Assembly (NCBI RefSeq): GCF_028751195.1
Contig: NZ_CP066785.1
Coordinates: 1-64,000, forward strand
Direction: 5' to 3'
Length of the DNA stretch: 64,000 nucleotides
DNA from: Alicyclobacillus sp. ALC3
GTDB lineage: Bacteria; Bacillota; Bacilli; Alicyclobacillales; Alicyclobacillaceae
Under the pieces are notes generated by a model. That model was not told the origin of the DNA, did no database searches, and saw nothing but the letters and a program-made list of their open reading frames with translations. The position numbers and the translations under genes were made by a program. The stretch's first letter is position 1; each line of letters begins with the position of its first letter. Of this stretch, positions 1 through 64,000 are shown in pieces.

Positions 1-638
1 ATCGGGTTGTATTCTTTCGGGATGTCCTTGCGAAAGAACACGTACAGCATCAAAAGACTGGCACCAAACGAGAACAAGTCTGGAACAATCATGTGGAACG
101 CGTATCGTATAAAACCCACCCTAAAGTAATCCGCCGATACGATGTTCACCAGGTTGCTTACGATGAGTGGCAACGAAGTCGTATCTGCGATGAAGCCACT
201 CGCCAAGATAAAGGGGAACATCTTTTTCGTATCAAACTTCAATAATTTCACTTTTTCTAGCACGATAGGGGTCAAAATCAACGCAGCACCATCATTCGCA
301 AAGAACGCAGCCACAATCGCTCCAAGGATGGTTATAAAAAGAAATACTTTTCGCCCATTACCTTTTGCCGCGTGCGCCATTCTAAGCGCTGCCCACTCGA
401 AGAATCCAATCTGATCGAGAATTGTCGAGATGATAATGATCCCCACAAAGGACAGCGTGGCATCCCAAACAATTTTTGTGACGGACCATACGTCGCTCAA
501 ATGCACAACGTGGAGCAGGAGGGCAAGAACCGCGCCTCCCAGCGCGCTCCATCCAATCGACAAGCCATTTGGTTGCCAAATCACGAATACTAACGTAATG
601 ACAAACACACCGATTGCTAACCATGTCATGGAAGTCAT
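1..638 (-). CDS. arsB: Arsenite efflux permease, ArsB/NhaD superfamily (3' end outside window)
   Basis: Reading the minus strand from the ATG at 638 gives about 212 hydrophobic residues with no stop before the window edge, so the gene is partial. The translation shows repeated membrane segments and the [14 protein letters not shown] stretch typical of the ArsB/ArsB-like ion transporter superfamily, which pumps arsenite or antimonite out across the membrane. The ATG overlaps the arsR stop codon as ATGA, so the two genes are translationally coupled. Gene order arsR-arsB is the usual arsenic operon order. Substrate is inferred from the neighbour; a related anion permease is the alternative. Confidence 0.85.
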
Positions 639-973
639 TGTTTTACCATACTGTCACACTGGACAAGTAACCCTTTCTCTTGAAGCTCATTCAATGTATT
701 AGACATATCAGGCAGGTTGTTCAGAGATACGCCCACTTCCTCCAATCTCGTTTTGTTCAGTGAATAAAACACCCACATCCCTTTGCGACTCTCCTTCACA
801 AGACCTGCACTCTTCAGTCGACTCATGTGTTTCGAGACGGCAGGCTGCGAAATTCCAAACAACGGGACCAATTCACAAACACAACAATCGCGGATGTTTA
901 ACAAAGAAATGACCCGCAGACGCGTTGGATCGGCGAGGGCTTTCAATGTATCCGCCAAGCTTTCAAAATCCAT
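635..973 (-). CDS. arsR: ArsR-family metalloregulatory repressor
   Basis: This 112-residue protein has the winged-helix of the ArsR/SmtB family: [16 protein letters not shown] at the start, a DCCVCEL segment matching the As(III)-binding CxC-type site of the DNA-recognition helix, and [18 protein letters not shown] for the recognition helix. It should repress its own operon and release DNA on binding arsenite. The ATG at 973 has a good GAGGTGA ribosome site. A perfect palindrome just upstream is the likely operator. It is followed by arsB with a 4-bp overlap. Confidence 0.93.
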
Positions 974-996
974 TTATGGGTCACCTCAAACACAAT

Positions 997-1012
997 ATAA
1001 CGATATCGTTAT
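997..1012. promoter_or_regulatory. Probable ArsR operator palindrome
   Basis: ATAACGATATCGTTAT is a perfect 16-bp palindrome 24 bp upstream of the arsR start codon, inside an AT-rich promoter stretch. Position and symmetry fit an ArsR-dimer site; binding is inferred. Confidence 0.7.
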
Positions 1013-1568
1013 TATATTGTCAACAGGTTGCTGTGCCCTGTTGAATCTATGGTTTCTCGTGAAATATGTACTTGTTGAGCATAAGAGGGTGAGACCTCAA
1101 GAGAGCAATCTGACCCTCGGTGGATGAATATTCACTTTTAACGGGGATTTGTTGTGGTTCTTGGGAAGGATAGTGACGGAAGAACTGTGAGGGATTATAC
1201 CTTCATTTATGGAATGCTACCCATAAATGAAGGTATGTTTGAGCGCTGGTAGTGTGGCACAGCCATATCCGCTTTAAAGCGTAAGCCAAATTCCTGCAAG
1301 TTTAGCAAGCAAGTCCGACCGGCGGCTCTCAGGCTCTCACTCTGGACAATCTGTCTGTCGAGTCAGGAACGGAATCCTGCGAGTGAGCGAGCATGAGGGA
1401 GAAAACGAAAGATCTAAGAGAGAGGTTAGCCCCATAGCGACGCTCCTTGCGAATAGGGAGATTGCTCGCGTTGTTCGGCAACCGACAGCTGTATCCGTAC
1501 TGTGAAGGAACGAAAAAGTGTGGCGGAGGGAAAGTGATGTTAGATTCGCTTTGGTCACAATGTCGGCT
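1013..1568. other. Intergenic stretch with one long inverted repeat
   Basis: No convincing gene is seen in this 550-bp gap. It holds a perfect 16-bp inverted repeat (1197-1212 and 1221-1236, 8-nt loop). A strong hairpin would form, but neither side has a T-run, so it is not a classic terminator. A 73-codon minus-strand frame at 1337-1558 has no ribosome site and no recognisable features. Confidence 0.6.
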
Positions 1569-1964
1569 CTAATTCTTGAAGTTTCCGTCTTTGGTATGAC
1601 TTAAAAGCCAATCTGCGATGGTTACCACTGACAAATGTTCCTCGGCGACGCGAACAACAAAATCCTCAATCTCTCGGTGCACACCAGTAATTGAGATACC
1701 GTTTAACTGCAGAAATAAGCCTACAGCTGCAAACGCGGTCCGCTTGTTCCCGTCTTGAAACGGGTGGTTCAGTATCAACGAGTGAAGCATGGACGATGCT
1801 TTCTCAATTACAGTTGGATACGCATCGCTTCCAAACACTGTTGTTTGAGGGCGTGCGACAGCCGATTCAAGCCCACCGCTATCTCGTACGCCATGCAGTC
1901 CTCCGAAGCGGTCAATCACTTGGAAGTGAATGTAGAGGACTTCTTCGACGGTCAGAAACCTCAT
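1569..1964 (-). CDS. doc: Death-on-curing (Doc/Fic family) toxin
   Basis: The 131-residue protein carries the Fic/Doc signature HPFQDGNKRTAF at about residues 66-77, matching the Doc-type motif HxFx(D/N)(A/G)NKR. In the P1 Doc toxin this site phosphorylates elongation factor Tu and stops translation. Length is normal for Doc. The start codon overlaps the 3' end of the upstream antitoxin gene by 4 bp, the standard arrangement of an antitoxin-toxin operon. The pair probably acts as a plasmid addiction module. The exact target is taken from the family, not shown here. Confidence 0.92.
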   Translation of the reverse strand: MRFLTVEEVLYIHFQVIDRFGGLHGVRDSGGLESAVARPQTTVFGSDAYPTVIEKASSMLHSLILNHPFQDGNKRTAFAAVGLFLQLNGISITGVHREIEDFVVRVAEEHLSVVTIADWLLSHTKDGNFKN

Positions 1965-2200
1965 CGATCAGCAAGCCCCTTGAGAACATCTCCGTATTCG
2001 CTCACAAACCGGTCAACTGCCTCATAGAACTTTGGTGAGATGTCAGAAACTGAGGACGTGATTGGGCGAACTACGATTTCCCCTTGCTCGTTACGGGTGA
2101 CCTCAACAGGTTGTTCTTCCAGATGCATTTCACGAACCCAATCGGCTGGAATCGAAACAGCAAAACTGTTTCCAGCTTTAAAGACCTTTCGCACTTCCAT
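1961..2200 (-). CDS. AbrB/MazE-type antitoxin partner of Doc
   Basis: About 79 residues, beginning MEVRKVFKAGNSFAVSIPADWV, a swapped-hairpin AbrB/MazE DNA-binding fold. Such proteins bind and neutralise the toxin and repress the operon. The ATG at 2200 is chosen over the TTG one codon upstream because AGGAGG lies 8 nt before it. The gene ends inside the start of doc (ATGA overlap). The C-terminal half should be the toxin-binding tail. Doc is more often paired with Phd-type antitoxins, so AbrB pairing is a mild variation. Confidence 0.85.
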   Translation of the reverse strand: MEVRKVFKAGNSFAVSIPADWVREMHLEEQPVEVTRNEQGEIVVRPITSSVSDISPKFYEAVDRFVSEYGDVLKGLADR

Positions 2201-2425
2201 CAATGTATCCTCCTCGGTATCAGGTTATAACAATTATAACACGATCAATCAGGCTTTTGTGTTGTGAGAAGGTCTGGTACGTTGACCCGTTGTGATGGTG
2301 TATAATTATCCAACATTGGGTGATTTGGTAATCTGGGGCTATTGGGCAGAAGAGTACCACAACGACATAGAAAATCCGGTTGTCGGAACAATAACCAGCA
2401 AACTTAGCTACAGGAGCTGGTTTGT

Positions 2426-3049
2426 ATGTCCTTCAAGAAATTTGTCATTTTCAGTGCCGTAACAGCTGCCCTCGGAACCGTATGTGCCGCAGTTCAGCCA
2501 GCTATGGCTTTAACGAGTTCGCCCACCCACTCATCCCACCCAACTTATACTGTGGATGAAGTGCAGGATGCACTGAGAGACACTGTCGAAAATCATTACA
2601 ATTTATATAAGGATAAGCCAGTCAAATATCCTGAACATAGCGTTAGTCAGGTGAAGGTGCTGTATTTCATTCAGCACGACGAGAAGGTCATTCTGGTTGG
2701 TTCTTGCCAAATTGACAGGAAGGAACATATTATCACGGGTACCTTCGGAAGAGACAGAACCACCGGTAAACTCGTCGGATTCAGCGGTGGATGGGTTCAC
2801 AGGGAGACTGTCAAGGGACCACTTTACTGGTCAATGGGTGCGGATGAGCACGAAGCGGATATTTCGGGCGTCGTACTCGACAAGTCGATCGTAAAGGTAC
2901 GTGTCACTCCAATACCACATGGTAGTCCTGTACTTCTATCAGTTAATCCGAAGGGATACTTTGCTGCCGTTGTTCCCCTGCAAGGCAAGTACCGTCATGC
3001 GCCCAGGCTGCTTATCGAAGGCTTGGGCAGCAGCAATGAGCTTGTATAA
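2426..3049 (+). CDS. Secreted protein of unknown function
   Basis: 207 residues with a clear Sec signal peptide: MSFKKF, a hydrophobic core of about 20 residues, and a probable AMA-type cleavage site near residue 28. The rest is a soluble extracellular domain with no motif I recognise. An AGGAG ribosome site precedes the ATG. It is the first of three plus-strand genes for envelope proteins. No function can be assigned. Confidence 0.7.
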   Translation: MSFKKFVIFSAVTAALGTVCAAVQPAMALTSSPTHSSHPTYTVDEVQDALRDTVENHYNLYKDKPVKYPEHSVSQVKVLYFIQHDEKVILVGSCQIDRKEHIITGTFGRDRTTGKLVGFSGGWVHRETVKGPLYWSMGADEHEADISGVVLDKSIVKVRVTPIPHGSPVLLSVNPKGYFAAVVPLQGKYRHAPRLLIEGLGSSNELV

Positions 3050-3244
3050 TCTACGCCAAATGCGGTAACACCTCATTTCTGCGGTTACCTTCGGACAAAA
3101 TTGAGTGAAGCTGGTCAGCAGCCGAAGGTTTATCCTGAAGAAGGATTTCCTCTTTGCCGAACACAAGTATCCAGTTATGGAGTTTCTGGGATGCGTCGCC
3201 AACGGGCAGGATAGTGCAGGACCGGACTTGGGGGAGGCACATGG

Positions 3245-3367
3245 ATGAGCCAGGGTAACGCTGTAGCGTCTCAATTACAAACGCAGAGCATTCACCTTAA
3301 TTGGTTTGTCATTATTGGAGTTCTCATATTGATCGCCCTCATTGTGTTCTTCATCATGAAAAAGTGA
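3245..3367 (+). CDS. Small single-span membrane protein (40 aa)
   Basis: A 40-codon frame from ATG 3245 to TGA 3367 encodes a polar head MSQGNAVASQLQTQ, one strong transmembrane helix rich in I, L, V and F, and a MKK cytoplasmic tail. GGGGGAGG lies 7 nt before this ATG; an earlier ATG at 3241 is too close to the site. The gene lies between two envelope-protein genes on the same strand. Its reality rests on the ribosome site and the well-formed helix. Function unknown. Confidence 0.6.
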   Translation: MSQGNAVASQLQTQSIHLNWFVIIGVLILIALIVFFIMKK

Positions 3368-3505
3368 ATGTTGACCTCTTCTGGGCTTGAATTCAATGCC
3401 CCCACGCCTGCCCCCCGTCGCATGAATATACAGTTGGTGCCGAAGGATGCTTGTGGCACATAGGGGCAGAAGAATTCGAGAAGGCACTTGGAAAGAGGGA
3501 CTCGG

Positions 3506-3964
3506 ATGAATCATCGACCAAAGTTGCGTTGGTACCAGCGTACTTGGACATATGTGCTCGCTGCGTGCGTACTGGCTCTCTTAATGGCGATGTGGATTTG
3601 GAGGGACTGGGTGGGTATTGGTCTCGATTCCGAAGTGCAGTCTAGTGCCACTGACGCCTTTAAATACGCCTTGGATGGCGCGGCAGCTGAGGCAACGTCT
3701 TTTCAGCAAATCACGACAAACAGCGGAACATTTTACTTTCCAAACTTCCAAGACGGACAGCGGAATGTGGTGAATTTGGAGAGTCTCTTTGTGTACTATC
3801 TGAATCAGAATTCATCAATGCCACCGTTTCACGTTACGGACATGAATGTGTACGAGCCAGCGCCCGAATTAGGGTTCACAGCTCAAATTCAATACACAAC
3901 TTGGCTGGGTAGGACGAAGACATTAAATTTTAGTGGGAATCTACCGGTGGCACATAAGAAATGA
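3506..3964 (+). CDS. Membrane-anchored pilin-like protein
   Basis: 152 residues with one N-terminal membrane helix (about residues 11-33) and an extracytoplasmic domain beginning with an alanine-rich helix (SSATDAFKYALDGAAAEA). The shape resembles TadE-like or pseudopilin-like proteins, and the two proteins at 63.2-64.0 kb have similar architecture. ATG 3506 is chosen because AGAGGG sits 6 nt upstream. Similarity is by architecture only, not a confirmed family. Confidence 0.6.
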   Translation: MNHRPKLRWYQRTWTYVLAACVLALLMAMWIWRDWVGIGLDSEVQSSATDAFKYALDGAAAEATSFQQITTNSGTFYFPNFQDGQRNVVNLESLFVYYLNQNSSMPPFHVTDMNVYEPAPELGFTAQIQYTTWLGRTKTLNFSGNLPVAHKK

Positions 3965-4201
3965 CAGCTTTCCATGCAATTCAGGGCACCTTCCTTCTTC
4001 AGCTAAAGGGGGCGTTAACTGAAGAAGGACTTCGCTAATCGGTTCAGTTTGCGCCGAATAATTATACACTGCGAGAACTCTGCTAGGGAACTCTGAGAAT
4101 GATGTCAATACAAAACTCCGCCAATATTGTCAGCCAGAAGGACATAGGCGTGAGGACACCTTGATGGAATATTCAAAGCGTGCTACGCTAAAAATAATAA
4201 A

Positions 4202-4283
4202 GCGGAAGGGCGCGGCTGGCAAAACCAGCCCTTCCGCCGGGGTGCTAAGAGCGGGGTTTTCGGTTGGTGGCCAACCCGCTCTT
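4202..4283 (+). ncRNA. Tandem hairpins opposite a small hydrophobic ORF (possible antisense RNA)
   Basis: Two strong hairpins follow each other: stem 4202-4211/4228-4237 (10 bp) and stem 4247-4255/4275-4283. The second lies antisense to the 3' end of the small membrane-protein gene 4245-4409. The arrangement resembles type I toxin-antitoxin loci, where a structured antisense RNA overlaps the toxin message. Promoter and direction are not proved; the hairpins may instead terminate the minus-strand gene. Confidence 0.4.
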
Positions 4284-4409
4284 TGGCGTTTTCTCCCCTC
4301 GATTGCGCCTTGGCTGCTTCTTCTGTCGTGCTGTCGCAAACTGCACGAGTGCAGTAAGCAACGTGACAGTTGCAGTTCCAAGTGCAATCAATGAGTCGAT
4401 TTCGCTCAT
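4245..4409 (-). CDS. Small hydrophobic protein, possible holin-like type I toxin
   Basis: 54 codons from ATG 4409: MSEIDSLIALGTATVTLLTALVQ makes one membrane helix, followed by a very basic tail. AGGAGG followed by TGAGGGTG gives ideal spacing to the ATG, the same context as the holin-like toxin remnant at 22.7 kb. Short membrane peptides of this kind act as membrane-damaging toxins in type I systems. The basic tail is longer than usual. Family assignment is tentative. Confidence 0.5.
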   Translation of the reverse strand: MSEIDSLIALGTATVTLLTALVQFATARQKKQPRRNRGEKTPKSGLATNRKPRS

Positions 4410-4505
4410 CACCCTCACCTCCTCTCCGTCTATGACGTGTTGGAGGAAAGGCGGAAGTACCCTTCCAGAACCGATTCTACCATCCAGTTCGTGCAACATA
4501 TTTTG

Positions 4506-4720
4506 CAAAATGATCGCAAAAGGCGCCTCCGCTCGGGGGCGCCCCTAGCCTTTCCTCAGTTGCCTACCCTACCCCACCGTAGTCCCGTAGTACCCGTTCC
4601 TGCGCATCCCAAGCACCCTCACGGTCACCTGGTCGCCAACCTTTGGAATCGCACACATGTTTCGTGGGTCAACGCTCACGCGGAATCCAGGAGCCACATC
4701 GGACTTCAGCAACCCGCCAG
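4506..4720 (-). pseudogene. Duplicated 3' end of the S1-like gene plus its terminator
   Basis: This 215-bp stretch is a diverged copy of 5625-5830, covering the terminator hairpin and the last 50 or so codons of the S1-like gene at 5682-6518. Long matching runs include the segment around cgttcctgcgcatccc. No complete gene precedes it. The two copies form direct repeats that bracket the vapBC pair, which suggests insertion by recombination or a tandem duplication followed by loss. Confidence 0.75.
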
Positions 4721-4805
4721 CAGTCTGTAGCCCATATATTTTGCTGTGTGTAAAGCATTTTCGTGAGTAAGCATACGCTTATTTGGTAAGACTAATTACA
4801 CACAA

Positions 4806-4835
4806 TTTACATGGCCAGGGGGTAAAACGTATAAT
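4806..4835 (+). promoter_or_regulatory. Promoter of the vapBC pair
   Basis: TTTACA (4806-4811) and TATAAT (4830-4835) are 18 bp apart, a good sigma-A promoter 31 bp before the antitoxin start codon. Confidence 0.65.
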
Positions 4836-4866
4836 GGAGCAAAGAGGCAATCAGGAGATGGTATCT

Positions 4867-5139
4867 ATGACTGCTATCAGCACATTGTCCAGCAAAGGAC
4901 AAACTGTAATTCCTGTTGAGATTCGACGCCTTTTAGGCGCTGAACAAGGTGATCAAATCGTGTTCAAAGTAATTGAGGGTCAAGTCATCGTTGAAGCTGT
5001 AAAGCGCCAGGCCCTAACCTCACTCATCGGAATCTTGCCTGCTACACGAGACTATGTGGACGACATGCATGAATTGCGCCTTCACGTGTATGCTGACCAA
5101 TCAGGCTCCAAGTTTAAGTCATTGGAAGACGAGGGATAG
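4867..5139 (+). CDS. vapB: AbrB/MazE-type (VapB) antitoxin
   Basis: 90 residues starting MTAISTLSSKGQTVIPVEIRRLLG, the SpoVT/AbrB swapped-hairpin DNA-binding motif, followed by a toxin-binding tail. It should bind the VapC toxin and repress the shared promoter. ATG 4867 is chosen because AGGAG lies 9 nt upstream; the frame is open further upstream but lacks a matching site. The toxin gene starts 3 bp after the stop codon. Confidence 0.87.
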   Translation: MTAISTLSSKGQTVIPVEIRRLLGAEQGDQIVFKVIEGQVIVEAVKRQALTSLIGILPATRDYVDDMHELRLHVYADQSGSKFKSLEDEG

Positions 5140-5142
5140 ACA

Positions 5143-5571
5143 TTGAGCAGCACGCCAATCACAGTTTGGGTTGATTCGAACATTATTTTGCGGATTATTA
5201 CCGGAGATCCGCCCAAAATGGTCACTGAGGTACAACAGCTCACGAACCGAGTCGATCGGGGAGAAGTCATTCTAAAAATCCCTTCGATTGTGATTGCTGA
5301 ATGTTGCTGGGTTCTCGAGAGCTATTATGGTTACAGGCCGCCAGCTATAGCTGACGCGATACGTAAGATAGTGAATGCTAAGGGTATCGACACAGAGGAA
5401 AAAAACCTAGTGCTAGTCGCGTTGGACGACTACGTAAATGAGTATGTGGACTACATAGATGCTTTCATCGCCGCTAAAGCTCAAAATAGTCCTCATCCGC
5501 ATGTGACTACGTGGAATGAAAAGCACTTTAAGCGCCTCCGTGTTCAGCATACTAAGCCTCACCATGTTTAA
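5143..5571 (+). CDS. vapC: PIN-domain VapC ribonuclease toxin
   Basis: 142 residues of the PIN family. Visible acidic residues of the active site include the VDSNIIL aspartate near the N-terminus, a glutamate in IAECCW, and the YVDYIDAFIAA aspartates near residue 107. VapC toxins cut tRNA or rRNA using Mg ions. The TTG start at 5143 has GAGGG 7 nt upstream and is only 3 bp from the antitoxin stop. The pair is bracketed by two copies of the S1-like gene's 3' end. Confidence 0.9.
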   Translation: MSSTPITVWVDSNIILRIITGDPPKMVTEVQQLTNRVDRGEVILKIPSIVIAECCWVLESYYGYRPPAIADAIRKIVNAKGIDTEEKNLVLVALDDYVNEYVDYIDAFIAAKAQNSPHPHVTTWNEKHFKRLRVQHTKPHHV

Positions 5572-5624
5572 CACAGCGTCTTGCGCAACCCTAGGACAGC
5601 ATGCTTTCGCGTACTTAGCTAGAA

Positions 5625-5830
5625 CATCGCAAAAGGCGCCTCCACTCGGAGACGCCCCGCGCCGTTCCTCAGTTGCCTAGCCTACCCCACAGTGATCCCG
5701 TAGTACCCGTTCCTGCGCATCCCGAGCACTCTCACGGTCACCTGGTCGCCAACCTTGGGGATGGCCCGCATATTTCGTGGGTCAACGCTCACGCGGAATC
5801 CCAGCGCCACATCGGCCTTCAGCAACCCGC
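5625..5830. repeat. Direct-repeat partner of 4506-4720
   Basis: Second copy of the repeat flanking vapBC. It covers the 3' end of the intact S1-like gene and its terminator. The copies differ at scattered positions, so the duplication is not recent. Confidence 0.75.
5631..5656 (-). terminator. Terminator of the S1-like gene
   Basis: Hairpin 5635-5656 (GGCGCC arms closing an inner stem) is followed on the minus strand by TTTT, just past the stop codon at 5682. The duplicate at 4510 has the same structure. Confidence 0.75.
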
Positions 5831-6518
5831 CCTGGATGTACGCCACCTTCGCTTTCACCAACGTCCCACGCTCCACGCGAATGGATGTCGGTGCATTGGG
5901 GTTCTCCATCAGGTGGCAGCGGCTGACGACGATTCTGTCCTTCACATTCGTCGGTCGAACCTGCACAGGGAACTCTTCGCCTACCGTCCCCTCGTCGCGC
6001 TTCTCGTTGTCCCAGTCGTACCAGGCTTTCGGCATGAGGGCGCTGAATCCACCTACGTTGACGATGTATGCACCGCGCACCTTGCCCTGGATGACCGCAT
6101 GCACTCTTTCGCTCGGCCGCAGACGTTCAGCGTTGATGCCACGCAGGCGTTCCAGACCTTTGACACGATTGATGATGATGACGCGGTTGCCCTCGTCTTC
6201 AAAGTCGAAGTCCTCCACCACCCCACAAACCCAGTGGTTCGTCAGGGTAAACGGGTCTACGTCTTGCGCAAGGCCGGAATACTCCGCCGCAACAGGGAGA
6301 ATCACCTTTGCCACACCTTGGTCGCCAAACAAATACGTGTTTCGCTTCCCATTCACCATCTTCGGTTCGATACCGAGCAGTTTCACATGGATGACCGTTT
6401 GACCCCGTTTCCAGCCGCGCGCGGCAAGCAAAACGTTGTCCTCCGTCAGGATTTGCGGTTCAGTCGCCTGTGAGCCTTCGGCAAGCGTGTTCACGTATAT
6501 TGCACGAGCATTCTCCAC
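5682..6518 (-). CDS. S1-like RNA-binding plasmid protein
   Basis: 278 residues. The segment at about residues 145-200 (GKVRGAYIVNVGGFSALMPKAWYDW ... GEEFPVQVRP) looks like an S1/OB RNA-binding fold, and the C-terminal third (GTLVKAKVAYIQGG ... VTVRVLGM) looks like a second one. Proteins with S1 repeats bind RNA or single-stranded DNA. Why a plasmid needs one is unclear. The ATG at 6518 lies 43 bp downstream of the predicted start point of a TGGCG-type promoter. It is a single-gene unit with its own terminator. Confidence 0.65.
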   Translation of the reverse strand: MENARAIYVNTLAEGSQATEPQILTEDNVLLAARGWKRGQTVIHVKLLGIEPKMVNGKRNTYLFGDQGVAKVILPVAAEYSGLAQDVDPFTLTNHWVCGVVEDFDFEDEGNRVIIINRVKGLERLRGINAERLRPSERVHAVIQGKVRGAYIVNVGGFSALMPKAWYDWDNEKRDEGTVGEEFPVQVRPTNVKDRIVVSRCHLMENPNAPTSIRVERGTLVKAKVAYIQGGLLKADVALGFRVSVDPRNMRAIPKVGDQVTVRVLGMRRNGYYGITVG

Positions 6519-6567
6519 TTGTCATGACCTCCATCCAACTGGAACTTGGTTGTTGTTGATAACACTG

Positions 6568-6611
6568 ATGTTACATGAATTTATCGCGTATAGTCCGCCA
6601 ACTTAGCGCCA
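6568..6611 (-). promoter_or_regulatory. TGGCG-type backbone promoter, copy a (S1-like gene)
   Basis: TGGCG-N6-TGGCGG occupies 6611-6595 on the minus strand, and the -10 box TAACAT (6573-6568) follows 22 nt after the second TGGCG. Same spacing as the other seven copies. Confidence 0.75.
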
Positions 6612-6613
6612 AT

Positions 6614-9271
6614 CTAGCGATTCTTGCGTTCGAACCCACAACCGGGGCAGTGCCATTTACGGCGGTCATCCGTTAACTCCAGCTGCGTCGTTTCACATTT
6701 AGGGCACAGCTTGGGCTTTGGACGCAGGTCAATCCTAGTTGCTTGCGGCTGCTCGACCGGCTCATCACGCGCAGCTGTCGTCTCGTGTGCTGTCACTGGC
6801 AGTGGCTCTGTTTCTCCGGTTTGTTCGGCGATTGGTTCCTCTGACTTCCTCACTTCTGGTGAGACGTGTTTCGGCTCATCTACTGGGTCGTTTGCCTCTG
6901 CTGCAGTTTCCGCCCGTTCATGTGCCACAGGCATGTCCGAGCGAACGAGGAACTTATCCAGCCGGATCACCTTGTTCGGGTCCGCTTCAGGCAGCACATA
7001 GGTGCTTGGTTTCGTGCTGGCCTCTCGGGTGAGCGTCGGCACGTCCACGTGAGTGAGGGACTCATCCGTCTCTGGCTCTGACACGGCCTCCGCCGGAGCT
7101 GCCGTGGCACTCTGTGCCGACATGGAAGCGCGAAAGGGACGTGGGAAGAATCCTCTTGGCGCCTGTTTGCTTGACGTCTCACCTACGGCCTCTTGGTGCG
7201 CGTCTACAGATGCTGCTTGATTCACCTTGAAGAACCCACGCTTGCGGTTCGCCCATTCATCAGCGAAGGATGTCAGACCCACAGCCGGTACCTGTACCTG
7301 GTTGTCCACTGTAATCGCAAAAATCGCCTCGTCCGCTTTCAAGCCATATGCGATGTCCTCCAGGCGGTACCGCGGGTCAACCGCTTCGTGCGTGCTGATG
7401 CGTCGGTCCAGATTCCTGCTGTCGAACCCGAACCATCCGAGTTTGTTCTCGGTGTGAGACTCCTTTATGACTGTCGTACTACCAAGCGCATTTTCCAGAA
7501 ACCTCGCGTCGTCCGGCGACGGTGCCGGGAAGTATATTTTGTTTCGACAGCTGCCCTCGACCACGTCCATGAACTTCTTTGAGACGTCGAGTAGCTGCGA
7601 CCTCGCCTGAATCGCAAGCATCATCCCGACACGATACTTGCGCGCCTGGGAGAACATTTCTGTGAACGACTCCGTGCCAAACACCGCGAATTCATCCACG
7701 TACAAATACACCGGTCGGCGTGTGTCTTCGCTGCCGCCTCGCTCGAGCGTGTACATCTTGAGTGCCACGAGGAACAACTTGCCGAACAGCTTTCCCGCAG
7801 GTCGGTTCCCCGTCACGATGACCAGCAGTCGTCCGGGTACATCCTTCCCTGCAGCCAGAAATGACTTGAAGTCTACTGCCGGCAGACTGTCCTTGCTGAA
7901 CACTTCCCGCAAACGTGGATTGCTTGCCAATTCATTGACGACAATTTTGAGACCCTTCGTGATGGTTTCGAGCTTCTCCATCTTCTGTTCGGTGAAGGTA
8001 TCCATGCGAAATGAGTTGGCCGCAGTAAAGACCATGCTCTGCTCGGCAGGACTCGCTGCATCATATCGGGCCTGAACCTCTGGACGCATGTGCTCCCACA
8101 TCGCTCCAGGTGCTTCCTCTTCGTTCTTCTTCTTTTTAGCTGGCGTGGGTGTGTCCTTCTGATGGGTCACGTACTGGTGGATCATGTCGCAGATCGCCCG
8201 GAAGTAGTGCGGGTTGGTGACGAGTTCGGCAAAGAACAGGAAGTCCGCTTCCGGCCACAAGGGCACCTGAACCTGAATAACGGTACGAACAAGGTCATCC
8301 TGCGCGTTTTGAAAAAAGCCATCCTGTTTGCCCATCTTCTCCTGCAAGGCCGCCCGCACATTGTCGATGATGTCGGCGATGTCGCCTCCAGCGAACGGAT
8401 TGAACGACACCGTGCTAGGCATGGACCCACGCAGGTCCATGACATCCGTGTGGATATTGAACTTCTGCGCCATGTCGACTGCCTTTTGCGCGAATCCACC
8501 GTCCGGGTCCACCACAATGACATCCATCGGCACTCCGTCAGCCACCGCTCGCAGGTCCTGGTAGACACCCTTGCTGAGGACTCGACTCGTTTTCCCCGTA
8601 CCGATGCTGCCCAGTACCAGCGTGTTGATGAAACGGTCGGTACCGTCGATGCGAATTTGTTTCCCGTTATCCTTGCGTACACCGACTTCGATGCCTCTGA
8701 TTTCAAACCTGTTTGGGTCCGTTTTGCGTTTGCCAGCGTACGCGCCTGACTCCGCATGTAGTCTCGACATCAGGTTTGCACGATTCGTTGGAGACATGCC
8801 GCGATAAATCAGGTATCCAATCGCCAATATCACCACGCCGATCAGCACAACCGCAGTTACCCAGGCGTTCTGGTGAACGAGTGGGCTCATCGCATTGAGG
8901 TTCGGCATGTGCACACTTGATGGCGACCCTTGTCCACTCGATGTCAGAGGATTCACGATGCCAGACACATTGCTGGATGTCGTGGCATGGTGGACGGTAC
9001 TTGTACCCTTGCCCCCCGCTTTCGCAGTTGTCTTTGCTGCCGCGTCCAGTGTCTTGTGCTGCCACGAAGCAATGGAATGGTGCACCTTGAACACAGCATA
9101 ACCGACTGCCCCAAGTGCGACGATGGAGAACATAGTCATCAGGCTTCCGAACATGCGATAGACCGTTCGGTACAGCAAGTAGGCGATGACTGCACCGCCT
9201 ATAATGAGTAGTAGCGGCGATTGAAACAGATGCCCCAGGACAGTGATTGGTATCCCCTGTGGGACGTGCAC
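6614..9271 (-). CDS. Type IV coupling protein-like ATPase (VirD4/TraG/TraD group) with C-terminal zinc ribbon
   Basis: 885 residues. N-terminal membrane helices (about 10-60) and another near 140-160 anchor it. Walker A GSIGTGKTS is near residue 222 and Walker B YLYVDEF near 524, with ARSQLLDV downstream, as in coupling proteins that hand relaxosome DNA to a conjugative secretion channel. A long acidic, low-complexity stretch (about 690-850) follows, then an unusual zinc ribbon CPKC...CPGC at the end. The GTG start at 9271 has GAGGAG 9 nt upstream. It follows the YdjM-like gene by 21 bp. Confidence 0.82.
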   Translation of the reverse strand: MHVPQGIPITVLGHLFQSPLLLIIGGAVIAYLLYRTVYRMFGSLMTMFSIVALGAVGYAVFKVHHSIASWQHKTLDAAAKTTAKAGGKGTSTVHHATTSSNVSGIVNPLTSSGQGSPSSVHMPNLNAMSPLVHQNAWVTAVVLIGVVILAIGYLIYRGMSPTNRANLMSRLHAESGAYAGKRKTDPNRFEIRGIEVGVRKDNGKQIRIDGTDRFINTLVLGSIGTGKTSRVLSKGVYQDLRAVADGVPMDVIVVDPDGGFAQKAVDMAQKFNIHTDVMDLRGSMPSTVSFNPFAGGDIADIIDNVRAALQEKMGKQDGFFQNAQDDLVRTVIQVQVPLWPEADFLFFAELVTNPHYFRAICDMIHQYVTHQKDTPTPAKKKKNEEEAPGAMWEHMRPEVQARYDAASPAEQSMVFTAANSFRMDTFTEQKMEKLETITKGLKIVVNELASNPRLREVFSKDSLPAVDFKSFLAAGKDVPGRLLVIVTGNRPAGKLFGKLFLVALKMYTLERGGSEDTRRPVYLYVDEFAVFGTESFTEMFSQARKYRVGMMLAIQARSQLLDVSKKFMDVVEGSCRNKIYFPAPSPDDARFLENALGSTTVIKESHTENKLGWFGFDSRNLDRRISTHEAVDPRYRLEDIAYGLKADEAIFAITVDNQVQVPAVGLTSFADEWANRKRGFFKVNQAASVDAHQEAVGETSSKQAPRGFFPRPFRASMSAQSATAAPAEAVSEPETDESLTHVDVPTLTREASTKPSTYVLPEADPNKVIRLDKFLVRSDMPVAHERAETAAEANDPVDEPKHVSPEVRKSEEPIAEQTGETEPLPVTAHETTAARDEPVEQPQATRIDLRPKPKLCPKCETTQLELTDDRRKWHCPGCGFERKNR

Positions 9272-9292
9272 TCACCATCACTCCTCTCTGCG

Positions 9293-10054
9293 CTAAACCA
9301 GGGCTAGTGCGACAAATCCGAGGATGCAGATGCCGCCAATCAAGTGGTCGACTGCGCCGCCTGTTTTGACGAGATGCAGGCCTTGGCGCTTGCTCCACGG
9401 CCACAACAGCGGGATTCCACCTGCAGGAAAGTCGGCTGCCATGTGCAAGGCGTATCCAACGACAAACCCCGGGGCAGCCACGGCAAGGTGCAGTGAACCA
9501 AGCGCGCCACCCGACATGAGGACACCTGCACCGAAGATGGCCAGTCCAGGTAAGCTATGCGTAAACGTTCGATGCTTTGTGAACATCGCGCCCACAAGCC
9601 ACACAGCGAGTAAGATGGCCGACAGCATGGGCATGTGTTTTGCCCACCCGAGGTACAAGAACCCCACTCCGACAAGTCCGAGTCCGATGATTCGCGTGAC
9701 ATTCTTCTGGGAGTTGAACAAGACCCCCAGGACCACCACAACGCCCCAGGCAATGAGAGATGACGCCTGGTGCAAGGCAAAGACCATCGCCACGAGCACG
9801 GCCAGAATTGGCACGCCGCCAATGACCTCCACCTTATGGGCCATTAGGGAATCGCGCTGGTCAAGGTCCGGGAGAACAGCGCCGACGACCGTCGATGCCA
9901 CGATTACTGCCTGAGCGATGAGGATGTGCGGGAAACTGTGCCAGTTGTCACCCACCAGCTGCTGCCGCATGTTCTGCCACGAGCTATGTAAGAGCAGTGG
10001 AGCTGCGACAACGGCTCCAACTCCCCCGATTGCCATGTGCGTTCTGCCAAGCAT
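9293..10054 (-). CDS. YdjM-like membrane-bound metal-dependent hydrolase
   Basis: 253 residues, beginning MLGRTHMAIGG and with several membrane helices. His/Asp clusters (RTHMAIG, GAVLPDLDQRDS, TKHRTFTHSLP, ALHMAADF, GGAVDHLIGG) match the YdjM (LexA-regulated, metal-dependent hydrolase) family. Substrates of this family are not well defined. It starts the unit that continues into the coupling ATPase and is preceded by a TGGCG-type promoter with a leader of about 78 nt. Confidence 0.85.
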   Translation of the reverse strand: MLGRTHMAIGGVGAVVAAPLLLHSSWQNMRQQLVGDNWHSFPHILIAQAVIVASTVVGAVLPDLDQRDSLMAHKVEVIGGVPILAVLVAMVFALHQASSLIAWGVVVVLGVLFNSQKNVTRIIGLGLVGVGFLYLGWAKHMPMLSAILLAVWLVGAMFTKHRTFTHSLPGLAIFGAGVLMSGGALGSLHLAVAAPGFVVGYALHMAADFPAGGIPLLWPWSKRQGLHLVKTGGAVDHLIGGICILGFVALALV

Positions 10055-10138
10055 ACGTAACTCCTCCTTTCTTCCAAATTAGCACCGACGAAGCACGCTT
10101 GTGGGGTGTTTTGAGGGTAACTTTCGTGTACTGAATGG

Positions 10139-10182
10139 AGCGTAGCACAGTGGCTGCGTAATAATCCGCCATTTTGTCGCCA
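10139..10182 (-). promoter_or_regulatory. TGGCG-type backbone promoter, copy b (YdjM-like and coupling ATPase)
   Basis: Repeat pair at 10182-10166, -10 box TACGCT at 10144-10139 preceded by TGC (extended -10). Spacing identical to copy a. Confidence 0.75.
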
Positions 10183-10204
10183 ATCTTCACGGTGTAGATG
10201 AGAC

Positions 10205-10228
10205 CAAAAAACGCCACACACCTGTGGC
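10205..10228 (-). terminator. Terminator of the 13.1-10.4 kb operon
   Basis: CGCCACAGGTGTGTGGCG hairpin followed by TTTTTT on the minus strand. The 190 bp between it and the last gene (10419) holds no gene; some GC-rich inverted repeats there remain unexplained. Confidence 0.8.
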
Positions 10229-10418
10229 GCTCTGGTAACGCATGCGTAGCGGTTTGCTCACCGCATGACCGACCATCCGAGTTTGCGAGTGCGACGGTCG
10301 CAGGTGGCTCGCCCTTGTCGGACTACTCAAGCCGCGGAGCCATGGAGCGCGGCCTCCTGGTCCAAGGGAACTAAATACCTTGCGTCCAAAGTATCTTTGT
10401 CTATTCTATCATCACCGT

Positions 10419-10601
10419 TTAATCCATCCTGAACAACTCCAATTGCACACTCTCAACTTGCCGCATTGGAATCTCGCAATGAGTACACAACGGTGGTTGT
10501 GACAAGTCCAGCTGCGATTCCCTCAGCAATCGCAAGTCCCCACAGCTTGGGCACTGAAATTCCTTGACCGGAATTTCTGGAATTTCCTCGGCTGTGTCCA
10601 T
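10419..10601 (-). CDS. Small zinc-ribbon protein (60 aa)
   Basis: Starts MDTAEEIPEIPVKEFQCPSC and has two CxxC knuckles (CPSC and CTHC) that should bind one zinc ion. It ends VQLELFRMD, reminiscent of the tail of the zinc-ribbon protein at 44226. The ATG overlaps the previous stop (TGATG), with AGGGA 6 nt upstream. It is the last gene of the operon. Possibly a DNA- or RNA-binding adaptor; function unknown. Confidence 0.6.
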   Translation of the reverse strand: MDTAEEIPEIPVKEFQCPSCGDLRLLRESQLDLSQPPLCTHCEIPMRQVESVQLELFRMD

Positions 10602-10813
10602 CAATTGTCCCTGCCCACTCTGTCCACCACAAAAATACATATAGGAGCATGAGTGTCGCCTGTGTATCGCACCCTGAATGGGACCTTCCGTGATATTGAA
10701 GTTCCCATTAGAACACTCAACTCCGCCACGTTTTGACACCAGAATTCGTCGAGTGCTCCCCCTTCCAACTGGTCCATCACACGACGAGCCTGGTTTAACG
10801 TTAACGAGGACAC
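10601..10813 (-). CDS. Hypothetical plasmid protein (70 aa)
   Basis: Short protein with no recognised motif. The GTG at 10813 follows GAGGG by a normal distance, and the gene overlaps both neighbours by a few bases (13 bp before, 1 bp after), as expected in a compact operon. No function can be offered. Confidence 0.5.
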   Translation of the reverse strand: MSSLTLNQARRVMDQLEGGALDEFWCQNVAELSVLMGTSISRKVPFRVRYTGDTHAPICIFVVDRVGRDN

Positions 10814-11082
10814 GGTAGTCCCTCAACGTCATCGATGGCTCGGCTCAATGCCCATGTGCTGTCCCCATTCTCAAGGTGGCGTTTGAGTGCCTCTGTTGTA
10901 TCTGACGCATAGCCAGCCCGATCCACCATGCAATTTCGCCAGCGCACTGATGCCTGTGCAAGTCGCTCCAACGCATCCAAACGTTTCTTATCCACCACCG
11001 CAAGGCCATCTGCTTCGAGCAAGGCGAGAGCCATAGTCCCTGCCACCTCTGCAGCCCTTTTATGTGTGTTTTGGTTGGTCAT
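10801..11082 (-). CDS. Hypothetical plasmid protein (93 aa)
   Basis: Mostly helical, charged, soluble protein (KKRLDALERLAQASVRWRN). The start overlaps the upstream stop codon as ATGA. Member of the 13.1-10.4 kb operon. No family recognised. Confidence 0.6.
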   Translation of the reverse strand: MTNQNTHKRAAEVAGTMALALLEADGLAVVDKKRLDALERLAQASVRWRNCMVDRAGYASDTTEALKRHLENGDSTWALSRAIDDVEGLPCPR

Positions 11083-11261
11083 CGTGGCACACCATCTTTT
11101 CTACCACCGCGTTTTCCTCCGCGCTCGCGTCGCTTCGGTTTGCAGTCTTCGCACGTCCGAGGATATCCCGGTGCCTCGAATCCGTCTCCAACGTCCTGCA
11201 TCGCCGCTCCGCAAACCTGGCACAGAGTTCCGTCTAGCATCATTTCCGCAATGTCCCCCAT
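11079..11261 (-). CDS. Small zinc-finger protein (60 aa)
   Basis: Begins MGDIAEMMLDGTLCQVCGAAM; CQVC and CEDC form a probable zinc site, followed by a very basic tail (KRRERGGKRGGRK) that could contact nucleic acid. The ATG shares one base with the stop of the DUF5131 gene, and AGAGGTGA lies upstream. Function unknown. Confidence 0.6.
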   Translation of the reverse strand: MGDIAEMMLDGTLCQVCGAAMQDVGDGFEAPGYPRTCEDCKPKRRERGGKRGGRKDGVPR

Positions 11262-12298
11262 TACTGCGTCACCTCTCTTGAAACAGCGTTGCCGCCAATC
11301 CGTGGATACTCGTCCCACACCCGACCGTCCAGCACACGACCTGCGTTCTTCCTGCCGACTCGGCACACGCTTGTGTCCGGGTCGAAGTTCACCCACTGTT
11401 TGCCCTTGATGCCAGGCTCATTACAACGCAACTCATGAACCGGTGCGAACTCGCCCCATTGCTTGAAGAAGAACGAAACGCCAGCTTCAACGCACTGGTC
11501 TCGAAGGTCTCGCGCCCACCACGGACTCATCGGTCTAGCGTTCGGGCCACTTTCGCCACCGACGATGACCCAGTCGATGGGCGATTTTGTTCCCCATGAC
11601 TCGTAGTTGTCGTTTTCGTATCCACACTTGTTGCACTTAAAGTAGCTGTAGTCATTGTCGCGAACTATGTGCTCGTGATTCTCCACTGACCCGCATTGTG
11701 GGCAAACCCACTGTTGGTCTGCGTCCAGCCCGAGATCAACGGGGCCGAGCAACGGCTCACAACTCAGGAATCGGGCAGCGGCAGGAGTTTGCAGAAGTAA
11801 CGGAATGCGTTCGTCTACGGCCTGCTGATTCTCGACGCTGACGCCAAGCCAGACATTAGGCCAAGGGAACGGCGGTTCTGTAGAACCTGTCAACGTTGCA
11901 AAGTCTCGCTCGTTAAACCATTCATTCAGGAGGTTCTTCATCCGTCCTGGCCGCTTGGTCAAAACCTGAAAGGTGTGCTGTTCAGCGGCGCCCATGATCT
12001 GAAACACCTTTCGGATAAAGTTGTCTGGAACTTGCTCATGGAACAGGTCACTCATGCTGTTCACGAATATTCGCCGCGGCTGTTTCCACTTCAACGGCTG
12101 CCCCAAGCGGTCATAATGCAGTTGCACGTTCTCCGCCGCATATGCCGCGTTCCATGGCTTCGATGTGAACCCGAACCGGTGACTCACCTTCTCGGCGTAG
12201 CAGTGCGTGCATCCGGCTGAGACCTTGCTGCATCCTGTGACCGGGTTCCATGTCTCATCCGTCCAACCTATGCCGCCCTCTTTACGCTGATTGGCCAT
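11261..12298 (-). CDS. DUF5131 (phage Gp37/Gp68-like) protein
   Basis: 345 residues beginning MANQRKEGGIGWTDETWNPVTGC. The N-terminal CSKVSAGCTHCYAEK and the NSMSDLFHE and VGGESG motifs are hallmarks of the Gp37/Gp68 family. Its clustered cysteines resemble radical-SAM-type iron-sulfur ligands. A second four-cysteine zinc knuckle (CPQC...CNKC) is inserted near residues 200-230. The family is common on phages and plasmids and has no settled function. ATG 12298 has GGAGG 9 nt upstream. It overlaps the HNH gene. Confidence 0.85.
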   Translation of the reverse strand: MANQRKEGGIGWTDETWNPVTGCSKVSAGCTHCYAEKVSHRFGFTSKPWNAAYAAENVQLHYDRLGQPLKWKQPRRIFVNSMSDLFHEQVPDNFIRKVFQIMGAAEQHTFQVLTKRPGRMKNLLNEWFNERDFATLTGSTEPPFPWPNVWLGVSVENQQAVDERIPLLLQTPAAARFLSCEPLLGPVDLGLDADQQWVCPQCGSVENHEHIVRDNDYSYFKCNKCGYENDNYESWGTKSPIDWVIVGGESGPNARPMSPWWARDLRDQCVEAGVSFFFKQWGEFAPVHELRCNEPGIKGKQWVNFDPDTSVCRVGRKNAGRVLDGRVWDEYPRIGGNAVSREVTQ

Positions 12299-12809
12299 TT
12301 CGACGAGCCTCCTCTCGTGCATGGTGGCAACGCGAGCAAACAGGCTCGACGTACAGTTGGTTCTCGCCGTCGTATCCCCTCGCGTGGTCGTATTCGTGGC
12401 GATACTCACCGATAAACAATTCATCCCCGCAGTCGATACACGGAAGGTCGTCTGGGTGCGGAATCAACCCTTGCTCGACCAGGTAATTCACGCGGCGTCT
12501 AGCCTGCAACTTGTCCCCGTTTCTAACTTTGGCAATGAACCCACGCCGTTTACGCGAACGAGGAACATAGCTCTCTCTGCCTGTTTTCCGTGCGCAAATG
12601 CGGCAAACAGCTTTCAACCCGTCCGACTTGGATTTGTCGGCGTTGAATTCACCTCTCGCCATCCACTGCTGGCACTTCCAGCAATACTTCAGACCTTGGT
12701 TCAGTTTCTCGATATACATTTCAAACGGAACACCCAAACGCTTTGCTGCAGTCTTCAGGACACCCAGGCGACGCCCGTCCGTCCACCCGATTTTGCTTTT
12801 GTCTACCAC
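12282..12809 (-). CDS. HNH-type nuclease-like zinc protein
   Basis: About 175 residues. A first zinc site (CWKC...CRIC) precedes an HNH-like core near the C-terminus: CIDCGDE, HEYDHARGYDGEN, then CSRCHHARE. This fits small HNH endonucleases of phages and plasmids. The GTG at 12809 is preferred over 12818 because AGAGG lies 8 nt upstream. It shares the motif KIGWTDG with the start of the next protein (GIGWTDE), so part of the 5' coding sequence may be duplicated between the two genes. Confidence 0.7.
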   Translation of the reverse strand: MVDKSKIGWTDGRRLGVLKTAAKRLGVPFEMYIEKLNQGLKYCWKCQQWMARGEFNADKSKSDGLKAVCRICARKTGRESYVPRSRKRRGFIAKVRNGDKLQARRRVNYLVEQGLIPHPDDLPCIDCGDELFIGEYRHEYDHARGYDGENQLYVEPVCSRCHHAREEARRNGQSA

Positions 12810-12833
12810 TGTTTTCACCTCTTGTTTTTTGCG

Positions 12834-13091
12834 TTACCGATACTCGAAAAGAACGTTCGTCGACGGAATTACAGCTATCCCGCTCAGTTCGAAGACGTCA
12901 ATATCACCACTCCCCGCCTCGGTTGCAGCCCTGTAAAAATCCCGGTAGCTCCAATTTGCAGGTGTCAGTTCCGAGTCATGGCAACGGCGCGTGATAGTGT
13001 AAAATGCGCCCTCGTCCCCGCGCAGTTTCTTGAGTGGCTTAAATCTCAACCCTTGGTATTCGAACGTTTGATCAGTCTGTCTAATTGCCAC
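12834..13091 (-). CDS. Hypothetical plasmid protein, first gene of its operon
   Basis: 85 residues from a GTG at 13091. A longer frame would begin at ATG 13124, but that codon lies inside the -10 box of the TGGCG-type promoter, so the GTG, with AAGGGA upstream, is the supported start. The sequence (WSYRDFYRAATEAGSGDIDVFEL) has no recognised domain. Confidence 0.55.
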   Translation of the reverse strand: MAIRQTDQTFEYQGLRFKPLKKLRGDEGAFYTITRRCHDSELTPANWSYRDFYRAATEAGSGDIDVFELSGIAVIPSTNVLFEYR

Positions 13092-13122
13092 TGGCGATCG
13101 TTCCCTTCTGTGTCCTGTCTCC

Positions 13123-13166
13123 ATTTTACAAGTGTTTTTTGGTTTAATACCGCCATTTTACCGCCA
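13123..13166 (-). promoter_or_regulatory. TGGCG-type backbone promoter, copy c (13.1-10.4 kb operon)
   Basis: Repeat pair at 13166-13150 and -10 box TAAAAT at 13128-13123, 22 nt after the second TGGCG. Confidence 0.75.
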
Positions 13167-13221
13167 TTTGATATATGTCGATTCAGCTCGTTCCAGCGTC
13201 TACTAATTGGGATAAGTCGGG

Positions 13222-13258
13222 ATACGGGCGACTGCATGGGGTGTGCAGCCGCCCGTAT
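13222..13258. terminator. Strong hairpin after the helicase operon
   Basis: ATACGGGCGACTGCA (13222-13236) pairs with 13244-13258 with one mismatch. It lies after the gene ending at 13307. No T-run follows on the minus strand, so termination there would not be of the standard kind. Confidence 0.5.
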
Positions 13259-13306
13259 TTCTTGAACTTTAGCGCCATAATGACGTGGACTGCATTCGGA
13301 CCAACG

Positions 13307-13681
13307 CTAATCCGTCACAGACGCGGAATCAGACTTGTATTCATGCCCCACACCGCTCCGCACTCTTTCCGGGAGTCGCGCACAGTTTGCTCGCACGCCA
13401 TCAACAATCAGCCGCGCATTTTGCAACGCCCCCTGTGCCTCATCGTAGCCGTGGACAAATGGGTCGAGCTGCTCGAGGATTGTCGTTAACGCGAGCGCCA
13501 GCTCCTCTGTTACCTGTCCAAGCCGTACACAGTCACCCAACACTTGCCGGACCATCAATTCCTGCTCGGACATCAACGGACGAGTCCTCACTGGATTGTT
13601 CGTACGCTGCAGTCGTATAGTTTGCTTGATTTCCCGTAGCGCCCCCATGGCCAACTCTCGTTCGTCGGTAGACTGAGTCAT
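13307..13681 (-). CDS. Hypothetical helical protein downstream of the helicase
   Basis: 124 residues, mostly helical and charged, without a recognised motif. GGAGG lies 9 nt before ATG 13681, and the gap to the helicase gene is 19 bp, so the two are probably cotranscribed. It could be a helicase partner; that is only inferred from position. Confidence 0.6.
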   Translation of the reverse strand: MTQSTDERELAMGALREIKQTIRLQRTNNPVRTRPLMSEQELMVRQVLGDCVRLGQVTEELALALTTILEQLDPFVHGYDEAQGALQNARLIVDGVRANCARLPERVRSGVGHEYKSDSASVTD

Positions 13682-13700
13682 CGTTCATCGCCTCCAACTA

Positions 13701-15467
13701 TTACTGAACTACAGCGCGTGCCTGCGCCTCTGCATACGCCTTGAAGCGGTTGATTCGCGCCTCCAACCACGCCTTACCGCTCTCCGTAGCCAACACCGAG
13801 CGCCAGTATTCGGCGTCGAAGTTCTTCCCCAGTATCCGTACACGTTTCCTGGAGAATGCCTGTGTAAGCGCGTCCGATGCAGCACCGCGTGTCCACGTCT
13901 TGTCGTGTTGGATGCGGTATTGGTCGAGCAGATACGCCTGCCTCTTCGACATGGGCGCCGAACGCCAGTCCGCCTCCTTCTCAATCAGCTTTGTCTCCAG
14001 CAGCTGCAAAAAGCCTTCGGCAATGCCTTGTGCGTACTCGAGGGGTAACGCCCTGTCGTGCAGCGGCATGAACTTCTCGTTCTTCAGCTCGAGCACCGGC
14101 CAATACTCGTCCCCATCGCGGAACAGGTACGCCCAACGGGAATCGTCGTAACATATGGCGAACATGTCTTTGATTTTGTTCCATCGGTACCGGCTGCGAT
14201 TTGCGAACAGATTGATTGCCTGTGCGACTTGCTCCGACTTCTCCTGCTTTGCCCGGGTCACCTGGTCGACACGATTCACCCATTCAGTGACGGACTCACC
14301 GTCCTGCATTGGCAACTCCTCTTGATTTGCCTTTGCCCGACTCTTCGCTTGGACTTGGGTGGCGTCCTGGTCCCCTCTGCGCTGCGTCTTCATCAGCACC
14401 GTGAACGTCTGCAACGACTTGTCCTGGCTTGCGCCGGTAAGGTCCAACACCATCGCGTCGGACTTGCTCGGATGCAGACGGAGCGCTCGACCCACCATCT
14501 GCGTGTACAGGGACTGGCTGCGTGTGGGGCGCGCTATCACAACGGCATCGACGTCCGGTTGGTCGTATCCTTCCGTGAGGATCTGGCAATTCACTAGAAT
14601 TCGTAGACGATTTTCAGCGAAGTCTTTGAGAATCGACGACCGTTGTTCAGCCGCCATTCCACCATCTACTGCTGCGCACGTCATTCCAGCCTGTTTGAAC
14701 CTTTCGGCCAGCGCATTCGCGTGTTTCACGTCGACTGCGAACACGAGACACTTGCGATTGGCTGCATGTGTCCTCACGGCCACCACAACTGCGTCCAGGG
14801 CGTTCTCAAAGTTCAACACGTAGGACAGGTCCTTCGCGTTGTAGTCGCCGCCACTGGTACGGATGGCACTCAGGTTCAAATCTGGCACTTCTACCTTGAC
14901 CCCACGTACGTCTGACAGATAGCCATCTGCGATCATCTGAAGAATGGTTCGTTCGTACGCCAAGTGTTCAAAGACATCTCCCAGCTTCACCCCGTCTCCA
15001 CGCTGAGGCGTTGCGGTGACTCCGAGCAGCGGTGGACCGCCCGGTTCGAAGACACCCAGACGTTCAAGCATGCGGAGCGTACCAGGAGCGCCAACGTGGT
15101 GGGCTTCGTCGTATATCACCAGACCCGGTTGTCGAATCGCACGACCCGCGACGAGCGTCTGCGTCGACGCGAGCATGATCTCTCCCAATTGCTCGTTCTG
15201 GCTGCCCTGAACTCTGCCCGTGAACACATCAGGCCAGACCAAGCGTATTTTCTGGTCAGCCTGGTCGAGCAACTCGGAGCGGTGTGCGATGACGACAATC
15301 GGCCGCGTCGAATCCACCTCGTGGTAGTAGCGATGGGCCGCCGTGCCTATCACAATGGTCTTGCCGGCCCCTGTGGGCAACGATACCAACTGGCGACGAT
15401 ACTTGGGTAATGCCCCAAAAAATCCGTCTACGGCTTCCTTCTGATACGGGCGCAGCTGAATCTGCAT
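13701..15467 (-). CDS. DEAD/DEAH-box superfamily 2 helicase
   Basis: 588 residues. Walker A SLPTGAGKT near residue 30, DEAH near 118, the VTATP motif, and a C-terminal helicase domain with TEGYDQPDVDAVVIARPTRS and QMVGRALR. Layout matches restriction-type/RadD-like SF2 helicases that unwind or translocate on duplex DNA. ATG 15467 follows AAGGAGG and lies about 17 nt after the predicted transcription start, which rules out the longer frame. The C-terminal 200 residues are a family-unknown accessory domain. Confidence 0.88.
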   Translation of the reverse strand: MQIQLRPYQKEAVDGFFGALPKYRRQLVSLPTGAGKTIVIGTAAHRYYHEVDSTRPIVVIAHRSELLDQADQKIRLVWPDVFTGRVQGSQNEQLGEIMLASTQTLVAGRAIRQPGLVIYDEAHHVGAPGTLRMLERLGVFEPGGPPLLGVTATPQRGDGVKLGDVFEHLAYERTILQMIADGYLSDVRGVKVEVPDLNLSAIRTSGGDYNAKDLSYVLNFENALDAVVVAVRTHAANRKCLVFAVDVKHANALAERFKQAGMTCAAVDGGMAAEQRSSILKDFAENRLRILVNCQILTEGYDQPDVDAVVIARPTRSQSLYTQMVGRALRLHPSKSDAMVLDLTGASQDKSLQTFTVLMKTQRRGDQDATQVQAKSRAKANQEELPMQDGESVTEWVNRVDQVTRAKQEKSEQVAQAINLFANRSRYRWNKIKDMFAICYDDSRWAYLFRDGDEYWPVLELKNEKFMPLHDRALPLEYAQGIAEGFLQLLETKLIEKEADWRSAPMSKRQAYLLDQYRIQHDKTWTRGAASDALTQAFSRKRVRILGKNFDAEYWRSVLATESGKAWLEARINRFKAYAEAQARAVVQ

Positions 15468-15490
15468 GGCTCCACCTCCTTGCAGTAAAT

Positions 15491-15534
15491 ATTCTACCAG
15501 TTCACACAGCACATAGTCCGCCAAGTTACCGCCA
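15491..15534 (-). promoter_or_regulatory. TGGCG-type backbone promoter, copy d (helicase)
   Basis: Repeat pair at 15534-15518 and -10 box TAGAAT at 15496-15491, with TGG before it. Confidence 0.8.
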
Positions 15535-15644
15535 ATCTGTACGCAAAAAATGCCGCCGACAATGTGCCGGCGACAAATTTGGAAAGGAGGGAACCACTGC
15601 TGTTAGCTATAGTATTGCCGATCGGTATGGCAACTATTCATCTA

Positions 15645-15824
15645 TCACACTGCTGAAGAATCTTCAACAACCTGATACTCGTTCACCACGTGTGTGTACT
15701 CGTATCCATGAGTGCAATGTTCGCAGTGGACTCTGCAAACCGTTTCTCCAGCAGGAATGTTGAGATGGTTGATCTTCCCGCATTTCGGACATTCTGAGTC
15801 AATTTCCCAGTGGGTGTGTTTCAT
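15645..15824 (-). CDS. Small zinc-binding protein (59 aa)
   Basis: MKHTHWEIDSECPKCGKINHLNI start, CPKC and CEHC knuckles separated by about 20 residues, giving a zinc ribbon. GGAGAG 5 nt before ATG 15824. Member of a minus-strand group 17.5-15.6 kb. Function unknown. Confidence 0.6.
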   Translation of the reverse strand: MKHTHWEIDSECPKCGKINHLNIPAGETVCRVHCEHCTHGYEYTHVVNEYQVVEDSSAV

Positions 15825-15849
15825 ACTCACTCTCCTATGCCTGCCATTT

Positions 15850-16059
15850 TTACAGCGAACGGCTCGCCGCTATTTTGCGATACATCGCAATCACTGCCGG
15901 GTTCTCCCTTTCCCATTCTACGCTCCGCACGGCAGGGATACGATACTTCTGTTCCATCTGCATCATGAGGTTACTCAGTGCGCGCTCCCGTGCTTCCCCG
16001 ACTGGTGAACGTATGATCTGTTCGTAGTCTTCGTTGAATTGCGCCAAGTTGCTGCTCAT
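15850..16059 (-). CDS. Hypothetical plasmid protein (69 aa)
   Basis: Short helical protein (EARERALSNLMMQMEQKY) with a strong AAGGAGG site before ATG 16059. No known family. Confidence 0.6.
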   Translation of the reverse strand: MSSNLAQFNEDYEQIIRSPVGEARERALSNLMMQMEQKYRIPAVRSVEWERENPAVIAMYRKIAASRSL

Positions 16060-16074
16060 ATGAGGAAGCCTCCT

Positions 16075-16326
16075 TCACCGCTCCACCCAGACGCGATACA
16101 ACCGTCCGTCTTCATCCACGCCTTGCTCGGCATGCACCTGCCAGTGCTCTGAATTTGTAAGAGTGCACAGGTTGAATGCGATCACCGCGGCCAAAACCGG
16201 ATTCCGAGCCTTGTACCCATCATACTGCTCGTCGGTGATTTCGGCTGCAACTTCGCCAGCCAACGTCTCTATGTCGGCGGCCGCCAGTAGTGTGCTGTCC
16301 GACCCAGTCCAGCCCAAATCCCCCAT
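16075..16326 (-). CDS. Hypothetical plasmid protein (about 83 aa)
   Basis: Soluble acidic protein (MGDLGWTGSDSTLLAAADIETLAGEV). The start is uncertain: ATG 16326 or GTG 16335, both weakly supported; a longer frame overlaps the upstream gene by 79 bp and is less likely. No motif recognised. Confidence 0.5.
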   Translation of the reverse strand: MGDLGWTGSDSTLLAAADIETLAGEVAAEITDEQYDGYKARNPVLAAVIAFNLCTLTNSEHWQVHAEQGVDEDGRLYRVWVER

Positions 16327-16352
16327 GTGATTCACCAGCCTTGTGTGTGGTA

Positions 16353-17492
16353 TCAATTTAGTCCACGCTTTTGAATGACTTCGCTTATCAACTTCAACTG
16401 TTCCTGCAACTCCGGCATGCTGAGTGTCCACTCGATTGTGATACCAGAGCGAATTGATGTCTCCATACGTTCCTTCAGTTGCAACAGAGCAGGCATGGAC
16501 ATGTTCATGTATCGCCGCTTGTGTTCCTCGATTTTGTCCGCTACACGCTGCTTAGACTGATTCACGCGCTGCTGGGTGTGCGTGGTTGTCTCGATGAGCC
16601 ACGGCACAGCTGAGCGTACAAGGCGTTCTGCGCTTGCAAACGTGCGATGGGCACCACGGCCTGATGAGCGAAAGGGGCATACGTATGGACGCTGCCCGGA
16701 CCCACCTTTTAGCCTTGTATGCTCGTCTTGTGTGTTTCGGAACAAGCCTCGGATGAAACTGTCGTGGGCTGCCTGTAAAACATCTTGGTTGGCCTCAATC
16801 AATGCGCTCTCTTCGGTCCACATTGCTTCAACTTGGACTCTCGTCAACTCTTGTGTTCCATGTGGCACAAGAACAGTCTCAGATGTGTGCGTGTCGTAAT
16901 CCTGCGTAGGTTTGAACTTGTTACGTTCCATTTCCTCTGCGTACCCAAGCGCTGCAAGCCGTCTCAGAACGGGCAGCGTCCGGCTTGATGCTGACTTGTT
17001 GGGGTACCCCATTCTCCGACCGAGAGACAACACAGTAACCCATCTGTCAGCCTCGCATTCCCGTCTGAGCGCCGACAACACCGCCTGTTGATTGGCGGTT
17101 AAGCCTTGAACGTCGTCAACGTGTGTAGACTCCATTGGGGGCACGTTTGTGTCCGCGACTTCCGTATCCTCCTCCAGTTCGATGAGCCCGGACGGGTGTC
17201 GCATTGCCAATTGTCCCCGCAGTTCTTCGACCAAGGCATACAGTCTTGTGTTCTCGCTACGCAGAGTGTCCAGTTCCGCACGTAGCGCTGCAACCGCTTC
17301 TTGTGAGTCGTCTTGTGCATCCTCACCAGGCGTATTCTTGCCGAAGTATCGGCTCACACGGCGTCCATCTACCGTCTTCGTGCCGTAGTAGTAAGGCCCA
17401 TGCCCGCGGCCTTCTGCGCACACCTTGCAGCCAGCTTTGCCACACTTGCGATACTGCGCGACGATACTCCATCCGTCTTGCTGGATTGCCAC
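16353..17492 (-). CDS. DUF6788-type zinc and coiled-coil protein with winged-helix-like middle
   Basis: About 379 residues. The N-terminus has CGKAGCKVCAEGRGHGPYYYG, a small cysteine motif followed by a YYG element as in DUF6788-type plasmid proteins. A coiled coil (about 65-95: AALRAELDTLRSENTRLYALVEEL), a probable helix-turn-helix (about 130-190), and a second coiled coil near the C-terminus follow. GTG 17492 has AAGG 7 nt upstream. A 10-bp inverted repeat brackets the promoter, suggesting autoregulation. Confidence 0.65.
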   Translation of the reverse strand: MAIQQDGWSIVAQYRKCGKAGCKVCAEGRGHGPYYYGTKTVDGRRVSRYFGKNTPGEDAQDDSQEAVAALRAELDTLRSENTRLYALVEELRGQLAMRHPSGLIELEEDTEVADTNVPPMESTHVDDVQGLTANQQAVLSALRRECEADRWVTVLSLGRRMGYPNKSASSRTLPVLRRLAALGYAEEMERNKFKPTQDYDTHTSETVLVPHGTQELTRVQVEAMWTEESALIEANQDVLQAAHDSFIRGLFRNTQDEHTRLKGGSGQRPYVCPFRSSGRGAHRTFASAERLVRSAVPWLIETTTHTQQRVNQSKQRVADKIEEHKRRYMNMSMPALLQLKERMETSIRSGITIEWTLSMPELQEQLKLISEVIQKRGLN

Positions 17493-17514
17493 GGCCACAC
17501 CTTCTTGTGTGCGT

Positions 17515-17558
17515 CTTGTATGTTATAAGTATAGGCAACTCACACCAGAACATACAAG
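17515..17558 (-). promoter_or_regulatory. Inverted-repeat operator around a promoter
   Basis: CTTGTATGTT (17515-17524) and AACATACAAG (17549-17558) are perfect inverted repeats 24 bp apart. TATACT lies between them on the minus strand, just upstream of the gene at 17492. Confidence 0.6.
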
Positions 17559-17574
17559 GCCACCAAAACAAAAA

Positions 17575-17593
17575 GCCCCCGCATCAGCGAGGG
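17575..17593 (-). terminator. Terminator of the 19.7-17.6 kb operon
   Basis: CCCTCGCTGATGCGGGGGC hairpin then TTTTTGTTTT on the minus strand. It overlaps the stop codon of the gene ending at 17584. Confidence 0.8.
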
Positions 17594-18225
17594 TGACGCC
17601 ACACTTTGTGCGTCACAATCAGATGCACGTGCGACTTGCTGATGCCGTACATCTGTGCCAACTGTGGCTGTGTGAATTCGTGCGTATCATACAATCGCCT
17701 GATTTCCTCCGCCGCATCATACGTCAACCGCTTGCGTGACTTTGCGATGGTCTCGGCCGACTTCTCACGCCCTCGTGCCGCGTCGCCAATCTTGCGCCTT
17801 GTCTCGTCGCTGACAGAGTGCTGACGCTGGCCTAGGGACGTTGCCAACTTAAAGGCGTCGTCCTTGGGTCCGGCGTCGCGGATGTCCTCCAGGTGCTCCT
17901 TTGCCGCGTCGGACTGGTGCCAACCACGAGAGATGGCACTCCGCTCACGCTCCGACCGCTTGCGACCCGTGCGTGTGGCAGCCGCTTTGCGCCATGCGTC
18001 CGGTGTGCGACCGTTCTGGCGGTTGCGTGCGTTGATTGCCTTTTGCTTCGCAACGATGGGGGCTGGATCAATTCCTGCCGCCTCCACAGCCGCGTACCAG
18101 TCGCCAAACAGGTCTCGTGCATACTGCCACACGCGTCGATTGCGGTCATGGGCATACTTCGAGGACGGTACATGACCGTCCTCTACCCACTTCCGGATGG
18201 TGTCAATGATGCGTTGGCGGTCCAA
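17584..18225 (-). CDS. DNA-binding protein with NUMOD-like and C-terminal HTH segments
   Basis: 213 residues, strongly basic. RRKIGDAARGREKSAETIAKSRKR resembles the NUMOD3 DNA-binding module of homing endonucleases, and FTQPQLAQMYGISKSHVHLIVTHKVW is a classic helix-turn-helix. No nuclease domain is visible, so it may be a remnant of a homing endonuclease or a true regulator. The TTG start at 18225 follows the previous stop directly, with GGAGG 8 nt before it. Confidence 0.65.
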   Translation of the reverse strand: MDRQRIIDTIRKWVEDGHVPSSKYAHDRNRRVWQYARDLFGDWYAAVEAAGIDPAPIVAKQKAINARNRQNGRTPDAWRKAAATRTGRKRSERERSAISRGWHQSDAAKEHLEDIRDAGPKDDAFKLATSLGQRQHSVSDETRRKIGDAARGREKSAETIAKSRKRLTYDAAEEIRRLYDTHEFTQPQLAQMYGISKSHVHLIVTHKVWRHPR

Positions 18226-18507
18226 TCACACAACCTCCCACGCGAACCCACCATACTTTTGCTCATAGACGGTGCCGACCGGCATGTAGTACAACGCCAT
18301 ATCACCGTCAGTGGTGTCGTCGATGAGACCCGGACGACCGGCGTAATACCCAACGCCATAGTCCGTATCGGCTTTCGCGTGCCCGATGATTTGCAAATGG
18401 TCGGAGTGACCGAACAAAACTTCATCCGGGCTACCAAGTTGCGTCAAATCAGATGCCTGCACTAACCCATCCGTTACCGCGTGATACACAAGCGCCTTCC
18501 ACTCCAT
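18226..18507 (-). CDS. Hypothetical plasmid protein (93 aa)
   Basis: Starts MEWKALVYHAVTDG. Soluble, with aromatic-rich stretches (DTDYGVGYYAGRPG). GGAGGAAGG before ATG 18507 and direct junction with the HTH gene place it in the operon. No family recognised. Confidence 0.6.
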   Translation of the reverse strand: MEWKALVYHAVTDGLVQASDLTQLGSPDEVLFGHSDHLQIIGHAKADTDYGVGYYAGRPGLIDDTTDGDMALYYMPVGTVYEQKYGGFAWEVV

Positions 18508-18571
18508 CTTGCCTTCCTCCTTTGGCGGCACAGCCGCGTCTATGATTGCAAGGATGTGACTGTTGAGACTA

Positions 18572-18778
18572 CTACGCACGTCCTGTCGCCCGGTCGAACA
18601 ATTCCCATGCTGCGTCCCATGTTTGCTGAGAAATGGCCTCGACATCCAGCGTCGTCTCGTTGCGCATCCAATCCAGCACGGTTCCACTATCCTCTAAAAG
18701 TTCCTCGGACGGTGTACCTACCCACATTCCGAACACACGCACCAACTCACCCGACAAAACCTTCACTTCTTCCGTCAT
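18572..18778 (-). CDS. Hypothetical plasmid protein (68 aa)
   Basis: Helical acidic protein (MTEEVKVLSGELVRVFGMW). Start at ATG 18778 is tentative; an in-frame TTG at 18811 would overlap the preceding gene. No family recognised. Confidence 0.5.
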   Translation of the reverse strand: MTEEVKVLSGELVRVFGMWVGTPSEELLEDSGTVLDWMRNETTLDVEAISQQTWDAAWELFDRATGRA

Positions 18779-18791
18779 CCCAAACGCAGCC

Positions 18792-19226
18792 TTATAGAAA
18801 TTTCCCTGCAAAGTGTGCAGTCAGCAGGTCGATAATCAGCTTACTCGCATTCCCACCCTCCTGCGCCTTCTGCCACAAGTCATCCGGTATTCTCACCGTC
18901 CGTCGTGGTGTCTCACCTGCATCGAGGCTTCGCGCCTCGTCTTCTTCCTTCGGGATGGCGTCAGCGTGGTCGTTGGCGAGTAGCCAGTCAAACGCTTGCT
19001 GCTCGTCGATTGCGCTGTACGTGTCGAGCGTGCCCTCCCAGTTGCTCCAGGTGTGCAACACGTACTTGCCGCTGGCGGTGCGGTACACGACTTCATGCTC
19101 CCACTGCGACCCGGTTGCTACGCTAATCCAGTTGTTTCCGTTCCAGTTCGTGTCCTCGTCAAACCGTTCTGCGCGATCCGCGTCAAACCACGTGTTACTA
19201 CCGTCCGTCAATGCGATGCGTTTCAT
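18792..19226 (-). CDS. Hypothetical protein with C-terminal ribbon-helix-helix-like segment
   Basis: 144 residues. The N-terminal part (WFDADRAERFDEDT ... VLHTWSNWEGT) is an unknown domain; the end PRRTVRIPDDLWQKA...SKLIIDLLTAHF looks like a ribbon-helix-helix DNA-binding fold. AAAGGAG lies before ATG 19226. It could be a plasmid regulator. Confidence 0.6.
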   Translation of the reverse strand: MKRIALTDGSNTWFDADRAERFDEDTNWNGNNWISVATGSQWEHEVVYRTASGKYVLHTWSNWEGTLDTYSAIDEQQAFDWLLANDHADAIPKEEDEARSLDAGETPRRTVRIPDDLWQKAQEGGNASKLIIDLLTAHFAGKFL

Positions 19227-19260
19227 TTTTGTTTCTCCTTTGATTGGCTTTTTGAGATGC

Positions 19261-19413
19261 CTATTTATCCTCGTTTTGTAATCTTTCCGCCCATCCGGGG
19301 TGATTCACCTTGTATTCCTCTTCGGTTTCGGTGGGGATGGAAACTTCCTCGTCAGTTGCACCGTAAAACTCTTTCAAAAAGTTGTTTATTTCGTCCTCGT
19401 ATTGTTTCTGCAC
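19261..19413 (-). CDS. Small acidic protein (50 aa)
   Basis: GTG 19413 to TAG 19261 encodes MQKQYEDEINNFLKEFYGAT and ends HPGWAERLQNEDK. AAAGGGTGAAGG provides a ribosome site. It fits exactly between its neighbours in the operon. Function unknown. Confidence 0.55.
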   Translation of the reverse strand: MQKQYEDEINNFLKEFYGATDEEVSIPTETEEEYKVNHPGWAERLQNEDK

Positions 19414-19439
19414 ACCCTTCACCCTTTCGGTTTTTTAGA

Positions 19440-19667
19440 CTAAAGCGTCACAGCACCGGCGACTGTCTCTACACCGTTTTCAATGACATGGCGTTCTATC
19501 GTCTTGGCGTTCCACTGGTGCACAAGAGCCATACACGCTTCTTTCGCACGGGCGTTCGAGGTGATGTTTCCTTGATAGTCCATGTGACGCAACACTTTTC
19601 CATTGTCGTCGGCGTATACGTTGTAGACCATCTTATCTCTGTCCATTACGATAACGACTTTCACCAT
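19440..19667 (-). CDS. Hypothetical protein (75 aa), first gene of the operon
   Basis: Starts MVKVVIVMDRDKMVYNVYADD at ATG 19667, with GGGAG 8 nt upstream; a longer frame to 19706 would overlap the promoter. Small alpha/beta protein, family not recognised. Confidence 0.55.
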   Translation of the reverse strand: MVKVVIVMDRDKMVYNVYADDNGKVLRHMDYQGNITSNARAKEACMALVHQWNAKTIERHVIENGVETVAGAVTL

Positions 19668-19704
19668 CCCAACCGCTCCCTTTCGTGTTCCTTTTGATGT
19701 ATTC

Positions 19705-19733
19705 ATCTTAACACTGTCATGACAGTACGTAAA
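19705..19733 (-). promoter_or_regulatory. Promoter with palindromic operator in its spacer
   Basis: On the minus strand TTTACG (19733-19728) and TAAGAT (19710-19705) are 17 bp apart, and the spacer contains the perfect palindrome ACTGTCATGACAGT (19713-19726). A second inverted repeat, TACGTAAATT/AATTTACGTA (19726-19735, 19760-19769), flanks it upstream. Strong candidate for a repressor-controlled promoter. Confidence 0.6.
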
Positions 19734-19773
19734 TTGTCTTGACGATGATTTTAGAAAGAAATTTACGTAAACA

Positions 19774-19800
19774 AAAAGCCCCCGGTGGTCAGAGGCTTCT
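19774..19800 (-). terminator. Terminator of the HU gene
   Basis: Minus-strand hairpin AGCCTC...GGGGGCT followed by TTTTTG about 95 bp after the HU stop codon. Confidence 0.6.
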
Positions 19801-19893
19801 CTTTACGCCACGCACAAGTACGACACACAGTCCGTTCACCCTTCTGCCCGAGCGATCAACAGGACCACTCCGGCACAGGGGCGAACCCCTGAG

Positions 19894-20169
19894 TCAGCCT
19901 CGTACCGCTTCTTTCAGCGCATTACCAGCCTTGAACGCTGCAACCACCGTCGCAGGGAGAACAACCGCCTCACCCGTCTGTGGATTGCGTCCTGTACGCT
20001 CTGCCCGAGGGCGGGTCTCAAATGTGCCGAAGCCGGCAACCTGGACCTTCTCCTTGCCAGCGAGGGCTTCCTCAATCGCGCCGAAAACGCTGTTCACCGC
20101 CGCTTCCGCCTGTTTCTGCGTCAGTCCTGCGCCTTCCGCAACCTTGCTGGCTAACTGAGACTTGTTCAT
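19894..20169 (-). CDS. hup: HU-family DNA-binding protein
   Basis: 91 residues covering the complete HU/IHF fold: MNKSQLASKVAEGAGLTQKQAE at the start, GFGTFETRPRAERTGRNPQTGE for the DNA-bending arm with its conserved proline loop, and a final helix. HU dimers bend and compact DNA and often help plasmid replication or recombination. Strong GGGAGG before the ATG. Plasmid-borne HU can reduce the burden of extra DNA on the host (known for HU/H-NS type 'stealth' proteins; inferred here). Confidence 0.95.
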   Translation of the reverse strand: MNKSQLASKVAEGAGLTQKQAEAAVNSVFGAIEEALAGKEKVQVAGFGTFETRPRAERTGRNPQTGEAVVLPATVVAAFKAGNALKEAVRG

Positions 20170-20254
20170 TCAACTACCTCCCAAGTTTTTGATACAACTC
20201 TACTTTAGCATGAGGCATCCGCTTAGATTAGCGATTTCCAGTGCTACTTCGCCC

Positions 20255-22381
20255 TTACGCTTCCTGCAACGCCCTCACAAACCTCGATATGGCCCGTTGC
20301 TTGTCACCGTACTTGTTTGCCGCAAGGAGATACAGATTCTGCTTTGCACGCGTAATTGCCACGTATGCCAGGCGCGTCTCTTCCCGGATTGCTTCCTTGG
20401 TCGTCGACTTGTTGTGAGGCAGCAACCCTTCTGCCAGTCCAGCGACGAACACATTCTCATACTCGAGTCCTTTGCTCCGGTGGATTGTAAGCAGCTGTAC
20501 TGCATCCTTCTTCGGTTTTTTGCTCTGCTCGATGATCCACTCGACATACCGCAGAAACTCTGGACCCGTCCGGTACCTGGACGCTGATGTGATGAGTGAG
20601 TCAACCCACTTGATAGGGTCGTCCTCATCCTGTTCCCGAATCAGACCTTTTTGGGAGCTCACCAGCCACTCAATGGCTTTGGCAGGCTCTACAATCTGTT
20701 TTAGACGTTGGACGCATTGGACAAACCCTTGACACTTCGGATGTTGCGCGACCGCGTTCCAGCCGGCCTGCTGCATCTCTTTGACCACGGCGATTGGAAT
20801 GAACCGTCGTGGCCGATTGAGTAGATGCCCCCAGACGGACGCGTCTGATGTGTCCTGGGTCGTGCGCAGGTAGTCCAGTATCACCTTCACGTCTCTGTTC
20901 TCGTAAAAGTGCACATCACCGACCACGTGGTTGGGAATCTTCAGCTCTGCGAGCGCTTCTTCATACACCCGGGACTGAATGTTGGTCCGGTACAAGATGG
21001 CGTACTCACTCCACGGCACGTCCGGATTCCGCTTGTGCAAGTCCGCAATCTCGCTTGCCACAAACTTTGCCTCTTCAATGTCCGTTTGAACCGTGACCAC
21101 CTGCGTCACCGCGTCGGCGGACATTTCCCGATTGGCGACGACCTTCTTGCTCACTTGGTGACCACGGTTCAGGTCGATGATGCGATTCCCCAACTCCACA
21201 ATGAGGTCATGAGACCGATAGTTCGTCGTCAAGAACACCTTTTTCGCCTGGGGAAACTGTTTGACGAATTGACCCATCAACTCAGGCTTGCTGCCTCTGA
21301 AGGAGTATATCGCTTGCCAGTCGTCTCCGATTGCACACAGGTTGTTCGTCCTCTGGACCACCTGCAGGATGAACATCCACTGGGCCATGTTCGTATCCTG
21401 AAATTCGTCGACGAGGACGTAGTCCCACCGATTCTGCCAACGCTTTGCAAATTCCCGATCGCTGCGAAACAATTCAATCGCCTGCAGCAAAAGGTCTTCA
21501 AAGTCTATCTGCTGACGGTCTGTCTTGATGGCCTCATATGCCGCGTAGACTTGCCCAAGTTTCCCTTCCACCTGGCTTGGCCACAATCCATCCGCCTTTG
21601 CTTTGAAGACCGCCGTGATGGCATCGGCCGGCTTCATGATGCCCCCTACTGCGTGGGGATTGTATTGGCTCGGTTCCTCCAATGCCTGTTCGACAAGCCA
21701 GGATGGTTCGGCCACAACCCTCCACCCGTCACCCAAGTGCGGCAACACCATTCGGTACGCCACGGAGTGGATCGTGCCAATCGTGACTTCTTTACCGGAG
21801 TCCCCTGCCACCCCAATTAAACGAGTCTTCATTTCGCTTGCTGCCTTCTTGGTGAACGTACAAGCCAGAATACGCCGTGCAGGGACACCGCTGTCCATCA
21901 GGAACTTAATCCGTTGAATGAGCATGGCTGTCTTGCCCGAACCAGCTGCCGCGATCACGATACAGGGTCCGTCCTTGTGCGTTGCCGCTTCACGTTGTGC
22001 GTCGTTGAGTTCGCCTAAGCTCGGCACAAATGGTGTCCCCCGCTTCCTTCCGCCCACCTCGCCACCCTGGCTATCGCTCGCCGGTTGCACGAGAGGTTGT
22101 TTGCGTACGCTCTGGTAGGCCGGTCTCATGTGATGGCGCGGGCAATCCCGCGCATGTTCGTGGTATGGGTTGGTGACGACCGCATACGTCGGAGGGCGAA
22201 TCCGGATGCGTCGCATATGCATGGGAACAGGGCGCTCAGGTCTGCAAGTGCACAACAGTACCGCGCCAACTTCATAGAGCTCGTGGAGCAACGTTTGAAC
22301 CTGCTCCCCACCAGTCGCCAACTCCTCATATGACAGGTGGTGCCTACGACCTCGGTGAACCACTTCAACCTGCAGACCCAT
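20255..22381 (-). CDS. UvrD/PcrA-family helicase with extra N-terminal Cys/His domain
   Basis: 708 residues. UvrD motifs are complete: AAAGSGKTAML near residue 150, TFTKKAASEMKTR, DFEDLLLQA, VDEFQDTN, DWQAIYSFRGS, TTNYRS, and TIHRSKGLEYENVFVAG. It should unwind DNA 3' to 5' using ATP. The first 110 residues are unusual: CTCRPERPVPMHMRR...HEHARDCPRHH, a CxC...H...C arrangement like the start of DUF1173 proteins, perhaps a zinc DNA-binding module. ATG 22381 has GGGAGG 8 nt upstream and follows a TGGCG-type promoter. Confidence 0.88.
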   Translation of the reverse strand: MGLQVEVVHRGRRHHLSYEELATGGEQVQTLLHELYEVGAVLLCTCRPERPVPMHMRRIRIRPPTYAVVTNPYHEHARDCPRHHMRPAYQSVRKQPLVQPASDSQGGEVGGRKRGTPFVPSLGELNDAQREAATHKDGPCIVIAAAGSGKTAMLIQRIKFLMDSGVPARRILACTFTKKAASEMKTRLIGVAGDSGKEVTIGTIHSVAYRMVLPHLGDGWRVVAEPSWLVEQALEEPSQYNPHAVGGIMKPADAITAVFKAKADGLWPSQVEGKLGQVYAAYEAIKTDRQQIDFEDLLLQAIELFRSDREFAKRWQNRWDYVLVDEFQDTNMAQWMFILQVVQRTNNLCAIGDDWQAIYSFRGSKPELMGQFVKQFPQAKKVFLTTNYRSHDLIVELGNRIIDLNRGHQVSKKVVANREMSADAVTQVVTVQTDIEEAKFVASEIADLHKRNPDVPWSEYAILYRTNIQSRVYEEALAELKIPNHVVGDVHFYENRDVKVILDYLRTTQDTSDASVWGHLLNRPRRFIPIAVVKEMQQAGWNAVAQHPKCQGFVQCVQRLKQIVEPAKAIEWLVSSQKGLIREQDEDDPIKWVDSLITSASRYRTGPEFLRYVEWIIEQSKKPKKDAVQLLTIHRSKGLEYENVFVAGLAEGLLPHNKSTTKEAIREETRLAYVAITRAKQNLYLLAANKYGDKQRAISRFVRALQEA

Positions 22382-22413
22382 CTGCATACCCTCCCGTCCC
22401 ACCATTTACACCT

Positions 22414-22457
22414 ATACTAACTCCGATCGCACAGGATATCACGCCAAAATGTCGCCA
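22414..22457 (-). promoter_or_regulatory. TGGCG-type backbone promoter, copy e (UvrD-like helicase)
   Basis: TGGCG-N6-TGGCG at 22457-22442 and -10 box TAGTAT at 22419-22414, again 22 nt apart. The G after the second TGGCG is replaced by T. Confidence 0.7.
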
Positions 22458-22504
22458 CTTTGTATGGTCACTCAAAACGTTGACGTATAATTGCGCTATG
22501 TTAA

Positions 22505-22646
22505 ACTAAACATGAAAAGAGAGCCGAGGTTGCACCCTCGACTCCCGGGCACCAACGCCTTGGGCGTTGTCCCTGCCCTTCAAATGTCTGATGAGCAAGT
22601 AAACCGTCCCACTGGCGCGAACCTATTGGGGGCGGTTTACTTGCGT
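22505..22646 (+). ncRNA. Structured RNA opposite a holin-like toxin remnant (possible antitoxin RNA)
   Basis: Three successive hairpins are predicted on the plus strand: GAGCCGAGG...CCTCGACTC, GGGCACCAACGCC...GGGCGTTGTCCC, and AAGTAAACCG...CGGTTTACTT. The last overlaps the 3' end of the toxin gene on the other strand. The arrangement and the style of the sequence match type I loci linked to 'putative holin-like toxin' genes in Bacillales. Expression is not shown. Confidence 0.5.
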
Positions 22647-22742
22647 CTTGTGGCAAGAATAACCACGGCTACAATGAGACAGCAGTGCCACGACGAACGC
22701 GGCAAACTCAATCATCAGACTGAGCGCGCTGGATACACTCAT
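22637..22742 (-). pseudogene. Putative holin-like type I toxin, frameshifted
   Basis: ATG 22742 begins MSVSSALSLMIEFAAFVVALL, typical of short holin-like toxins, and a GGGAGGGGGTGAGG site precedes it. After CTGCTG the frame runs off into SHCSRGYS; removing one T restores LIVAVVILATRRK and a TAA at 22637. The usual family length and ending appear only in the shifted frame, so one base has been inserted. The toxin is probably inactive, while its presumed antisense RNA is retained. Confidence 0.65.
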
Positions 22743-22818
22743 TCGGCCTCACCCCCTCCCACAACACAGTTGCGGCAGGGAGCGACCCCCAAGGTAGGTG
22801 CTTGATCTAGTCTACCAT

Positions 22819-23181
22819 CTACTTGGGGAGTGCGTTGAGTTGTGCGAGAAACGATTCCTTCCCGCGTCTTTCGCTCACGTCCCATTCCACGTAGTGGATC
22901 AAACCCTCACGTTCGTATGTGCGATAGATGGTGCGCTTGATCTCCTTGTGTTCGTCGTACGCCGGGTCTCCGGTTCGTCCATACACTTCCACGATGACCG
23001 GAAGTTTGTGTCCGCGTAGAACAAAATCCGGACGCAATCCATCAAGTTCCTCCATGACGCGAAGTGGTTCCTCCACTGTCCAATTCCAATGGCAATCATC
23101 ATCAGCCCGGAAAGGATCTGCAGCCAGCCTGTCATTCGACACTCCCCCCAATCCAGCTAACATCCCAGTTTGCCGAGGCAA
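22819..23181 (-). CDS. DUF1173-like C-terminal fragment behind a fluoride riboswitch
   Basis: 120 residues: LDGLRPDFVLRGHKLPVIVEVYGRTGDPAYDEHKEIKRTIY resembles the C-terminal nuclease-like part of DUF1173 proteins. The matching N-terminal part seems fused to the UvrD-like helicase next door. The start is unclear; GTG codons near 23137 are options. A complete fluoride riboswitch and terminator end about 28 bp upstream of this frame, which looks like a recombination junction rather than a natural regulation unit. Confidence 0.5.
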   Translation of the reverse strand: MPRQTGMLAGLGGVSNDRLAADPFRADDDCHWNWTVEEPLRVMEELDGLRPDFVLRGHKLPVIVEVYGRTGDPAYDEHKEIKRTIYRTYEREGLIHYVEWDVSERRGKESFLAQLNALPK

Positions 23182-23208
23182 ATCGAATCTGGAACTGGTC
23201 CACTATTG

Positions 23209-23282
23209 AAAAAGCCCCTGCGATCGCCTGATCACAGGGGCCATTATCCTCACGGATGTTCTAGTGAGCTCCATCACCATAG
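23209..23282 (-). promoter_or_regulatory. Fluoride riboswitch 1 (no obvious own gene)
   Basis: Minus strand GGTGATGGAGCTCACT, then AACATCC...GGATAATGGCCCCT, the crcB-motif core, followed by a GCCCCTG hairpin and TTTTTC. The element is intact but leads only into the DUF1173-like fragment. Confidence 0.8.
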
Positions 23283-23592
23283 AGTTTTTCTACATCGTAC
23301 GAGCGTTTGAAAGACAAGGACACGGCTGTTGTCCCACAGGCCTATAGTTGGCGATCCTACTGGAATGAGACTGAGGCCATGAACGGATCGCATCTAATTG
23401 CACTGGCGTGCAGCCAAGGTTCTGTGTAACATATGACATCTCGATCCCAATGTTATCGAATTTCAACGCATTCTCTACAACAATCAAAGACGAGCGGGGT
23501 CAGGTTCTAAACCATTAAGCCCTGATTTCGTAGACGTCAACGAGAATGAGCAAGTCCAGGAAAGTGACGGCTATTGCCAAGTAACCGTACAG
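23283..23592. other. Intergenic stretch, no gene seen
   Basis: About 310 bp between riboswitch 1 and the DUF190 gene. It should hold the riboswitch promoter; no clear -35/-10 pair was found and the 65-codon frame inside it has no ribosome site. Confidence 0.5.
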
Positions 23593-24351
23593 TCATCTCC
23601 TCCAGAGGTCTGTAATACGTCGCAATGGTCCGGAAACCGTCCTTTGGGCCACCTTAGTATCAGTACCGATTGCTGGGCCAGTACTTATGCCATATGACTG
23701 CATGATAGTCACCGGAATCACGACGGCAGGTCCAGAAGAGTAGGACAGAAGAGGCTCTAGAGTGGCTAGTGTTAGTATCGCAGTTTCGGCCTCTAGAATG
23801 GCGTCAACGATGATTGACTCACGGAGTCGATGTGAAGGAATATCATGCGAGGTTCGATATCGGCTTAATCCTCGATAGACGAGTGTCGATATGGCGCCAT
23901 CTCTCTTTAATACTCGTACTAGTTCAGAAATGAGTGGTCTTCCGAGAACCATTTCTGATCCGTTGAGGTAAACCTTGAGAGCGGCTCCCCCTGTTTCGTG
24001 GATACTGGAGGTCATTACCTCTAATTTCGTTACCGACAGATCGATTGCAGGGACTTCTATGACATCAACCGGGATCTTCAGTTGGCGATTGAACAAAGTG
24101 TTGAGCTGACCTATGACGTCCGTCTCCGCAAAAAATTGTATGGATACGGGCAAATTGTCGCATGCATACTCAGAGTAGGCATTCTTAAAATGTCCATTGC
24201 GATCAAGCCCATATACCCCGCGAACCACCGTATATCCTTGAATGCCAGCCGGGATCAGCCATTCGGTAATTTCACGGTATACCAGCTTGCCGAATGGACG
24301 TAGCCGCTCATCGTCGTAAGTCAGAATCTCCACATACACTCCACGTGACAC
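23593..24351 (-). CDS. Tandem DUF190 protein of the crcB operon
   Basis: About 252 residues with two DUF190 (PII/CutA-like) repeats: GVYVEILTYDDERLRPFGKLVYREITEWL...GIQGYTVVRGVYGLDRNGHF and, later, AALKVYLNGSEM...LVRVLKRDGAISTLVYRGLSRYR. DUF190 genes often sit beside crcB and are thought to assist the fluoride channel; the mechanism is unknown. GTG 24351 is chosen because GAGG lies 9 nt upstream and DUF190 begins there; the frame is open to 24429. It is the third gene of the riboswitch 2 operon. Confidence 0.82.
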   Translation of the reverse strand: MSRGVYVEILTYDDERLRPFGKLVYREITEWLIPAGIQGYTVVRGVYGLDRNGHFKNAYSEYACDNLPVSIQFFAETDVIGQLNTLFNRQLKIPVDVIEVPAIDLSVTKLEVMTSSIHETGGAALKVYLNGSEMVLGRPLISELVRVLKRDGAISTLVYRGLSRYRTSHDIPSHRLRESIIVDAILEAETAILTLATLEPLLSYSSGPAVVIPVTIMQSYGISTGPAIGTDTKVAQRTVSGPLRRITDLWRR

Positions 24352-24454
24352 TTCGAAGCACCTCGCATTCCATACATTTAGTAGGATACACAGGGGCTTA
24401 AGGAGTTCCAAAGAAGAAGTGCTGGTCATTCTGCGGTTGTGATCCGAGAGCCTG

Positions 24455-24811
24455 CTACATCCACCTCGTCATAAGGGCTATAGTGAATCCTACGAACACG
24501 GAACTCTGAAGATACCATATTGCAGTTACTTTGCGAATGCGCATTAAGTTTCGGGCTTCTACCGACATTGTTGAAAAGGTTGTAAACCCCCCGCAGAACC
24601 CGGTACCAAGGAGTGTCCACCATACCAGATGATGACTCCCCAATGTCTGTGCAAACAGTACCAACAAAAACGTTCCCAGCATATTTATAATCCACGTACT
24701 CCATGGGAAAATACTGTCTACCAAGTTGGAAATCAATCGGCCAAGGTAGTACCGTAAAACTGCTCCCACGCTCGCCCCGACACTAGCCACTATTGCCAAA
24801 GAAACACTCAA
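24455..24811 (-). CDS. crcB: Fluoride channel subunit CrcB/Fluc, second copy
   Basis: 118 residues, four membrane helices, with GASVGAVLRYYLGR, the WSTWIINMLGTFLLV segment and GFCGGFTTFSTMSVEA, the conserved Fluc signatures lining the fluoride pore. Fluc works as an antiparallel dual-topology dimer, and paired genes such as this one usually form heterodimers. The TTG start at 24811 follows the stop of the first crcB immediately, with GGAGG about 11 nt upstream. Confidence 0.93.
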   Translation of the reverse strand: MSVSLAIVASVGASVGAVLRYYLGRLISNLVDSIFPWSTWIINMLGTFLLVLFAQTLGSHHLVWWTLLGTGFCGGFTTFSTMSVEARNLMRIRKVTAIWYLQSSVFVGFTIALMTRWM

Positions 24812-25219
24812 CTACATGGACGCCTCCTCGGACTCATCCGTCACAGACAAAGTAAACCTAGGTATGAATCGAAATGAGTATTCTCCAACCATCACACTAA
24901 GGACCCCACCAACAGAACTGACGATGGCATATATCACGGCAAGAAGGATATGCCCAGCTACTAACTGGGAGATACCAACCGCGAAAGTCGAGAAAGTCGT
25001 AAACGCACCAATGCCCCCTGTCCCAATTCCCGCCCGAATCCAGTTCCGAAAACCATACGTATCAGCAAGTGCGTAAAACAAACCAAGCAGGAAGCTTCCG
25101 GCCAAATTTATAACAAGTACTCCCAGTGGGAACGAACTTGGTGTCGGAAGCAGGTACTGAAGCAGATATCGACAGAATCCCCCAAGAAAACCACCCGCCA
25201 TAATTGCCAAAGCTACGAT
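24812..25219 (-). CDS. crcB: Fluoride channel subunit CrcB/Fluc, first copy
   Basis: About 135 residues. GFLGGFCRYLLQYLL, FPLGVLVINLAGSFLLG and GIGAFTTFSTFAVG are the Fluc hallmarks. It leads the operon crcB-crcB-DUF190 behind riboswitch 2. The start is odd: AAGGAGGG is 7 nt from an ATC codon at 25219; the nearest standard starts are TTG 25210 (16 nt away) and ATG 25201, and the latter would cut into the first helix. An ATC start would be rare; 25210 is the alternative. Confidence 0.9.
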   Translation of the reverse strand: MVALAIMAGGFLGGFCRYLLQYLLPTPSSFPLGVLVINLAGSFLLGLFYALADTYGFRNWIRAGIGTGGIGAFTTFSTFAVGISQLVAGHILLAVIYAIVSSVGGVLSVMVGEYSFRFIPRFTLSVTDESEEASM

Positions 25220-25240
25220 GACTAACCCTCCTTCTACGTG

Positions 25241-25318
25241 AAAAAGGCTCCTATGGTTACTAACCATAGGAGCCATCATCCCGTTTCGGGCATTGTTCGG
25301 CGAGCTCCATCACCTCAC
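25241..25318 (-). promoter_or_regulatory. Fluoride riboswitch 2 (crcB operon)
   Basis: Minus strand GAGGTGATGGAGCTCGCC, AACAATGCCC...GGGATGATGGCTCCT, then a terminator hairpin (CTCCTATGG/CCATAGGAG) with TTTTTC. An extended -10 (TGCTATAAT, box 25341-25336) lies just upstream. Fluoride binding prevents termination and turns on the operon (family knowledge). Confidence 0.95.
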
Positions 25319-25442
25319 GCAAAACATGCTATCAAATTATAGCACAGCAGTGCCAATAGCACCACTACACGCTACTGATAGACAAATATTGAACATTTTC
25401 GATTGTTGGGAAAGGAACCCGGATGCATATTCACCTGCTAGG

Positions 25443-26660
25443 TCAATAAAGGGCCGCGATCGGAGCAATTTTCTTGGATAACTCCAGTATCCCGTTCTTG
25501 AACGACAACATCCCACCGCGGTTCACCATAACGTATGTGGAAATTTGACGGCGGGCTTTTAAAGCGTAATACAAAGTATGACTACTGTACGCAGTCACAA
25601 AAATTACCCCGTCAACGCCGGAGAGAATATCTGCCCCCTGGTTCATTTTTGAAAAGCCAGGAACCAGAATCACCTCAGCACCTTCTTCCTCAAGAAGAAC
25701 CCGATATATGTGGTGTCGGGTGTCATCGCCAACAACAGCAATTTTGCGGCCCTGCAGGATTCGCTGATGCTGTTCCTCCGACAGTTGCCGAACTGAAATG
25801 GGTGATCGCTTGTAGAGGCTGTTGACAATGTCCATGAGTTCATCTATTTCCTGAGTATGGTTCATTTTTAACTGCTGTATCTCATCTTCCAGTTCTTCGA
25901 CTTTTCGAGCCAAATCACTCCTCTCGCGTGATTTGTGTTTATCTCCGTGTGCACGAAAAAAAGTCTCGACCTGCATGGTGTGGAGGATCTGCTCCAGATA
26001 TCGTAGGTCTTGGTCATATGTAGCCCACAGGGTCTGGAGCCAGAACTCGCTACGGGCCGGATCTATGAACGCGGCAAATGAGGCTAGTAGATAGCCCGTG
26101 GCAACGTGTTTTGGCACCAAAGCATTCTCTACGTAGCTGACCTGCCCACAATTCGCGTACTCTTCGAGTTCTGAAATAGTCCCGTTCAGAACCAGGGATT
26201 TCAGCGTACGACCTTGCGCATCTGTCTTCGTTAGCGTCAGATATCGTTCAACGATGCGGAGCCACTCTGCCTGTTTATGACGGGACGCCCTCAAGTGTCG
26301 AAGGACAACCATCGCCTGTTCCAGCGGCGTCATCTTCCGCGTAACAGGAATTGCGTTACGCGAGGCAAACGTTTGGCGTACGTCAAAGGGCATGTTCATC
26401 CAAAGGAATACAACACCCGAATCCTTCAGAAGTTGTGTGACCTCTGCCAAAGAATACAACACCGTGAATGCCTCGTCTGCATCGAATGCCTCACCTAACA
26501 AGCACTCTTGTAGTTCAGATACGGTTACGATTAGCTCTGTCTCTTGCAGTTGTTCAAAGAATTCTTCTCGATTGTCATATCCCGCCGGGTCCGCTAAAAA
26601 ACTCAGCTGCGGAATACATGCACCACCTTCAATTCGCACTCTCATCCAAAACTCTGCCAA
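25443..26660 (-). CDS. DUF2325 protein under a fluoride riboswitch
   Basis: About 405 residues. The C-terminal 95 residues are DUF2325: QGRKIAVVGDDTRHHIYRVLLEEEGAEVILVPGF ... GVDGVIFVTAYSSHTLYYALKARRQISTYVMV. A coiled coil (about 265-300: DLARKVEELEDEIQQLKMNHTQEIDEL) precedes it. The N-terminal 250 residues are unassigned. TTG 26660 has GGGAG 7 nt upstream. DUF2325 has no assigned function. Riboswitch 3 makes it fluoride-inducible. Confidence 0.8.
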   Translation of the reverse strand: MAEFWMRVRIEGGACIPQLSFLADPAGYDNREEFFEQLQETELIVTVSELQECLLGEAFDADEAFTVLYSLAEVTQLLKDSGVVFLWMNMPFDVRQTFASRNAIPVTRKMTPLEQAMVVLRHLRASRHKQAEWLRIVERYLTLTKTDAQGRTLKSLVLNGTISELEEYANCGQVSYVENALVPKHVATGYLLASFAAFIDPARSEFWLQTLWATYDQDLRYLEQILHTMQVETFFRAHGDKHKSRERSDLARKVEELEDEIQQLKMNHTQEIDELMDIVNSLYKRSPISVRQLSEEQHQRILQGRKIAVVGDDTRHHIYRVLLEEEGAEVILVPGFSKMNQGADILSGVDGVIFVTAYSSHTLYYALKARRQISTYVMVNRGGMLSFKNGILELSKKIAPIAALY

Positions 26661-26699
26661 GAGACCACTCCCCCACGGCACTGTGTTATAAGCCCTCGA

Positions 26700-26796
26700 A
26701 AAAAAGAAAAAACAAATGGCTCCTGCGAATGGTCAAATCCATTCGCAGGAGCCATCATCCCAAATGGGTAGTTTACGGTGAGCTCCATCACCAATT
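26700..26796 (-). promoter_or_regulatory. Fluoride riboswitch 3 (DUF2325 gene)
   Basis: Minus strand TTGGTGATGGAGCTCACC, AAACTACCC...GGGATGATGGCTCCT, then terminator GGCTCCTGCGAATGG...CGCAGGAGCC-like stem and a long T-rich tail. TATACT at 26815-26810 is the likely -10 box. Confidence 0.92.
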
Positions 26797-26965
26797 TGAT
26801 ATTACCATCAGTATATCTCATCACGAGGGTACTTAAAACCTTGCTTACATGGAACGTGTGTACAAAGCAGTTCTGAAGGCGATCAGCTCGCGTGTATTGA
26901 TGCCACGAACCCTTCTTCCCCTATTTCATTGGCCTACTGTCGCCTCAAATCGGAGGCCCTTTTCC

Positions 26966-27430
26966 TCACTGAACGTTGGTCATCCTCCCACGTACCTCGA
27001 CCGGTACAATAAGGTCAATGATTCCTATGACCAGCGAGGCAAAGGTGGCTCCCCATGTTGTGACTGTCATTCCAGGCACAACGAATTATGCCACCCAAAT
27101 CACGACCGCGCTCGCGATGAAACCAACTACTCCTCGCCACCACCGGGTAAGTTGTGTGCCGATGATCGCCTCAACTATGCATCCAAGCATCGCGATGACG
27201 ACAGCTGCGAGAATCTCAGACCAGAAGTTTGCGATGCTGAAGCCTGGCACAAGGAAAGCGATGAACATCAACACCAGTGCCGAGATAACGCAACGGACAA
27301 TGGTTCCAATCCAGATCTTAGAGTTTCCTTCCTTGGTATATTTGTAGGTAGCAAAACCACGCCATGTCCAATTAAACGTTCTCACAAGACAGTAAATCCA
27401 CAATGTATTACGGAAATCGCTCCCTTTCAC
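26966..27430 (-). pseudogene. Holin-like (Phage_holin_4_2-type) membrane protein with nonsense mutation
   Basis: Several membrane helices, with IGTIVRCVISALVLMFIAFLVPGF and RGVVGFIASAVVIWVA. A TAA then interrupts, yet the same frame continues with FVVPGMTVTTWGATFASLVIG and ends PVEVRGRMTNVQ at 26966. Homologous proteins as I remember them carry glutamine at the stop, so a single CAA-to-TAA change is the simplest explanation. The start is uncertain (GTG 27430 or TTG near 27400). Confidence 0.65.
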
Positions 27431-27559
27431 ATCCTAAGACCTTTAACATGGTACTGCTGCACGACTACATTCAGCAGAGTACCAAACTTCCGGAAGATGA
27501 TCGGTTCCTTCTTTCGCAATCCAGCATACAATGGACCTAGAGCGTTACTTACGCGGTTG

Positions 27560-27646
27560 CGCGAAGGTGATGGAGCTCGCCATCAAACGCCACCAGGCTA
27601 ATGGCTCCTATCCAGATAATCCATCTGGATAGGAGTCATTTTTGCA
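27560..27646 (+). promoter_or_regulatory. Fluoride riboswitch 4 (hydrogenase-like gene)
   Basis: Plus strand AAGGTGATGGAGCTCGCC, ATCAAACGCC...GGCTAATGGCTCCT, then a 14-bp terminator stem (CTCCTATCCAGAT/ATCTGGATAGGAG) and ATTTTTGC. A TACAAT -10 box lies at 27527-27532. Confidence 0.94.
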
Positions 27647-27762
27647 TTTTCGAGGATTGGGGCTCGTCCGCTACGCTGACAAGTGGAAGGACCTCCATAG
27701 CATTCACTCCAGCCGTGGCGCCACAGAGCACACAGCCATCCTATCACCAGGGGGAATGAACC

Positions 27763-29259
27763 ATGTACAAACTGCCAAACCGAGATACTCTTAAGGCCAC
27801 GTCCCATGATGTATATCAGGCCAACAGTCTGAGCGATTTTTCTAAAGCGCTGCTTCAATATTGCCGCAGCGACGGACGGGCAGATGGTGCACCCCTGTGG
27901 CAGTTGTTGTACTACGGCGCGATCCGAGAACAAGAGAAGAATTCCCTGCTAGCTGTTCTGGCGCAACCGGGAACCGGAGAGGAGTTGTGGATCGCGGCGG
28001 CTCTCTCCGACAGCGAGCCCTGGCCGTCGCTCGCCAACGACTGGCCTGCGCTCCTGTGGCCAGAGCGTGAGGCATGGGAACGGACTGGCTTTGAGCCATT
28101 GGGACATCCGGACCTCGTTCCACTCTTGCAGCCACATCGCTTCGAACTTCAGGGCCGAGCACAAGGCGCTGGAGTCTTCTCACTACCGCTCGGACCGGTG
28201 CGAGCGGACGTCAGCGAGTCCGGTTTCTTCATGTTTGACACCGTCGGAGAGCAAATCATGCACATGCAGCTGCAGCTGTTTTACAAGCACCGCGGCGTTG
28301 AACAACTGGCGATTGGGCAGCCCATTGACCACGTCCTGCTCATCTCGGAACGCATCTCCGGCACGGCGACTGCGAGCCACGCATGCGCATACGTTACGGC
28401 GGTGGAGCGAGCGATACAATGGCGTGCGCCGGTAGAGATTCAGCGCGAGCGCCAACTCTGGATAGAACTCGAACGAATGTACAACTACGCGCACGACCTA
28501 TCCCAACTCGCATCCGCTGCCGGCATGACCGTTGGGCAAGCACAGTTGGCGCGAGTGAAAGAGGAGTGCTTGAGGCTGGCTGGTGGCCTCTCTGGGTCGC
28601 GCTACCTTCGCGGCTCCATCCAGCTGTTTCGCGCATCCGGTCTGGATTGGAAGGCTGTGATGCCGACCCTCGAATCTCGTCTGCTGGCCATCGACAAGCG
28701 ATTCGCTCGCTTTGTCCGGTTGCTCCGGCGAACGCCATCGTTCGTCGACCGCCTTGTCGGTACAGGCATTGTGAACCGAGCCTGGGTAGACGAGTATGGA
28801 TTAGTCGGTCCCACCGCGCGGGCATGCGGGATCACGACAGACGTTCGAAACGACTTCCCACCGAAGTTCCAGAATGCAGGGTACGAAGTGTGTACGGCCG
28901 GGACTGGAGTTGGTGATGCGAAAGCCAGGTTTGACGTGCGTGTCGCCGAGTGGCACGTGTCAGTCGCTATGGTCCGCCATCTCGCCAGCGAGCTAGCCAA
29001 CGCGAACCCAAGGGGCGCCTGCGTTGCCATCCGCGCTCAGACTGAGGGCTGGGGTGTTGGAACAGTGGAGGGGCCGCGCGGCCGGATCGCCCACGTCGTC
29101 GCTGTCGAAGACGGGCGCGTCAAGTTTTTCGGTGTCCGCTCCGCTTCGAGTTGGATCTGGCCAGTCTTTGGACTCGCCACCGCAAACGGCAACATCCAAA
29201 CCGACTTTCCGGTCATTGACGCGAGCTTGGGGCTGTCCTATGCAGGTGTCGATCGCTAG
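27763..29259 (+). CDS. HycE/HyfG-like hydrogenase-3 large subunit lacking metal-binding cysteines
   Basis: 498 residues joining a 30-kDa (NuoC-like) N-terminal domain to a 49-kDa (NuoD/NiFe large subunit-like) domain, as in formate hydrogenlyase HycE. LPLGPVRADVSESGFFMFDTVG and HRGVEQLAIG are clear. In the first nickel motif ER-ISGT-ATASH the CxxC cysteines are gone (about residues 194-205), and the C-terminal motif reads DASLGLSYAGVDR without cysteines, so it cannot hold a NiFe centre. ATG 27763 has GGGGGA upstream. Controlled by riboswitch 4; partner subunits are absent or decayed. Confidence 0.85.
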   Translation: MYKLPNRDTLKATSHDVYQANSLSDFSKALLQYCRSDGRADGAPLWQLLYYGAIREQEKNSLLAVLAQPGTGEELWIAAALSDSEPWPSLANDWPALLWPEREAWERTGFEPLGHPDLVPLLQPHRFELQGRAQGAGVFSLPLGPVRADVSESGFFMFDTVGEQIMHMQLQLFYKHRGVEQLAIGQPIDHVLLISERISGTATASHACAYVTAVERAIQWRAPVEIQRERQLWIELERMYNYAHDLSQLASAAGMTVGQAQLARVKEECLRLAGGLSGSRYLRGSIQLFRASGLDWKAVMPTLESRLLAIDKRFARFVRLLRRTPSFVDRLVGTGIVNRAWVDEYGLVGPTARACGITTDVRNDFPPKFQNAGYEVCTAGTGVGDAKARFDVRVAEWHVSVAMVRHLASELANANPRGACVAIRAQTEGWGVGTVEGPRGRIAHVVAVEDGRVKFFGVRSASSWIWPVFGLATANGNIQTDFPVIDASLGLSYAGVDR

Positions 29260-29550
29260 TTTGTGCCCACGCGCCAGCGTGGATTGGGTTGTTCTCCGCC
29301 CCCGGTTCGACATCTGTCGATTGATGAGGAGTTCCGAAGATGACGTTAAAGCAAGCAGATTGCCCTGTGACTACCTTCAGAGACCGTTCGGACCAGCTTG
29401 AGCCGTGTGTTCAGCAGCTGGGTGTCACCCGTTTCAATTGAACTACAGGCGTGAACCTGCGTGACGTGAGACGGTGGTCTTGGGAGATACATCACTATGC
29501 AGCCGAGACAGGTTAAGACAGATAGGGTGAACTAAGATCCACTCTCATTT
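29260..29550. other. Intergenic stretch with one doubtful short frame
   Basis: Convergent gap between the hydrogenase-like gene and the sigma factor. It contains a 33-codon plus-strand frame (29340-29441) with GAGGAG 8 nt before its ATG. The product MTLKQADCPVTTFRDRSDQL is unrecognised and may be the start of a lost gene. Confidence 0.4.
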
Positions 29551-30399
29551 TCATTCGTCTGTCAATGTGGCATAATCAACGAACGCGTTTAGGCGCAATT
29601 TCTGCATAGCGCCGCTTTCAATTTGACGAATGCGCTCGCGTGTCAGCCCGTATAGTCGCGCAACCTCCTCCAAGGTCTTCGGCTCAAATCGACCCAATCC
29701 AAACCGCAAGCGAATAATGTCCCGCTGCCTGGCACTAAGGGTGGAAAGTATCTGTTCCACTGCCTGTCTTCTGGCATGCTGTTCAACGATTTGAAACGCA
29801 ATGTCTGACCCAGGATCCGCTACGAACTCCTTCAGTTGCACGTTTTCTTCTTCACCGATTGGGGTCTCAAGTGAAAGCGGGTCATGGATCATGCTTTGTA
29901 ACACAGTGACCATTTCAGGGCTGACTCCAAATTTACTCGCGATCTCCTCAACCGTTGGTTCAGTCCCCCGTTCGGCTAGTATCCGATACTGGAATTTCTG
30001 AATCCTTTGCATGGCCTCAAAGGAACGTACAGGTAACCGAATGGTTCTCGATTTCTCTGCCAAAGCCCGACTTATCGCCTGCCTAATCCACCAAGTTGCA
30101 TATGTACTAAACTTGAATCCCTTTGTGTAATCGAATTTTCTTGCCGCCGTCATCAACCCCATATTTCCTTCCTGAACGAGGTCTTCCAGTTCCAACCCAC
30201 GATTCACATACCGCTTTGCTATACTAATCACAAGTCGCAAGTTCGCCTCGACCAGTTTCTTCTCCGCTTCCCGATCTCCTTGCGACACACGCTTGCCTAG
30301 CTCGACCTCTTCTTCCGCACTCAGCAGGAGTTTTTCACCGATACTTTCCAAGTACAAATTCATGATGGGGTTTCTATCACGCGTGTTGTTAGTGTACAA
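29551..30399 (-). CDS. RpoD-like sigma-70 factor under a fluoride riboswitch
   Basis: About 282 residues covering regions 1.2 to 4.2: [28 protein letters not shown], region 2 ([46 protein letters not shown]), region 3, and region 4 ([20 protein letters not shown]). There is no region 1.1, so this is a group 2 sigma factor that should direct RNA polymerase to a set of promoters. Start: TTG 30399 with GAGG upstream keeps region 1.2 whole; ATG 30363 is the alternative. Riboswitch 5 lies directly upstream. Confidence 0.92.
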
Positions 30400-30439
30400 G
30401 CGACACCATCCTCGTAACGTGCCAAACACGTCAAGAAAT

Positions 30440-30530
30440 AATAAAAAAATAAAATAAGGCTCCTGCGGGCCAACAAGACCGCAGGAGCCATTATCCCAAT
30501 GGGCGGTTAAGGTGAGCTCCATCACCTACC
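30440..30530 (-). promoter_or_regulatory. Fluoride riboswitch 5 (sigma factor)
   Basis: Minus strand TAGGTGATGGAGCTCACC, TTAACCGCCC...GGGATAATGGCTCCT, then CTCCTGCGG...CCGCAGGAG and a long T-rich run. Confidence 0.94.
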
Positions 30531-30646
30531 TACACAACGTAACTTTAATTACACTTTTCAAGAAATGCAAATCAATTAGATTCGCGCCTATATCTTGCAA
30601 GTGTCGGTAACAACGAGGCGCCAGTGGAAGGCCGACACGGAAGAAC

Positions 30647-30675
30647 TTGACGTTCCAAAACCGACGAGATATCAT
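30647..30675 (+). promoter_or_regulatory. Promoter of riboswitch 8
   Basis: TTGACG (30647-30652) and TATCAT (30670-30675) with a 17-bp spacer, about 30 bp before the riboswitch core. Confidence 0.65.
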
Positions 30676-30701
30676 ATGGCTAAGGATTCGTTTATTGAAT
30701 A

Positions 30702-30786
30702 CCCTCAGCGGTGGAGTTCGCTGAATTCGAGATTTATTGCGTTAAAACGCCAATGACTCCTGACCCCGCAAGAAGTGGGCAGGGAG
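30702..30786 (+). promoter_or_regulatory. Fluoride riboswitch 8, divergent in sequence
   Basis: CAGCGGTGGAGTTCGCTG, then GCGTTAAAACGC hairpin and CCAATGACTCCTG match the crcB-motif core, but the invariant GATGG is GGTGG. The terminator-like stem CTCCTGACCC...GGGCAGGGAG lacks a strong T-run. It may be a weakened element. Confidence 0.55.
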
Positions 30787-30855
30787 ATATTGGTATTCTT
30801 TGCGTTTCCTCTCCTGTCCGATGAACCGGCCAACACATATCAGGAGGAGAGGCAC

Positions 30856-31029
30856 ATGCACCATGATCTGCTCGATGTAATGCTTTGGATTGTATCTATT
30901 GTCGTAGCTGGATTGTTTTCTATCCGGATAATCGCAGCTATCTACATGTTGAAGGCAACCATGAAGACTGTCAAACGGGTTGCAAAGGTACTCAACCAAA
31001 CGAGTCACGAAGAATCAACAAAAGGTTAG
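30856..31029 (+). CDS. Small single-span membrane protein (57 aa)
   Basis: MHHDLLDVMLWIVSIVVAGLF then a basic tail (KATMKTVKRVAKVLNQ). AGGAGGAGAGG precedes ATG 30856. It lies behind riboswitch 8, so it may be fluoride-induced. No known family. Confidence 0.6.
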   Translation: MHHDLLDVMLWIVSIVVAGLFSIRIIAAIYMLKATMKTVKRVAKVLNQTSHEESTKG

Positions 31030-31193
31030 AATCCTGGGGTACGAGTTACGCCACCACATCACTAAAACATAGGACTGCGGGAAGACAGTGGAGTCACCAA
31101 GGAAGCCCAAACTCTCTTTCACATCGTTGCGGGACGTCATTCCGTATGACGCTTGTAAGTAAGGTACAACCTGACGCGAGGAGAATGGCCACG

Positions 31194-32066
31194 ATGAAGC
31201 AAGTTACGGACGGAATTGCCATGCTCGACTTGTCGACCGACATGGGCGGATACCAAGTGGAGATTCATCCGACTCTAATTTGGGATGACAAGGATGCAGT
31301 ACTTGTTGACGCAGGACTGTCTGGAATGGTGCCAACCATACGGTACGAAATGGAAGCAGCCGGTGTGCCGCTGGAGCGACTGACATGGATCGTGCTCACG
31401 AATCAGGACGTAGACCACATGGCCGGGGCCGAGGAATTACTCGCCGCTGTGGGGCATCGGGTGTTGGTGATTGCTCATGTGAAGGATACGCCGTATATCG
31501 AAGGCGAAAAGCCACTAATGAAACACAACGCGTCGAGAGGTCCAGTGCCCAAGGTACGCGTTGACATAATGGTCAACCACGCCGACGTGCTGCCCGTGGC
31601 AGGAGGACTGACTGTTATCTACACACCGGGTCACACGCCCGGTCACATGAGTATCTACCACCGCAACACCAAAACTCTGATTGTCGCTGATGCCAGTGAG
31701 TGCAGAAACGGTAAATTGACGGGTCCCAACAAGGAGTGCACGCCCGACATGGCAGAGGCCCTCCGGTCGCTCACCAACTTGGCAACATACGACGTCAAAC
31801 GCGCGGTCTGCTATCACGGCGGTTTGTGTGACAGGAACGTCAATGAACAGATACGCAAGTTGGCAGGTCAGGCGTACGGCGTTGCTAATAGTCGTTGCGG
31901 TTGTAATTTTACTGACCCTCGAACTGGTCATTCAACTGCTGCGCGGCCCCTTAGTCTGTTGATCGGTCGATGGGGACATACCGTGCCCACTCTTCCATCA
32001 CGTCCTCAGCAAAGACGCCGTGTCGACTGTGAAGCGAACCATCTGGGAAGTGACGTTGACGTTTGA
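31194..32066 (+). CDS. Metallo-beta-lactamase-fold hydrolase, probably decayed at the C-terminus
   Basis: About 290 residues. The MBL core is present to about residue 230: VLTNQDVDHMAG, YTPGHTPGHMSIYH and VADASE. The first motif lacks the usual first histidine (THxDxDH reads TNQDVDH), so metal binding is weakened. After NEQIRKLAGQA the sequence becomes low quality and Arg/Pro rich, suggesting a frameshift near 31870. ATG 31194 has GAGGAG 10 nt upstream. Function unknown; thiolase or lactonase-like. Confidence 0.65.
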   Translation: MKQVTDGIAMLDLSTDMGGYQVEIHPTLIWDDKDAVLVDAGLSGMVPTIRYEMEAAGVPLERLTWIVLTNQDVDHMAGAEELLAAVGHRVLVIAHVKDTPYIEGEKPLMKHNASRGPVPKVRVDIMVNHADVLPVAGGLTVIYTPGHTPGHMSIYHRNTKTLIVADASECRNGKLTGPNKECTPDMAEALRSLTNLATYDVKRAVCYHGGLCDRNVNEQIRKLAGQAYGVANSRCGCNFTDPRTGHSTAARPLSLLIGRWGHTVPTLPSRPQQRRRVDCEANHLGSDVDV

Positions 32067-32480
32067 AGCGATCACACTGATCTTGATTGTCCTCGACAAA
32101 GCTAGCCCTTCTCAAGTGAACGCCATGAACAAGGTGAGCACCGGGACTAACAGAGACACGATCGGTGGCGCCGCGAAGCACACGTACGGCGCAATACCGT
32201 GGCTCCACAACTGGTCGAGTTGCCGCGCATCGTGTTGGTGACGCCGCTCAACAAAGAGTTCTCGACCAATAGAAGGAGTAAGTCCGAGCAAGCGCGGGCC
32301 GAGTATTGTTCAGCCGTACCGCGATCTGCGCAAACTGTTTGTTAAGGAAACGCTGTTGCCAAAAGATGCGGCGCTCTTGCACGGGCTGAACGACATGGAC
32401 GACCTCCGTTCGAGTGTCTGGCGCGGTCAACCCCATACGGGTGCAGATCACACAAGAATGGTTTCTGTCCGGAGTTCCCC
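32067..32480 (+). pseudogene. Decayed remnant of a HycD/HyfC-like membrane subunit
   Basis: No intact gene is present. On the plus strand at about 32285-32360 the reading SKRGPSIVQPYRDLRKLF VKETLLP is seen, which matches the cytoplasmic loop of formate hydrogenlyase/complex I subunit HycD/NuoH (GPSxxQPYRDLxKL). Stops and frame changes surround it. This suggests that a hyc/hyf-like operon once accompanied the riboswitch-controlled large-subunit gene. Confidence 0.5.
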
Positions 32481-32610
32481 CGGATAAAAGCCATTAGTCT
32501 CTTACCGTTTGATGTCTAAATCCTTCACCACCAACTCCTACTCAACAAAACGCTCTATTTCAGCGGGATACGAAAAGCAACGTCTGAACTCCTGCCCGCT
32601 TCAGTTCTCG

Positions 32611-33852
32611 TTATTTTCCCGCTATCTTCGCCTCCAGATTTGGCACCCTCGCTGCGAGCCACACAAAACCCGCCAGCGCAAAGACGGCAGCCAGCGCAAA
32701 AGCGAGCACGTGCGAGCCGAGCGTCCACACACCGCCAGCGAGTGCAGCGGAGACTAGAGCGCCGATGCCGAGCATAGCAGCGTGGAGGCCAAGACCGCTC
32801 CCCTTCACAGGGTCGGTCAGGCTGAGCGAGACATACGTCTTCTGCGCGGCGTCCTGGGTGCCCGTAGAGAGGCCGGTCAGAGTGAACAGAATCGCATAGA
32901 ACCAGATTGCGGCAGGTGCGGCCGCGAAGCCCACAAGGGCAACGAACAGGATAGCGTAGCCGGCAAGCAAAACCGGCCGCGATCCGACGCGGTCAATTGC
33001 GGTTCCGGCAATCACGGCAGTCAAACTGTACACCACGTTGTGCCAAGCGTAGAGGGCGATCCCGATGATCGCCGCAGTCTTTGTTCCGTATGCCGGGGCA
33101 AGCGCAGTCGTCGCTGCGAGAATGAAGAAGGTTGGTGCCACATTGCCCATCGCGAACATCGTGTCGGCGGCGAGGAGGCTGCGGTAAGCCGAGGGCAAGG
33201 ACCGCAGCTGGAGCCTCGCATTACCTGTCGGTTGACTGCCATCGGCTGGCGTGCCGCGTGCAGTGTCCGCTGTTTTTCGTGATTGCTGACGCGGGTCGCG
33301 AACGAACACCGCGATCGCAAGGACAGACAGCAGGCTCGGGAGGGCGCTCAGCCAGAACAACTTCGAGTAGCCGAGGGCACCGAGCAGAAACACGGCCAAG
33401 AGTGGCCCAATCAGCGCGCCCACCGTGTCCATTGCCTCGCGAAAGCCGAGCGCGCGCCCGAGTGCTTCGGGCGGAACGGTTTCAACGATCAAGGAGTCGC
33501 GAAGTGGCCCGCGAAACCCACGGGCGATCCACGCGACGGTGCGGAGCAATACTAACCAAGGCCACACGGAGACGAGTGCATACAGGCATTTGAGCACCGT
33601 GCCCGCGTACCCGACGATGAGCCATGGGCGGCGGTTCGTGACCGCGCCAGCATCTCGGCCTCCTCGCAAACCGGCGAAGCTCTGCGCGAGCCCAGACACC
33701 CCCTCGATGAGACCGAGTGCGATGGCGGGAGCACCAAGAGCTACGAGGAAGCCCGGTGTAAGTGCGGTGACAAGTTCGTGTCCCATGTCACTAAACAAAG
33801 AGGCGAGCGAGAATCCCCACACAATCGGCGTCAACCAGGACCGTTTGCGCAT
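32611..33852 (-). CDS. MFS transporter under a fluoride riboswitch
   Basis: 413 residues, about 12 membrane helices, with MFS loop motifs (SFAGLRGGRDAG; DRVGSRPVLLAGY). FSDMGHELVTALTPGFLVALGAPAIALGLIEG at the N-terminus is typical of a bacterial MFS subgroup of unknown substrate. ATG 33852 has AGGAGG 8 nt upstream. Riboswitch 7 ends 43 bp upstream, so the transporter should be induced by fluoride; fluoride, a fluorinated metal complex or a metabolite are all possible substrates. Confidence 0.85.
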   Translation of the reverse strand: MRKRSWLTPIVWGFSLASLFSDMGHELVTALTPGFLVALGAPAIALGLIEGVSGLAQSFAGLRGGRDAGAVTNRRPWLIVGYAGTVLKCLYALVSVWPWLVLLRTVAWIARGFRGPLRDSLIVETVPPEALGRALGFREAMDTVGALIGPLLAVFLLGALGYSKLFWLSALPSLLSVLAIAVFVRDPRQQSRKTADTARGTPADGSQPTGNARLQLRSLPSAYRSLLAADTMFAMGNVAPTFFILAATTALAPAYGTKTAAIIGIALYAWHNVVYSLTAVIAGTAIDRVGSRPVLLAGYAILFVALVGFAAAPAAIWFYAILFTLTGLSTGTQDAAQKTYVSLSLTDPVKGSGLGLHAAMLGIGALVSAALAGGVWTLGSHVLAFALAAVFALAGFVWLAARVPNLEAKIAGK

Positions 33853-33894
33853 CACTATTTCCTCCTGCATTGTGGTAGTCGCCCTTCCTGGACA

Positions 33895-33980
33895 CAAAAA
33901 AGAACTGACGGCTACGAGGATTCGTAGAAGCCATCAGCCGACGTCGGCGGTTTTCGTCAAGGGGGCCTCATCCCTCTGCC
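33895..33980 (-). promoter_or_regulatory. Fluoride riboswitch 7 (MFS gene)
   Basis: Minus strand AGAGGGATGAGGCCCCC, AAAACCGCCGAC...GTCGGCTGATGGCTTCTACG closely follows the Thermotoga-type fluoride riboswitch pattern (GATGAGGCC ... CTGATGGCCTCT). A stem with TTCTTTTTT ends it, and TACAAT (33989-33984) precedes it. It differs in subtype from the other seven. Confidence 0.88.
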
Positions 33981-34079
33981 ATCATTGTACCTTTCCCTTC
34001 CCTGCCCCACAATGTATCGAACGATATGCTACACTGAATGAACAAGCTAAGGGTTTGGTAGCATTTGGAGGTGTCTGTT

Positions 34080-34751
34080 TTGTCTGAATCCGGGACACTG
34101 CTGCACATTTACCTGCACGAAAGCGACCGGACAAAGGCCTTTGGCAATCCCGTCTTCGAGGATATCGTCAAGTATCTGTTTGAGAACGGCGATCCCGGTG
34201 TGACGGTCCTTCGAGGCGAAGCTGGCCTCGACAAGAAAGGCCACGTTCTCGATGCTCATACAGAGTACATCTCCTATGAGCTGCCAATCGAGATGCAGAT
34301 CTACGGACCGACCGATCAAATCAGCCGCATCGTAGCCAGCGTAAATGAGCCAGTCCAAAAGGTCGGCGGTCAGATGGTGACGATTCCTGAAGTGTTGGAC
34401 ATGAAAGCAGAGGGAGGTAGAGAGAAAATGAAGGATGAGGATTCACTGCTGCGCGTATACATGAAGGAAGACGATCAATATCACCATGTCCCTTTGTATG
34501 AGGCATTGCTCAAAATGCTGCAACAGCAGGGCCTGTACTGGGTCACAGTCGCGCGAAACTTGGAAGGGTTCGGCAAGGAGCATGTCATTCACAAGGCGCA
34601 GTTGTTCCATCCCGCACATCACCTCTCTCTCTCGATGGAGGCCGTAATTCCAGCCTTAAAACTGAAAGACATTATGACCACCATCCAACCGTTGCTTGAG
34701 TCCGCATCCGGTCCTGCCATCCTGCTGCAGGGACGCCTGTTTCACAAGTGA
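34080..34751 (+). CDS. Tandem DUF190 protein
   Basis: 223 residues with two DUF190 repeats: LLHIYLHESDRTKAFGNPVFEDIVKYL...GVTVLRGEAGLDKKGHV and LLRVYMKEDDQYHHVPLYEALLKML...YWVTVARNLEGFG. The TTG at 34080 is chosen because GGAGG lies 8 nt upstream. Unlike most nearby genes it has no riboswitch I can see. It is divergent from the MFS gene and convergent with the MutS pair. Probably related to fluoride handling by association. Confidence 0.82.
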   Translation: MSESGTLLHIYLHESDRTKAFGNPVFEDIVKYLFENGDPGVTVLRGEAGLDKKGHVLDAHTEYISYELPIEMQIYGPTDQISRIVASVNEPVQKVGGQMVTIPEVLDMKAEGGREKMKDEDSLLRVYMKEDDQYHHVPLYEALLKMLQQQGLYWVTVARNLEGFGKEHVIHKAQLFHPAHHLSLSMEAVIPALKLKDIMTTIQPLLESASGPAILLQGRLFHK

Positions 34752-34775
34752 CAGGCATCGCCACATCGGCGGTAT

Positions 34776-36299
34776 TCACCCCTGCTTTCCTTCTAGGGCA
34801 GCGGTTGTTGCCTGTTCAAACACCTCCTCGTACAGATCCCGACCGAAACTCGTTGACAGCGGGCGCCCTGGTTCAATCCGAAACGTCCGCTTCCCTTCCT
34901 CTGTCCGCATCGCGCGAAGAAACAGCGTGTCCTCCCTCTGCTCACCGTACAGCTTGCCTGCAAAGGCATAGAGGTGCGTGACAAACACCACCTGTACGCT
35001 ATGTTCGACCAAGGCTTCGATAATCTGTCGCGCCACCTCTGAACCTTCGCGTTCGTTCGTTGCGGCAAACGACTCATTGCAGAGCAACAAGGCTTCAGGG
35101 CTGATCTGATCGACGATGTGACTCATGCGGCTGAGTTCTTCATCGAATTTCCCTTGGTTCATCTCTGCATCTTCTTCTTTCCGGAAGTGTGTGAACACTG
35201 CTTCAACAGTGTTCGCAGTCAGCGACCGAGCGGGTACAAACATCCCGCTTTGCATCATCAACTGCGTGATGCCAACGCTGCGGAGAAAGGTTGACTTTCC
35301 GCCCTGATTTGCGCCGGTCACCACCCACAGGTCCTTCCCGTCAGCACTCAGGTCATTGCCGACAACCTGCTGTTGTGTGTTCAAGCAGAGGCAGATATCG
35401 TAAATACCCTGCGCGTACCAATGGCGCTCACGTGCGTCAAGCGGCGTCGGGAAGCATGTGGGCGCACCAATCCTCACCAGACCGTCCGACACGTTTAGGC
35501 AGCCGACAAAGAACGCCACTTCCGCTTTGAGCTGGTGAAAGAACGAGAGGATGTGGTCCGCAGACTGTGCCAGCGCGTTCGCGGCCTGGTTCGTTCCACG
35601 GTCCTTCATTTCTGCAAGGACCCGATGACCTGCCTCGTCCCGAGCGGATAGGTGAAACGTGTAGCCGCGCCGTCTGCCCAGCACCAGACCCAGCCAGTTG
35701 GGCCCCCTGTTCTCGTCCTGCACAAGCGTGTAGTGAGTACCGCGGTTCCCAGGACCCAGTTGTACGCGTAACAACATTCCGTTGTCGATGTCAAAGCGTT
35801 TTAGATGGGCGCGCACCCGTTCTAAGTAGTCGTCGGATAATTCAACTTGAACCATATCAAACAGCGCAGTTAAACCAGCGGATTCAACTCTGTTGCGATT
35901 CTGATCTGCAATCGACCGAAGTTTGTGCAGCGCCTCCATCAGCAACTGTAGCAGGCGGACGGACTGATAGATAACTCCGGACGGATTCTTCGTGAAGATG
36001 CCGAGGTAGTTTTTGCGCCGCGCTTCCAGCGTCTCTGAGGCGAGTTCGTACATCTCCCGTGCCAGCTCCGGCGAACGCAGAAAAACCTTCAGAACGTCTT
36101 GGCGGTAGACAATCGTGCCTGGATCCGATATACCACAGAGAATCGCCGTACGGGCAGAGTTAAACAGGAACTCGTCGCGTTGTGCCATCGCGTCGAAGAG
36201 TGGTGTAAGTGCCAGGTCATCGATGAGTTCTTGCGCGTTTGGCGGCAGCGTCTGGTTGAGATCAAAGTCTCGGTCCGGATACATCAGGTGAACCTTCAT
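34776..36299 (-). CDS. MutS-like ATPase, second of a pair
   Basis: About 507 residues. The C-terminal MutS ATPase is complete: VTGANQGGKSTFLRSVGI near 330, RKEEDAEMNQGKFDEEL, LLLCNESFAATN (Walker B NES), VVFVTHLYAF. The N-terminal half has the clamp/lever helices but no mismatch-binding domain, as in MutS-related proteins of unknown role. ATG 36299 overlaps the stop of the first copy (ATGA), so the two are cotranslated and likely form a heterodimer. Confidence 0.85.
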   Translation of the reverse strand: MKVHLMYPDRDFDLNQTLPPNAQELIDDLALTPLFDAMAQRDEFLFNSARTAILCGISDPGTIVYRQDVLKVFLRSPELAREMYELASETLEARRKNYLGIFTKNPSGVIYQSVRLLQLLMEALHKLRSIADQNRNRVESAGLTALFDMVQVELSDDYLERVRAHLKRFDIDNGMLLRVQLGPGNRGTHYTLVQDENRGPNWLGLVLGRRRGYTFHLSARDEAGHRVLAEMKDRGTNQAANALAQSADHILSFFHQLKAEVAFFVGCLNVSDGLVRIGAPTCFPTPLDARERHWYAQGIYDICLCLNTQQQVVGNDLSADGKDLWVVTGANQGGKSTFLRSVGITQLMMQSGMFVPARSLTANTVEAVFTHFRKEEDAEMNQGKFDEELSRMSHIVDQISPEALLLCNESFAATNEREGSEVARQIIEALVEHSVQVVFVTHLYAFAGKLYGEQREDTLFLRAMRTEEGKRTFRIEPGRPLSTSFGRDLYEEVFEQATTAALEGKQG

Positions 36300-37822
36300 G
36301 ATGACAACCGCTCCTTCAACTGAGTATAGGTCAGGCGGTGTTTCTGCGCGATCGACAGGGCATAGGAGAGACCGTCCGCAGGATGGCGTATAACCTTGAA
36401 CGTACGCACTGCAGGATTGTCCTCGCACACAGTGCTCGTCATGCTGACCGTCTGCTCGCCAAGGGAAGCCAGTTCGTCGATAAAGGTGACCAATACGCAC
36501 GGGGCGTCAAGCCGCATCACGGCGTCCATCGCCCTTTTGCCCAGGTAGATCCCGTCCTCGAGCGACGTGGAACTGAAGATTTCATTGATGATTAGGATTG
36601 AGCGAGGTGTCGCCTGGTCAAGGATGTCCCGAAGCCGAAGCAAATCGTCTTTCAGCTTGCCATTTCGGTCTGCGGCGTGCTCCTCCCGCTCGAAGTGCGT
36701 GTGGATTTGATCGAACAGGTAGAGCTGTGCCTCTTTGGCTGGCACCGGACAGCCTAGGCTGGCGAGGTAGTGCAGTTGTCCAAACATGCGCGCGAAGGTG
36801 GTCTTCCCACCTTGGTTGGGACCCGACACAACGAGGATGCGTTCCCTGCCTCGCAGCCAGAAATCATTTGGAACCACAGGCTCCCCATCGGTTGCCAACT
36901 TCTGCGCTAGCGGCAAGTCAACGGCTTCCTTTACGCTTACCTCTTTGCTGTTGTCCGACACAACTGGGTAACAGAAGGCCAGTCGACGATTGCGGAGCCT
37001 CGAGATATAGTTGATGTACACCATATAAAACTGGATCTCGCGGTCAAATGTGACCACTCCTTCGTCCAAAAAATCCTGGTGTTCTACATTCAATTGCTCC
37101 AGTTTGGCAAACTCATTTGGAAACAGCTTGGTGAGTCCATCGACGACAAGCGCATCCACGTGACTCATTTGCATCCAGTCGGAAAACTTAACTCTGTAGT
37201 CCTTAACCTCACCCTGCCTAAACTTGGCGAAGGTCTCCTCAATCTCAACACTGTAGTCAGGTTCCGACCCAGAAGGCTGCACGGTCACGGAATCTCCTTT
37301 GATAAAAACGCAGTATCGAATGGCCCGCAGACCCCGATTCGTGTTTTCTACATCGTCCGCCAGCTTTCGAAACGAACCTGAAGACACGTACACTCGCAGG
37401 TTCTCGCGATACGTCTGCAGGCCCTGTGACTTCAGTTCCACTGTGTCCAGACCCTTTGCTAGCAACAGGGCAGCGCGACAGTAAATTTGCACCATTTCCA
37501 GGAACCACGCCTTCTCCTGCGCCGGGTAGTACAGGCGTTGCATTTCCTTCTGATACCTGCGTACCCGCTGCATCTCCTCCGCGAAGTCCGCAATCACAGC
37601 ATGAACCGGTGGGCGTTCGACGTCCCGCATCACCTGCTGTCGGAAATGAATGACATCCGTCGTTGTTGCTGGCGTGTAAAAGAACGGCTTGAGATTGTAG
37701 TCCTCGCGTCCGCGTGTTAAATCGTCTACGACCTGATCGAGATTCAGGTCGGTGAAGAATTCAGGCATCGTCGTCTGCGCCGACCAACCGCTAGAAGGTG
37801 TCAGGACACTCGTGAACGTCAT
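36296..37822 (-). CDS. MutS-like ATPase, first of a pair, under a fluoride riboswitch
   Basis: 508 residues with P-loop VVSGPNQGGKTTFARMFG near residue 334, HFEREEHAADRNGKLKDDL, ILIINEIFSSTS (Walker B), and VLVTFIDELASLG. As in its partner, the mismatch-recognition domain is missing, so it cannot act as classic MutS. GGAGG lies 9 nt before ATG 37822. Riboswitch 6 is upstream. An association of mutS-like genes with the crcB RNA motif has been noted before, as I recall; the biochemical role is unknown. Confidence 0.87.
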   Translation of the reverse strand: MTFTSVLTPSSGWSAQTTMPEFFTDLNLDQVVDDLTRGREDYNLKPFFYTPATTTDVIHFRQQVMRDVERPPVHAVIADFAEEMQRVRRYQKEMQRLYYPAQEKAWFLEMVQIYCRAALLLAKGLDTVELKSQGLQTYRENLRVYVSSGSFRKLADDVENTNRGLRAIRYCVFIKGDSVTVQPSGSEPDYSVEIEETFAKFRQGEVKDYRVKFSDWMQMSHVDALVVDGLTKLFPNEFAKLEQLNVEHQDFLDEGVVTFDREIQFYMVYINYISRLRNRRLAFCYPVVSDNSKEVSVKEAVDLPLAQKLATDGEPVVPNDFWLRGRERILVVSGPNQGGKTTFARMFGQLHYLASLGCPVPAKEAQLYLFDQIHTHFEREEHAADRNGKLKDDLLRLRDILDQATPRSILIINEIFSSTSLEDGIYLGKRAMDAVMRLDAPCVLVTFIDELASLGEQTVSMTSTVCEDNPAVRTFKVIRHPADGLSYALSIAQKHRLTYTQLKERLSS

Positions 37823-37904
37823 ATCGCATTCCCTCCATTCTCACACTCGACACAGTCACAACAAGTGTGGGAACCACAAATACCGCCGCTGCTGGGGGAG
37901 TTAC

Positions 37905-37992
37905 AGATAAATAAGGCTCCTGCAGTCGGCTGTCGCCAAATCTGCAGGAGCCATTATCCCAGCGGGATGTTGACGGTGAGCTCCATCACCAG
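37905..37992 (-). promoter_or_regulatory. Fluoride riboswitch 6 (MutS-like pair)
   Basis: Minus strand CTGGTGATGGAGCTCACC, GTCAACATCCCG...GGGATAATGGCTCCT, then CTCCTGCAG...CTGCAGGAG and TTATTTATC. TATACT (38013-38008) is the probable -10 box. Confidence 0.94.
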
Positions 37993-38282
37993 ATGTTCTT
38001 TGATCCAAGTATAGCTCATGGGAGAACGGAATGGGAATATGGAAACGCTTCGCGTTGAGCCTCACCCCTTGCCTGTATCCGGATAGGCGCATGGATCCGC
38101 CTTCTATGTAGTTAACTTGTCCCACATCTCACTCTGCGACCAGATTGTTTAGCAGCATGCGAGGGCGTAGTATTTGAACACGAATCGGCAGGCGGTCGGT
38201 CGGAGCATGCATTCTCCGTAATAGAAGAGTACCCCCACGTACACGTCGCTGACCATATCCTCTGTTCCCCCCAACCCCACAG

Positions 38283-38855
38283 TTATCCCATCACCTGGTG
38301 AACTCCGACCAAAATGAGTAGCAGGCCGGCAGCAAAGGAGGAGTATTTCCCAAGAAGACGTGCAATGACTCCGATGCCCACCACGTTTCCGAGCCAAATC
38401 ATGATGTAGCCCCAGAGAGTAATGCTGATTACAGTTGACCAAAGGGCCGCCACGTGGGAGACAGTCGCTCCAAACCCACTGGCAACGTTGGTGAAGGACA
38501 AGGCGAGGCCAAGAATGATGCCCTCTTTCCAACCTGGTTTCTTGATTTCCATTTGTCGCTGTTCCTTCGAAACAAGGGGGTGGATGTAACCTGCGTACCA
38601 AAAGAACAGTCCGATGCAGACGAGGACAATGCACGCAGCCCATTGTGCTTCGGCGACAGTGAGATAGTGTGAGATGACTTCACCCGCATACGCCCCAAGG
38701 ACGGCTGTGCAAAAACCGACCGCGTTGACGACAGTGTTGACCCAGTGAGGGAATTTGATCTTGTCGCTGCCGTACGAAATGCCTGTTCCACAGTTGTCGA
38801 AGTTCGACCCGATTCCAATGAGATTCACCGTAACAAACGCACTTAACCAGCTCAT
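38283..38855 (-). CDS. MntP/YtaF-like membrane protein
   Basis: 190 residues, about six membrane helices with acidic/asparagine residues inside: GIGSNFDNCGTGISYG, GAYAGEVISHYLT, SFTNVASGFGAT, IWLGNVVGIG, GKYSSFAAGLLLILVG. This symmetric repeat pattern is the MntP (manganese export) superfamily, YtaF branch of sporeformers. GGAGG lies 8 nt before ATG 38855. I found no manganese riboswitch upstream. Manganese export or fluoride-metal stress relief is an inference. Confidence 0.8.
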   Translation of the reverse strand: MSWLSAFVTVNLIGIGSNFDNCGTGISYGSDKIKFPHWVNTVVNAVGFCTAVLGAYAGEVISHYLTVAEAQWAACIVLVCIGLFFWYAGYIHPLVSKEQRQMEIKKPGWKEGIILGLALSFTNVASGFGATVSHVAALWSTVISITLWGYIMIWLGNVVGIGVIARLLGKYSSFAAGLLLILVGVHQVMG

Positions 38856-38888
38856 CCCCTTCGCCTCCGCCGAGAGTTTTTGACACAC

Positions 38889-39255
38889 AGCAGAGGGGTA
38901 GGTACCACGGTTAAGCGGGAATGTTCAATCATATCTGGCCGGATACACACCACCAGACAGCTTCCCTACGCCTCCGCCTTTCGGTCCCTGTAAGGTTATG
39001 GGACTAGGCTGCCTGATGCGTGGACGAAGTGACCAAGCCAAAAGCCTGTTTCGTGGTTGTCCGCACGGGCCAGTGCGTGTGCCCTGTTCAAATGGCACTT
39101 CAATCCCTTTTCTGTACAGTGGGACCTGCTTCCACGGCGGCTGTCATACTTGTCCGGCATTCGCATACATTGACTGAATACAGAGGACGTTATTTTGCTC
39201 ATCCCGTACATCGCTTGAATGTGGGGCCATACCGGAGGCCTTTAAGGAGGCCAAC
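38889..39255. other. Divergent intergenic region between MntP-like and TerC-like genes
   Basis: About 370 bp without a gene. It should hold both promoters. A GGCC-rich hairpin sits right before the TerC-like ribosome site (39223-39250). I looked for a yybP-ykoY (manganese) riboswitch and did not see its core. Confidence 0.5.
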
Positions 39256-39903
39256 ATGCAACAATTAGCAACTGTCTTTGTGCTCAATCTATTGACAAGC
39301 ATTGATAACGCCATCGTTATTGGTGGCATTGCTCAGAAAACCCGCCACAACTTAATGATTGTTGGACTTGTTTCAGCGATAATCCTGGCGGCCTGCCGTA
39401 CTGCGCTGATCATCGGAGTCTTGTCATTTGTAAACATCCCAGGATTTCGTATCGGACTGGGACTGGTGGTCCTTTTTGTGGCTCTTCGCTTGTCTCAGAT
39501 TTCACCATCCCCACAACGCAAAGAGCTTTCATTTTCGAGGCTTGTTTTCGTGATTGTTGTAACAGACTTGGCACTCAGTGTGGATAATGTTGTAAGCTTA
39601 TCGGTTGTCACAAAGAATCCGTGGACCGTGGGGACTGGTATACTGCTTAGCTTAATCCCACTCTTAATGCTCATCCCGGTGTTCGTGAATATCATGGAGA
39701 GAATCATGTGGATACAAATTCTTGCTGCCGGTTTCGTGGCAGAGCTAGGGGCGGATGCGATTACAGATGACAAGCTTGTAGTATCCAGGATGCCGACCGG
39801 ATGGAGGGAGGTAGTAATTCGTGCATCGGTGGCACTCATTGTGATTCTCTACGGGATCTGGCGAATCTACCACAATCGAAAATGGCCACCTACGCAGCAG
39901 TAA
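39256..39903 (+). CDS. TerC/YjbE-family membrane protein
   Basis: 215 residues, seven or so membrane helices. FVLNLLTSIDNAIVIGGIA and DLALSVDNVVSLSVVTK are the paired SxDNA motifs of TerC proteins, whose acidic residues bind metal ions; YjbE-type members export manganese. AAGGAGG sits 5 nt before ATG 39256. The C-terminus has AELGADAITDDKL and a last helix. Together with the MntP-like gene it suggests metal export. Confidence 0.88.
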   Translation: MQQLATVFVLNLLTSIDNAIVIGGIAQKTRHNLMIVGLVSAIILAACRTALIIGVLSFVNIPGFRIGLGLVVLFVALRLSQISPSPQRKELSFSRLVFVIVVTDLALSVDNVVSLSVVTKNPWTVGTGILLSLIPLLMLIPVFVNIMERIMWIQILAAGFVAELGADAITDDKLVVSRMPTGWREVVIRASVALIVILYGIWRIYHNRKWPPTQQ

Positions 39904-39929
39904 TGAATGGTTCGCATCACCGCCCAAAA

Positions 39930-40113
39930 ATCACCTTGACCACACAGGGCGAAAGTTCAAGCTTCCAGAATGATGTACCCGCCTAGCGCTGATCAACACA
40001 AAGGGAATCACTGTGTGCCCATACTTCTGAATGAATCGGTCAATCCACGGGTTGAACACGACTTTGTAGGCAATCCAGCACCATACCCCGGTTAGAATCA
40101 GGAAGATAGCCAC
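39930..40113 (-). pseudogene. Remnant of a transporter C-terminus next to the IS element
   Basis: Minus-strand reading NPWIDRFIQKYGHTVIPFVLIS, then after one frame change GGYIILEA and stop, resembles the end of CadD-like cadmium-resistance transporters. The 5' part is missing; the broken IS lies at its upstream side. Assignment is tentative. Confidence 0.35.
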
Positions 40114-40239
40114 GATGGCTAAACCGGTGCCCCTGCACGCAGAAAGAAAATGGGGTTAATCCATTGAATCTATTGGCCGGATGGGCCGTACAATACCACT
40201 CTTGAACAAATAAAAACACCATTCTGCGTGTTAGAATTG

Positions 40240-41655
40240 GAGGTGTCTAAGTCCTAAATAACCGCAGAAAAGGTGTTTTGTACATGATAACGCAGAATGA
40301 CGCCGTAAATCAATTGCCACCCGAGATTCGCCCTGCATTTGAGGAGTTGAAGGTGCTCAAGCACCTACGCAAGGCCGGCATTACGAAAAGGTTTGGGTTT
40401 ACGTGTTCATACCTTTTCCAGCTCGTGTTTGTTCTCATTTTCCATTACAGAAATTGGTTTGAACTCCTTGAAAGCGAGAATTCAGAATCGCTTCCTGGCA
40501 AGGACGCTGTGTATCGGTTTCTCAATCATTCTGGATTTGCTTGTCGCCGGTTCCTCTCGAACCTCAGCGTGTATGCCGTGAACAAAACAAATTCCCTGAC
40601 GTCTAGCAAGCGTGTCAGTGCATTCATCGTCGATGACTCCATGTATGAACGGAACCGGAGCAAATCAGTGGAACTCTTGGCACGCTTCAAAGATCACGCC
40701 CGAAACTGCTACTACAAAGGCTATCGCATGTTGACGTTCGGCTGATCGGACGGGCACACATTCGTCCCTGTTGATTTTTCTCTTCTCAGTTCCGTCAAGT
40801 CGCAGATTCGGGGTCTGACCCAGTCGGTTGATAAGCGCACGCACGGATACAAGCGGAGGGTGGAAGCCCTTCGTCCGGCCCCTGAGGTCATCCCAGCCAT
40901 GCTGGATCGAGCTTTGGCTGCTGGAATGAACGCGTCATACGTCCTCATGGATAGTTGGTTTACATATGCTCCATTGATACAGGCCATTTTGGACAGAGGG
41001 TTGGACGTCATAGGCATGGTCAAGGCGGACAACAAACGATACCTGTTTAACGAACGGCGCTTATCCTTGCAAGAACTGTACTATGCCGCTACGCCTGTTC
41101 AATGCCCGAAGAAAAAGGGCATTTTGCGGTGCATACACACTCAAGCCCAGGCATTCCGATTAAGATGGTGTTCGTTGGTCACCGTACGAATAAGAAAGAA
41201 TGGCTGGCTATTCTATCCACGGACACGACTCTGACAGTCGAGGAGATTATAGAGATTTACGGCATCCGGTGGGACATCGAGGTTTTCTTTAAATGCACCA
41301 AGTCGTTGCTGCGCCTACAGAAAGTGTTTCAGGGACGTTCATATGACATGCTCATTAGCCATACCACCATTGTCTTTTCACGGTACATTCTGCTGGCTTG
41401 GCAGCATCGCCAAAGCACAGACGACCGCACATTAGGGAACCGATTCCTAATGCTGTGCGACGAAGTGAGTGAATTAGACTGGGCCGTGGCATCGAGCCAA
41501 CTGGTTGAGCTTGTAAGTGACGTTTGCAAGAAGGCGAACAATCGACTCTCAAAACTGATCAGCCGTCAACTACAGCAGTGGGTCGACGGTCTACCCAGTC
41601 ATATCAAGGCGTATCTCCCTATTTTGGCCTGCGAAAGTTGAGTTGTTTATTCATC
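40240..41655 (+). mobile_element. Degenerate IS4-family insertion sequence (ends approximate)
   Basis: The element covers a broken DDE transposase. AAAACACCATTCTGCG (about 40208-40223) and CGCAGAAAAGGTGTTTT (about 40263-40279) form an imperfect inverted repeat next to the start. I could not match a right terminal repeat or target duplication, so the borders are estimates. Confidence 0.6.
40278..41641 (+). pseudogene. IS4-family transposase with stop codon and frameshift
   Basis: The reading starts MITQNDAVNQLPPEIRPAFEEL and shows the DDE signatures FIVDDSMYERNRS, LMDSWFTY, and the YREK-like IYGIRWDIEVFFKCTKSLL. It is broken twice: TGA at 40743-40745 where homologues have tryptophan (GW-SDGHTF), and a frameshift in the A-rich run near 41110. 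It cannot make an active enzyme. Confidence 0.85.
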
Positions 41656-41960
41656 ATACGGTGCGGCTCCCTCGCGAGGAATGGGAGGTTTTCATTCCAG
41701 ACTCATCCGGGATACATCACATGGGAGGAATACGAAAGAAATCTCAAGCAACTACACTCGAATCGTACCAACCTCGAGAAAAGTGGTCCCGCACGAGAGG
41801 GTACAGCTCTACTTCAAGGACTTGTTATATGCGGAAAGTGTGGTCGCCAGTGTACGTTACACCAACAACGGAGGAATCTCTCCGCACCACCTTTCCTAAA
41901 CGTGGTCACACCAGCTCTACGAGGTGTTCTCGATTTGACGCTTACGGAACGTCGAGACGA
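41645..41960 (+). pseudogene. Fragment of a large serine recombinase
   Basis: Pieces in different frames read EEWEVFIPDS, PGYITWEEYERNLKQLHSN, and GPAREGTALLQGLVICGKCGRQCTL, which are the zinc-ribbon region of phage/ICE-type serine recombinases. No catalytic domain remains. It may be a trace of the event that brought in the island. Confidence 0.7.
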
Positions 41961-42394
41961 ATGATCCATTGCAACGAGATACTTCAGTCTGGAGTCGATG
42001 GCGAAACACACGGGTGAACAAACTCTGCTCGCACCGATTTAACTTCTACATGAGTGACACGGGTTCACAGTAGTACGAGATTGAATTTACACAACTTGGC
42101 ACGACACTGCCAACACAAGGCCACATCAGACATTGAAGGTAAGGTGCGACGCTCCACTGACCAGGTGCGCGTTAAGCCACACGTTCAGGACGGAAAAGGA
42201 TAGCTCACCTTGTCAGGTGGGGACCATCACGGCCGTTACCTCGTCTTCCATCCCAACTCCTCCTTTTCACGGGACATAGCTGTACTCCATATATTCCGCG
42301 TACACACGGCCTCGTCCGCGCCAACAGTACGCCATTGTAGAGATGGCATGATGGCGGACAGTCGAGCGTGGACCGATGAAGACGAAAGCCGCTG
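41961..42394. other. Gene-poor decayed stretch
   Basis: About 430 bp at the right border of the island. No frame with a ribosome site or recognisable motif was found. Confidence 0.5.
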
Positions 42395-42610
42395 TCACCC
42401 ACCAAAAAAATGATAGTGGAACGTGAGGACCGCCCACAACGCGAAGATGCCCAAAAAGCCTACCAAGGCGACCATCCCACGTAACCAACGAGGAATAAAC
42501 TTAGCGACGATTCCGAGGAGAATGGCTACCGCAAAATAGAGCCCTACCAGGAAATACAGTGGCCCAAGGATGTGCTTGCCTAAATCGAGATGTGTCGGAA
42601 TGACTTGCAC
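42395..42610 (-). CDS. Small two-span membrane protein (71 aa)
   Basis: MQVIPTHLDLGKHILGPLYFLVGLYFAVAILLG...KFIPRWLRGMVALVGFLGIFALWAV: two membrane helices joined by a basic loop. GTG 42610 has GGAGG 7 nt upstream. Size and shape would suit a conjugation-channel pilin-like subunit, but there is no motif to prove it. Confidence 0.55.
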   Translation of the reverse strand: MQVIPTHLDLGKHILGPLYFLVGLYFAVAILLGIVAKFIPRWLRGMVALVGFLGIFALWAVLTFHYHFFGG

Positions 42611-42656
42611 CGAGGAACCTCCTCTTGCATCGAATGGTGGAGACGAGCACAAACCA

Positions 42657-43298
42657 TCACCTCGTGTACCGCTGGTGGATGTCCTTCACATGCTGCTTCC
42701 TCGTATCGCTGTTCGTTATGTTCGCGGCCGCCACTCGTTGGTATATGTTGTGCATCTGTTCAACCGTCAAAATCTCAGAGTCGATTGCCGTTATTGTACG
42801 GACAAGGTTCCTTGATTCCACCACGTGTGTATCCCCAGTGTCATTCACACGCAGGCTAGCGCGACTACCAAATGAGATGACGCTGTGAAGTGGTATATTG
42901 AAACCGACAATCTCTCGGAGTGCTCTAACATGGCCCTTGTTCTGCAGAACCGGGTTGTGCTGGCGGTATTTTCGTCTACCAACAGCGACCGTCCATTTTT
43001 GATCAGTACCTCGTCCGTATACCGCCCCGGCCCAATTTTTTGTTTCCACGGCAATTACGCCCGCTCTGCAGACGATGACGTGATCAATCTGCGATGTGCC
43101 ACCACCGGGTTTCGGAATCATCACATCGTTGAGGATGAGGTGCCTTGACTTGTCGAGCTTGCTAAGGCGAACCCGCACACCTTGTTCTCCGAGGACTCCG
43201 GTGAACTTGCGGGAATTGTCGAGGATTTTGAGAACAACTACTATGACGATGAGTATGGGAAGGATGACGATGAAGTACAGACCAAGTTCCTCCTCCAA
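42657..43298 (-). CDS. Membrane-anchored NERD-domain protein
   Basis: 213 residues: one N-terminal membrane helix (about 8-26), then a NERD (nuclease-related) domain with GEQGVRVRLSKL, TSQIDHVIVC and IAVETKNWAGAVYG, which keep the acidic and lysine residues of the nuclease-like core. Such proteins are common on plasmids and are thought to process DNA. The gene lies next to the two-span protein in the same direction. Confidence 0.85.
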   Translation of the reverse strand: MEEELGLYFIVILPILIVIVVVLKILDNSRKFTGVLGEQGVRVRLSKLDKSRHLILNDVMIPKPGGGTSQIDHVIVCRAGVIAVETKNWAGAVYGRGTDQKWTVAVGRRKYRQHNPVLQNKGHVRALREIVGFNIPLHSVISFGSRASLRVNDTGDTHVVESRNLVRTITAIDSEILTVEQMHNIYQRVAAANITNSDTRKQHVKDIHQRYTR

Positions 43299-43337
43299 AC
43301 ACTAACCTCTGCCATTAATGCATGTTACAAGTAGACA

Positions 43338-43655
43338 TCAAAGAATTCCCCTTTTCAACAGCCAGTCCCGAATTTCATCGTCTGATATCGACCACTCGTC
43401 TTCGAACTCAGCTACGAACTCCGCCATGAACGCTTGATGACACGTTAGCGCAGCCTCGCGGTTGCCTGTGTAGGAGGCCAGTATCGACAGTGCAAGATCA
43501 GCCGGCGCGGACCCACTGTAGCCCCAGTCCATCCCCGTTGAACTCTGTTCCGCTGCGCTTTCGAGCGGAGCCTGGCGGCCGCCCTGCATACGGATCACCT
43601 CCGTGTCACCAATGTTGTACCGAGCTCCCGCAAAACCATTCACTGGCCACTTCAC
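43338..43655 (-). CDS. DUF6166-type protein
   Basis: About 105 residues. MDWGYSGSAPADLALSILASYTGN and AFMAEFVAEFEDEWSISDDEI match the DUF6166 plasmid/phage family of unknown function. GTG 43655 with AAGGGG upstream is preferred to a longer frame starting at 43733. Confidence 0.65.
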   Translation of the reverse strand: MKWPVNGFAGARYNIGDTEVIRMQGGRQAPLESAAEQSSTGMDWGYSGSAPADLALSILASYTGNREAALTCHQAFMAEFVAEFEDEWSISDDEIRDWLLKRGIL

Positions 43656-43803
43656 GCATTTTATCCCCTTTATTGTTTCCGCCGACCTGTTTTGTTTGTG
43701 TTGCGCGGAATCGCTGGTGTACGCTCGAGGCAAACACCTGTTCCCACACTATCCTTAGCCGCGGCTCTACGGTTCTCCTGCCGAGATGGCTGGACCGTGC
43801 ATG

Positions 43804-43832
43804 AAAAAGCCCCCACAACGCACGTGGAGGCT
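43804..43832 (-). terminator. Terminator after the AbrB-like gene
   Basis: Minus strand AGCCTCCACGTGCGTTGTGGGGGCT hairpin region then TTTTTC, about 120 bp past the stop at 43956. Confidence 0.75.
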
Positions 43833-43955
43833 TGGCCAGGCTAAAAAGTGGTGGTTGGATCGCGGTCGGTTTAGTACCCACACTTCGTAGCCTCTGCCAG
43901 ATCAGTGTCTCCCACAAAGAATGGTTCTACCCGCCCTACTGCACCAAAGCTCTCA

Positions 43956-44210
43956 TTACAACGCAACGGCCGTTTGTTTCAACGCGGTGACACACTGTGC
44001 ACAGATGAGCTTCCCATGGAATCTGGACACATTCTCCATCTCCCCACAGACTGCGCATCCCGGTTCATATTTCCTGAGGACAATTGTGTCGTCCTCCGTG
44101 AAGACGCTGAGCGATGTTCCCATTGGTATTTCCATCGTATTGCGTAGCTCCTTGGGAATGACCACTCTACCTAGTGGGTCTACGGCTCGTTGCACACCGG
44201 TGTTTTTCAT
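43956..44210 (-). CDS. AbrB/SpoVT-type transition regulator with zinc knuckle
   Basis: 84 residues. KNTGVQRAVDPLGRVVIPKELRNTM is the AbrB swapped-hairpin DNA-binding domain; EPGCAVCGEMENVSRFHGKLICAQC adds a CxxC...CxxC zinc site not found in plain AbrB. It probably regulates plasmid or host genes. Ribosome site AGGTGGAG. It could be the factor behind the TGGCG-type promoters, but nothing links them directly. Confidence 0.85.
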   Translation of the reverse strand: MKNTGVQRAVDPLGRVVIPKELRNTMEIPMGTSLSVFTEDDTIVLRKYEPGCAVCGEMENVSRFHGKLICAQCVTALKQTAVAL

Positions 44211-44225
44211 GTTTCTCCACCTCTC

Positions 44226-44408
44226 CTATCTATCTGATTTCTTCTGCTGTCCACCGTTGAGCACAGTGAACCTGGGTGTTGGCTCGTCCTCAAACAACAT
44301 CAACTGGGTTACCGTTGTGCGAACCGTTGCCGCTTTGCACACCGTGCACACGAGGTCTGTCTCGTATCTACGCTCGCACCGTGGACATTGATAGTATACT
44401 TCGTCCAT
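44226..44408 (-). CDS. Small zinc-ribbon protein (60 aa)
   Basis: MDEVYYQCPRCERRYETDLVCTVC: two CxxC knuckles, then TQLMLFEDEPTPRF. GGGAG lies 8 nt before ATG 44408. It resembles the zinc-ribbon product of 10419-10601 and probably belongs to the same small family. Gene pair with the AbrB-like regulator (15 bp gap). Confidence 0.65.
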   Translation of the reverse strand: MDEVYYQCPRCERRYETDLVCTVCKAATVRTTVTQLMLFEDEPTPRFTVLNGGQQKKSDR

Positions 44409-44510
44409 GCCATCGTCTCCCAATTCTATGATGCATGCCAGACTTACGGCACGTTGCACGTCCGCCTAGCTAGGGCACGAACTATCGTTCGCCCCCTACC
44501 AAGGCTCGCG

Positions 44511-45698
44511 TCAATCTTCGTTGAAGTATTTCAGCCAGCTCTCGTCAAACTTCAGGTCCTCCGGATCTACCAACGGGGCACGCTGCGCGGGGCCAGCCGC
44601 CTTCGGTTCAGGCGTGCACATCCCCTCCAACCACGGCTCCGTGTAGACAATGGAATGATTGTAGTGATCGCGCTTCTTCATGCGCAACACCTTCTCCAAA
44701 GCCTCTCGCATGACGTCGTCCTGCACGTAGACGTCCGCACCGGCGCCATAGCCGGTCTTGGGGATTTGATACCCCGTCGTGTAGTCCATCCATTGGCGAA
44801 CTCGGTCAACACTGCCGTTAACCCAGGTATCCACAAAGCGGTAGTTGTCTGCCTTGTAGAACCGGAGCAAGCTCGCGAATCGCAATCCATATGGAGGTTC
44901 AGCTTTCTCGTCCCAATCCAGTGCATCGTTAATAAGGGACACCCGTTGTTGGTGATCGTCCGTGCGAATGGCCTCCAGGAACCAGCGCGGATGTTCCACG
45001 AAAGACTCTAGTGGAAGGAGGTAAAAGTAGCGGCCTGCTTTGTCTAATTTCGACAGGGTCTTGAGTACTGTGTGATAGTACTGTCGTGGTACGAGAAAAA
45101 GCGTATCTTTGACTTTGCTGTTCTGAGCCACCCGCCGCAGTACCCCATGGAAGATGAGGCCCTTCTTCCCTTGCTCCACTTCTGACAACCGTGTCGGTAA
45201 CAGAAATAAGCCAAGAGTGAACTCGGCTTCGCCATCTTCACCACGCTTTACCAAGTCCGCGTGCAAACCCTCTCCGTTGGACTGCGAGAGCATGATGTCC
45301 CAGTCCTCATATGCAACACCTGCGCGACGCATCCGAATGAGCAGTTCTCCCACATTGAGCACCTGGGGCAACACCGCTGGTCTCACGCGATTGCGCACAC
45401 GGCCGATGCCCTCGTCCTTCGCCCATTTGACGAGGGCTTGATCCGACAAGCGGATTAGGCTCATAACACGATTGCCAGGAACAACGTAGCGTCCTCCGGC
45501 TACACCTTTGGGCACTTTGTGCTGCTCCTCAAATCTATCCCAGTGACGCGACACGGTGATCTTGGCTATTCTCGGATCGACGTTCAACAAACGTGCTATC
45601 TGTCCGTTCGTCATGACGCCTACTCGCACCAACGCGCGGCTGATTTCGTCTGCACGATGTTGCGACTTTTCTTCCCACACGGTGCTTCTGTGCCCCAC
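44511..45698 (-). CDS. Replication-relaxation-like protein
   Basis: 395 residues. An N-terminal winged helix (SRALVRVGVMTNGQIARLLNVDPRIAKITVSRHW) is followed by a large domain (GELLIRMRRAGVAYEDWDIMLSQS...TLGLFLLPTRLSEVEQG) reminiscent of the Replic_Relax family found on Gram-positive plasmids and thought to relax or nick origin DNA. GTG 45698 is chosen because GGAGG lies 9 nt upstream. Nested inverted repeats upstream could be its binding site. The family call is moderate. Confidence 0.6.
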   Translation of the reverse strand: MGHRSTVWEEKSQHRADEISRALVRVGVMTNGQIARLLNVDPRIAKITVSRHWDRFEEQHKVPKGVAGGRYVVPGNRVMSLIRLSDQALVKWAKDEGIGRVRNRVRPAVLPQVLNVGELLIRMRRAGVAYEDWDIMLSQSNGEGLHADLVKRGEDGEAEFTLGLFLLPTRLSEVEQGKKGLIFHGVLRRVAQNSKVKDTLFLVPRQYYHTVLKTLSKLDKAGRYFYLLPLESFVEHPRWFLEAIRTDDHQQRVSLINDALDWDEKAEPPYGLRFASLLRFYKADNYRFVDTWVNGSVDRVRQWMDYTTGYQIPKTGYGAGADVYVQDDVMREALEKVLRMKKRDHYNHSIVYTEPWLEGMCTPEPKAAGPAQRAPLVDPEDLKFDESWLKYFNED

Positions 45699-45750
45699 GT
45701 CTCCATGCCTCCATTGTGCTGTAATGGACTTGGTCGGCTGCATGTTACTT

Positions 45751-45799
45751 GGAGAGGAAACAGGTCCAAGCCATGCTGGATTGCCCCTGTTTCCTCTCC
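45751..45799. repeat. 14-bp perfect inverted repeat in the leader of 44511-45698
   Basis: GGAGAGGAAACAGG (45751-45764) and CCTGTTTCCTCTCC (45786-45799), 21-nt loop. No T-run follows; may be a protein or RNA control site. Confidence 0.6.
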
Positions 45800-45886
45800 C
45801 TCGGTCGTTTTCTAGCCGAAAATAACCCCTCATTACCACCGCGCATGTCTGAATTCCCCTTGGTACACAAGCGTTGTGTGATATGC

Positions 45887-45972
45887 ACCTATTCATGTGC
45901 GCCGGTTCGTTTGCAGTTTTTTTGCAAATGAACGGTTAGTCGCTCATGAGCAAACCTTGCACATGAATAGGT
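45887..45972. repeat. Nested inverted repeats (possible plasmid origin or operator)
   Basis: Outer arms ACCTATTCATGTGC (45887-45900) and GCACATGAATAGGT (45959-45972) are perfect. Between them lies a second imperfect hairpin, CCGGTTCGTTTGCA / TGCAAATGAACGG, closed by a T7 loop, plus more GTTTGCA-like words. The position between two genes, one replication-like, fits an origin, nick site or operator. Confidence 0.55.
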
Positions 45973-46017
45973 AGAGCGACTTCTACACGACCGTTTGCAC
46001 AGTAGGCGAGGTTTTCT

Positions 46018-46770
46018 TCAACGTCCACCCCATAACGGCAAGTCACGTTCAAACCACTGGACTTTCACGTCTACAACCGGAGTATCCAACTGTTCCTGTT
46101 GCCACTCTGCGGCATAGGACAAGTTCGATGGTCGGTCACTGAGAAGCAATTCGTTTTCGACAAGGGCGTTTATCGCAACTTGTATCACTGGTAGATAGTA
46201 GTCAAGATCACTTACCTGATAGTCTTCAGTCGACCGTAGCACAAAGAGAACTCTGGCATATTGAGACGGGTTTTCAGGTAGCGCCATGAGTTCGCCTGCC
46301 CTCACCCGACCCACATAGTCCTGCTTTATCTTTCGAAGCATCCAGTGCCAGAGCTGTCGTTTGCGGATAAACGGCCGGTCCTTGTGGTACACGGGCGGGT
46401 ACTTCTTTTTGGCAGAATGTCCGAGCATCCATGCAGGGATATTCTTCACTACAAATCCATCGTCTTGCGGAAGCAACTGAAGGTCCGATGGTAAGTCGTT
46501 TACGAGAACTTCACCTGTGCGATCATCATAGTGCGCAACCGAGGTTGCTGCTTCCTCGTACAAGTAGTCCCGGATCTGAGCATCATACGCCTCGATGTCC
46601 GCTATACGCTGGTTGAGCTCTGCGAAGTCGTCGTCTTTGGTTAAGTCCTGCATGGTTTGGCAAACCCTGGCCATCAGAATTCGGTATCTCTCCATGATAA
46701 TCTGCGGATTTTTTGCTTCTGCGAGCTGTTCGAGGTTGTGCTCGAATAACAATTTAGACGTATCCCCCAT
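46018..46770 (-). CDS. Hypothetical plasmid protein (250 aa)
   Basis: Soluble protein with an N-terminal coiled-coil-like part (EQLAEAKNPQIIMERYRILMARV) and a folded C-terminus (YYLPVIQVAINALVENELLLSD). AGGAGG lies before ATG 46770, 15 nt after the start point of a TGGCG-type promoter. I do not recognise the family. Confidence 0.6.
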   Translation of the reverse strand: MGDTSKLLFEHNLEQLAEAKNPQIIMERYRILMARVCQTMQDLTKDDDFAELNQRIADIEAYDAQIRDYLYEEAATSVAHYDDRTGEVLVNDLPSDLQLLPQDDGFVVKNIPAWMLGHSAKKKYPPVYHKDRPFIRKRQLWHWMLRKIKQDYVGRVRAGELMALPENPSQYARVLFVLRSTEDYQVSDLDYYLPVIQVAINALVENELLLSDRPSNLSYAAEWQQEQLDTPVVDVKVQWFERDLPLWGGR

Positions 46771-46791
46771 AACATCTCCTCCTTTCCACCC

Positions 46792-46835
46792 ACGTTATCA
46801 CAACGCAAGGCGGATAATCCGCCAAAAGTACGCCA
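46792..46835 (-). promoter_or_regulatory. TGGCG-type backbone promoter, copy f
   Basis: Repeat pair at 46835-46819 and -10 box TAACGT at 46797-46792, with TGA before it. Confidence 0.75.
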
Positions 46836-46874
46836 TTCTTTGCGGCATCCTACTGTTGTGCCCCTGTACCGTGG

Positions 46875-46945
46875 ACGTATGCGTCTACGTCTACGTAGAC
46901 TCCATGTAAACGTCTGCGCATACGTCTACGTAGACACACGGAGTT
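46875..46945. repeat. Cluster of GTCTACGTAGAC palindromes
   Basis: GTCTACGTAGAC occurs at 46889-46900 and 46924-46935, with related ACGTAT/ACGTCT words between, stepping about 17-18 bp. The same word set forms the parC-like array at 55.8 kb. It lies in the divergent region between the 46770 gene and the SRAP gene. Confidence 0.65.
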
Positions 46946-47021
46946 TACGGTGCCTGCCAAGGTGACTATGCTGGTGATTGAGGTCACCAAGTCGGGACTC
47001 CAACGAGGGGAGCTGCGAGAG

Positions 47022-47696
47022 ATGTGTGGACGATTTACGCTAACGGAGGACTGGACTGAGATCATTCGCTCATTTGGCCTTGTCGACAACGGCTTTCGCT
47101 ATCCGCCGCACTACAACATCGCACCATCACAAAACGTCGTGGCGATTGTGGCTAACTCAGACGGTGAACGTCGCGCTGGTCTTCTCAAGTGGGGACTCAT
47201 ACCCTCGTCGTCGGACTCGCCGAAGACGACCTTCAGCACGTTCAACGCGAGGTCGGAGACCCTATTGAAGAACGGAACATGGAAGCGGCTAGTTCCACGC
47301 AAGCGCTGCATCATCCCTGCTGACGGGTTCTACGAGTGGCGAAAGAGCACAAAGCGCCCACTGCGCATCCAGTTGAAGTCTCGCAAGCTGTTTGGGTTGG
47401 CTGGATTGTACGACACCTGGACGTCTGCGGACGGAACGCAGAAGGTCAGCAGCTGCACGATCATCACGTGCAAGCCGAACCTTTTCATGTCCAGCATCCA
47501 CGACCGGATGCCGGTGATACTGCCGAAAGAGAACGAGGATCTGTGGCTCGACCGTTCCGTGACCGACACCGACCTGGTGACAGATATGCTGCAGCCATAC
47601 ACGAACAGTGACATGCACGCTTACTACGTGTCACCGATGGTCGGGAACGTTCGGAACGATGGAGCTGGATGCATCGAGGAATACGCTTGGGGGTGA
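47022..47696 (+). CDS. SRAP (HMCES/YedK) abasic-site shielding protein
   Basis: 224 residues starting MCGRFT, so the catalytic Cys2 that forms a thiazolidine link with abasic DNA is in place. YNIAPSQ, WGLIP, TFNARSET, RCIIPADGFYEW and HDRMPVIL are all family motifs. It protects single-stranded abasic sites, useful during plasmid transfer. ATG 47022 is chosen because mature SRAP must begin with MC and GAGGGGAG lies upstream. Confidence 0.95.
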   Translation: MCGRFTLTEDWTEIIRSFGLVDNGFRYPPHYNIAPSQNVVAIVANSDGERRAGLLKWGLIPSSSDSPKTTFSTFNARSETLLKNGTWKRLVPRKRCIIPADGFYEWRKSTKRPLRIQLKSRKLFGLAGLYDTWTSADGTQKVSSCTIITCKPNLFMSSIHDRMPVILPKENEDLWLDRSVTDTDLVTDMLQPYTNSDMHAYYVSPMVGNVRNDGAGCIEEYAWG

Positions 47697-47711
47697 CTCG
47701 CGATTTACGTG

Positions 47712-48104
47712 TCAATCGGTTGGTTCACTATTTTTCCATTCGTCCTCCAGTATGCTAACCATGGTTTTTTTGACACCACCCAAGACTAAGCGAATCACGT
47801 TTGACGGTGTTCGTCCATTTGCAGCTGCCCACTGTTGATAGGCAGGTACAGATAGTACTTCCCGTAAGTACACGCGCACATCATTCTCGGCTCTGTCCGT
47901 GATAGATGGAGGTGGTGTCATATCTTTTAGCAGTTGCGCTATCTGAGGGTTAGACTTCGCGCGGTTTAAGACTGTCGCGAATGAGGGATCTGATTTCGTC
48001 TTCCACCGATCCCAATTTCCCTGTGTCGGTCTCAATTCGGTATCGCGGTGCATGCGGATCAGAGCGTCTCTCACTGCATCATCGGACCACTTTGTTGGTT
48101 TCAT
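47712..48104 (-). CDS. Hypothetical plasmid protein (130 aa)
   Basis: Basic protein with WSDDAVRDALIRMHRDTELRPTQGNWDRW, which may be a helix-turn-helix-like start, and a helical C-terminus. GGAG lies before ATG 48104. It is closely followed by (and probably cotranscribed with) the gene at 48351. No family recognised. Confidence 0.55.
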   Translation of the reverse strand: MKPTKWSDDAVRDALIRMHRDTELRPTQGNWDRWKTKSDPSFATVLNRAKSNPQIAQLLKDMTPPPSITDRAENDVRVYLREVLSVPAYQQWAAANGRTPSNVIRLVLGGVKKTMVSILEDEWKNSEPTD

Positions 48105-48108
48105 CCGT

Positions 48109-48351
48109 TCACGCTCCGCTGATCAAGGAATAGCCGAACTCTACGCAGGCATCTATGTCTTCGACGGCCGGGATGAGGACAATGTGCGCTTCGTCGGATG
48201 GTTCGTAAACCACCTCTTGCGATTCATTCTCGCTAACTTGATAGCTGACGTAAAATGCGTCTCGTGTGCGTTTGAACATCCAACCGAAACCGTTCACGTA
48301 GTACTGCTCCTCGTCCACTACAAACCATACACCGTCCTGATATACGTTCAT
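48109..48351 (-). CDS. Hypothetical plasmid protein (80 aa)
   Basis: MNVYQDGVWFVVDEEQYYVNGFGWMF: beta-rich, acidic. A weak GGGA site precedes ATG 48351. Only 4 bp separate its stop from the next gene. Function unknown. Confidence 0.5.
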   Translation of the reverse strand: MNVYQDGVWFVVDEEQYYVNGFGWMFKRTRDAFYVSYQVSENESQEVVYEPSDEAHIVLIPAVEDIDACVEFGYSLISGA

Positions 48352-48446
48352 CCTACACGTCCCTTCTACCTATTCGTTGGTGTTTCGATGTTTCTATTCT
48401 ACCTCTATCACCGCAAATATATATGCTTCAAAGTAGTTGAATTAAA

Positions 48447-48475
48447 GGGACTCCAGGCATGTACCGGGAGTCTCG
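48447..48475 (-). terminator. Terminator after 48616-49593
   Basis: Minus strand GACTCCCGG...CCTGGAGTC hairpin followed by CCTTTAATTC. Confidence 0.6.
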
Positions 48476-48615
48476 GTGAGGATGCTTGATGTGGAAAATC
48501 CTGAAGATGTGGGTCTACATACCGTTTGCAAGTGCAGTCTGTTTAGCTGGTCCAATACGGCGTCCATCAAACTTGAGAAGAATCTCGTCGAGTAATACAG
48601 TCCCTAGTCTGGGGC

Positions 48616-49593
48616 TCAGTGTACGTTGTTTTTAATCAGAGGGAGTGCCGTGTAAGGCACGTCTGCCCGAATGGTCATGTCTCCCGCGCCAACTGTCTTC
48701 CGGATGACAAGCACGACCGTTCCGCTTGAGTTGCTTACATACTCACCCATTGAGACATGGCGTGGGGGTAAGACGAAAGCTTTTAGCTTTAAACACAAGC
48801 CATGAAGACCACGAACGCTGGAGTACCATTCTTTCCTTTCGACAATCTCCCCCCCATCGACGCTTACAAGCACAGGCCACCCCGCGACCCCTTTCGAAAC
48901 TTTGTCTATCGCCTGAACAGTTATACGTACTTCCTCCAACCCTTTCATGCAGCTTTCGCCTATAGTCACAACTGACGATGCTGCATCGGCATAGTCATGG
49001 TAATCGTCCCCCACAATAATCCGGTAGCAATTGAAGGATAGAAAGACACGTCTCGATGACATGTAGAAATAGTCATCACGCTTTTGCCAAGCATAATGTG
49101 AATCCCAGGCCGAGTACAGTTTTCTGATAGCCGGATATATTTGGGAATTGCGCACCATGTGATAACATATAACATCAAAATTGGTGTTCACAATGTTCAA
49201 AAATGATTCCGATGTCTGTCGTTCAAGTTGAAGTCTCTTTTCGAGATTGTATAAAACCGGTGAACGCAGGATTAATCCCGTCGCAGTGGCAAACTTCTCG
49301 AGTTTGTTGAGAAGATCTGTTACTTCTCTCTCCCTTTGGTGAACTGACTGTGAATTGAGGAACTCAGGATGGTCGAATCCTAGATCAGTCGGACCGCTGT
49401 ACCCACAGTCCGGGTTCCACTCTTCCAAAGGCACTTCAAACAATTCATGGATCTCACGTGTGACTCGAAGCTGCATGTCTACGCGCTGCAGACTCAAGCT
49501 GAAGCGATTTGTGAAGTATGTCAAAATGGCGATGGCAACGCCTACGTCAAGTATCAGATTCGCCCACCACTGAACCCACTGGTACCAGTGCAC
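48616..49593 (-). CDS. Membrane-anchored protein of unknown function
   Basis: 325 residues: one N-terminal membrane helix (WANLILDVGVAIAILTYF), then a soluble cytoplasmic-type domain. No catalytic motif was recognised. With its neighbour DUF4238 gene it forms a two-gene patch between backbone genes, the kind of place where plasmids carry accessory or defence genes. Confidence 0.6.
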   Translation of the reverse strand: MHWYQWVQWWANLILDVGVAIAILTYFTNRFSLSLQRVDMQLRVTREIHELFEVPLEEWNPDCGYSGPTDLGFDHPEFLNSQSVHQREREVTDLLNKLEKFATATGLILRSPVLYNLEKRLQLERQTSESFLNIVNTNFDVICYHMVRNSQIYPAIRKLYSAWDSHYAWQKRDDYFYMSSRRVFLSFNCYRIIVGDDYHDYADAASSVVTIGESCMKGLEEVRITVQAIDKVSKGVAGWPVLVSVDGGEIVERKEWYSSVRGLHGLCLKLKAFVLPPRHVSMGEYVSNSSGTVVLVIRKTVGAGDMTIRADVPYTALPLIKNNVH

Positions 49594-49741
49594 GTTACGA
49601 CCCTAGCCGTTTGGGTGAGGGGCATCTCTCCGAGTCGACACCGAACCCAACCAGACCCCTGTCAACGGGGGCAACACTTCTTCTCGACATATCTCCGTCT
49701 GTTTTTCGAATGACAGGCATGAAATGATACCTCCCTACGTT

Positions 49742-50704
49742 TTATCGATCCTTACCTCCGGATGATTTAAACCAGTCTCGTGCCTGCTTGTTCAAACGAC
49801 TTTCGTCGAACTCCACTTTCTTTTTTGGAGCATTGGCCACAACCTCTTTGGCCTGCTCAAATTGATCCATCCCGCAGAACACCAGTCTCCTTGCCATAAG
49901 CGCTTGCCACTCGTTATACGTGTCTGCGCTTTCTCCCTCGATAAGCGCATAACGATTATCGAATGCCGAAAATCGTTGGAGGTAACTGCGTTCTCTGATA
50001 ACTAAAACCAGACGGCTATTCAGTGGATAAATCACCTCAATTCCGGGTTTCCCAAGCCCTCCCACCTGCAAAGTTCCATCTACGTGATTGAAACAAATTA
50101 CAGGCGTATCTGAGGTGTAGAAAACGCCATCATCTGAACGGGTTACGACTGTCCATATCTGCTCAAAAAGTATCTCGGTGAGTTTAGTCACTAATTTTTC
50201 GTCAAACATAAACATTGCGTGGCTATACTGGTAGGAATCTTTCTTCAGCTTTATCCTTAAATTTCGTAGCGTACCGCTAGGGAGTTGAGTTTTAGCATAA
50301 GCCGTTATAAGTTTTTCGTGAAAATCAGTGACCCAAGCCCTCATATCGCTTGTTCTCAAGAACTGCGTAGCAATAAACCAAGCCAAATTTGTTTTGTCTG
50401 CCACTGTCAGAATGGTTTTGTTAACTAAGCGATGTACGTCGGATAAGTAGAATGTACTAATTATGCGCCTCAAAATTGGTGCAATATCATTCTCTAGACT
50501 TGAGAAGTACTGTTCAACATATTGAGGACCGTCTGCATCATCATAAAAGTATCTCTCTTGAGCAACGTTTTTAATCGGAGTGTTAAAAACTGACCGTGTC
50601 TCCTTGTTAAATGCCCATATGTACTCCCGGTGATCAGCAAAGTTCCGCAAATACATTTCTGGCACGTAGTGCTGACGTTTTACAATTGGCCACTTGTCGC
50701 TCAT
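49742..50704 (-). CDS. DUF4238 protein
   Basis: 320 residues. RQHYVPEMYLRNFAD near the start is the DUF4238 hallmark (HYVPxxYLRxF), with FIATQFLRTSDMRAW and VFYTSDTPVICF later. The family has no assigned biochemical role and often occurs in mobile or variable regions. Start ATG 50704 is the first in frame. Confidence 0.8.
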   Translation of the reverse strand: MSDKWPIVKRQHYVPEMYLRNFADHREYIWAFNKETRSVFNTPIKNVAQERYFYDDADGPQYVEQYFSSLENDIAPILRRIISTFYLSDVHRLVNKTILTVADKTNLAWFIATQFLRTSDMRAWVTDFHEKLITAYAKTQLPSGTLRNLRIKLKKDSYQYSHAMFMFDEKLVTKLTEILFEQIWTVVTRSDDGVFYTSDTPVICFNHVDGTLQVGGLGKPGIEVIYPLNSRLVLVIRERSYLQRFSAFDNRYALIEGESADTYNEWQALMARRLVFCGMDQFEQAKEVVANAPKKKVEFDESRLNKQARDWFKSSGGKDR

Positions 50705-50862
50705 TCAATCGCCTCCCGTCGAGAACCGTAGTAAACCTGACTAAGTTCCCACAATCGCCATTGTCGATACTAGAGACCTGTCAGCCATCGAAAACGTGCC
50801 ACCGCGAGAAGCGGGTAATTATCTACGTCCCAGTAGGTTTCGTAAGAAATTTAATTATCACT

Positions 50863-51087
50863 TCACTTTGCTATTCCGTCCTCCACCCGAACGCGATACT
50901 CCACATCCGTCCTGTCGGCTGTTTCGAACCAGGCGGAATGTTCGCCGACTTCGAGAACCCTCAAGCCGAGCTGTTTAGCGAACTGAGCGCAGGCATGTTG
51001 AAGAGTGGATGCATCCACTGCATATTTTGATGGCAAAGTCGCGATTGTAGTGGGTGCGCCGAGTTCGCGCACGAAGGTGTAGATCAT
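50863..51087 (-). CDS. Small protein coupled to the rep gene (74 aa)
   Basis: MIYTFVRELGAPTTIATLPSKYAVDASTLQHACAQF. The ATG overlaps the rep stop codon (ATGA), so it is translated after Rep. It has no recognised motif; an accessory or copy-control role is possible from position only. Confidence 0.6.
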   Translation of the reverse strand: MIYTFVRELGAPTTIATLPSKYAVDASTLQHACAQFAKQLGLRVLEVGEHSAWFETADRTDVEYRVRVEDGIAK

Positions 51088-51965
51088 CCCGATGCCCCCT
51101 GTTTTGCGCGAATGGGGATTGCCTCTTGTCGCTGACTGGTGGAAAGAATATCGAACTCGACATTGGTTGTTGCGTAGCCCAACTCGTTCGCGCCGGCAAT
51201 GAAGTAGTCCTTGTAGTGCGACTGGACATAGGACGCGGCAAACGTCGTGGGGAGCTGCACATATAAAACCCCGCCTACCTCTGTGACCTGCATGTCTGTA
51301 AACCACATGTCGTAGGTTTGTGGCGTGAAACGCGGTTGTAGAAGTCTTACGAAGTCGTGCGTGAGGATAGTAGGATCAGGTGTTTTATTTTCAGTGATAT
51401 ATTCAAGTGATATATTCGTACGAACCTCAGGTCCGGAAATTCGGACTTCAGGTTCGTGTTCCATGCGAACCTCAGGTACGGGCCGAACCTCAGGTACCGT
51501 ACGAACTTCAGGTTCGGATGGTGATTCTGACTCCATACGAACTTCAGGTACGGACGGCTTTTTGTACACAATATCGTAGTCATCTGGGTCTGGGGGCAGA
51601 GGGGATTGTCCAACATAGGCTAAAGCCTTTTCGATCAGCGGGCGGAAATTGTAGACGTTGTGACCCCACTGCTTTTTCGTGGGATGCTGGCGTTGTCCGA
51701 CAAGGAGTAGTCCTTTGTTGTATAGACTATCTATCCACTTCTGAACCTGGCGTGTACTGCACTTCATGTGCGCGGCCAGTTTCTCTTGGCTGGGGTAAGG
51801 GTCTTTCGTGTCGTGCTTGTATGTAAGGATGGTGCAGATGAAGCCGAACTCACCGTGCTCGATACCGAGATGACGGTAGTTGCGGACGACGATATTTGGG
51901 ATAGCGAGGAAACCTTCATCAAGGAGGCGGTGCCCCCAGACTGCTTCGATGGTGTCGTGTTCCAT
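51084..51965 (-). CDS. Plasmid replication initiator: HTH, PEVR repeats, DnaA domain I-like end
   Basis: 293 residues. Residues about 20-95 (IPNIVVRNYRHLGIEHGEFGFICTILTYKH ... PSQEKLAAHMKCSTRQVQKWIDSL) form a winged helix like RepA_N/DnaD-type initiators. Residues about 139-182 are PEVR repeats. Residues about 200-265 (LLQPRFTPQTYDMWF...LYVQLPTTFAASYVQSHYKDYF) resemble the N-terminal domain of DnaA. The repeats are encoded by DNA iterons, as in plasmids whose origin lies within rep. There is no good ribosome site, consistent with low expression. Confidence 0.75.
   Translation of the reverse strand: MEHDTIEAVWGHRLLDEGFLAIPNIVVRNYRHLGIEHGEFGFICTILTYKHDTKDPYPSQEKLAAHMKCSTRQVQKWIDSLYNKGLLLVGQRQHPTKKQWGHNVYNFRPLIEKALAYVGQSPLPPDPDDYDIVYKKPSVPEVRMESESPSEPEVRTVPEVRPVPEVRMEHEPEVRISGPEVRTNISLEYITENKTPDPTILTHDFVRLLQPRFTPQTYDMWFTDMQVTEVGGVLYVQLPTTFAASYVQSHYKDYFIAGANELGYATTNVEFDILSTSQRQEAIPIRAKQGASG
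51394..51549. repeat. Iterons and AT-rich repeats inside rep (probable oriV)
   Basis: CGAACYTCAGGT (one copy starts CGGAC) occurs at 51421, 51442, 51466, 51484, 51502 and 51538, 18-36 bp apart, always in frame. Next to them GTGATATATTC is repeated at 51394-51404 and 51407-51417 in an AT-rich block, suitable as an unwinding element. Confidence 0.75.
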
Positions 51966-52126
51966 TGTGGATTCGAACAGGTGTTTGTGGTTGACTTGAA
52001 CACACCGATGTGATAACTTTTTCTTGCAAGTTCACACATAGTGTCCAGAGAGCCCGCTCCCGCCAAGGTAAGGCTCTTTTTCTTTTGTCATCCACACGCT
52101 GTTCACTACCCTCCTTGTTGAGATAC

Positions 52127-52222
52127 TAAAAAACGCCCATCTTGTCAGATGTGAGCGTTTGCGGTAATCAGGCTACACCCGTCCCCTGAAAAGGGTGCGG
52201 TGAGCCCCACTCACTTCTGGAC
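52127..52222 (-). ncRNA. Short structured RNA or rep leader attenuator
   Basis: TTGACA (52259-52254) and TATACT (52234-52229, preceded by TGC) precede an about 95-nt minus-strand transcript with hairpins GTGAG/CTCAC and CACCC/GGGTG, and a terminator (52132-52159) with TTTTTT. The -35/-10 spacing is 19 bp. Rep starts 160 bp further on, so this could be an attenuator or separate control RNA. Confidence 0.45.
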
Positions 52223-52290
52223 AGGGTCAGTATAGCACATTTTTCTAAGAGCTTGTCAACGTGTCGAATTCTGTAGTAGTGTCGGAGTTC

Positions 52291-52310
52291 TAATGTCTAC
52301 GTAGACATTA
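52291..52310. repeat. Perfect 20-bp palindrome with GTCTACGTAGAC core
   Basis: TAATGTCTACGTAGACATTA is fully symmetric and shares its core with the clusters at 46.9 kb and the repeats at 55.8 kb. It sits just upstream of the promoter of the rep leader. Confidence 0.65.
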
Positions 52311-52378
52311 CGTTTACGCTTGTGTTCACCAGTGGCACTATGGTATGATTGAGTCAAACTTAAAAGCTCGCTCTGGAC

Positions 52379-52408
52379 AAAGACCCCCTTGGTTCCAAGG
52401 GGGTCTTT
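52379..52408. terminator. Terminator of the parA operon
   Basis: AAAGACCCCCTTGG and its perfect complement CCAAGGGGGTCTTT form a 14-bp stem; symmetric, so active in both directions. Confidence 0.85.
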
Positions 52409-52427
52409 CACATGGGCGATTCGCCCA

Positions 52428-53012
52428 CTAGCGACGCTTCGGCTGGGTTTGCTCCTGCTGTTCTAGCTGGAGTTTGTAGAGGTCCAGGGCTATTTTGAGG
52501 CCAGTGTTCACAAGCCGTTTGTGGAATCCCTTCCTCTTCTTCATCTTCTTTGCGAGTGCATCTATTTGAGCTGCCATGGATTTTTCTATAATGAAGCTTT
52601 TGGGCACATAGTCGTCAAACACTCTTCGATCGTCATCCATGGCGCCTTTGAAGTAATCGTTGTATAGGAAGTCAAACCGTTCGAGTAAGTCTGATAGGTT
52701 GGTGTAGCCCCCGGGCTCTGGCTCATTTTCATCTACCTCATGGTCGCCAGAGACTTTCGCTTCAACCCGATCGCTATCACTCGGAACCTTTGTCGTGTCT
52801 GTAGTCTCCTCAACAGCGCCTGTGCGGTCTTCAAAAGAAAGTTTGGTGTCGGATGCTGTTTCCACTTCCGCAGTATGGACCGTCTGCGCTAGATTGGTTT
52901 CTTGGACGACTGGTGTTGTTTTCGTGCTTGCCGACATAGAGTCGAGGATATCTATCTTTTGATCGATTTCTGCACCAATGTTTTGTTTATCATCAGGGTT
53001 TCGCTGGTTCAT
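52428..53012 (-). CDS. ParA partner protein (putative ParB-like/centromere-binding)
   Basis: 194 residues from ATG 53012, overlapping the parA 3' end by 20 bp. The long N-terminal part is acidic and disordered; the C-terminal 100 residues (LSDLLERFDFLYNDYFKG ... VPKSFIIEKSMAAQIDALAKKMKKRKGF) resemble a ribbon-helix-helix-like DNA-binding domain. It probably binds the centromere for ParA. The family is not identified. Confidence 0.6.
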   Translation of the reverse strand: MNQRNPDDKQNIGAEIDQKIDILDSMSASTKTTPVVQETNLAQTVHTAEVETASDTKLSFEDRTGAVEETTDTTKVPSDSDRVEAKVSGDHEVDENEPEPGGYTNLSDLLERFDFLYNDYFKGAMDDDRRVFDDYVPKSFIIEKSMAAQIDALAKKMKKRKGFHKRLVNTGLKIALDLYKLQLEQQEQTQPKRR

Positions 53013-53817
53013 TTTCGAGAGTAGTGTCTGAGCTTTGGAACTTGGCGACACGGGCCATCAACTCCTCAATAAAAGACTCGTACATGCGGAGCACTGTGCG
53101 ATCCGCTTTTGTCCGTTTTTCGATGCCGGTAATGGCAAACTCAGCTACGCGTGCGCGGCGTTGGATCACAGTGTCAAATACAAAGTCACTGTACTCTGCG
53201 CGTGCTTTATCAAGGATTCCTTGACCAAGGCCAGTTCGAGGATCAATGACTGAGGTGAGTATCCCGATGACCCGCATGGCTGGATTGATGCGTTCCTGGG
53301 CAGCAATGAGGATCTCAAGGTAGTTGGCCAAAGCGTTATAGCAAAAGGGCTCCGCTTGCAGCATGACGATGTTGTAGTCGGCTGCCGCTATACCGTTTAT
53401 CGTTTGTTCTCCAAGGTTTGGTGGTAAGTCGATAAATATGTAGTCATACTGGTCTCGCACAAGGTCTAGGGTTTCTTTAAGCACTAGTGATACGTTCTTG
53501 TTGGATTGTTGCGTGTACAACCAACGCGCAAAGCCGGAAAGGAAGTCATCTGCGGGCAAGATATGTAGATTGTCACTGATTCTATGGATATACTCCTCTG
53601 GTCTTTGCGTTTGGATAGCTTCGAGCACAGTCTTCTCCCGAAACACTTGGAGGTCGTCGTGCCCGGTCAAGAGTTGCGTCAGGTTGCCTTGGCTGTCGAA
53701 GTCTACAGCAAGGACTTTGTGGCCTTGCTCTTGCGCAAGTAGCCAGGCCGTAATCCCGGTGGTCGTAGACTTTGATGTGCCACCCTTTTGTACGCCTAAA
53801 GCAAAAATGGTCGCCAC
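52993..53817 (-). CDS. parA: ParA-family partition ATPase
   Basis: 274 residues with the deviant Walker A VQKGGTSKSTTTG, the DFDSQGNLT switch, and Walker B IDLPPN. ParA positions plasmid copies over the nucleoid. ATG 53817. Downstream partner overlaps by 20 bp. The AT-rich repeat block just upstream is a candidate centromere. Together with parM/parR the plasmid has two partition systems. Confidence 0.92.
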   Translation of the reverse strand: MATIFALGVQKGGTSKSTTTGITAWLLAQEQGHKVLAVDFDSQGNLTQLLTGHDDLQVFREKTVLEAIQTQRPEEYIHRISDNLHILPADDFLSGFARWLYTQQSNKNVSLVLKETLDLVRDQYDYIFIDLPPNLGEQTINGIAAADYNIVMLQAEPFCYNALANYLEILIAAQERINPAMRVIGILTSVIDPRTGLGQGILDKARAEYSDFVFDTVIQRRARVAEFAITGIEKRTKADRTVLRMYESFIEELMARVAKFQSSDTTLENEPAKP

Positions 53818-53879
53818 TGATGGACCTCCGTTCTGAGTTCGATAAAACTATGATATAGGAACGGAACGTGTTTGTTAAT

Positions 53880-54170
53880 ATCCATCCTAGCGTATTGAAA
53901 AAACTGTTCATAGACATATTTATAAATGTATTTAGTTTGATGTTTATATATAGGTTGAAAGAAGTGTTTATATATAGATGCATAAAGATAGTAGAGAAGA
54001 GAAAGATGTGTATGAAAAGTTTAGTATTCATTTTTATAAAAGAATGACTAAACATGAAACTGTGGATGAAAACGTTCATGTTTATATGACTCTTAGAGAA
54101 GATATGTGAAAAGTTTTGTCTAAATATAACGGTGTTCATTCATATATATCTATGGATAATGGTGTTGGAT
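53880..54170. other. AT-rich, repeat-containing noncoding block (candidate centromere)
   Basis: About 300 bp, very AT-rich compared with its surroundings. TGTTTATATATAG occurs at 53941 and 53965 (24-bp period), with related GTTCAT and TTTATAWA words around them. No credible gene; a long minus-strand frame here is low-complexity and lacks a ribosome site. Confidence 0.5.
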
Positions 54171-54219
54171 GATGGAGGCGCCCACGCGACAGATGGGCGC
54201 CTCGGCGTCAGGGAGAAGG

Positions 54220-54672
54220 TCAAGCGCCGCTGAGCTTATGGAACAATGCCACGGCTGCAGGGTCCGGCTGCTCCGTCATAGCACTTCCGAGGTGCTGGTT
54301 TGCTGACTCTTCCTCTTCTTGTAGATCGACGTGTTGGCTGCTCCGTGCAGTCCGCCCGTTATGATGATCATCACCGCGGCCCAGGAGTTGGCAGGCGAAG
54401 ATGGATAGCGCGCGTTGGAAAAGAGGGTTTTCTAACTGTTGCAACTCGTATTGGTTCAGTGGTGGCAGTGTCACCGACGCGTGAATGCCGGTTTCCACTC
54501 GCGCCTGCTCGAGTCGACGGAAGAAGAAGCCTGCGATTGCACCGGCCTTTCCCTCAGTGTTTCTGCCAGCCACCTGGTTCAGGTAGTCCAGATCGACCGA
54601 CGAGATGTTCTGAGGCACGCGAAATGAGATGACGTCCCCCGGTCGTAACTCTGTTCGGCGTGTCATCGTCAT
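54220..54672 (-). CDS. parR: ParR-like partner of ParM
   Basis: 150 residues. The N-terminal VISFRVPQNISSVDLDYLNQVAGR...KAGAIAGFFFRRLEQARVE fits a ribbon-helix-helix DNA-binding protein; the tail is acidic and disordered. ATG 54672 overlaps the parM stop (ATGA). In R1-like systems ParR binds parC repeats and links them to ParM filaments. Assigned from position and fold. Confidence 0.7.
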   Translation of the reverse strand: MTMTRRTELRPGDVISFRVPQNISSVDLDYLNQVAGRNTEGKAGAIAGFFFRRLEQARVETGIHASVTLPPLNQYELQQLENPLFQRALSIFACQLLGRGDDHHNGRTARSSQHVDLQEEEESANQHLGSAMTEQPDPAAVALFHKLSGA

Positions 54673-55796
54673 ACACCCTCGGAGACGGACGCAGCGCTGC
54701 GCGATAACTGTAACATCCGCCAGTAGGACTCGGCGATCATCCAGACGCTTTCTTCCGACGACTCCTGCCACCGCAGCGGGAATGTGCGCTTGCCTTGTTC
54801 ATTGACTGCGGTGAGATAGGGACGTAGCAGAGCCGATCCACCGCCAATCTGATAGACCAACTCTAGGTCGGACACCTTCTTCCACATCCGCGTCAGATGT
54901 TCGTGCTGCACACGGGCGCATTCGGCCAGCGCCACATCCACAATGTCCTTGACGGACGTGAGTTTGCCATCGACAAGGATGTGGTTTTTGCGCTCGTTTG
55001 GTGCTAGCAGAACGTCCCGCACAAGGTTTCGCCGCGAACGGATCTTGTGGTGGTAGCGCTGGTAGACGTTCTCGATGATGAGGTCCAGGTACTCGCTGAC
55101 GCCGGAGTTGATGCCCTCGGAGTTGATGTTGTCCGGCTCTCCACGCTCGATCACCGCGGAGTCGGTCGAGAGGCCACCAATGTCGTTGATGAGGATCGAC
55201 TTTTGTAGCAGCTCTGTGTTCTTGATGTGGCCGTGCTCATCTGTCACCAGGTGCATCATGGCCGCTTGGCCTTCGCTGTACACGTCCACCTGCTCGAACT
55301 CGATGCGCACGACCGTTCCGGATAGGTCCGGCGTTTGCAGAAACTCTACCTCGTGCACTTTGCCCATCAACCGCTCGGCAAACGCAGCGCGAGCACCGGG
55401 CTGTTTGGCCTCGCGCAGTGGCAGACCGGTGGACACCGCGTAGGTCGCGTGCACCGTGCCAGGACTGGCCTTCGTCTCTGTGGCAGCGTCCAAGGCCAGT
55501 GACACCAGGAGCATGATCACCGCCTGGTCAGATGTGCCCTTTGTGTCGCCGGGTTCTGGCTCGTGGTTTGGCGCGTACCGGGTTGCCAAGTTTCCCACTG
55601 CGTATACGCCGCTGTTTGCGAGCGCCGGGCTGGTGATGCGGCAGTGGATACCCTCGTACACGTTGCTCTCTAACGACAACACGCCGCGATCGGCGGGGAT
55701 GGGGGCGATGACGTTGGGGATCGGTTGGCCGTGTGCCCCGCTGTAGATGGGTTTTACGCTGTCGTTCCCGATGTCGATAGCCGCGAGTCTCAGCAT
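54669..55796 (-). CDS. parM: ParM/StbA-family actin-like partition ATPase
   Basis: 375 residues with an actin-like ATPase fold: phosphate-1 IDIGNDSVKPI, phosphate-2 NDIGGLSTDSAVI, and adenosine-binding QIGGGSALLRPYL. ParM filaments push plasmid copies apart. It follows a five-fold 17-bp repeat array and a TGGCG-type promoter, so the array lies in the transcribed leader where ParR could repress its own operon. Confidence 0.88.
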   Translation of the reverse strand: MLRLAAIDIGNDSVKPIYSGAHGQPIPNVIAPIPADRGVLSLESNVYEGIHCRITSPALANSGVYAVGNLATRYAPNHEPEPGDTKGTSDQAVIMLLVSLALDAATETKASPGTVHATYAVSTGLPLREAKQPGARAAFAERLMGKVHEVEFLQTPDLSGTVVRIEFEQVDVYSEGQAAMMHLVTDEHGHIKNTELLQKSILINDIGGLSTDSAVIERGEPDNINSEGINSGVSEYLDLIIENVYQRYHHKIRSRRNLVRDVLLAPNERKNHILVDGKLTSVKDIVDVALAECARVQHEHLTRMWKKVSDLELVYQIGGGSALLRPYLTAVNEQGKRTFPLRWQESSEESVWMIAESYWRMLQLSRSAASVSEGV

Positions 55797-55823
55797 GGTT
55801 TCTCCTCCACTTCTTTTTCTCCA

Positions 55824-55908
55824 ATGTAGACACTGTGAAGACGTAGGCAGTGCGTCAACGTAGTCACGATGCAGACGTAGACTTCGTGTAGACGTCTACT
55901 TCACACTA
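55824..55908. repeat. parC-like array: five 17-bp tandem repeats
   Basis: Units beginning ATGTAG/ACGTAG/ACGTAG/ACGTAG/ACGTCT start at 55824, 55841, 55858, 55875 and 55892, exactly 17 bp apart. They end at the -10 box of the parM promoter. Position and period match ParR-binding centromeres. Confidence 0.8.
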
Positions 55909-55946
55909 GCACGATATCGCCGGGATAGTCCGCCATCTTGTCGCCA
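55903..55946 (-). promoter_or_regulatory. TGGCG-type backbone promoter, copy g (parM/parR)
   Basis: Repeat pair at 55946-55930 and -10 box TAGTGT at 55908-55903, preceded by TGC. Confidence 0.75.
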
Positions 55947-55952
55947 TTATGG

Positions 55953-55977
55953 AAAAGGCCGCCCGGTTTGGGCGGCC
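55953..55977 (-). terminator. Terminator of the surface-protein gene
   Basis: GGCCGCCCAAACCGGGCGGCC hairpin region (55958-55977) followed by TTTTCC on the minus strand. Confidence 0.85.
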
Positions 55978-56008
55978 ATCAAGTGTGTTCTCGACTAGTT
56001 TTGATGCG

Positions 56009-59000
56009 TCACCATGTCTGATGTTCGTGGAAGTATGTCTTCGGGTCGTTGCCGCTGACCCACGGAGCATCGATGGTGAACGATGCCTGCGCGGTTGCGA
56101 CTTGATTGTCCGTGCTCTTCGCCCAGAACGTCACGCTATACGTCCCGTCCTTGAGGTATTGGAACCATGTGGACCAATTCGGGTTGCTGTTCCCCTCCAA
56201 CAGTCCCGTCACAGGGTTGTAGGTAAGGTTAACCGTAAACTGCGTCGGTGCACCAAAGGGGGCAAATGAGCTGTAGTTCAGCCCGCTAAAGGTGACGGTT
56301 GCCTGTGCGATGGTAGACACAGAAGGTTCGGCTCTCAACACAAATTCCTCGCCTGCCCAGAAGTAACTCAGCGGTCGCACAAGGCTCGGATCACGCGTAG
56401 CGTAGTAGGCGTTGTACGATTGCAGGTTCTTCAACCACCCGGGCGTGTGTGTCACGATGGCACTCGTCAGGGTCAACGGTATCTGTTTCCACGTCACTTG
56501 GACGTCGTTACTGCTTTGTAGCTGTTTCCCAGTGGTCGGGTCTATGAAGTACGCGACAAAGGTGTCCGTGACCGCCTTCTGCTCAGTCCACGTGGCGGTA
56601 AGCGATGTGGCATTCGCGGGACTTTGGCCGACCATTTTGTTGTCGGTTGTGTTCCAAATCTGTATCACTGAACCTGATGGAGCACCGGCCGATGTGGCTG
56701 TCAGTGTCGCAGGGTTACCCTCGTTAAGACTTGTTGGATTTGCCGCGAGTGCAAGGTGCCACTGGTACCACTGCACGGTCACTGGTGACGAAGTGGCAGA
56801 AACGCTTTGTGGCGTGTTCGTGACGGTATAAGTTGCCTCCTGTGAAATGTTCGGTGACGAGTTTTCTTTCAACACGTACTCCGTCCATGTGAACGTTCCG
56901 ACTTCACTACTGAACCAACCAGCAGGGAGCTTTGAAACATATCCGGTGGTTGTCCACTCACTCGGGCTGGATGTTGTGAGGAGTGTATTGCCACTGCTGC
57001 CTGTCGCAGTAAGCGCAACACCAGCCGTGTTATTGTTCGGGCTGGTAAAGTGGTTTGTGTTCATAGCTTCAATGATGATTTGGTGTTGCCCAGCAGATAG
57101 TGTGACCGTCGCACTCGATGTGTTTGGGATACTCCCTCCGACACCCCCACCACTGCCCTGTTTCATCACAGGTTGACCATCTACATAGACCTGGGCATAG
57201 TCGTCCACGTAGGGCATAGATAGCGTCACAGACTGCGTTTGAGAGAGCGTCAACGTACTCTGAAAAAATGCAGTTCCATTGGGCTGACTCGATGATGCTG
57301 AAACCCATATGGAGCCGTTCCCATCACTGCTGGACTGCGCGGTAGTCGTAAAGAGTGTTGCAGGTACTTGTAGCGGTGCGGTTTGGAACGTCCAGAATGG
57401 GAAGGTGTTTGTCTGCCCTGATCCGGGTTTAATGATAAAGACACTGTTGGATAAGTACCCACCTGCCACATACACATTTCCGTTGGCTGGGTCATATTCA
57501 ACACCGTCAAGGTCATTGCCGGACGGCAAAGTCACTGTGTCAATCACCGCGTTGGTGGTCGGGTTAATGATGCCAACGGTGGCGGAGTTTTGGCTTGCAA
57601 CATAGAGGTCGCCACTCTTTGCATCGTATCCAATACCATCCGGTCCGCTACCGAGACCGGTTATAGTCGCGACGACTGCGTTGGTGCTTCCGTTGATGGC
57701 GGTGACGTTGCCATAGATGTTGGCGGAATACACATCTCCATTTTTGGGGTCGTAGGCCAGTGCAATTGGATCTCCACCAATGGAGTTGATGATTGTAACT
57801 AGTGAGTTTGTGTTGCCATTGATAACAGCTACGTCACTGCTGTTGCTCGTGACATAGATATCTCCATTGCCGGCATCGTAGGTTATACCTTGAGGGTATG
57901 AACCCACACCTCCGATTGTTCCAACGTCTGACATTCCGTTTATCACACTAACGCTACTAGAACCTTCGTTCGTGACATATAGATCATGGTTACCGGAATC
58001 ATAGGTTATTCCTTGAGGGTATGACCCAACACCCACAGTCCCTATGACTGAGTTGGTGCTCCCGTTGATGACATAGACGTCATTCCCTTCCAGGTTCGGC
58101 ACATACACATAGCCGTTGGATGGGTCGTACGCGACAGAGTAAGGCATCGTCGATGCACCGAGATTTAGTTTGGTAAGGACTGCATTCGTAGTGCCGCTTA
58201 TCACCGTGACCGTTCCATCGCCTTGGTCGGCTACGTACAAATTGCCATTGGCTGAGTCATAGGCGACGGCTTGGGGATACCATCCTGTTGTTACTGTAGC
58301 AGCGAGTCCATCGCCGCCAGAGGCAGGCACCGAAAGTCCGGGGATGGATGGATTCCCTGGTTTCACAACCTGTGCTACGTAGTGGTCCGTTGCCGGACTT
58401 GATTTTGTCTGCAAGGCGTTGAGGGTCGACTGTCCAGAATGTCCCGAAGCAATAGTCTGTCCGGTCGTTTGATCCACGATGTCGAGCATGTACCCACTCG
58501 GGACGTTCTGCGCGCTGGCAGCAAGGTTACTGGACGATCCTACAGGCAAGGTTGTCGGGCTTGCGGTTAGCGTCACAGAGTACCATTTCACTGCCTGAAT
58601 TGGCGACGTGACAAAAGCACTGCTGACCGAATTACTCGTACTGACATAGGCAACATAGCTGTCCGTTTGAGCGGTGGACTCTGTTTGTGATGTGGACACC
58701 GTAGAACTTTGGCTTGTCGCAAGCACTTGGCCGGTAGTTTCATCGAAGAGAATGAGCCAGTCCCCGCTTGGCATGTTTTGCGCGTTCGCAGTGATGGTCG
58801 AGGCATGATTGATGTCGAGAGCGCTAGGTGTTGCTGAAAGCGAAGCACCTACCCATTGGACTTGGTCCGTGTTAGATAGAGGCCCCGTCTGCACATAACC
58901 ATCCGTTACGTATGCCACGAAGTCATACGTTCTTGCCGAACCCGACGCATATTGTCCGACAAGCGTTGAAGCACTACCCGATGCGACAGTCTGGCCTGTC

Positions 59001-61069
59001 TGCTCATCGACAATGACCAGGATATATCCGCTCGGGATAGGCGTCGACGTGGTTGCAGTGAGTGTCGTGGATTTCCCAACAGCGAGGACGTTCGGACTCG
59101 CGGTCAACTGGATGGTGCCCGTCCAGGCGTTCGTCCACTGCACGCTTGTCTGTGCACTGGCAATGGGTTGCCCGCTACTGCTCCGTATAGTCGCTGTGTA
59201 CGTCTCAGCTATCGTCTGTCCGCCGCTAGGGTCCTCCGTTTCGGTATCACTCTCTGACGTAGATGTCTGCCCCGCCGTGTTCCACGGGTGTGCGGCGTTT
59301 CCCGAACCTGTCACCGAAACCGTGTCACCGGCAGGCAAACCGCCACTGACGGTATACGTGAGCCTCGTGGGTTGCCCAGGGACCATTTTCGTCGGACTTG
59401 CCTGAAGTGCAATCGATGGGGGCGTACTTGTCCATGTCACGGACACGTTGTTGGAACGCGCCACGAGTTGCCCTGCATCGTTGAGTACGTCTGCAGAGTA
59501 GTTGACTGTCGTGCTGTTTCCGTTGACCGGTGACTGGACTTGAATGTAACGGCCACTCGACGTATACGAGGACGTCGAAAAGACCGGGGTTCCTGACGTT
59601 GTCGTTCCGGTCAATGACACAGAGTCTCCCGATGGCAAGTTGCTGACTGCATACGAAACCGTGGATGGTTGGCCGCTACCCAGTGATTGCGGATTGGCCG
59701 AGAGTTCGATGCTTGGCGCAACGGGTGGAGATGGCAGGACTGCGCTCGCCCCCCACTGTACTGAGGCTGTGGCGGTGGCATCGACCGCGTCCGTTGTCTG
59801 GTTGACCAGCTCGGCCTCGTAGTTTACCGTCTGAGCGGTTTGCGACGTGACCTGTGTCTGCAACTGTGTCGCGCCGACCTGGTTGTTGGTGTACGAATTG
59901 GCGCCTGAGAGCGTGTTGGCTCCGGACTTGTCGATGATCTTGATGATATCTCCCGGTGGCACGTTGCTCGCGTTGGCGGTCAGTGTCGAGCTTTGACCAG
60001 CCGTTGTAGAGGATGGACTCGCGTTCAAGCTTATGACGGGTTGTCCCGAGGGCGCAACCGTAAATGTGTTGGTTGCAGGCGTGGCACTAATGCGATCGAC
60101 GATGTCACCGGCCCAAAACGAGGCTGTGTAAGTGCCGACTGGAAGGTTGGCGTTGTAGGTGAAGGTGTCCGAAAAGTAGCCGTGCCCGCCGATTTCGCTT
60201 GTCATGCTATTGATGTCCGACGACCCACTGCCAGTGACCCAGTACGTCTGCCCGGTCGAGTTGTTGCGTAGTTGAATCGCGTCGTAATGGCGTCCCGAGG
60301 TCTGGTTGCCGCCGAGTTGTGGGTATATGTAGATGGCTGACTTGGCCGTGAATGTAACCGGGTCACCTTGAGTGATGTTGGCGCTGCCCGTTGTCGCATC
60401 GACTGCGGACAGCCCCGTGGCAACCGGTGGACGTGATGTGTAGATGTGTTGCGTCGTCGTGTACTCGGGATATGATTTCCCGTTGCTGCCTTTGTATATC
60501 TTCCCGTTCGGGACAGCGGTTGGATTGCCGAAAACGGCTCCCGATTCGTTGACCATTAAGGAAAGTGGGTAGTAGGTGTAAGTTTGACCAGTTGCAATGT
60601 CCTGAAGTGCGATGATGTCGTGATGACTGTGCATGTAGTTTTCGACAAAGGAAAGATTTCCACCGAGACGCTTTACCCACGTCGCAAAGTCGCTGCTCTC
60701 ATTCGGTGTCGCGATGAGAAGGTAGCCTGAACCGGTTCTGTTTGTGGTCATATCTGCCTGGATGACGGGCCAACTGCCTTGACCATCTGATACCATGGCC
60801 TGTTCTACGGCAGCGTACATGTACCCACCAGCTAAAGCAGGGTATTGACCTTCCTTTACAACATGAAATTCGTCCCCAGTGCGCGTCATGGACAGTTCAT
60901 GGCTAAGGGCTCCTCCGCTCTCATCGTTATAAACGACAGAGTAGTCCACGTTTGGATAGTTTGGGTAGAGACTATATGCGTCCGCAGTGTTCGCAAAAAT
61001 ACCCGCAAACAGCATGGACGCTACGGCACCGATCCCGATGCCTGCCTGGATCTTCGTCTTTCGGTTCAC
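56009..61069 (-). CDS. Giant secreted surface protein with Ig-like and YVTN beta-propeller repeats
   Basis: 1686 residues. Signal peptide at 1-31 (GIGAVASMLFAGIFANTADA). About residues 340-910 contain repeated Ig-like modules (LTASPTTLPVGSSSNLAASAQNVPSGYMLDIVDQTTGQTIASG type); 920-1210 has seven YVTN-type blades (SYPQGITYDSGNHDLYVTNE); a PA14/lectin-like part follows, then more Ig-like modules. No LPXTG motif is seen. Likely an adhesin displayed on the cell, perhaps helping cell contact in mating. GTG 61069 has AAGGA 9 nt upstream. Confidence 0.85.
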   Translation of the reverse strand: MNRKTKIQAGIGIGAVASMLFAGIFANTADAYSLYPNYPNVDYSVVYNDESGGALSHELSMTRTGDEFHVVKEGQYPALAGGYMYAAVEQAMVSDGQGSWPVIQADMTTNRTGSGYLLIATPNESSDFATWVKRLGGNLSFVENYMHSHHDIIALQDIATGQTYTYYPLSLMVNESGAVFGNPTAVPNGKIYKGSNGKSYPEYTTTQHIYTSRPPVATGLSAVDATTGSANITQGDPVTFTAKSAIYIYPQLGGNQTSGRHYDAIQLRNNSTGQTYWVTGSGSSDINSMTSEIGGHGYFSDTFTYNANLPVGTYTASFWAGDIVDRISATPATNTFTVAPSGQPVISLNASPSSTTAGQSSTLTANASNVPPGDIIKIIDKSGANTLSGANSYTNNQVGATQLQTQVTSQTAQTVNYEAELVNQTTDAVDATATASVQWGASAVLPSPPVAPSIELSANPQSLGSGQPSTVSYAVSNLPSGDSVSLTGTTTSGTPVFSTSSYTSSGRYIQVQSPVNGNSTTVNYSADVLNDAGQLVARSNNVSVTWTSTPPSIALQASPTKMVPGQPTRLTYTVSGGLPAGDTVSVTGSGNAAHPWNTAGQTSTSESDTETEDPSGGQTIAETYTATIRSSSGQPIASAQTSVQWTNAWTGTIQLTASPNVLAVGKSTTLTATTSTPIPSGYILVIVDEQTGQTVASGSASTLVGQYASGSARTYDFVAYVTDGYVQTGPLSNTDQVQWVGASLSATPSALDINHASTITANAQNMPSGDWLILFDETTGQVLATSQSSTVSTSQTESTAQTDSYVAYVSTSNSVSSAFVTSPIQAVKWYSVTLTASPTTLPVGSSSNLAASAQNVPSGYMLDIVDQTTGQTIASGHSGQSTLNALQTKSSPATDHYVAQVVKPGNPSIPGLSVPASGGDGLAATVTTGWYPQAVAYDSANGNLYVADQGDGTVTVISGTTNAVLTKLNLGASTMPYSVAYDPSNGYVYVPNLEGNDVYVINGSTNSVIGTVGVGSYPQGITYDSGNHDLYVTNEGSSSVSVINGMSDVGTIGGVGSYPQGITYDAGNGDIYVTSNSSDVAVINGNTNSLVTIINSIGGDPIALAYDPKNGDVYSANIYGNVTAINGSTNAVVATITGLGSGPDGIGYDAKSGDLYVASQNSATVGIINPTTNAVIDTVTLPSGNDLDGVEYDPANGNVYVAGGYLSNSVFIIKPGSGQTNTFPFWTFQTAPLQVPATLFTTTAQSSSDGNGSIWVSASSSQPNGTAFFQSTLTLSQTQSVTLSMPYVDDYAQVYVDGQPVMKQGSGGGVGGSIPNTSSATVTLSAGQHQIIIEAMNTNHFTSPNNNTAGVALTATGSSGNTLLTTSSPSEWTTTGYVSKLPAGWFSSEVGTFTWTEYVLKENSSPNISQEATYTVTNTPQSVSATSSPVTVQWYQWHLALAANPTSLNEGNPATLTATSAGAPSGSVIQIWNTTDNKMVGQSPANATSLTATWTEQKAVTDTFVAYFIDPTTGKQLQSSNDVQVTWKQIPLTLTSAIVTHTPGWLKNLQSYNAYYATRDPSLVRPLSYFWAGEEFVLRAEPSVSTIAQATVTFSGLNYSSFAPFGAPTQFTVNLTYNPVTGLLEGNSNPNWSTWFQYLKDGTYSVTFWAKSTDNQVATAQASFTIDAPWVSGNDPKTYFHEHQTW

Positions 61070-61087
61070 GCACTCACATCCTTTGTC

Positions 61088-61573
61088 TTAATGAGCGAAG
61101 AACGGGACCCACTGAGCAGCCTCCGACGCAGGGAGGACACCGGGGACCTCAGCCCACGATGTAGGATTCTGTTCCGCATAGGTGTCAGGAGTCGGTATGT
61201 TCTTAGCGATATACGTGGTCGCAGTAGAGGGTAGCGGGTCTGTTGTGAAGCCGTCCTGTTTCCAGGCGGTTCGTACGGTAGACTTTGTGGTTCCTGTCCA
61301 CACCACAGCAGGTTGCTTGCGGAGTTGAGACCAAATCGACTTGAACTGGTCAATGGCATACTTTTCTGACGGTGAGATGTACAGAATGGTTTGTGCCGTA
61401 GCCTTTGATGGCAACTTATGTACCAGGTTTTCCCGCTTGGACAACGAAGACAAGTGGGACTGTACGGACACGGGTAGACTGATTAGCGTTTTATTGGTGG
61501 CTTGGGTTCCACATCCGGACAACAGGAGTGCAATGACGATTGACGTGCCCAGGCATAGAGACGTAAGCTTCAC
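61088..61573 (-). CDS. Lipoprotein of unknown function
   Basis: 161 residues with a lipobox (LLSGC at about residues 17-21) after a hydrophobic signal, so it is lipid-anchored to the outer face of the membrane. The mature part is unassigned. GTG 61573 has GGAGG 7 nt upstream. It is the first gene behind TGGCG-type promoter copy h and precedes the giant surface protein by 18 bp. Confidence 0.75.
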   Translation of the reverse strand: MKLTSLCLGTSIVIALLLSGCGTQATNKTLISLPVSVQSHLSSLSKRENLVHKLPSKATAQTILYISPSEKYAIDQFKSIWSQLRKQPAVVWTGTTKSTVRTAWKQDGFTTDPLPSTATTYIAKNIPTPDTYAEQNPTSWAEVPGVLPASEAAQWVPFFAH

Positions 61574-61601
61574 GTAGATCCCTCCCAACATGCTCGGTTA
61601 A

Positions 61602-61645
61602 ATTCTAGCAGGTTATATCGCTCATAATCCGCCATCTTAGCGCCA
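61602..61645 (-). promoter_or_regulatory. TGGCG-type backbone promoter, copy h (lipoprotein and surface protein)
   Basis: Repeat pair at 61645-61629 and -10 box TAGAAT at 61607-61602, preceded by TGC (extended -10). Confidence 0.8.
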
Positions 61646-61672
61646 TTCTTTGCGGGTGGAGGGCAAATAAAT

Positions 61673-61698
61673 AGGTCTCCCACCATGTGGGGAGACCT
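61673..61698 (-). terminator. Terminator after the stalk-domain protein
   Basis: AGGTCTCCC...GGGAGACCT stem with an ATTTATTT tail on the minus strand. Confidence 0.75.
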
Positions 61699-61738
61699 GT
61701 TTGAGCGCTAAGTGCTGTTGTTTTGTCTGTGCGTGAGA

Positions 61739-63094
61739 TTAGGAATTCATTTCATCAACCGGATTCCAGGTGATGACGCCATTGTTATCTTTTAAGCCAA
61801 ACAAGTACTGTGTAAGGTTAGCTGCGTTGGACTGAATGGCAATTGAAACAATGGGAACTGATGAACCTAACTTTACATGCAAAGTGACGCCGCCATAGGA
61901 GTTGAAGTTAGTTCCGTAGGTTTGGAATCCGCGGGCTACGACATTCCAATTGAGCTGCATAGGCGTATTGGCTACATTGGGTAGTGTCAGGTTCAGGGTA
62001 CCATTAGTAACCGTCGCCGTAATGCGGTCAGCATAGTAGGCGTCTTCTGCTAACGCCTTTTCGTAAGTCGCAACAGGTATCCCGACACCATCAACGACAT
62101 CGGCGTACTCAACAAAGTCCCCATTTACAGGCGCATGCAAGTGATACACGTTTCCAACTTTCTTGTACCCGTTCAACATCCACTTCAGATTCGCCATGAG
62201 GGTTGAAACTTCGCTCGTCGTAATTACACTGTTCGACCCTGCTACGTTCACCCCATCAAACAGGTCATTTTCGCTTGCCCACGTGTATGGATCAGTACTG
62301 GTTTCATATTTGAGTGACCAAGGAATCCATTGGCCTGCGTTTCCGTATATTTGTCCATGGAACGCATAAGTGACATTAAGCGCGTACCCCTTGGACTGTG
62401 TCATCCAATCGTTGAGCCACGTTGCAACCTGTCCTGCAGTCACAGGGGCAGTCGTGGGCGTAACGCCGGACTGCTGCATTGTGGCGTGGGTGTGCACGTC
62501 GAAGGTGGTGGCGTCGAATACGTTCCACATCGCGGCGGCCATCGCAGTCTGGGACTCTGTGTTGCCAGTCGCTTGTGTCGTAATGGTCCACGTTGGTGTG
62601 GTCAGGCCACCGTTCCATACGTCCGTGCCATTGTTGAGGTTGAGCACGCGGTTGAGCAGCTGCTGGATGTACCAAATCGGCATGTAGGTAGTCGACTGTT
62701 GTGCGCCAGACGGTGTTTCCACCAGGCGCGGTGCGTACTCTACCACACTTCCGTTAATTTCAATCTCGGTGCTACCGGAATTGCTGTAGATGATGTTCGA
62801 GTTGGCGTTCGGAATGGTGAGGTTCCACGTCGGCGTCGACAGAGAGCCATCCCAAACGTCGGTAGCGGTGGTGAGGTTGAGCACCTTGTTGAGCACCTGC
62901 TGTACGTACCAAATTGGCATGTACGTCGTACCGTTATGTACGAGTCTTGGCGGTGTCGCAAGAGTCTGCCCGTTGACGACGATCTTCGACGTCTGCGCAG
63001 CGGCTGTGCCAGCGAAGGCAGTCGGCATGGTGAGCGCTCCGGATGTCCCTGCTGCAACTGTGAGTGCGAGTAGTGATGCGATGGTCTTGTTCAT
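61739..63094 (-). CDS. Secreted protein with tandem stalk-like (copper-amine-oxidase-N type) repeats
   Basis: 451 residues: signal peptide (residues 1-28), then two tandem repeats PPRLVHNGTTYMPIWYVQQVLNKVLNL / APRLVETPS...TTYMPIWYIQQLLNRVLNL, which resemble the stalk domain of copper amine oxidase N-terminal family proteins common in Firmicute surface proteins. The remainder is a soluble domain of unknown type. AAGGAGGAG precedes the ATG. Probably a cell-envelope or adhesion factor. Confidence 0.78.
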   Translation of the reverse strand: MNKTIASLLALTVAAGTSGALTMPTAFAGTAAAQTSKIVVNGQTLATPPRLVHNGTTYMPIWYVQQVLNKVLNLTTATDVWDGSLSTPTWNLTIPNANSNIIYSNSGSTEIEINGSVVEYAPRLVETPSGAQQSTTYMPIWYIQQLLNRVLNLNNGTDVWNGGLTTPTWTITTQATGNTESQTAMAAAMWNVFDATTFDVHTHATMQQSGVTPTTAPVTAGQVATWLNDWMTQSKGYALNVTYAFHGQIYGNAGQWIPWSLKYETSTDPYTWASENDLFDGVNVAGSNSVITTSEVSTLMANLKWMLNGYKKVGNVYHLHAPVNGDFVEYADVVDGVGIPVATYEKALAEDAYYADRITATVTNGTLNLTLPNVANTPMQLNWNVVARGFQTYGTNFNSYGGVTLHVKLGSSVPIVSIAIQSNAANLTQYLFGLKDNNGVITWNPVDEMNS

Positions 63095-63189
63095 TGGGTC
63101 TCCTCCTTGGCTGCCATGTCACGGAAGTTCTTACATGTCTATATGTTACTAAACTTTGAGTGAGTCCGTGAGCAAAAGCGGACCAAATT

Positions 63190-63681
63190 TTAGTTTCCTT
63201 GGTAGCTTTGTACGACCGGTATCGTGAACGTATAGGGCTTTACGTTGTGCGCGTAGCTTGGCATGGTGAACTGAATGACCATGATGATGGACGGGGAATT
63301 GAGTGTCAGATGAATGCCGTAGGTGTTGTTCGTGTACGGATATGGGAACGTAGCGTCGCTCCAGTCGAGGAACTGTTCGTAAAGGACCTTCGGCGCGACA
63401 CTCAGCATGGTGTTTGGTTTCGGTTGCAAGGTGAGTGCGTTCAGGTCAAGATTCGCTGCCAGCGTCTGGTCAAAGGCGGTGTTGGCTTGGGCAGTATTGA
63501 AGATGGGTTCGCTGCTTGATACGCTGGTCGGCTGGACTTGTTCCACGGCATCGAGTGTGGCGAGTTGCACGGCCTCCTGGATGCGCCGGTAATCCGTCTC
63601 CTGCATTTCAAGATTGAACACCTGCTGATGTGCCTCAAACTGCAGAATCATGAGTAAGACCACCATCATGACCCACTTCAT
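63190..63681 (-). CDS. Pilin-like (TadE-like) membrane protein
   Basis: 163 residues: one N-terminal helix (MKWVMMVVLLMILQFEAHQQ) with a glutamate near the end of the helix as in pseudopilins or TadE, then an extracytoplasmic domain. ATG 63681 overlaps the preceding stop (ATGA), so it forms a unit with the gene upstream. The class is assigned by architecture. Confidence 0.6.
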   Translation of the reverse strand: MKWVMMVVLLMILQFEAHQQVFNLEMQETDYRRIQEAVQLATLDAVEQVQPTSVSSSEPIFNTAQANTAFDQTLAANLDLNALTLQPKPNTMLSVAPKVLYEQFLDWSDATFPYPYTNNTYGIHLTLNSPSIIMVIQFTMPSYAHNVKPYTFTIPVVQSYQGN

Positions 63682-64000
63682 TGGATGGCCTCGCTGTCGG
63701 CCGTCTCGGAGGACGTGAGCATCGTGCCGTTCGCAGAAGGAGCGATCGTGAACAGGTTGATCGTGGATGGGATGGATACGGACAGCTCAATCGGTTGGCC
63801 GCGGTCGGTCGGCGTCGTCGTCCCCGATACGAGTACCTCATCCGTTGGATAACCAAGCGTTGTCGCCACGTTGTCTTGAATGGTCTGGAGGTCGGAACTG
63901 CTGAAGTACCCCTTAATCTTCGACTCGGACAAGGCCGTGTTCACGGTCGCCTGAAGGTACTGAAGACGAGCCCCGTTGATGGCATCCATGTACGGCTGGT
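63678..64000 (-). CDS. Envelope protein, partial (5' end outside window)
   Basis: The frame continues past the right edge. The visible 107 residues (QPYMDAINGARLQYLQATVNTALSESKIKGYFSSSD ... VLVSGTTTPTDRGQPIELSVSIPSTINLF) form an extracytoplasmic domain resembling TadG/TadE-type or pilin-like proteins. Its stop overlaps the next gene. Belongs to the surface or pilus module. Confidence 0.55.
   Translation of the reverse strand, partial: QPYMDAINGARLQYLQATVNTALSESKIKGYFSSSDLQTIQDNVATTLGYPTDEVLVSGTTTPTDRGQPIELSVSIPSTINLFTIAPSANGTMLTSSETADSEAIQ

Follow-up and report, generated by a model that had tools for sequence, protein, structure and literature searches.

An orphan, cysteine-less EhrL-type large subunit behind a fluoride riboswitch in Alicyclobacillus sp. 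ALC3 and its fluoride-switched Ehr relatives

Ehr (energy-converting hydrogenase-related) complexes contain subunits that resemble those of group 4 [NiFe] hydrogenases but are devoid of the CxxC ligands of the NiFe site (PMC6349859, PMC10432482). Formate hydrogen lyase genes have been reported behind the fluoride riboswitch RNA (Weinberg et al. 2010, PMC2864571), as the preliminary description of the locus studied here had mentioned, and a fluoride switch of Alicyclobacillus ferrooxydans is among those validated by in vitro transcription (PMC13273304). The presence of such genes behind fluoride riboswitches raises the question why fluoride would call for hydrogen production. The present analysis concerns a large-subunit gene behind a riboswitch of this type in Alicyclobacillus sp. 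ALC3. The genome of this strain consists of two contigs, a chromosome of 4.94 Mb and a second replicon of 137 kb that is likely a plasmid; the window, that is, the whole stretch of DNA analysed, comprises the first 64 kb of the latter. In base composition (53 % GC) it resembles the chromosomal stretches examined (48–58 %). Sister plasmids were not found in PLSDB, where the best protein matches were about 31–35 %.

The large-subunit gene (27763–29259, forward strand) is an uninterrupted ORF of 498 codons with a GGGGGAA ribosome-binding site 6 nt before its ATG. Three Pfam families, Complex1_30kDa, NiFeSe_Hases, and Complex1_49kDa, match the protein above their cut-offs, a NuoC-like domain being followed by a NuoD/NiFe-hydrogenase large-subunit domain, while the NCBIfam cut-offs for NuoD are missed (105 bits vs 360 and 86 vs 459). 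A first AlphaFold model made from 13 close sequences, with a pLDDT of 69.6 at the former NiFe site, was superseded by one made from 79 sequences (pLDDT 90.3, pTM 0.92). The best match of this model in the PDB is the large subunit of E. coli formate hydrogenlyase (TM 0.84, 24 % identity), and the next is NuoCD of complex I. By homology and by fold the window protein is, thus, a large subunit of the group 4 [NiFe] hydrogenase type (HycE/HyfG), and the NuoC-NuoD-type, HycE-like fold proposed earlier is borne out by both Pfam and the structure match. At the four NiFe-ligand columns (ERISGTATASH and DASLGLSYAGVDR) it carries S, A, S, and G where HycE and other group 4 enzymes carry C, C, C, and C in the alignment, and neither of the two NiFe-binding CxxC pairs is present. 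The proposed loss of all NiFe ligands therefore stands, and the protein, a group 4-like large subunit without NiFe cysteines, is of the Ehr type. A frame error hiding the cysteines was ruled out by the uninterrupted ORF and by its alignment over the full length with 12 relatives.

These 12 close relatives, eleven of which come from other genomes of the order, are 47–65 % identical to the window protein, and all of them (12/12) lack the four NiFe cysteines. Relatives with a full NiFe motif are only about 30 % identical. A newly decayed true hydrogenase can be dismissed, the motif being missing from all nearest relatives. The cysteine loss is also not a peculiarity of the orphan: every member of its clade shows it, in agreement with the Ehr complexes already known (PMC6349859, PMC10432482).

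Upstream of the gene, an aptamer of the fluoride riboswitch family RF01734 was detected by Rfam at 27557–27617 (+), with a score of 47.4 bits (gathering score, 34) and an E value of 5e-10 over the window. An intrinsic terminator with an 18-bp stem and a T run, located at 27600–27640 (+), forms the expression platform; its 5' arm is the 3' strand of the aptamer (ATGGCTCCTAT), and it is conserved in the leader of a chromosomal operon discussed below. Such an overlap between aptamer and terminator is the usual layout of an ON switch, in which the gene is on when fluoride binds. The riboswitch control claimed for the gene is, thus, upheld by the Rfam match and the overlapping terminator directly upstream, and the layout points to a response to fluoride. 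The riboswitch and the start of the ORF are separated by 145 bases. A putative -10 element, TACAAT (GCATATAATG), at 27527–27532 (+) is conserved in an alignment of the window leader with that of the chromosomal operon and may serve as part of the promoter.

The chromosomal operon (locus L046, 7319–15112) starts with a fluoride riboswitch (C1:1151318), followed by homologues of HyfC, HyfE, HyfF, the large subunit, HyfH, HyfI, and HyfB, and then, on the other strand, by a DUF190 gene. It has the riboswitch, promoter, terminator, and cysteine loss in common with the window copy, to which its large subunit is 65 % identical, but is complete with seven genes, whereas the window copy is reduced to the large subunit plus a stub of hyfC. 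An operon of this type with a cysteine-less large subunit encodes an Ehr complex. The NuoH-, NuoL/N-, and NuoB-like partner genes that mark an Ehr locus are present in the chromosomal operon and in the relatives and missing beside the window gene; the window gene encodes an Ehr-type subunit without being part of an Ehr operon. On the 137-kb contig no convincing homologue of HyfE, HyfF, HyfH, HyfI, or HyfB was found, the best being a weak HyfF match (E 0.004), and hyfC is present as fragments only. A Pfam search of the genome returned, besides the orphan and the chromosomal copy, a single further homologue, which is NuoD-like. The gene had been described as an orphan, which is correct for the 137-kb replicon but not for the genome.

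The relatives in the eleven further genomes have the same partner genes around them wherever their contigs extend far enough. Within the order, a riboswitch above the Rfam cut-off precedes hyfC in L046, L051, L052, L053, L058, and L060; the candidate in L059 (28.1 bits) is below this cut-off, in L055–L057 the corresponding position holds no more than a weak candidate (about 17 bits with model R1), and L050 and L054 are truncated on the upstream side. A covariance model built from the local riboswitches was also applied to 64 loci that contain large-subunit homologues and come from many phyla. It gave only two matches, in L084 (Nitrospirota) and L081 (Acidobacteriota), with Rfam scores of 42.9 and 40.4 bits, respectively. 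In both, the riboswitch lies ahead of hyfC, the four cysteines are missing, and hyfB is the last gene, while most other Ehr loci examined start with hyfB. The large-subunit tree alone leaves these two members unplaced, but a tree of HyfC, in which the large subunit is not used, joins them with the Alicyclobacillales operons (99/98). The fluoride-switched Ehr operons are, thus, one clade across three phyla. No riboswitch was found in the cysteine-containing loci examined, which have either four cysteines (L061, L062, and the group 4 relatives among L123–L138) or three (L063). The last-mentioned locus belongs, with L036, L037, and L042 of the same order, to a group of large subunits with three of the four NiFe cysteines and Asp as the second ligand (CGAD/CGSD), perhaps another altered active site. 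A paper linking Ehr to fluoride or describing the fluoride-switched clade was not found in the literature covered, which was incomplete; as far as we found, the clade is new.

The fluoride-switched complexes have lost their redox parts to differing extents, with the membrane part retained. In all 15 members of the clade the NiFe-ligand columns are occupied by S/A/T, S/A/T, S, and G (or E), and the loop histidine that is kept in nearly all other aligned relatives, cysteine-less Ehr included, is replaced by R, Y, or F. The ferredoxin-like subunit has at least eight cysteines in ten members and only four or five in L058, L060, L081, and L084, which amounts to a loss of cluster cysteines in 4 of 14. 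The NuoB-like subunit retains its four cluster cysteines (CxxC..C..C) in 12/12 operons of the order, with the same motifs in L081 and L084, and HyfC is strongly conserved across the clade. A working hydrogenase or another redox enzyme that binds its metal via non-cysteine ligands would agree with the hydrogenase large-subunit fold and with the retained NuoB-type cluster in the chromosomal partner, but is made highly improbable by the ligand positions found throughout the clade, by the concomitant loss of the loop histidine, and by the degraded ferredoxin subunits. The new catalytic activity that had been entertained finds no support in anything found here, and a structural role within a membrane complex is our best guess for the window protein.

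The leaders of the two copies tell how the orphan may have come about. The window leader matches that of the chromosomal operon over the promoter-like element, the aptamer, the terminator, and the beginning of hyfC, whose first ~18 codons remain at 27691–27744 (+) without the start codon (TSIAFTPAVAPQSTQPSY vs MSLSFTQAVAPQIAQLAF). Beyond this stub, the window leader resembles the sequence just upstream of the chromosomal large-subunit gene: the junction region with the ribosome-binding site at 27745–27756 (+), in which the exact breakpoint is only approximately placed, aligns as ATCACCAGGGGGAATG with ATCGCAAGGGGGAAAT. At the junction, ~3 kb with hyfE, hyfF, and the greater part of hyfC are missing; the genes that follow the large subunit on the chromosome are absent too. 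The start of hyfC that has survived in the leader marks the orphan state as secondary; it arose, to judge from these sequences, by deletion of the neighbouring subunit genes. A broken, frameshifted piece of a second hyfC copy (about codons 7–70) is located at 32193–32382 (+), and an inverted, broken piece containing APYVCFAAPPIVSLLVPVLTLFMAF at 32094–32264 (-). These pieces are not the part that was deleted from the leader, as codons 7–18 are found in both places; at least two copies of hyfC must, therefore, once have been there.

We give an even chance to the view that the orphan is a second, likely plasmid-borne EhrL of the fluoride-switched Ehr complex and acts as a spare for the chromosomal one. 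Its main rival is a functionless relic: the operon copy on the plasmid would be in the process of being lost, with the large-subunit gene as the last readable piece by chance, expressed without use. Quite possible as this is, given the start-codon-less hyfC fragment in the leader, the further broken and inverted ones at 32.1–32.4 kb, and the absence of any other subunit from the replicon, it has to account for an uninterrupted ORF of 498 codons that is still equipped with a good ribosome-binding site, a promoter-like element, an aptamer, and a terminator. The hyfC debris, a sign of a decaying region, and the lack of a partner subunit on the plasmid also tell against a spare large subunit, for which the hyfC remnant and the conserved elements of the leader speak. 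The orphan is also the only one among 13 clade members in 59 genomes of the order, as might be expected of a relic, but it is as conserved as the copies in full operons. The tree places it next to the chromosomal copies as their sister, its branch measuring 0.33 and theirs about 0.28, and its lineage-specific changes are distributed similarly over the codon positions (24/16/31 vs 29/15/42). Clade-invariant positions are altered at 7 of 143 sites, compared with 0–13 of 136–149 in full-operon members; dN is 0.25 and dS about 1.9, the latter being near saturation, which limits pairwise dN/dS. From the likeness in branch, codon positions, and invariant sites it follows that the orphan was for most of its history under the same constraint as the full-operon copies. 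As only one orphan is available, these measures span its history before and after the deletion together, and the constraint may predate a deletion that could be recent. The hyfC fragment at 32 kb has changed at 3 of 18 clade-invariant positions, a difference from the 7 of 143 in the orphan that goes against a relic but is suggestive only (p 0.086).

An improbable alternative is a free-standing protein with a new role outside the membrane complex, e.g., as a sensor or chaperone in fluoride or metal stress. It would suit a gene with its own switch and no partner nearby, but the regions that known structures show facing the NuoB-like subunit and the membrane subunits, namely the loop LPLGPVRADVSES and the two former NiFe motifs, are conserved to the same degree as in members with a full operon, and a set of partners exists on the chromosome.

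The orphan is part of a fluoride island at 23–38 kb of the window with six riboswitches above the Rfam cut-off. The genes behind them encode a CrcB pair, a DUF2325-like protein, the EhrL-type subunit, an RpoD-like sigma factor, an MFS transporter, and two MutS-like ATPases. The DUF2325-like protein (412 aa, 25443–26681, -), in which the likeness is weak and confined to the C-terminus, is preceded by the riboswitch at 26739–26801. The riboswitch at 30475–30535 (-) lies at the start of the gene for the RpoD-like sigma-70 factor (29551–30525, -), through which fluoride may activate an entire additional regulon, and the one at 37938–37999 precedes a tandem pair of MutS domain V ATPases (34776–37822, -). 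A seventh aptamer candidate, at 23228–23287 (-), scores 26.9 bits, below the Rfam cut-off, and 39 bits with the local model; behind it lie a small ORF and the gene for a UvrD-like helicase (20255–22405), a hint of a further DNA-repair unit under fluoride control. Proteins of the DUF190 family are repeatedly encoded next to fluoride genes, at 23593–24429 (-) and 34065–34751 (+) in the window, at 15176–15883 (-) in L046, and next to the Ehr operon of L052. The fluoride regulon of both replicons contains CrcB pairs, and a chromosomal riboswitch (L049, 7528–7596) lies ahead of a gene for a Na+/H+ exchanger family protein (7833–9197). This presence of ion transport in the regulon speaks for the orphan as a spare EhrL.

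If the orphan is such a spare subunit, the ancestral unit on the plasmid would have been riboswitch-hyfC-E-F-G..., as on the chromosome, and the loss of most of hyfC and of hyfE and hyfF, as suggested by the hyfC remnant and the junction, would have brought the large-subunit gene under direct control of the riboswitch. Upon a rise in fluoride, the aptamer would fold and the terminator fail, and, as the layout implies, the orphan would be transcribed along with the chromosomal operon. Its product would most likely substitute for the chromosomal EhrL, binding to the NuoB-like subunit encoded on the chromosome and to the membrane arm formed by HyfC/B/E/F. It would do so as a structural or coupling subunit rather than as a hydrogen-making enzyme, because the NiFe ligands and the loop histidine are missing. 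HF passes through membranes under acidic conditions, and F- leaves via FluC channels, following the membrane potential. Entry of HF would, thus, deliver both F- and H+ into the cell of an acidophile, where the complex would probably move protons or other cations and might so help to restore the internal pH and the membrane potential needed by FluC (CrcB) for the exit of F-. Given this background and the uneven loss of redox parts with retention of the membrane part, the complex is most likely, as we hypothesize, a fluoride-induced ion pump or antiporter. A wider reading, which we put forward tentatively and with some doubt, is that fluoride-switched Ehr complexes are a distinct and old complex I-like class that transports ions against fluoride/HF stress and is losing its redox parts stepwise (the NiFe site and loop histidine in all members, the ferredoxin clusters in some, the NuoB-type cluster still being kept), with the orphan as an interchangeable large subunit.

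The question that results is whether a relative of complex I without a catalytic site guards cells from fluoride by moving ions, which bears on how the soluble and membrane arms are coupled in complex I-type machines. The orphan offers a natural single-subunit test case for this. As one case of operon breakdown it is of modest interest without a phenotype; greater interest attaches to the clade from which it comes.

Compared with the large subunit HycE of E. coli formate hydrogenlyase (7z0s chain E), the window protein has the same fold and domain order at 24 % identity, but HycE has the four NiFe cysteines and the window protein has none. The missing CxxC ligands are what the fluoride clade has in common with the published Ehr complexes (PMC6349859, PMC10432482). 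The other Ehr loci examined mostly have hyfB first, carry no fluoride riboswitch, and keep the histidine of the GPVHAG loop, whereas in the fluoride clade hyfB is last, a riboswitch is present, and R, Y, or F occupies the position of the loop histidine. The association between the riboswitch and "formate hydrogen lyase" genes in PMC2864571 is probably the same as the one described here. That label implies hydrogenase activity, whereas every riboswitch-linked member examined here, all from one clade in three phyla, belongs to a complex without the hydrogenase active site.
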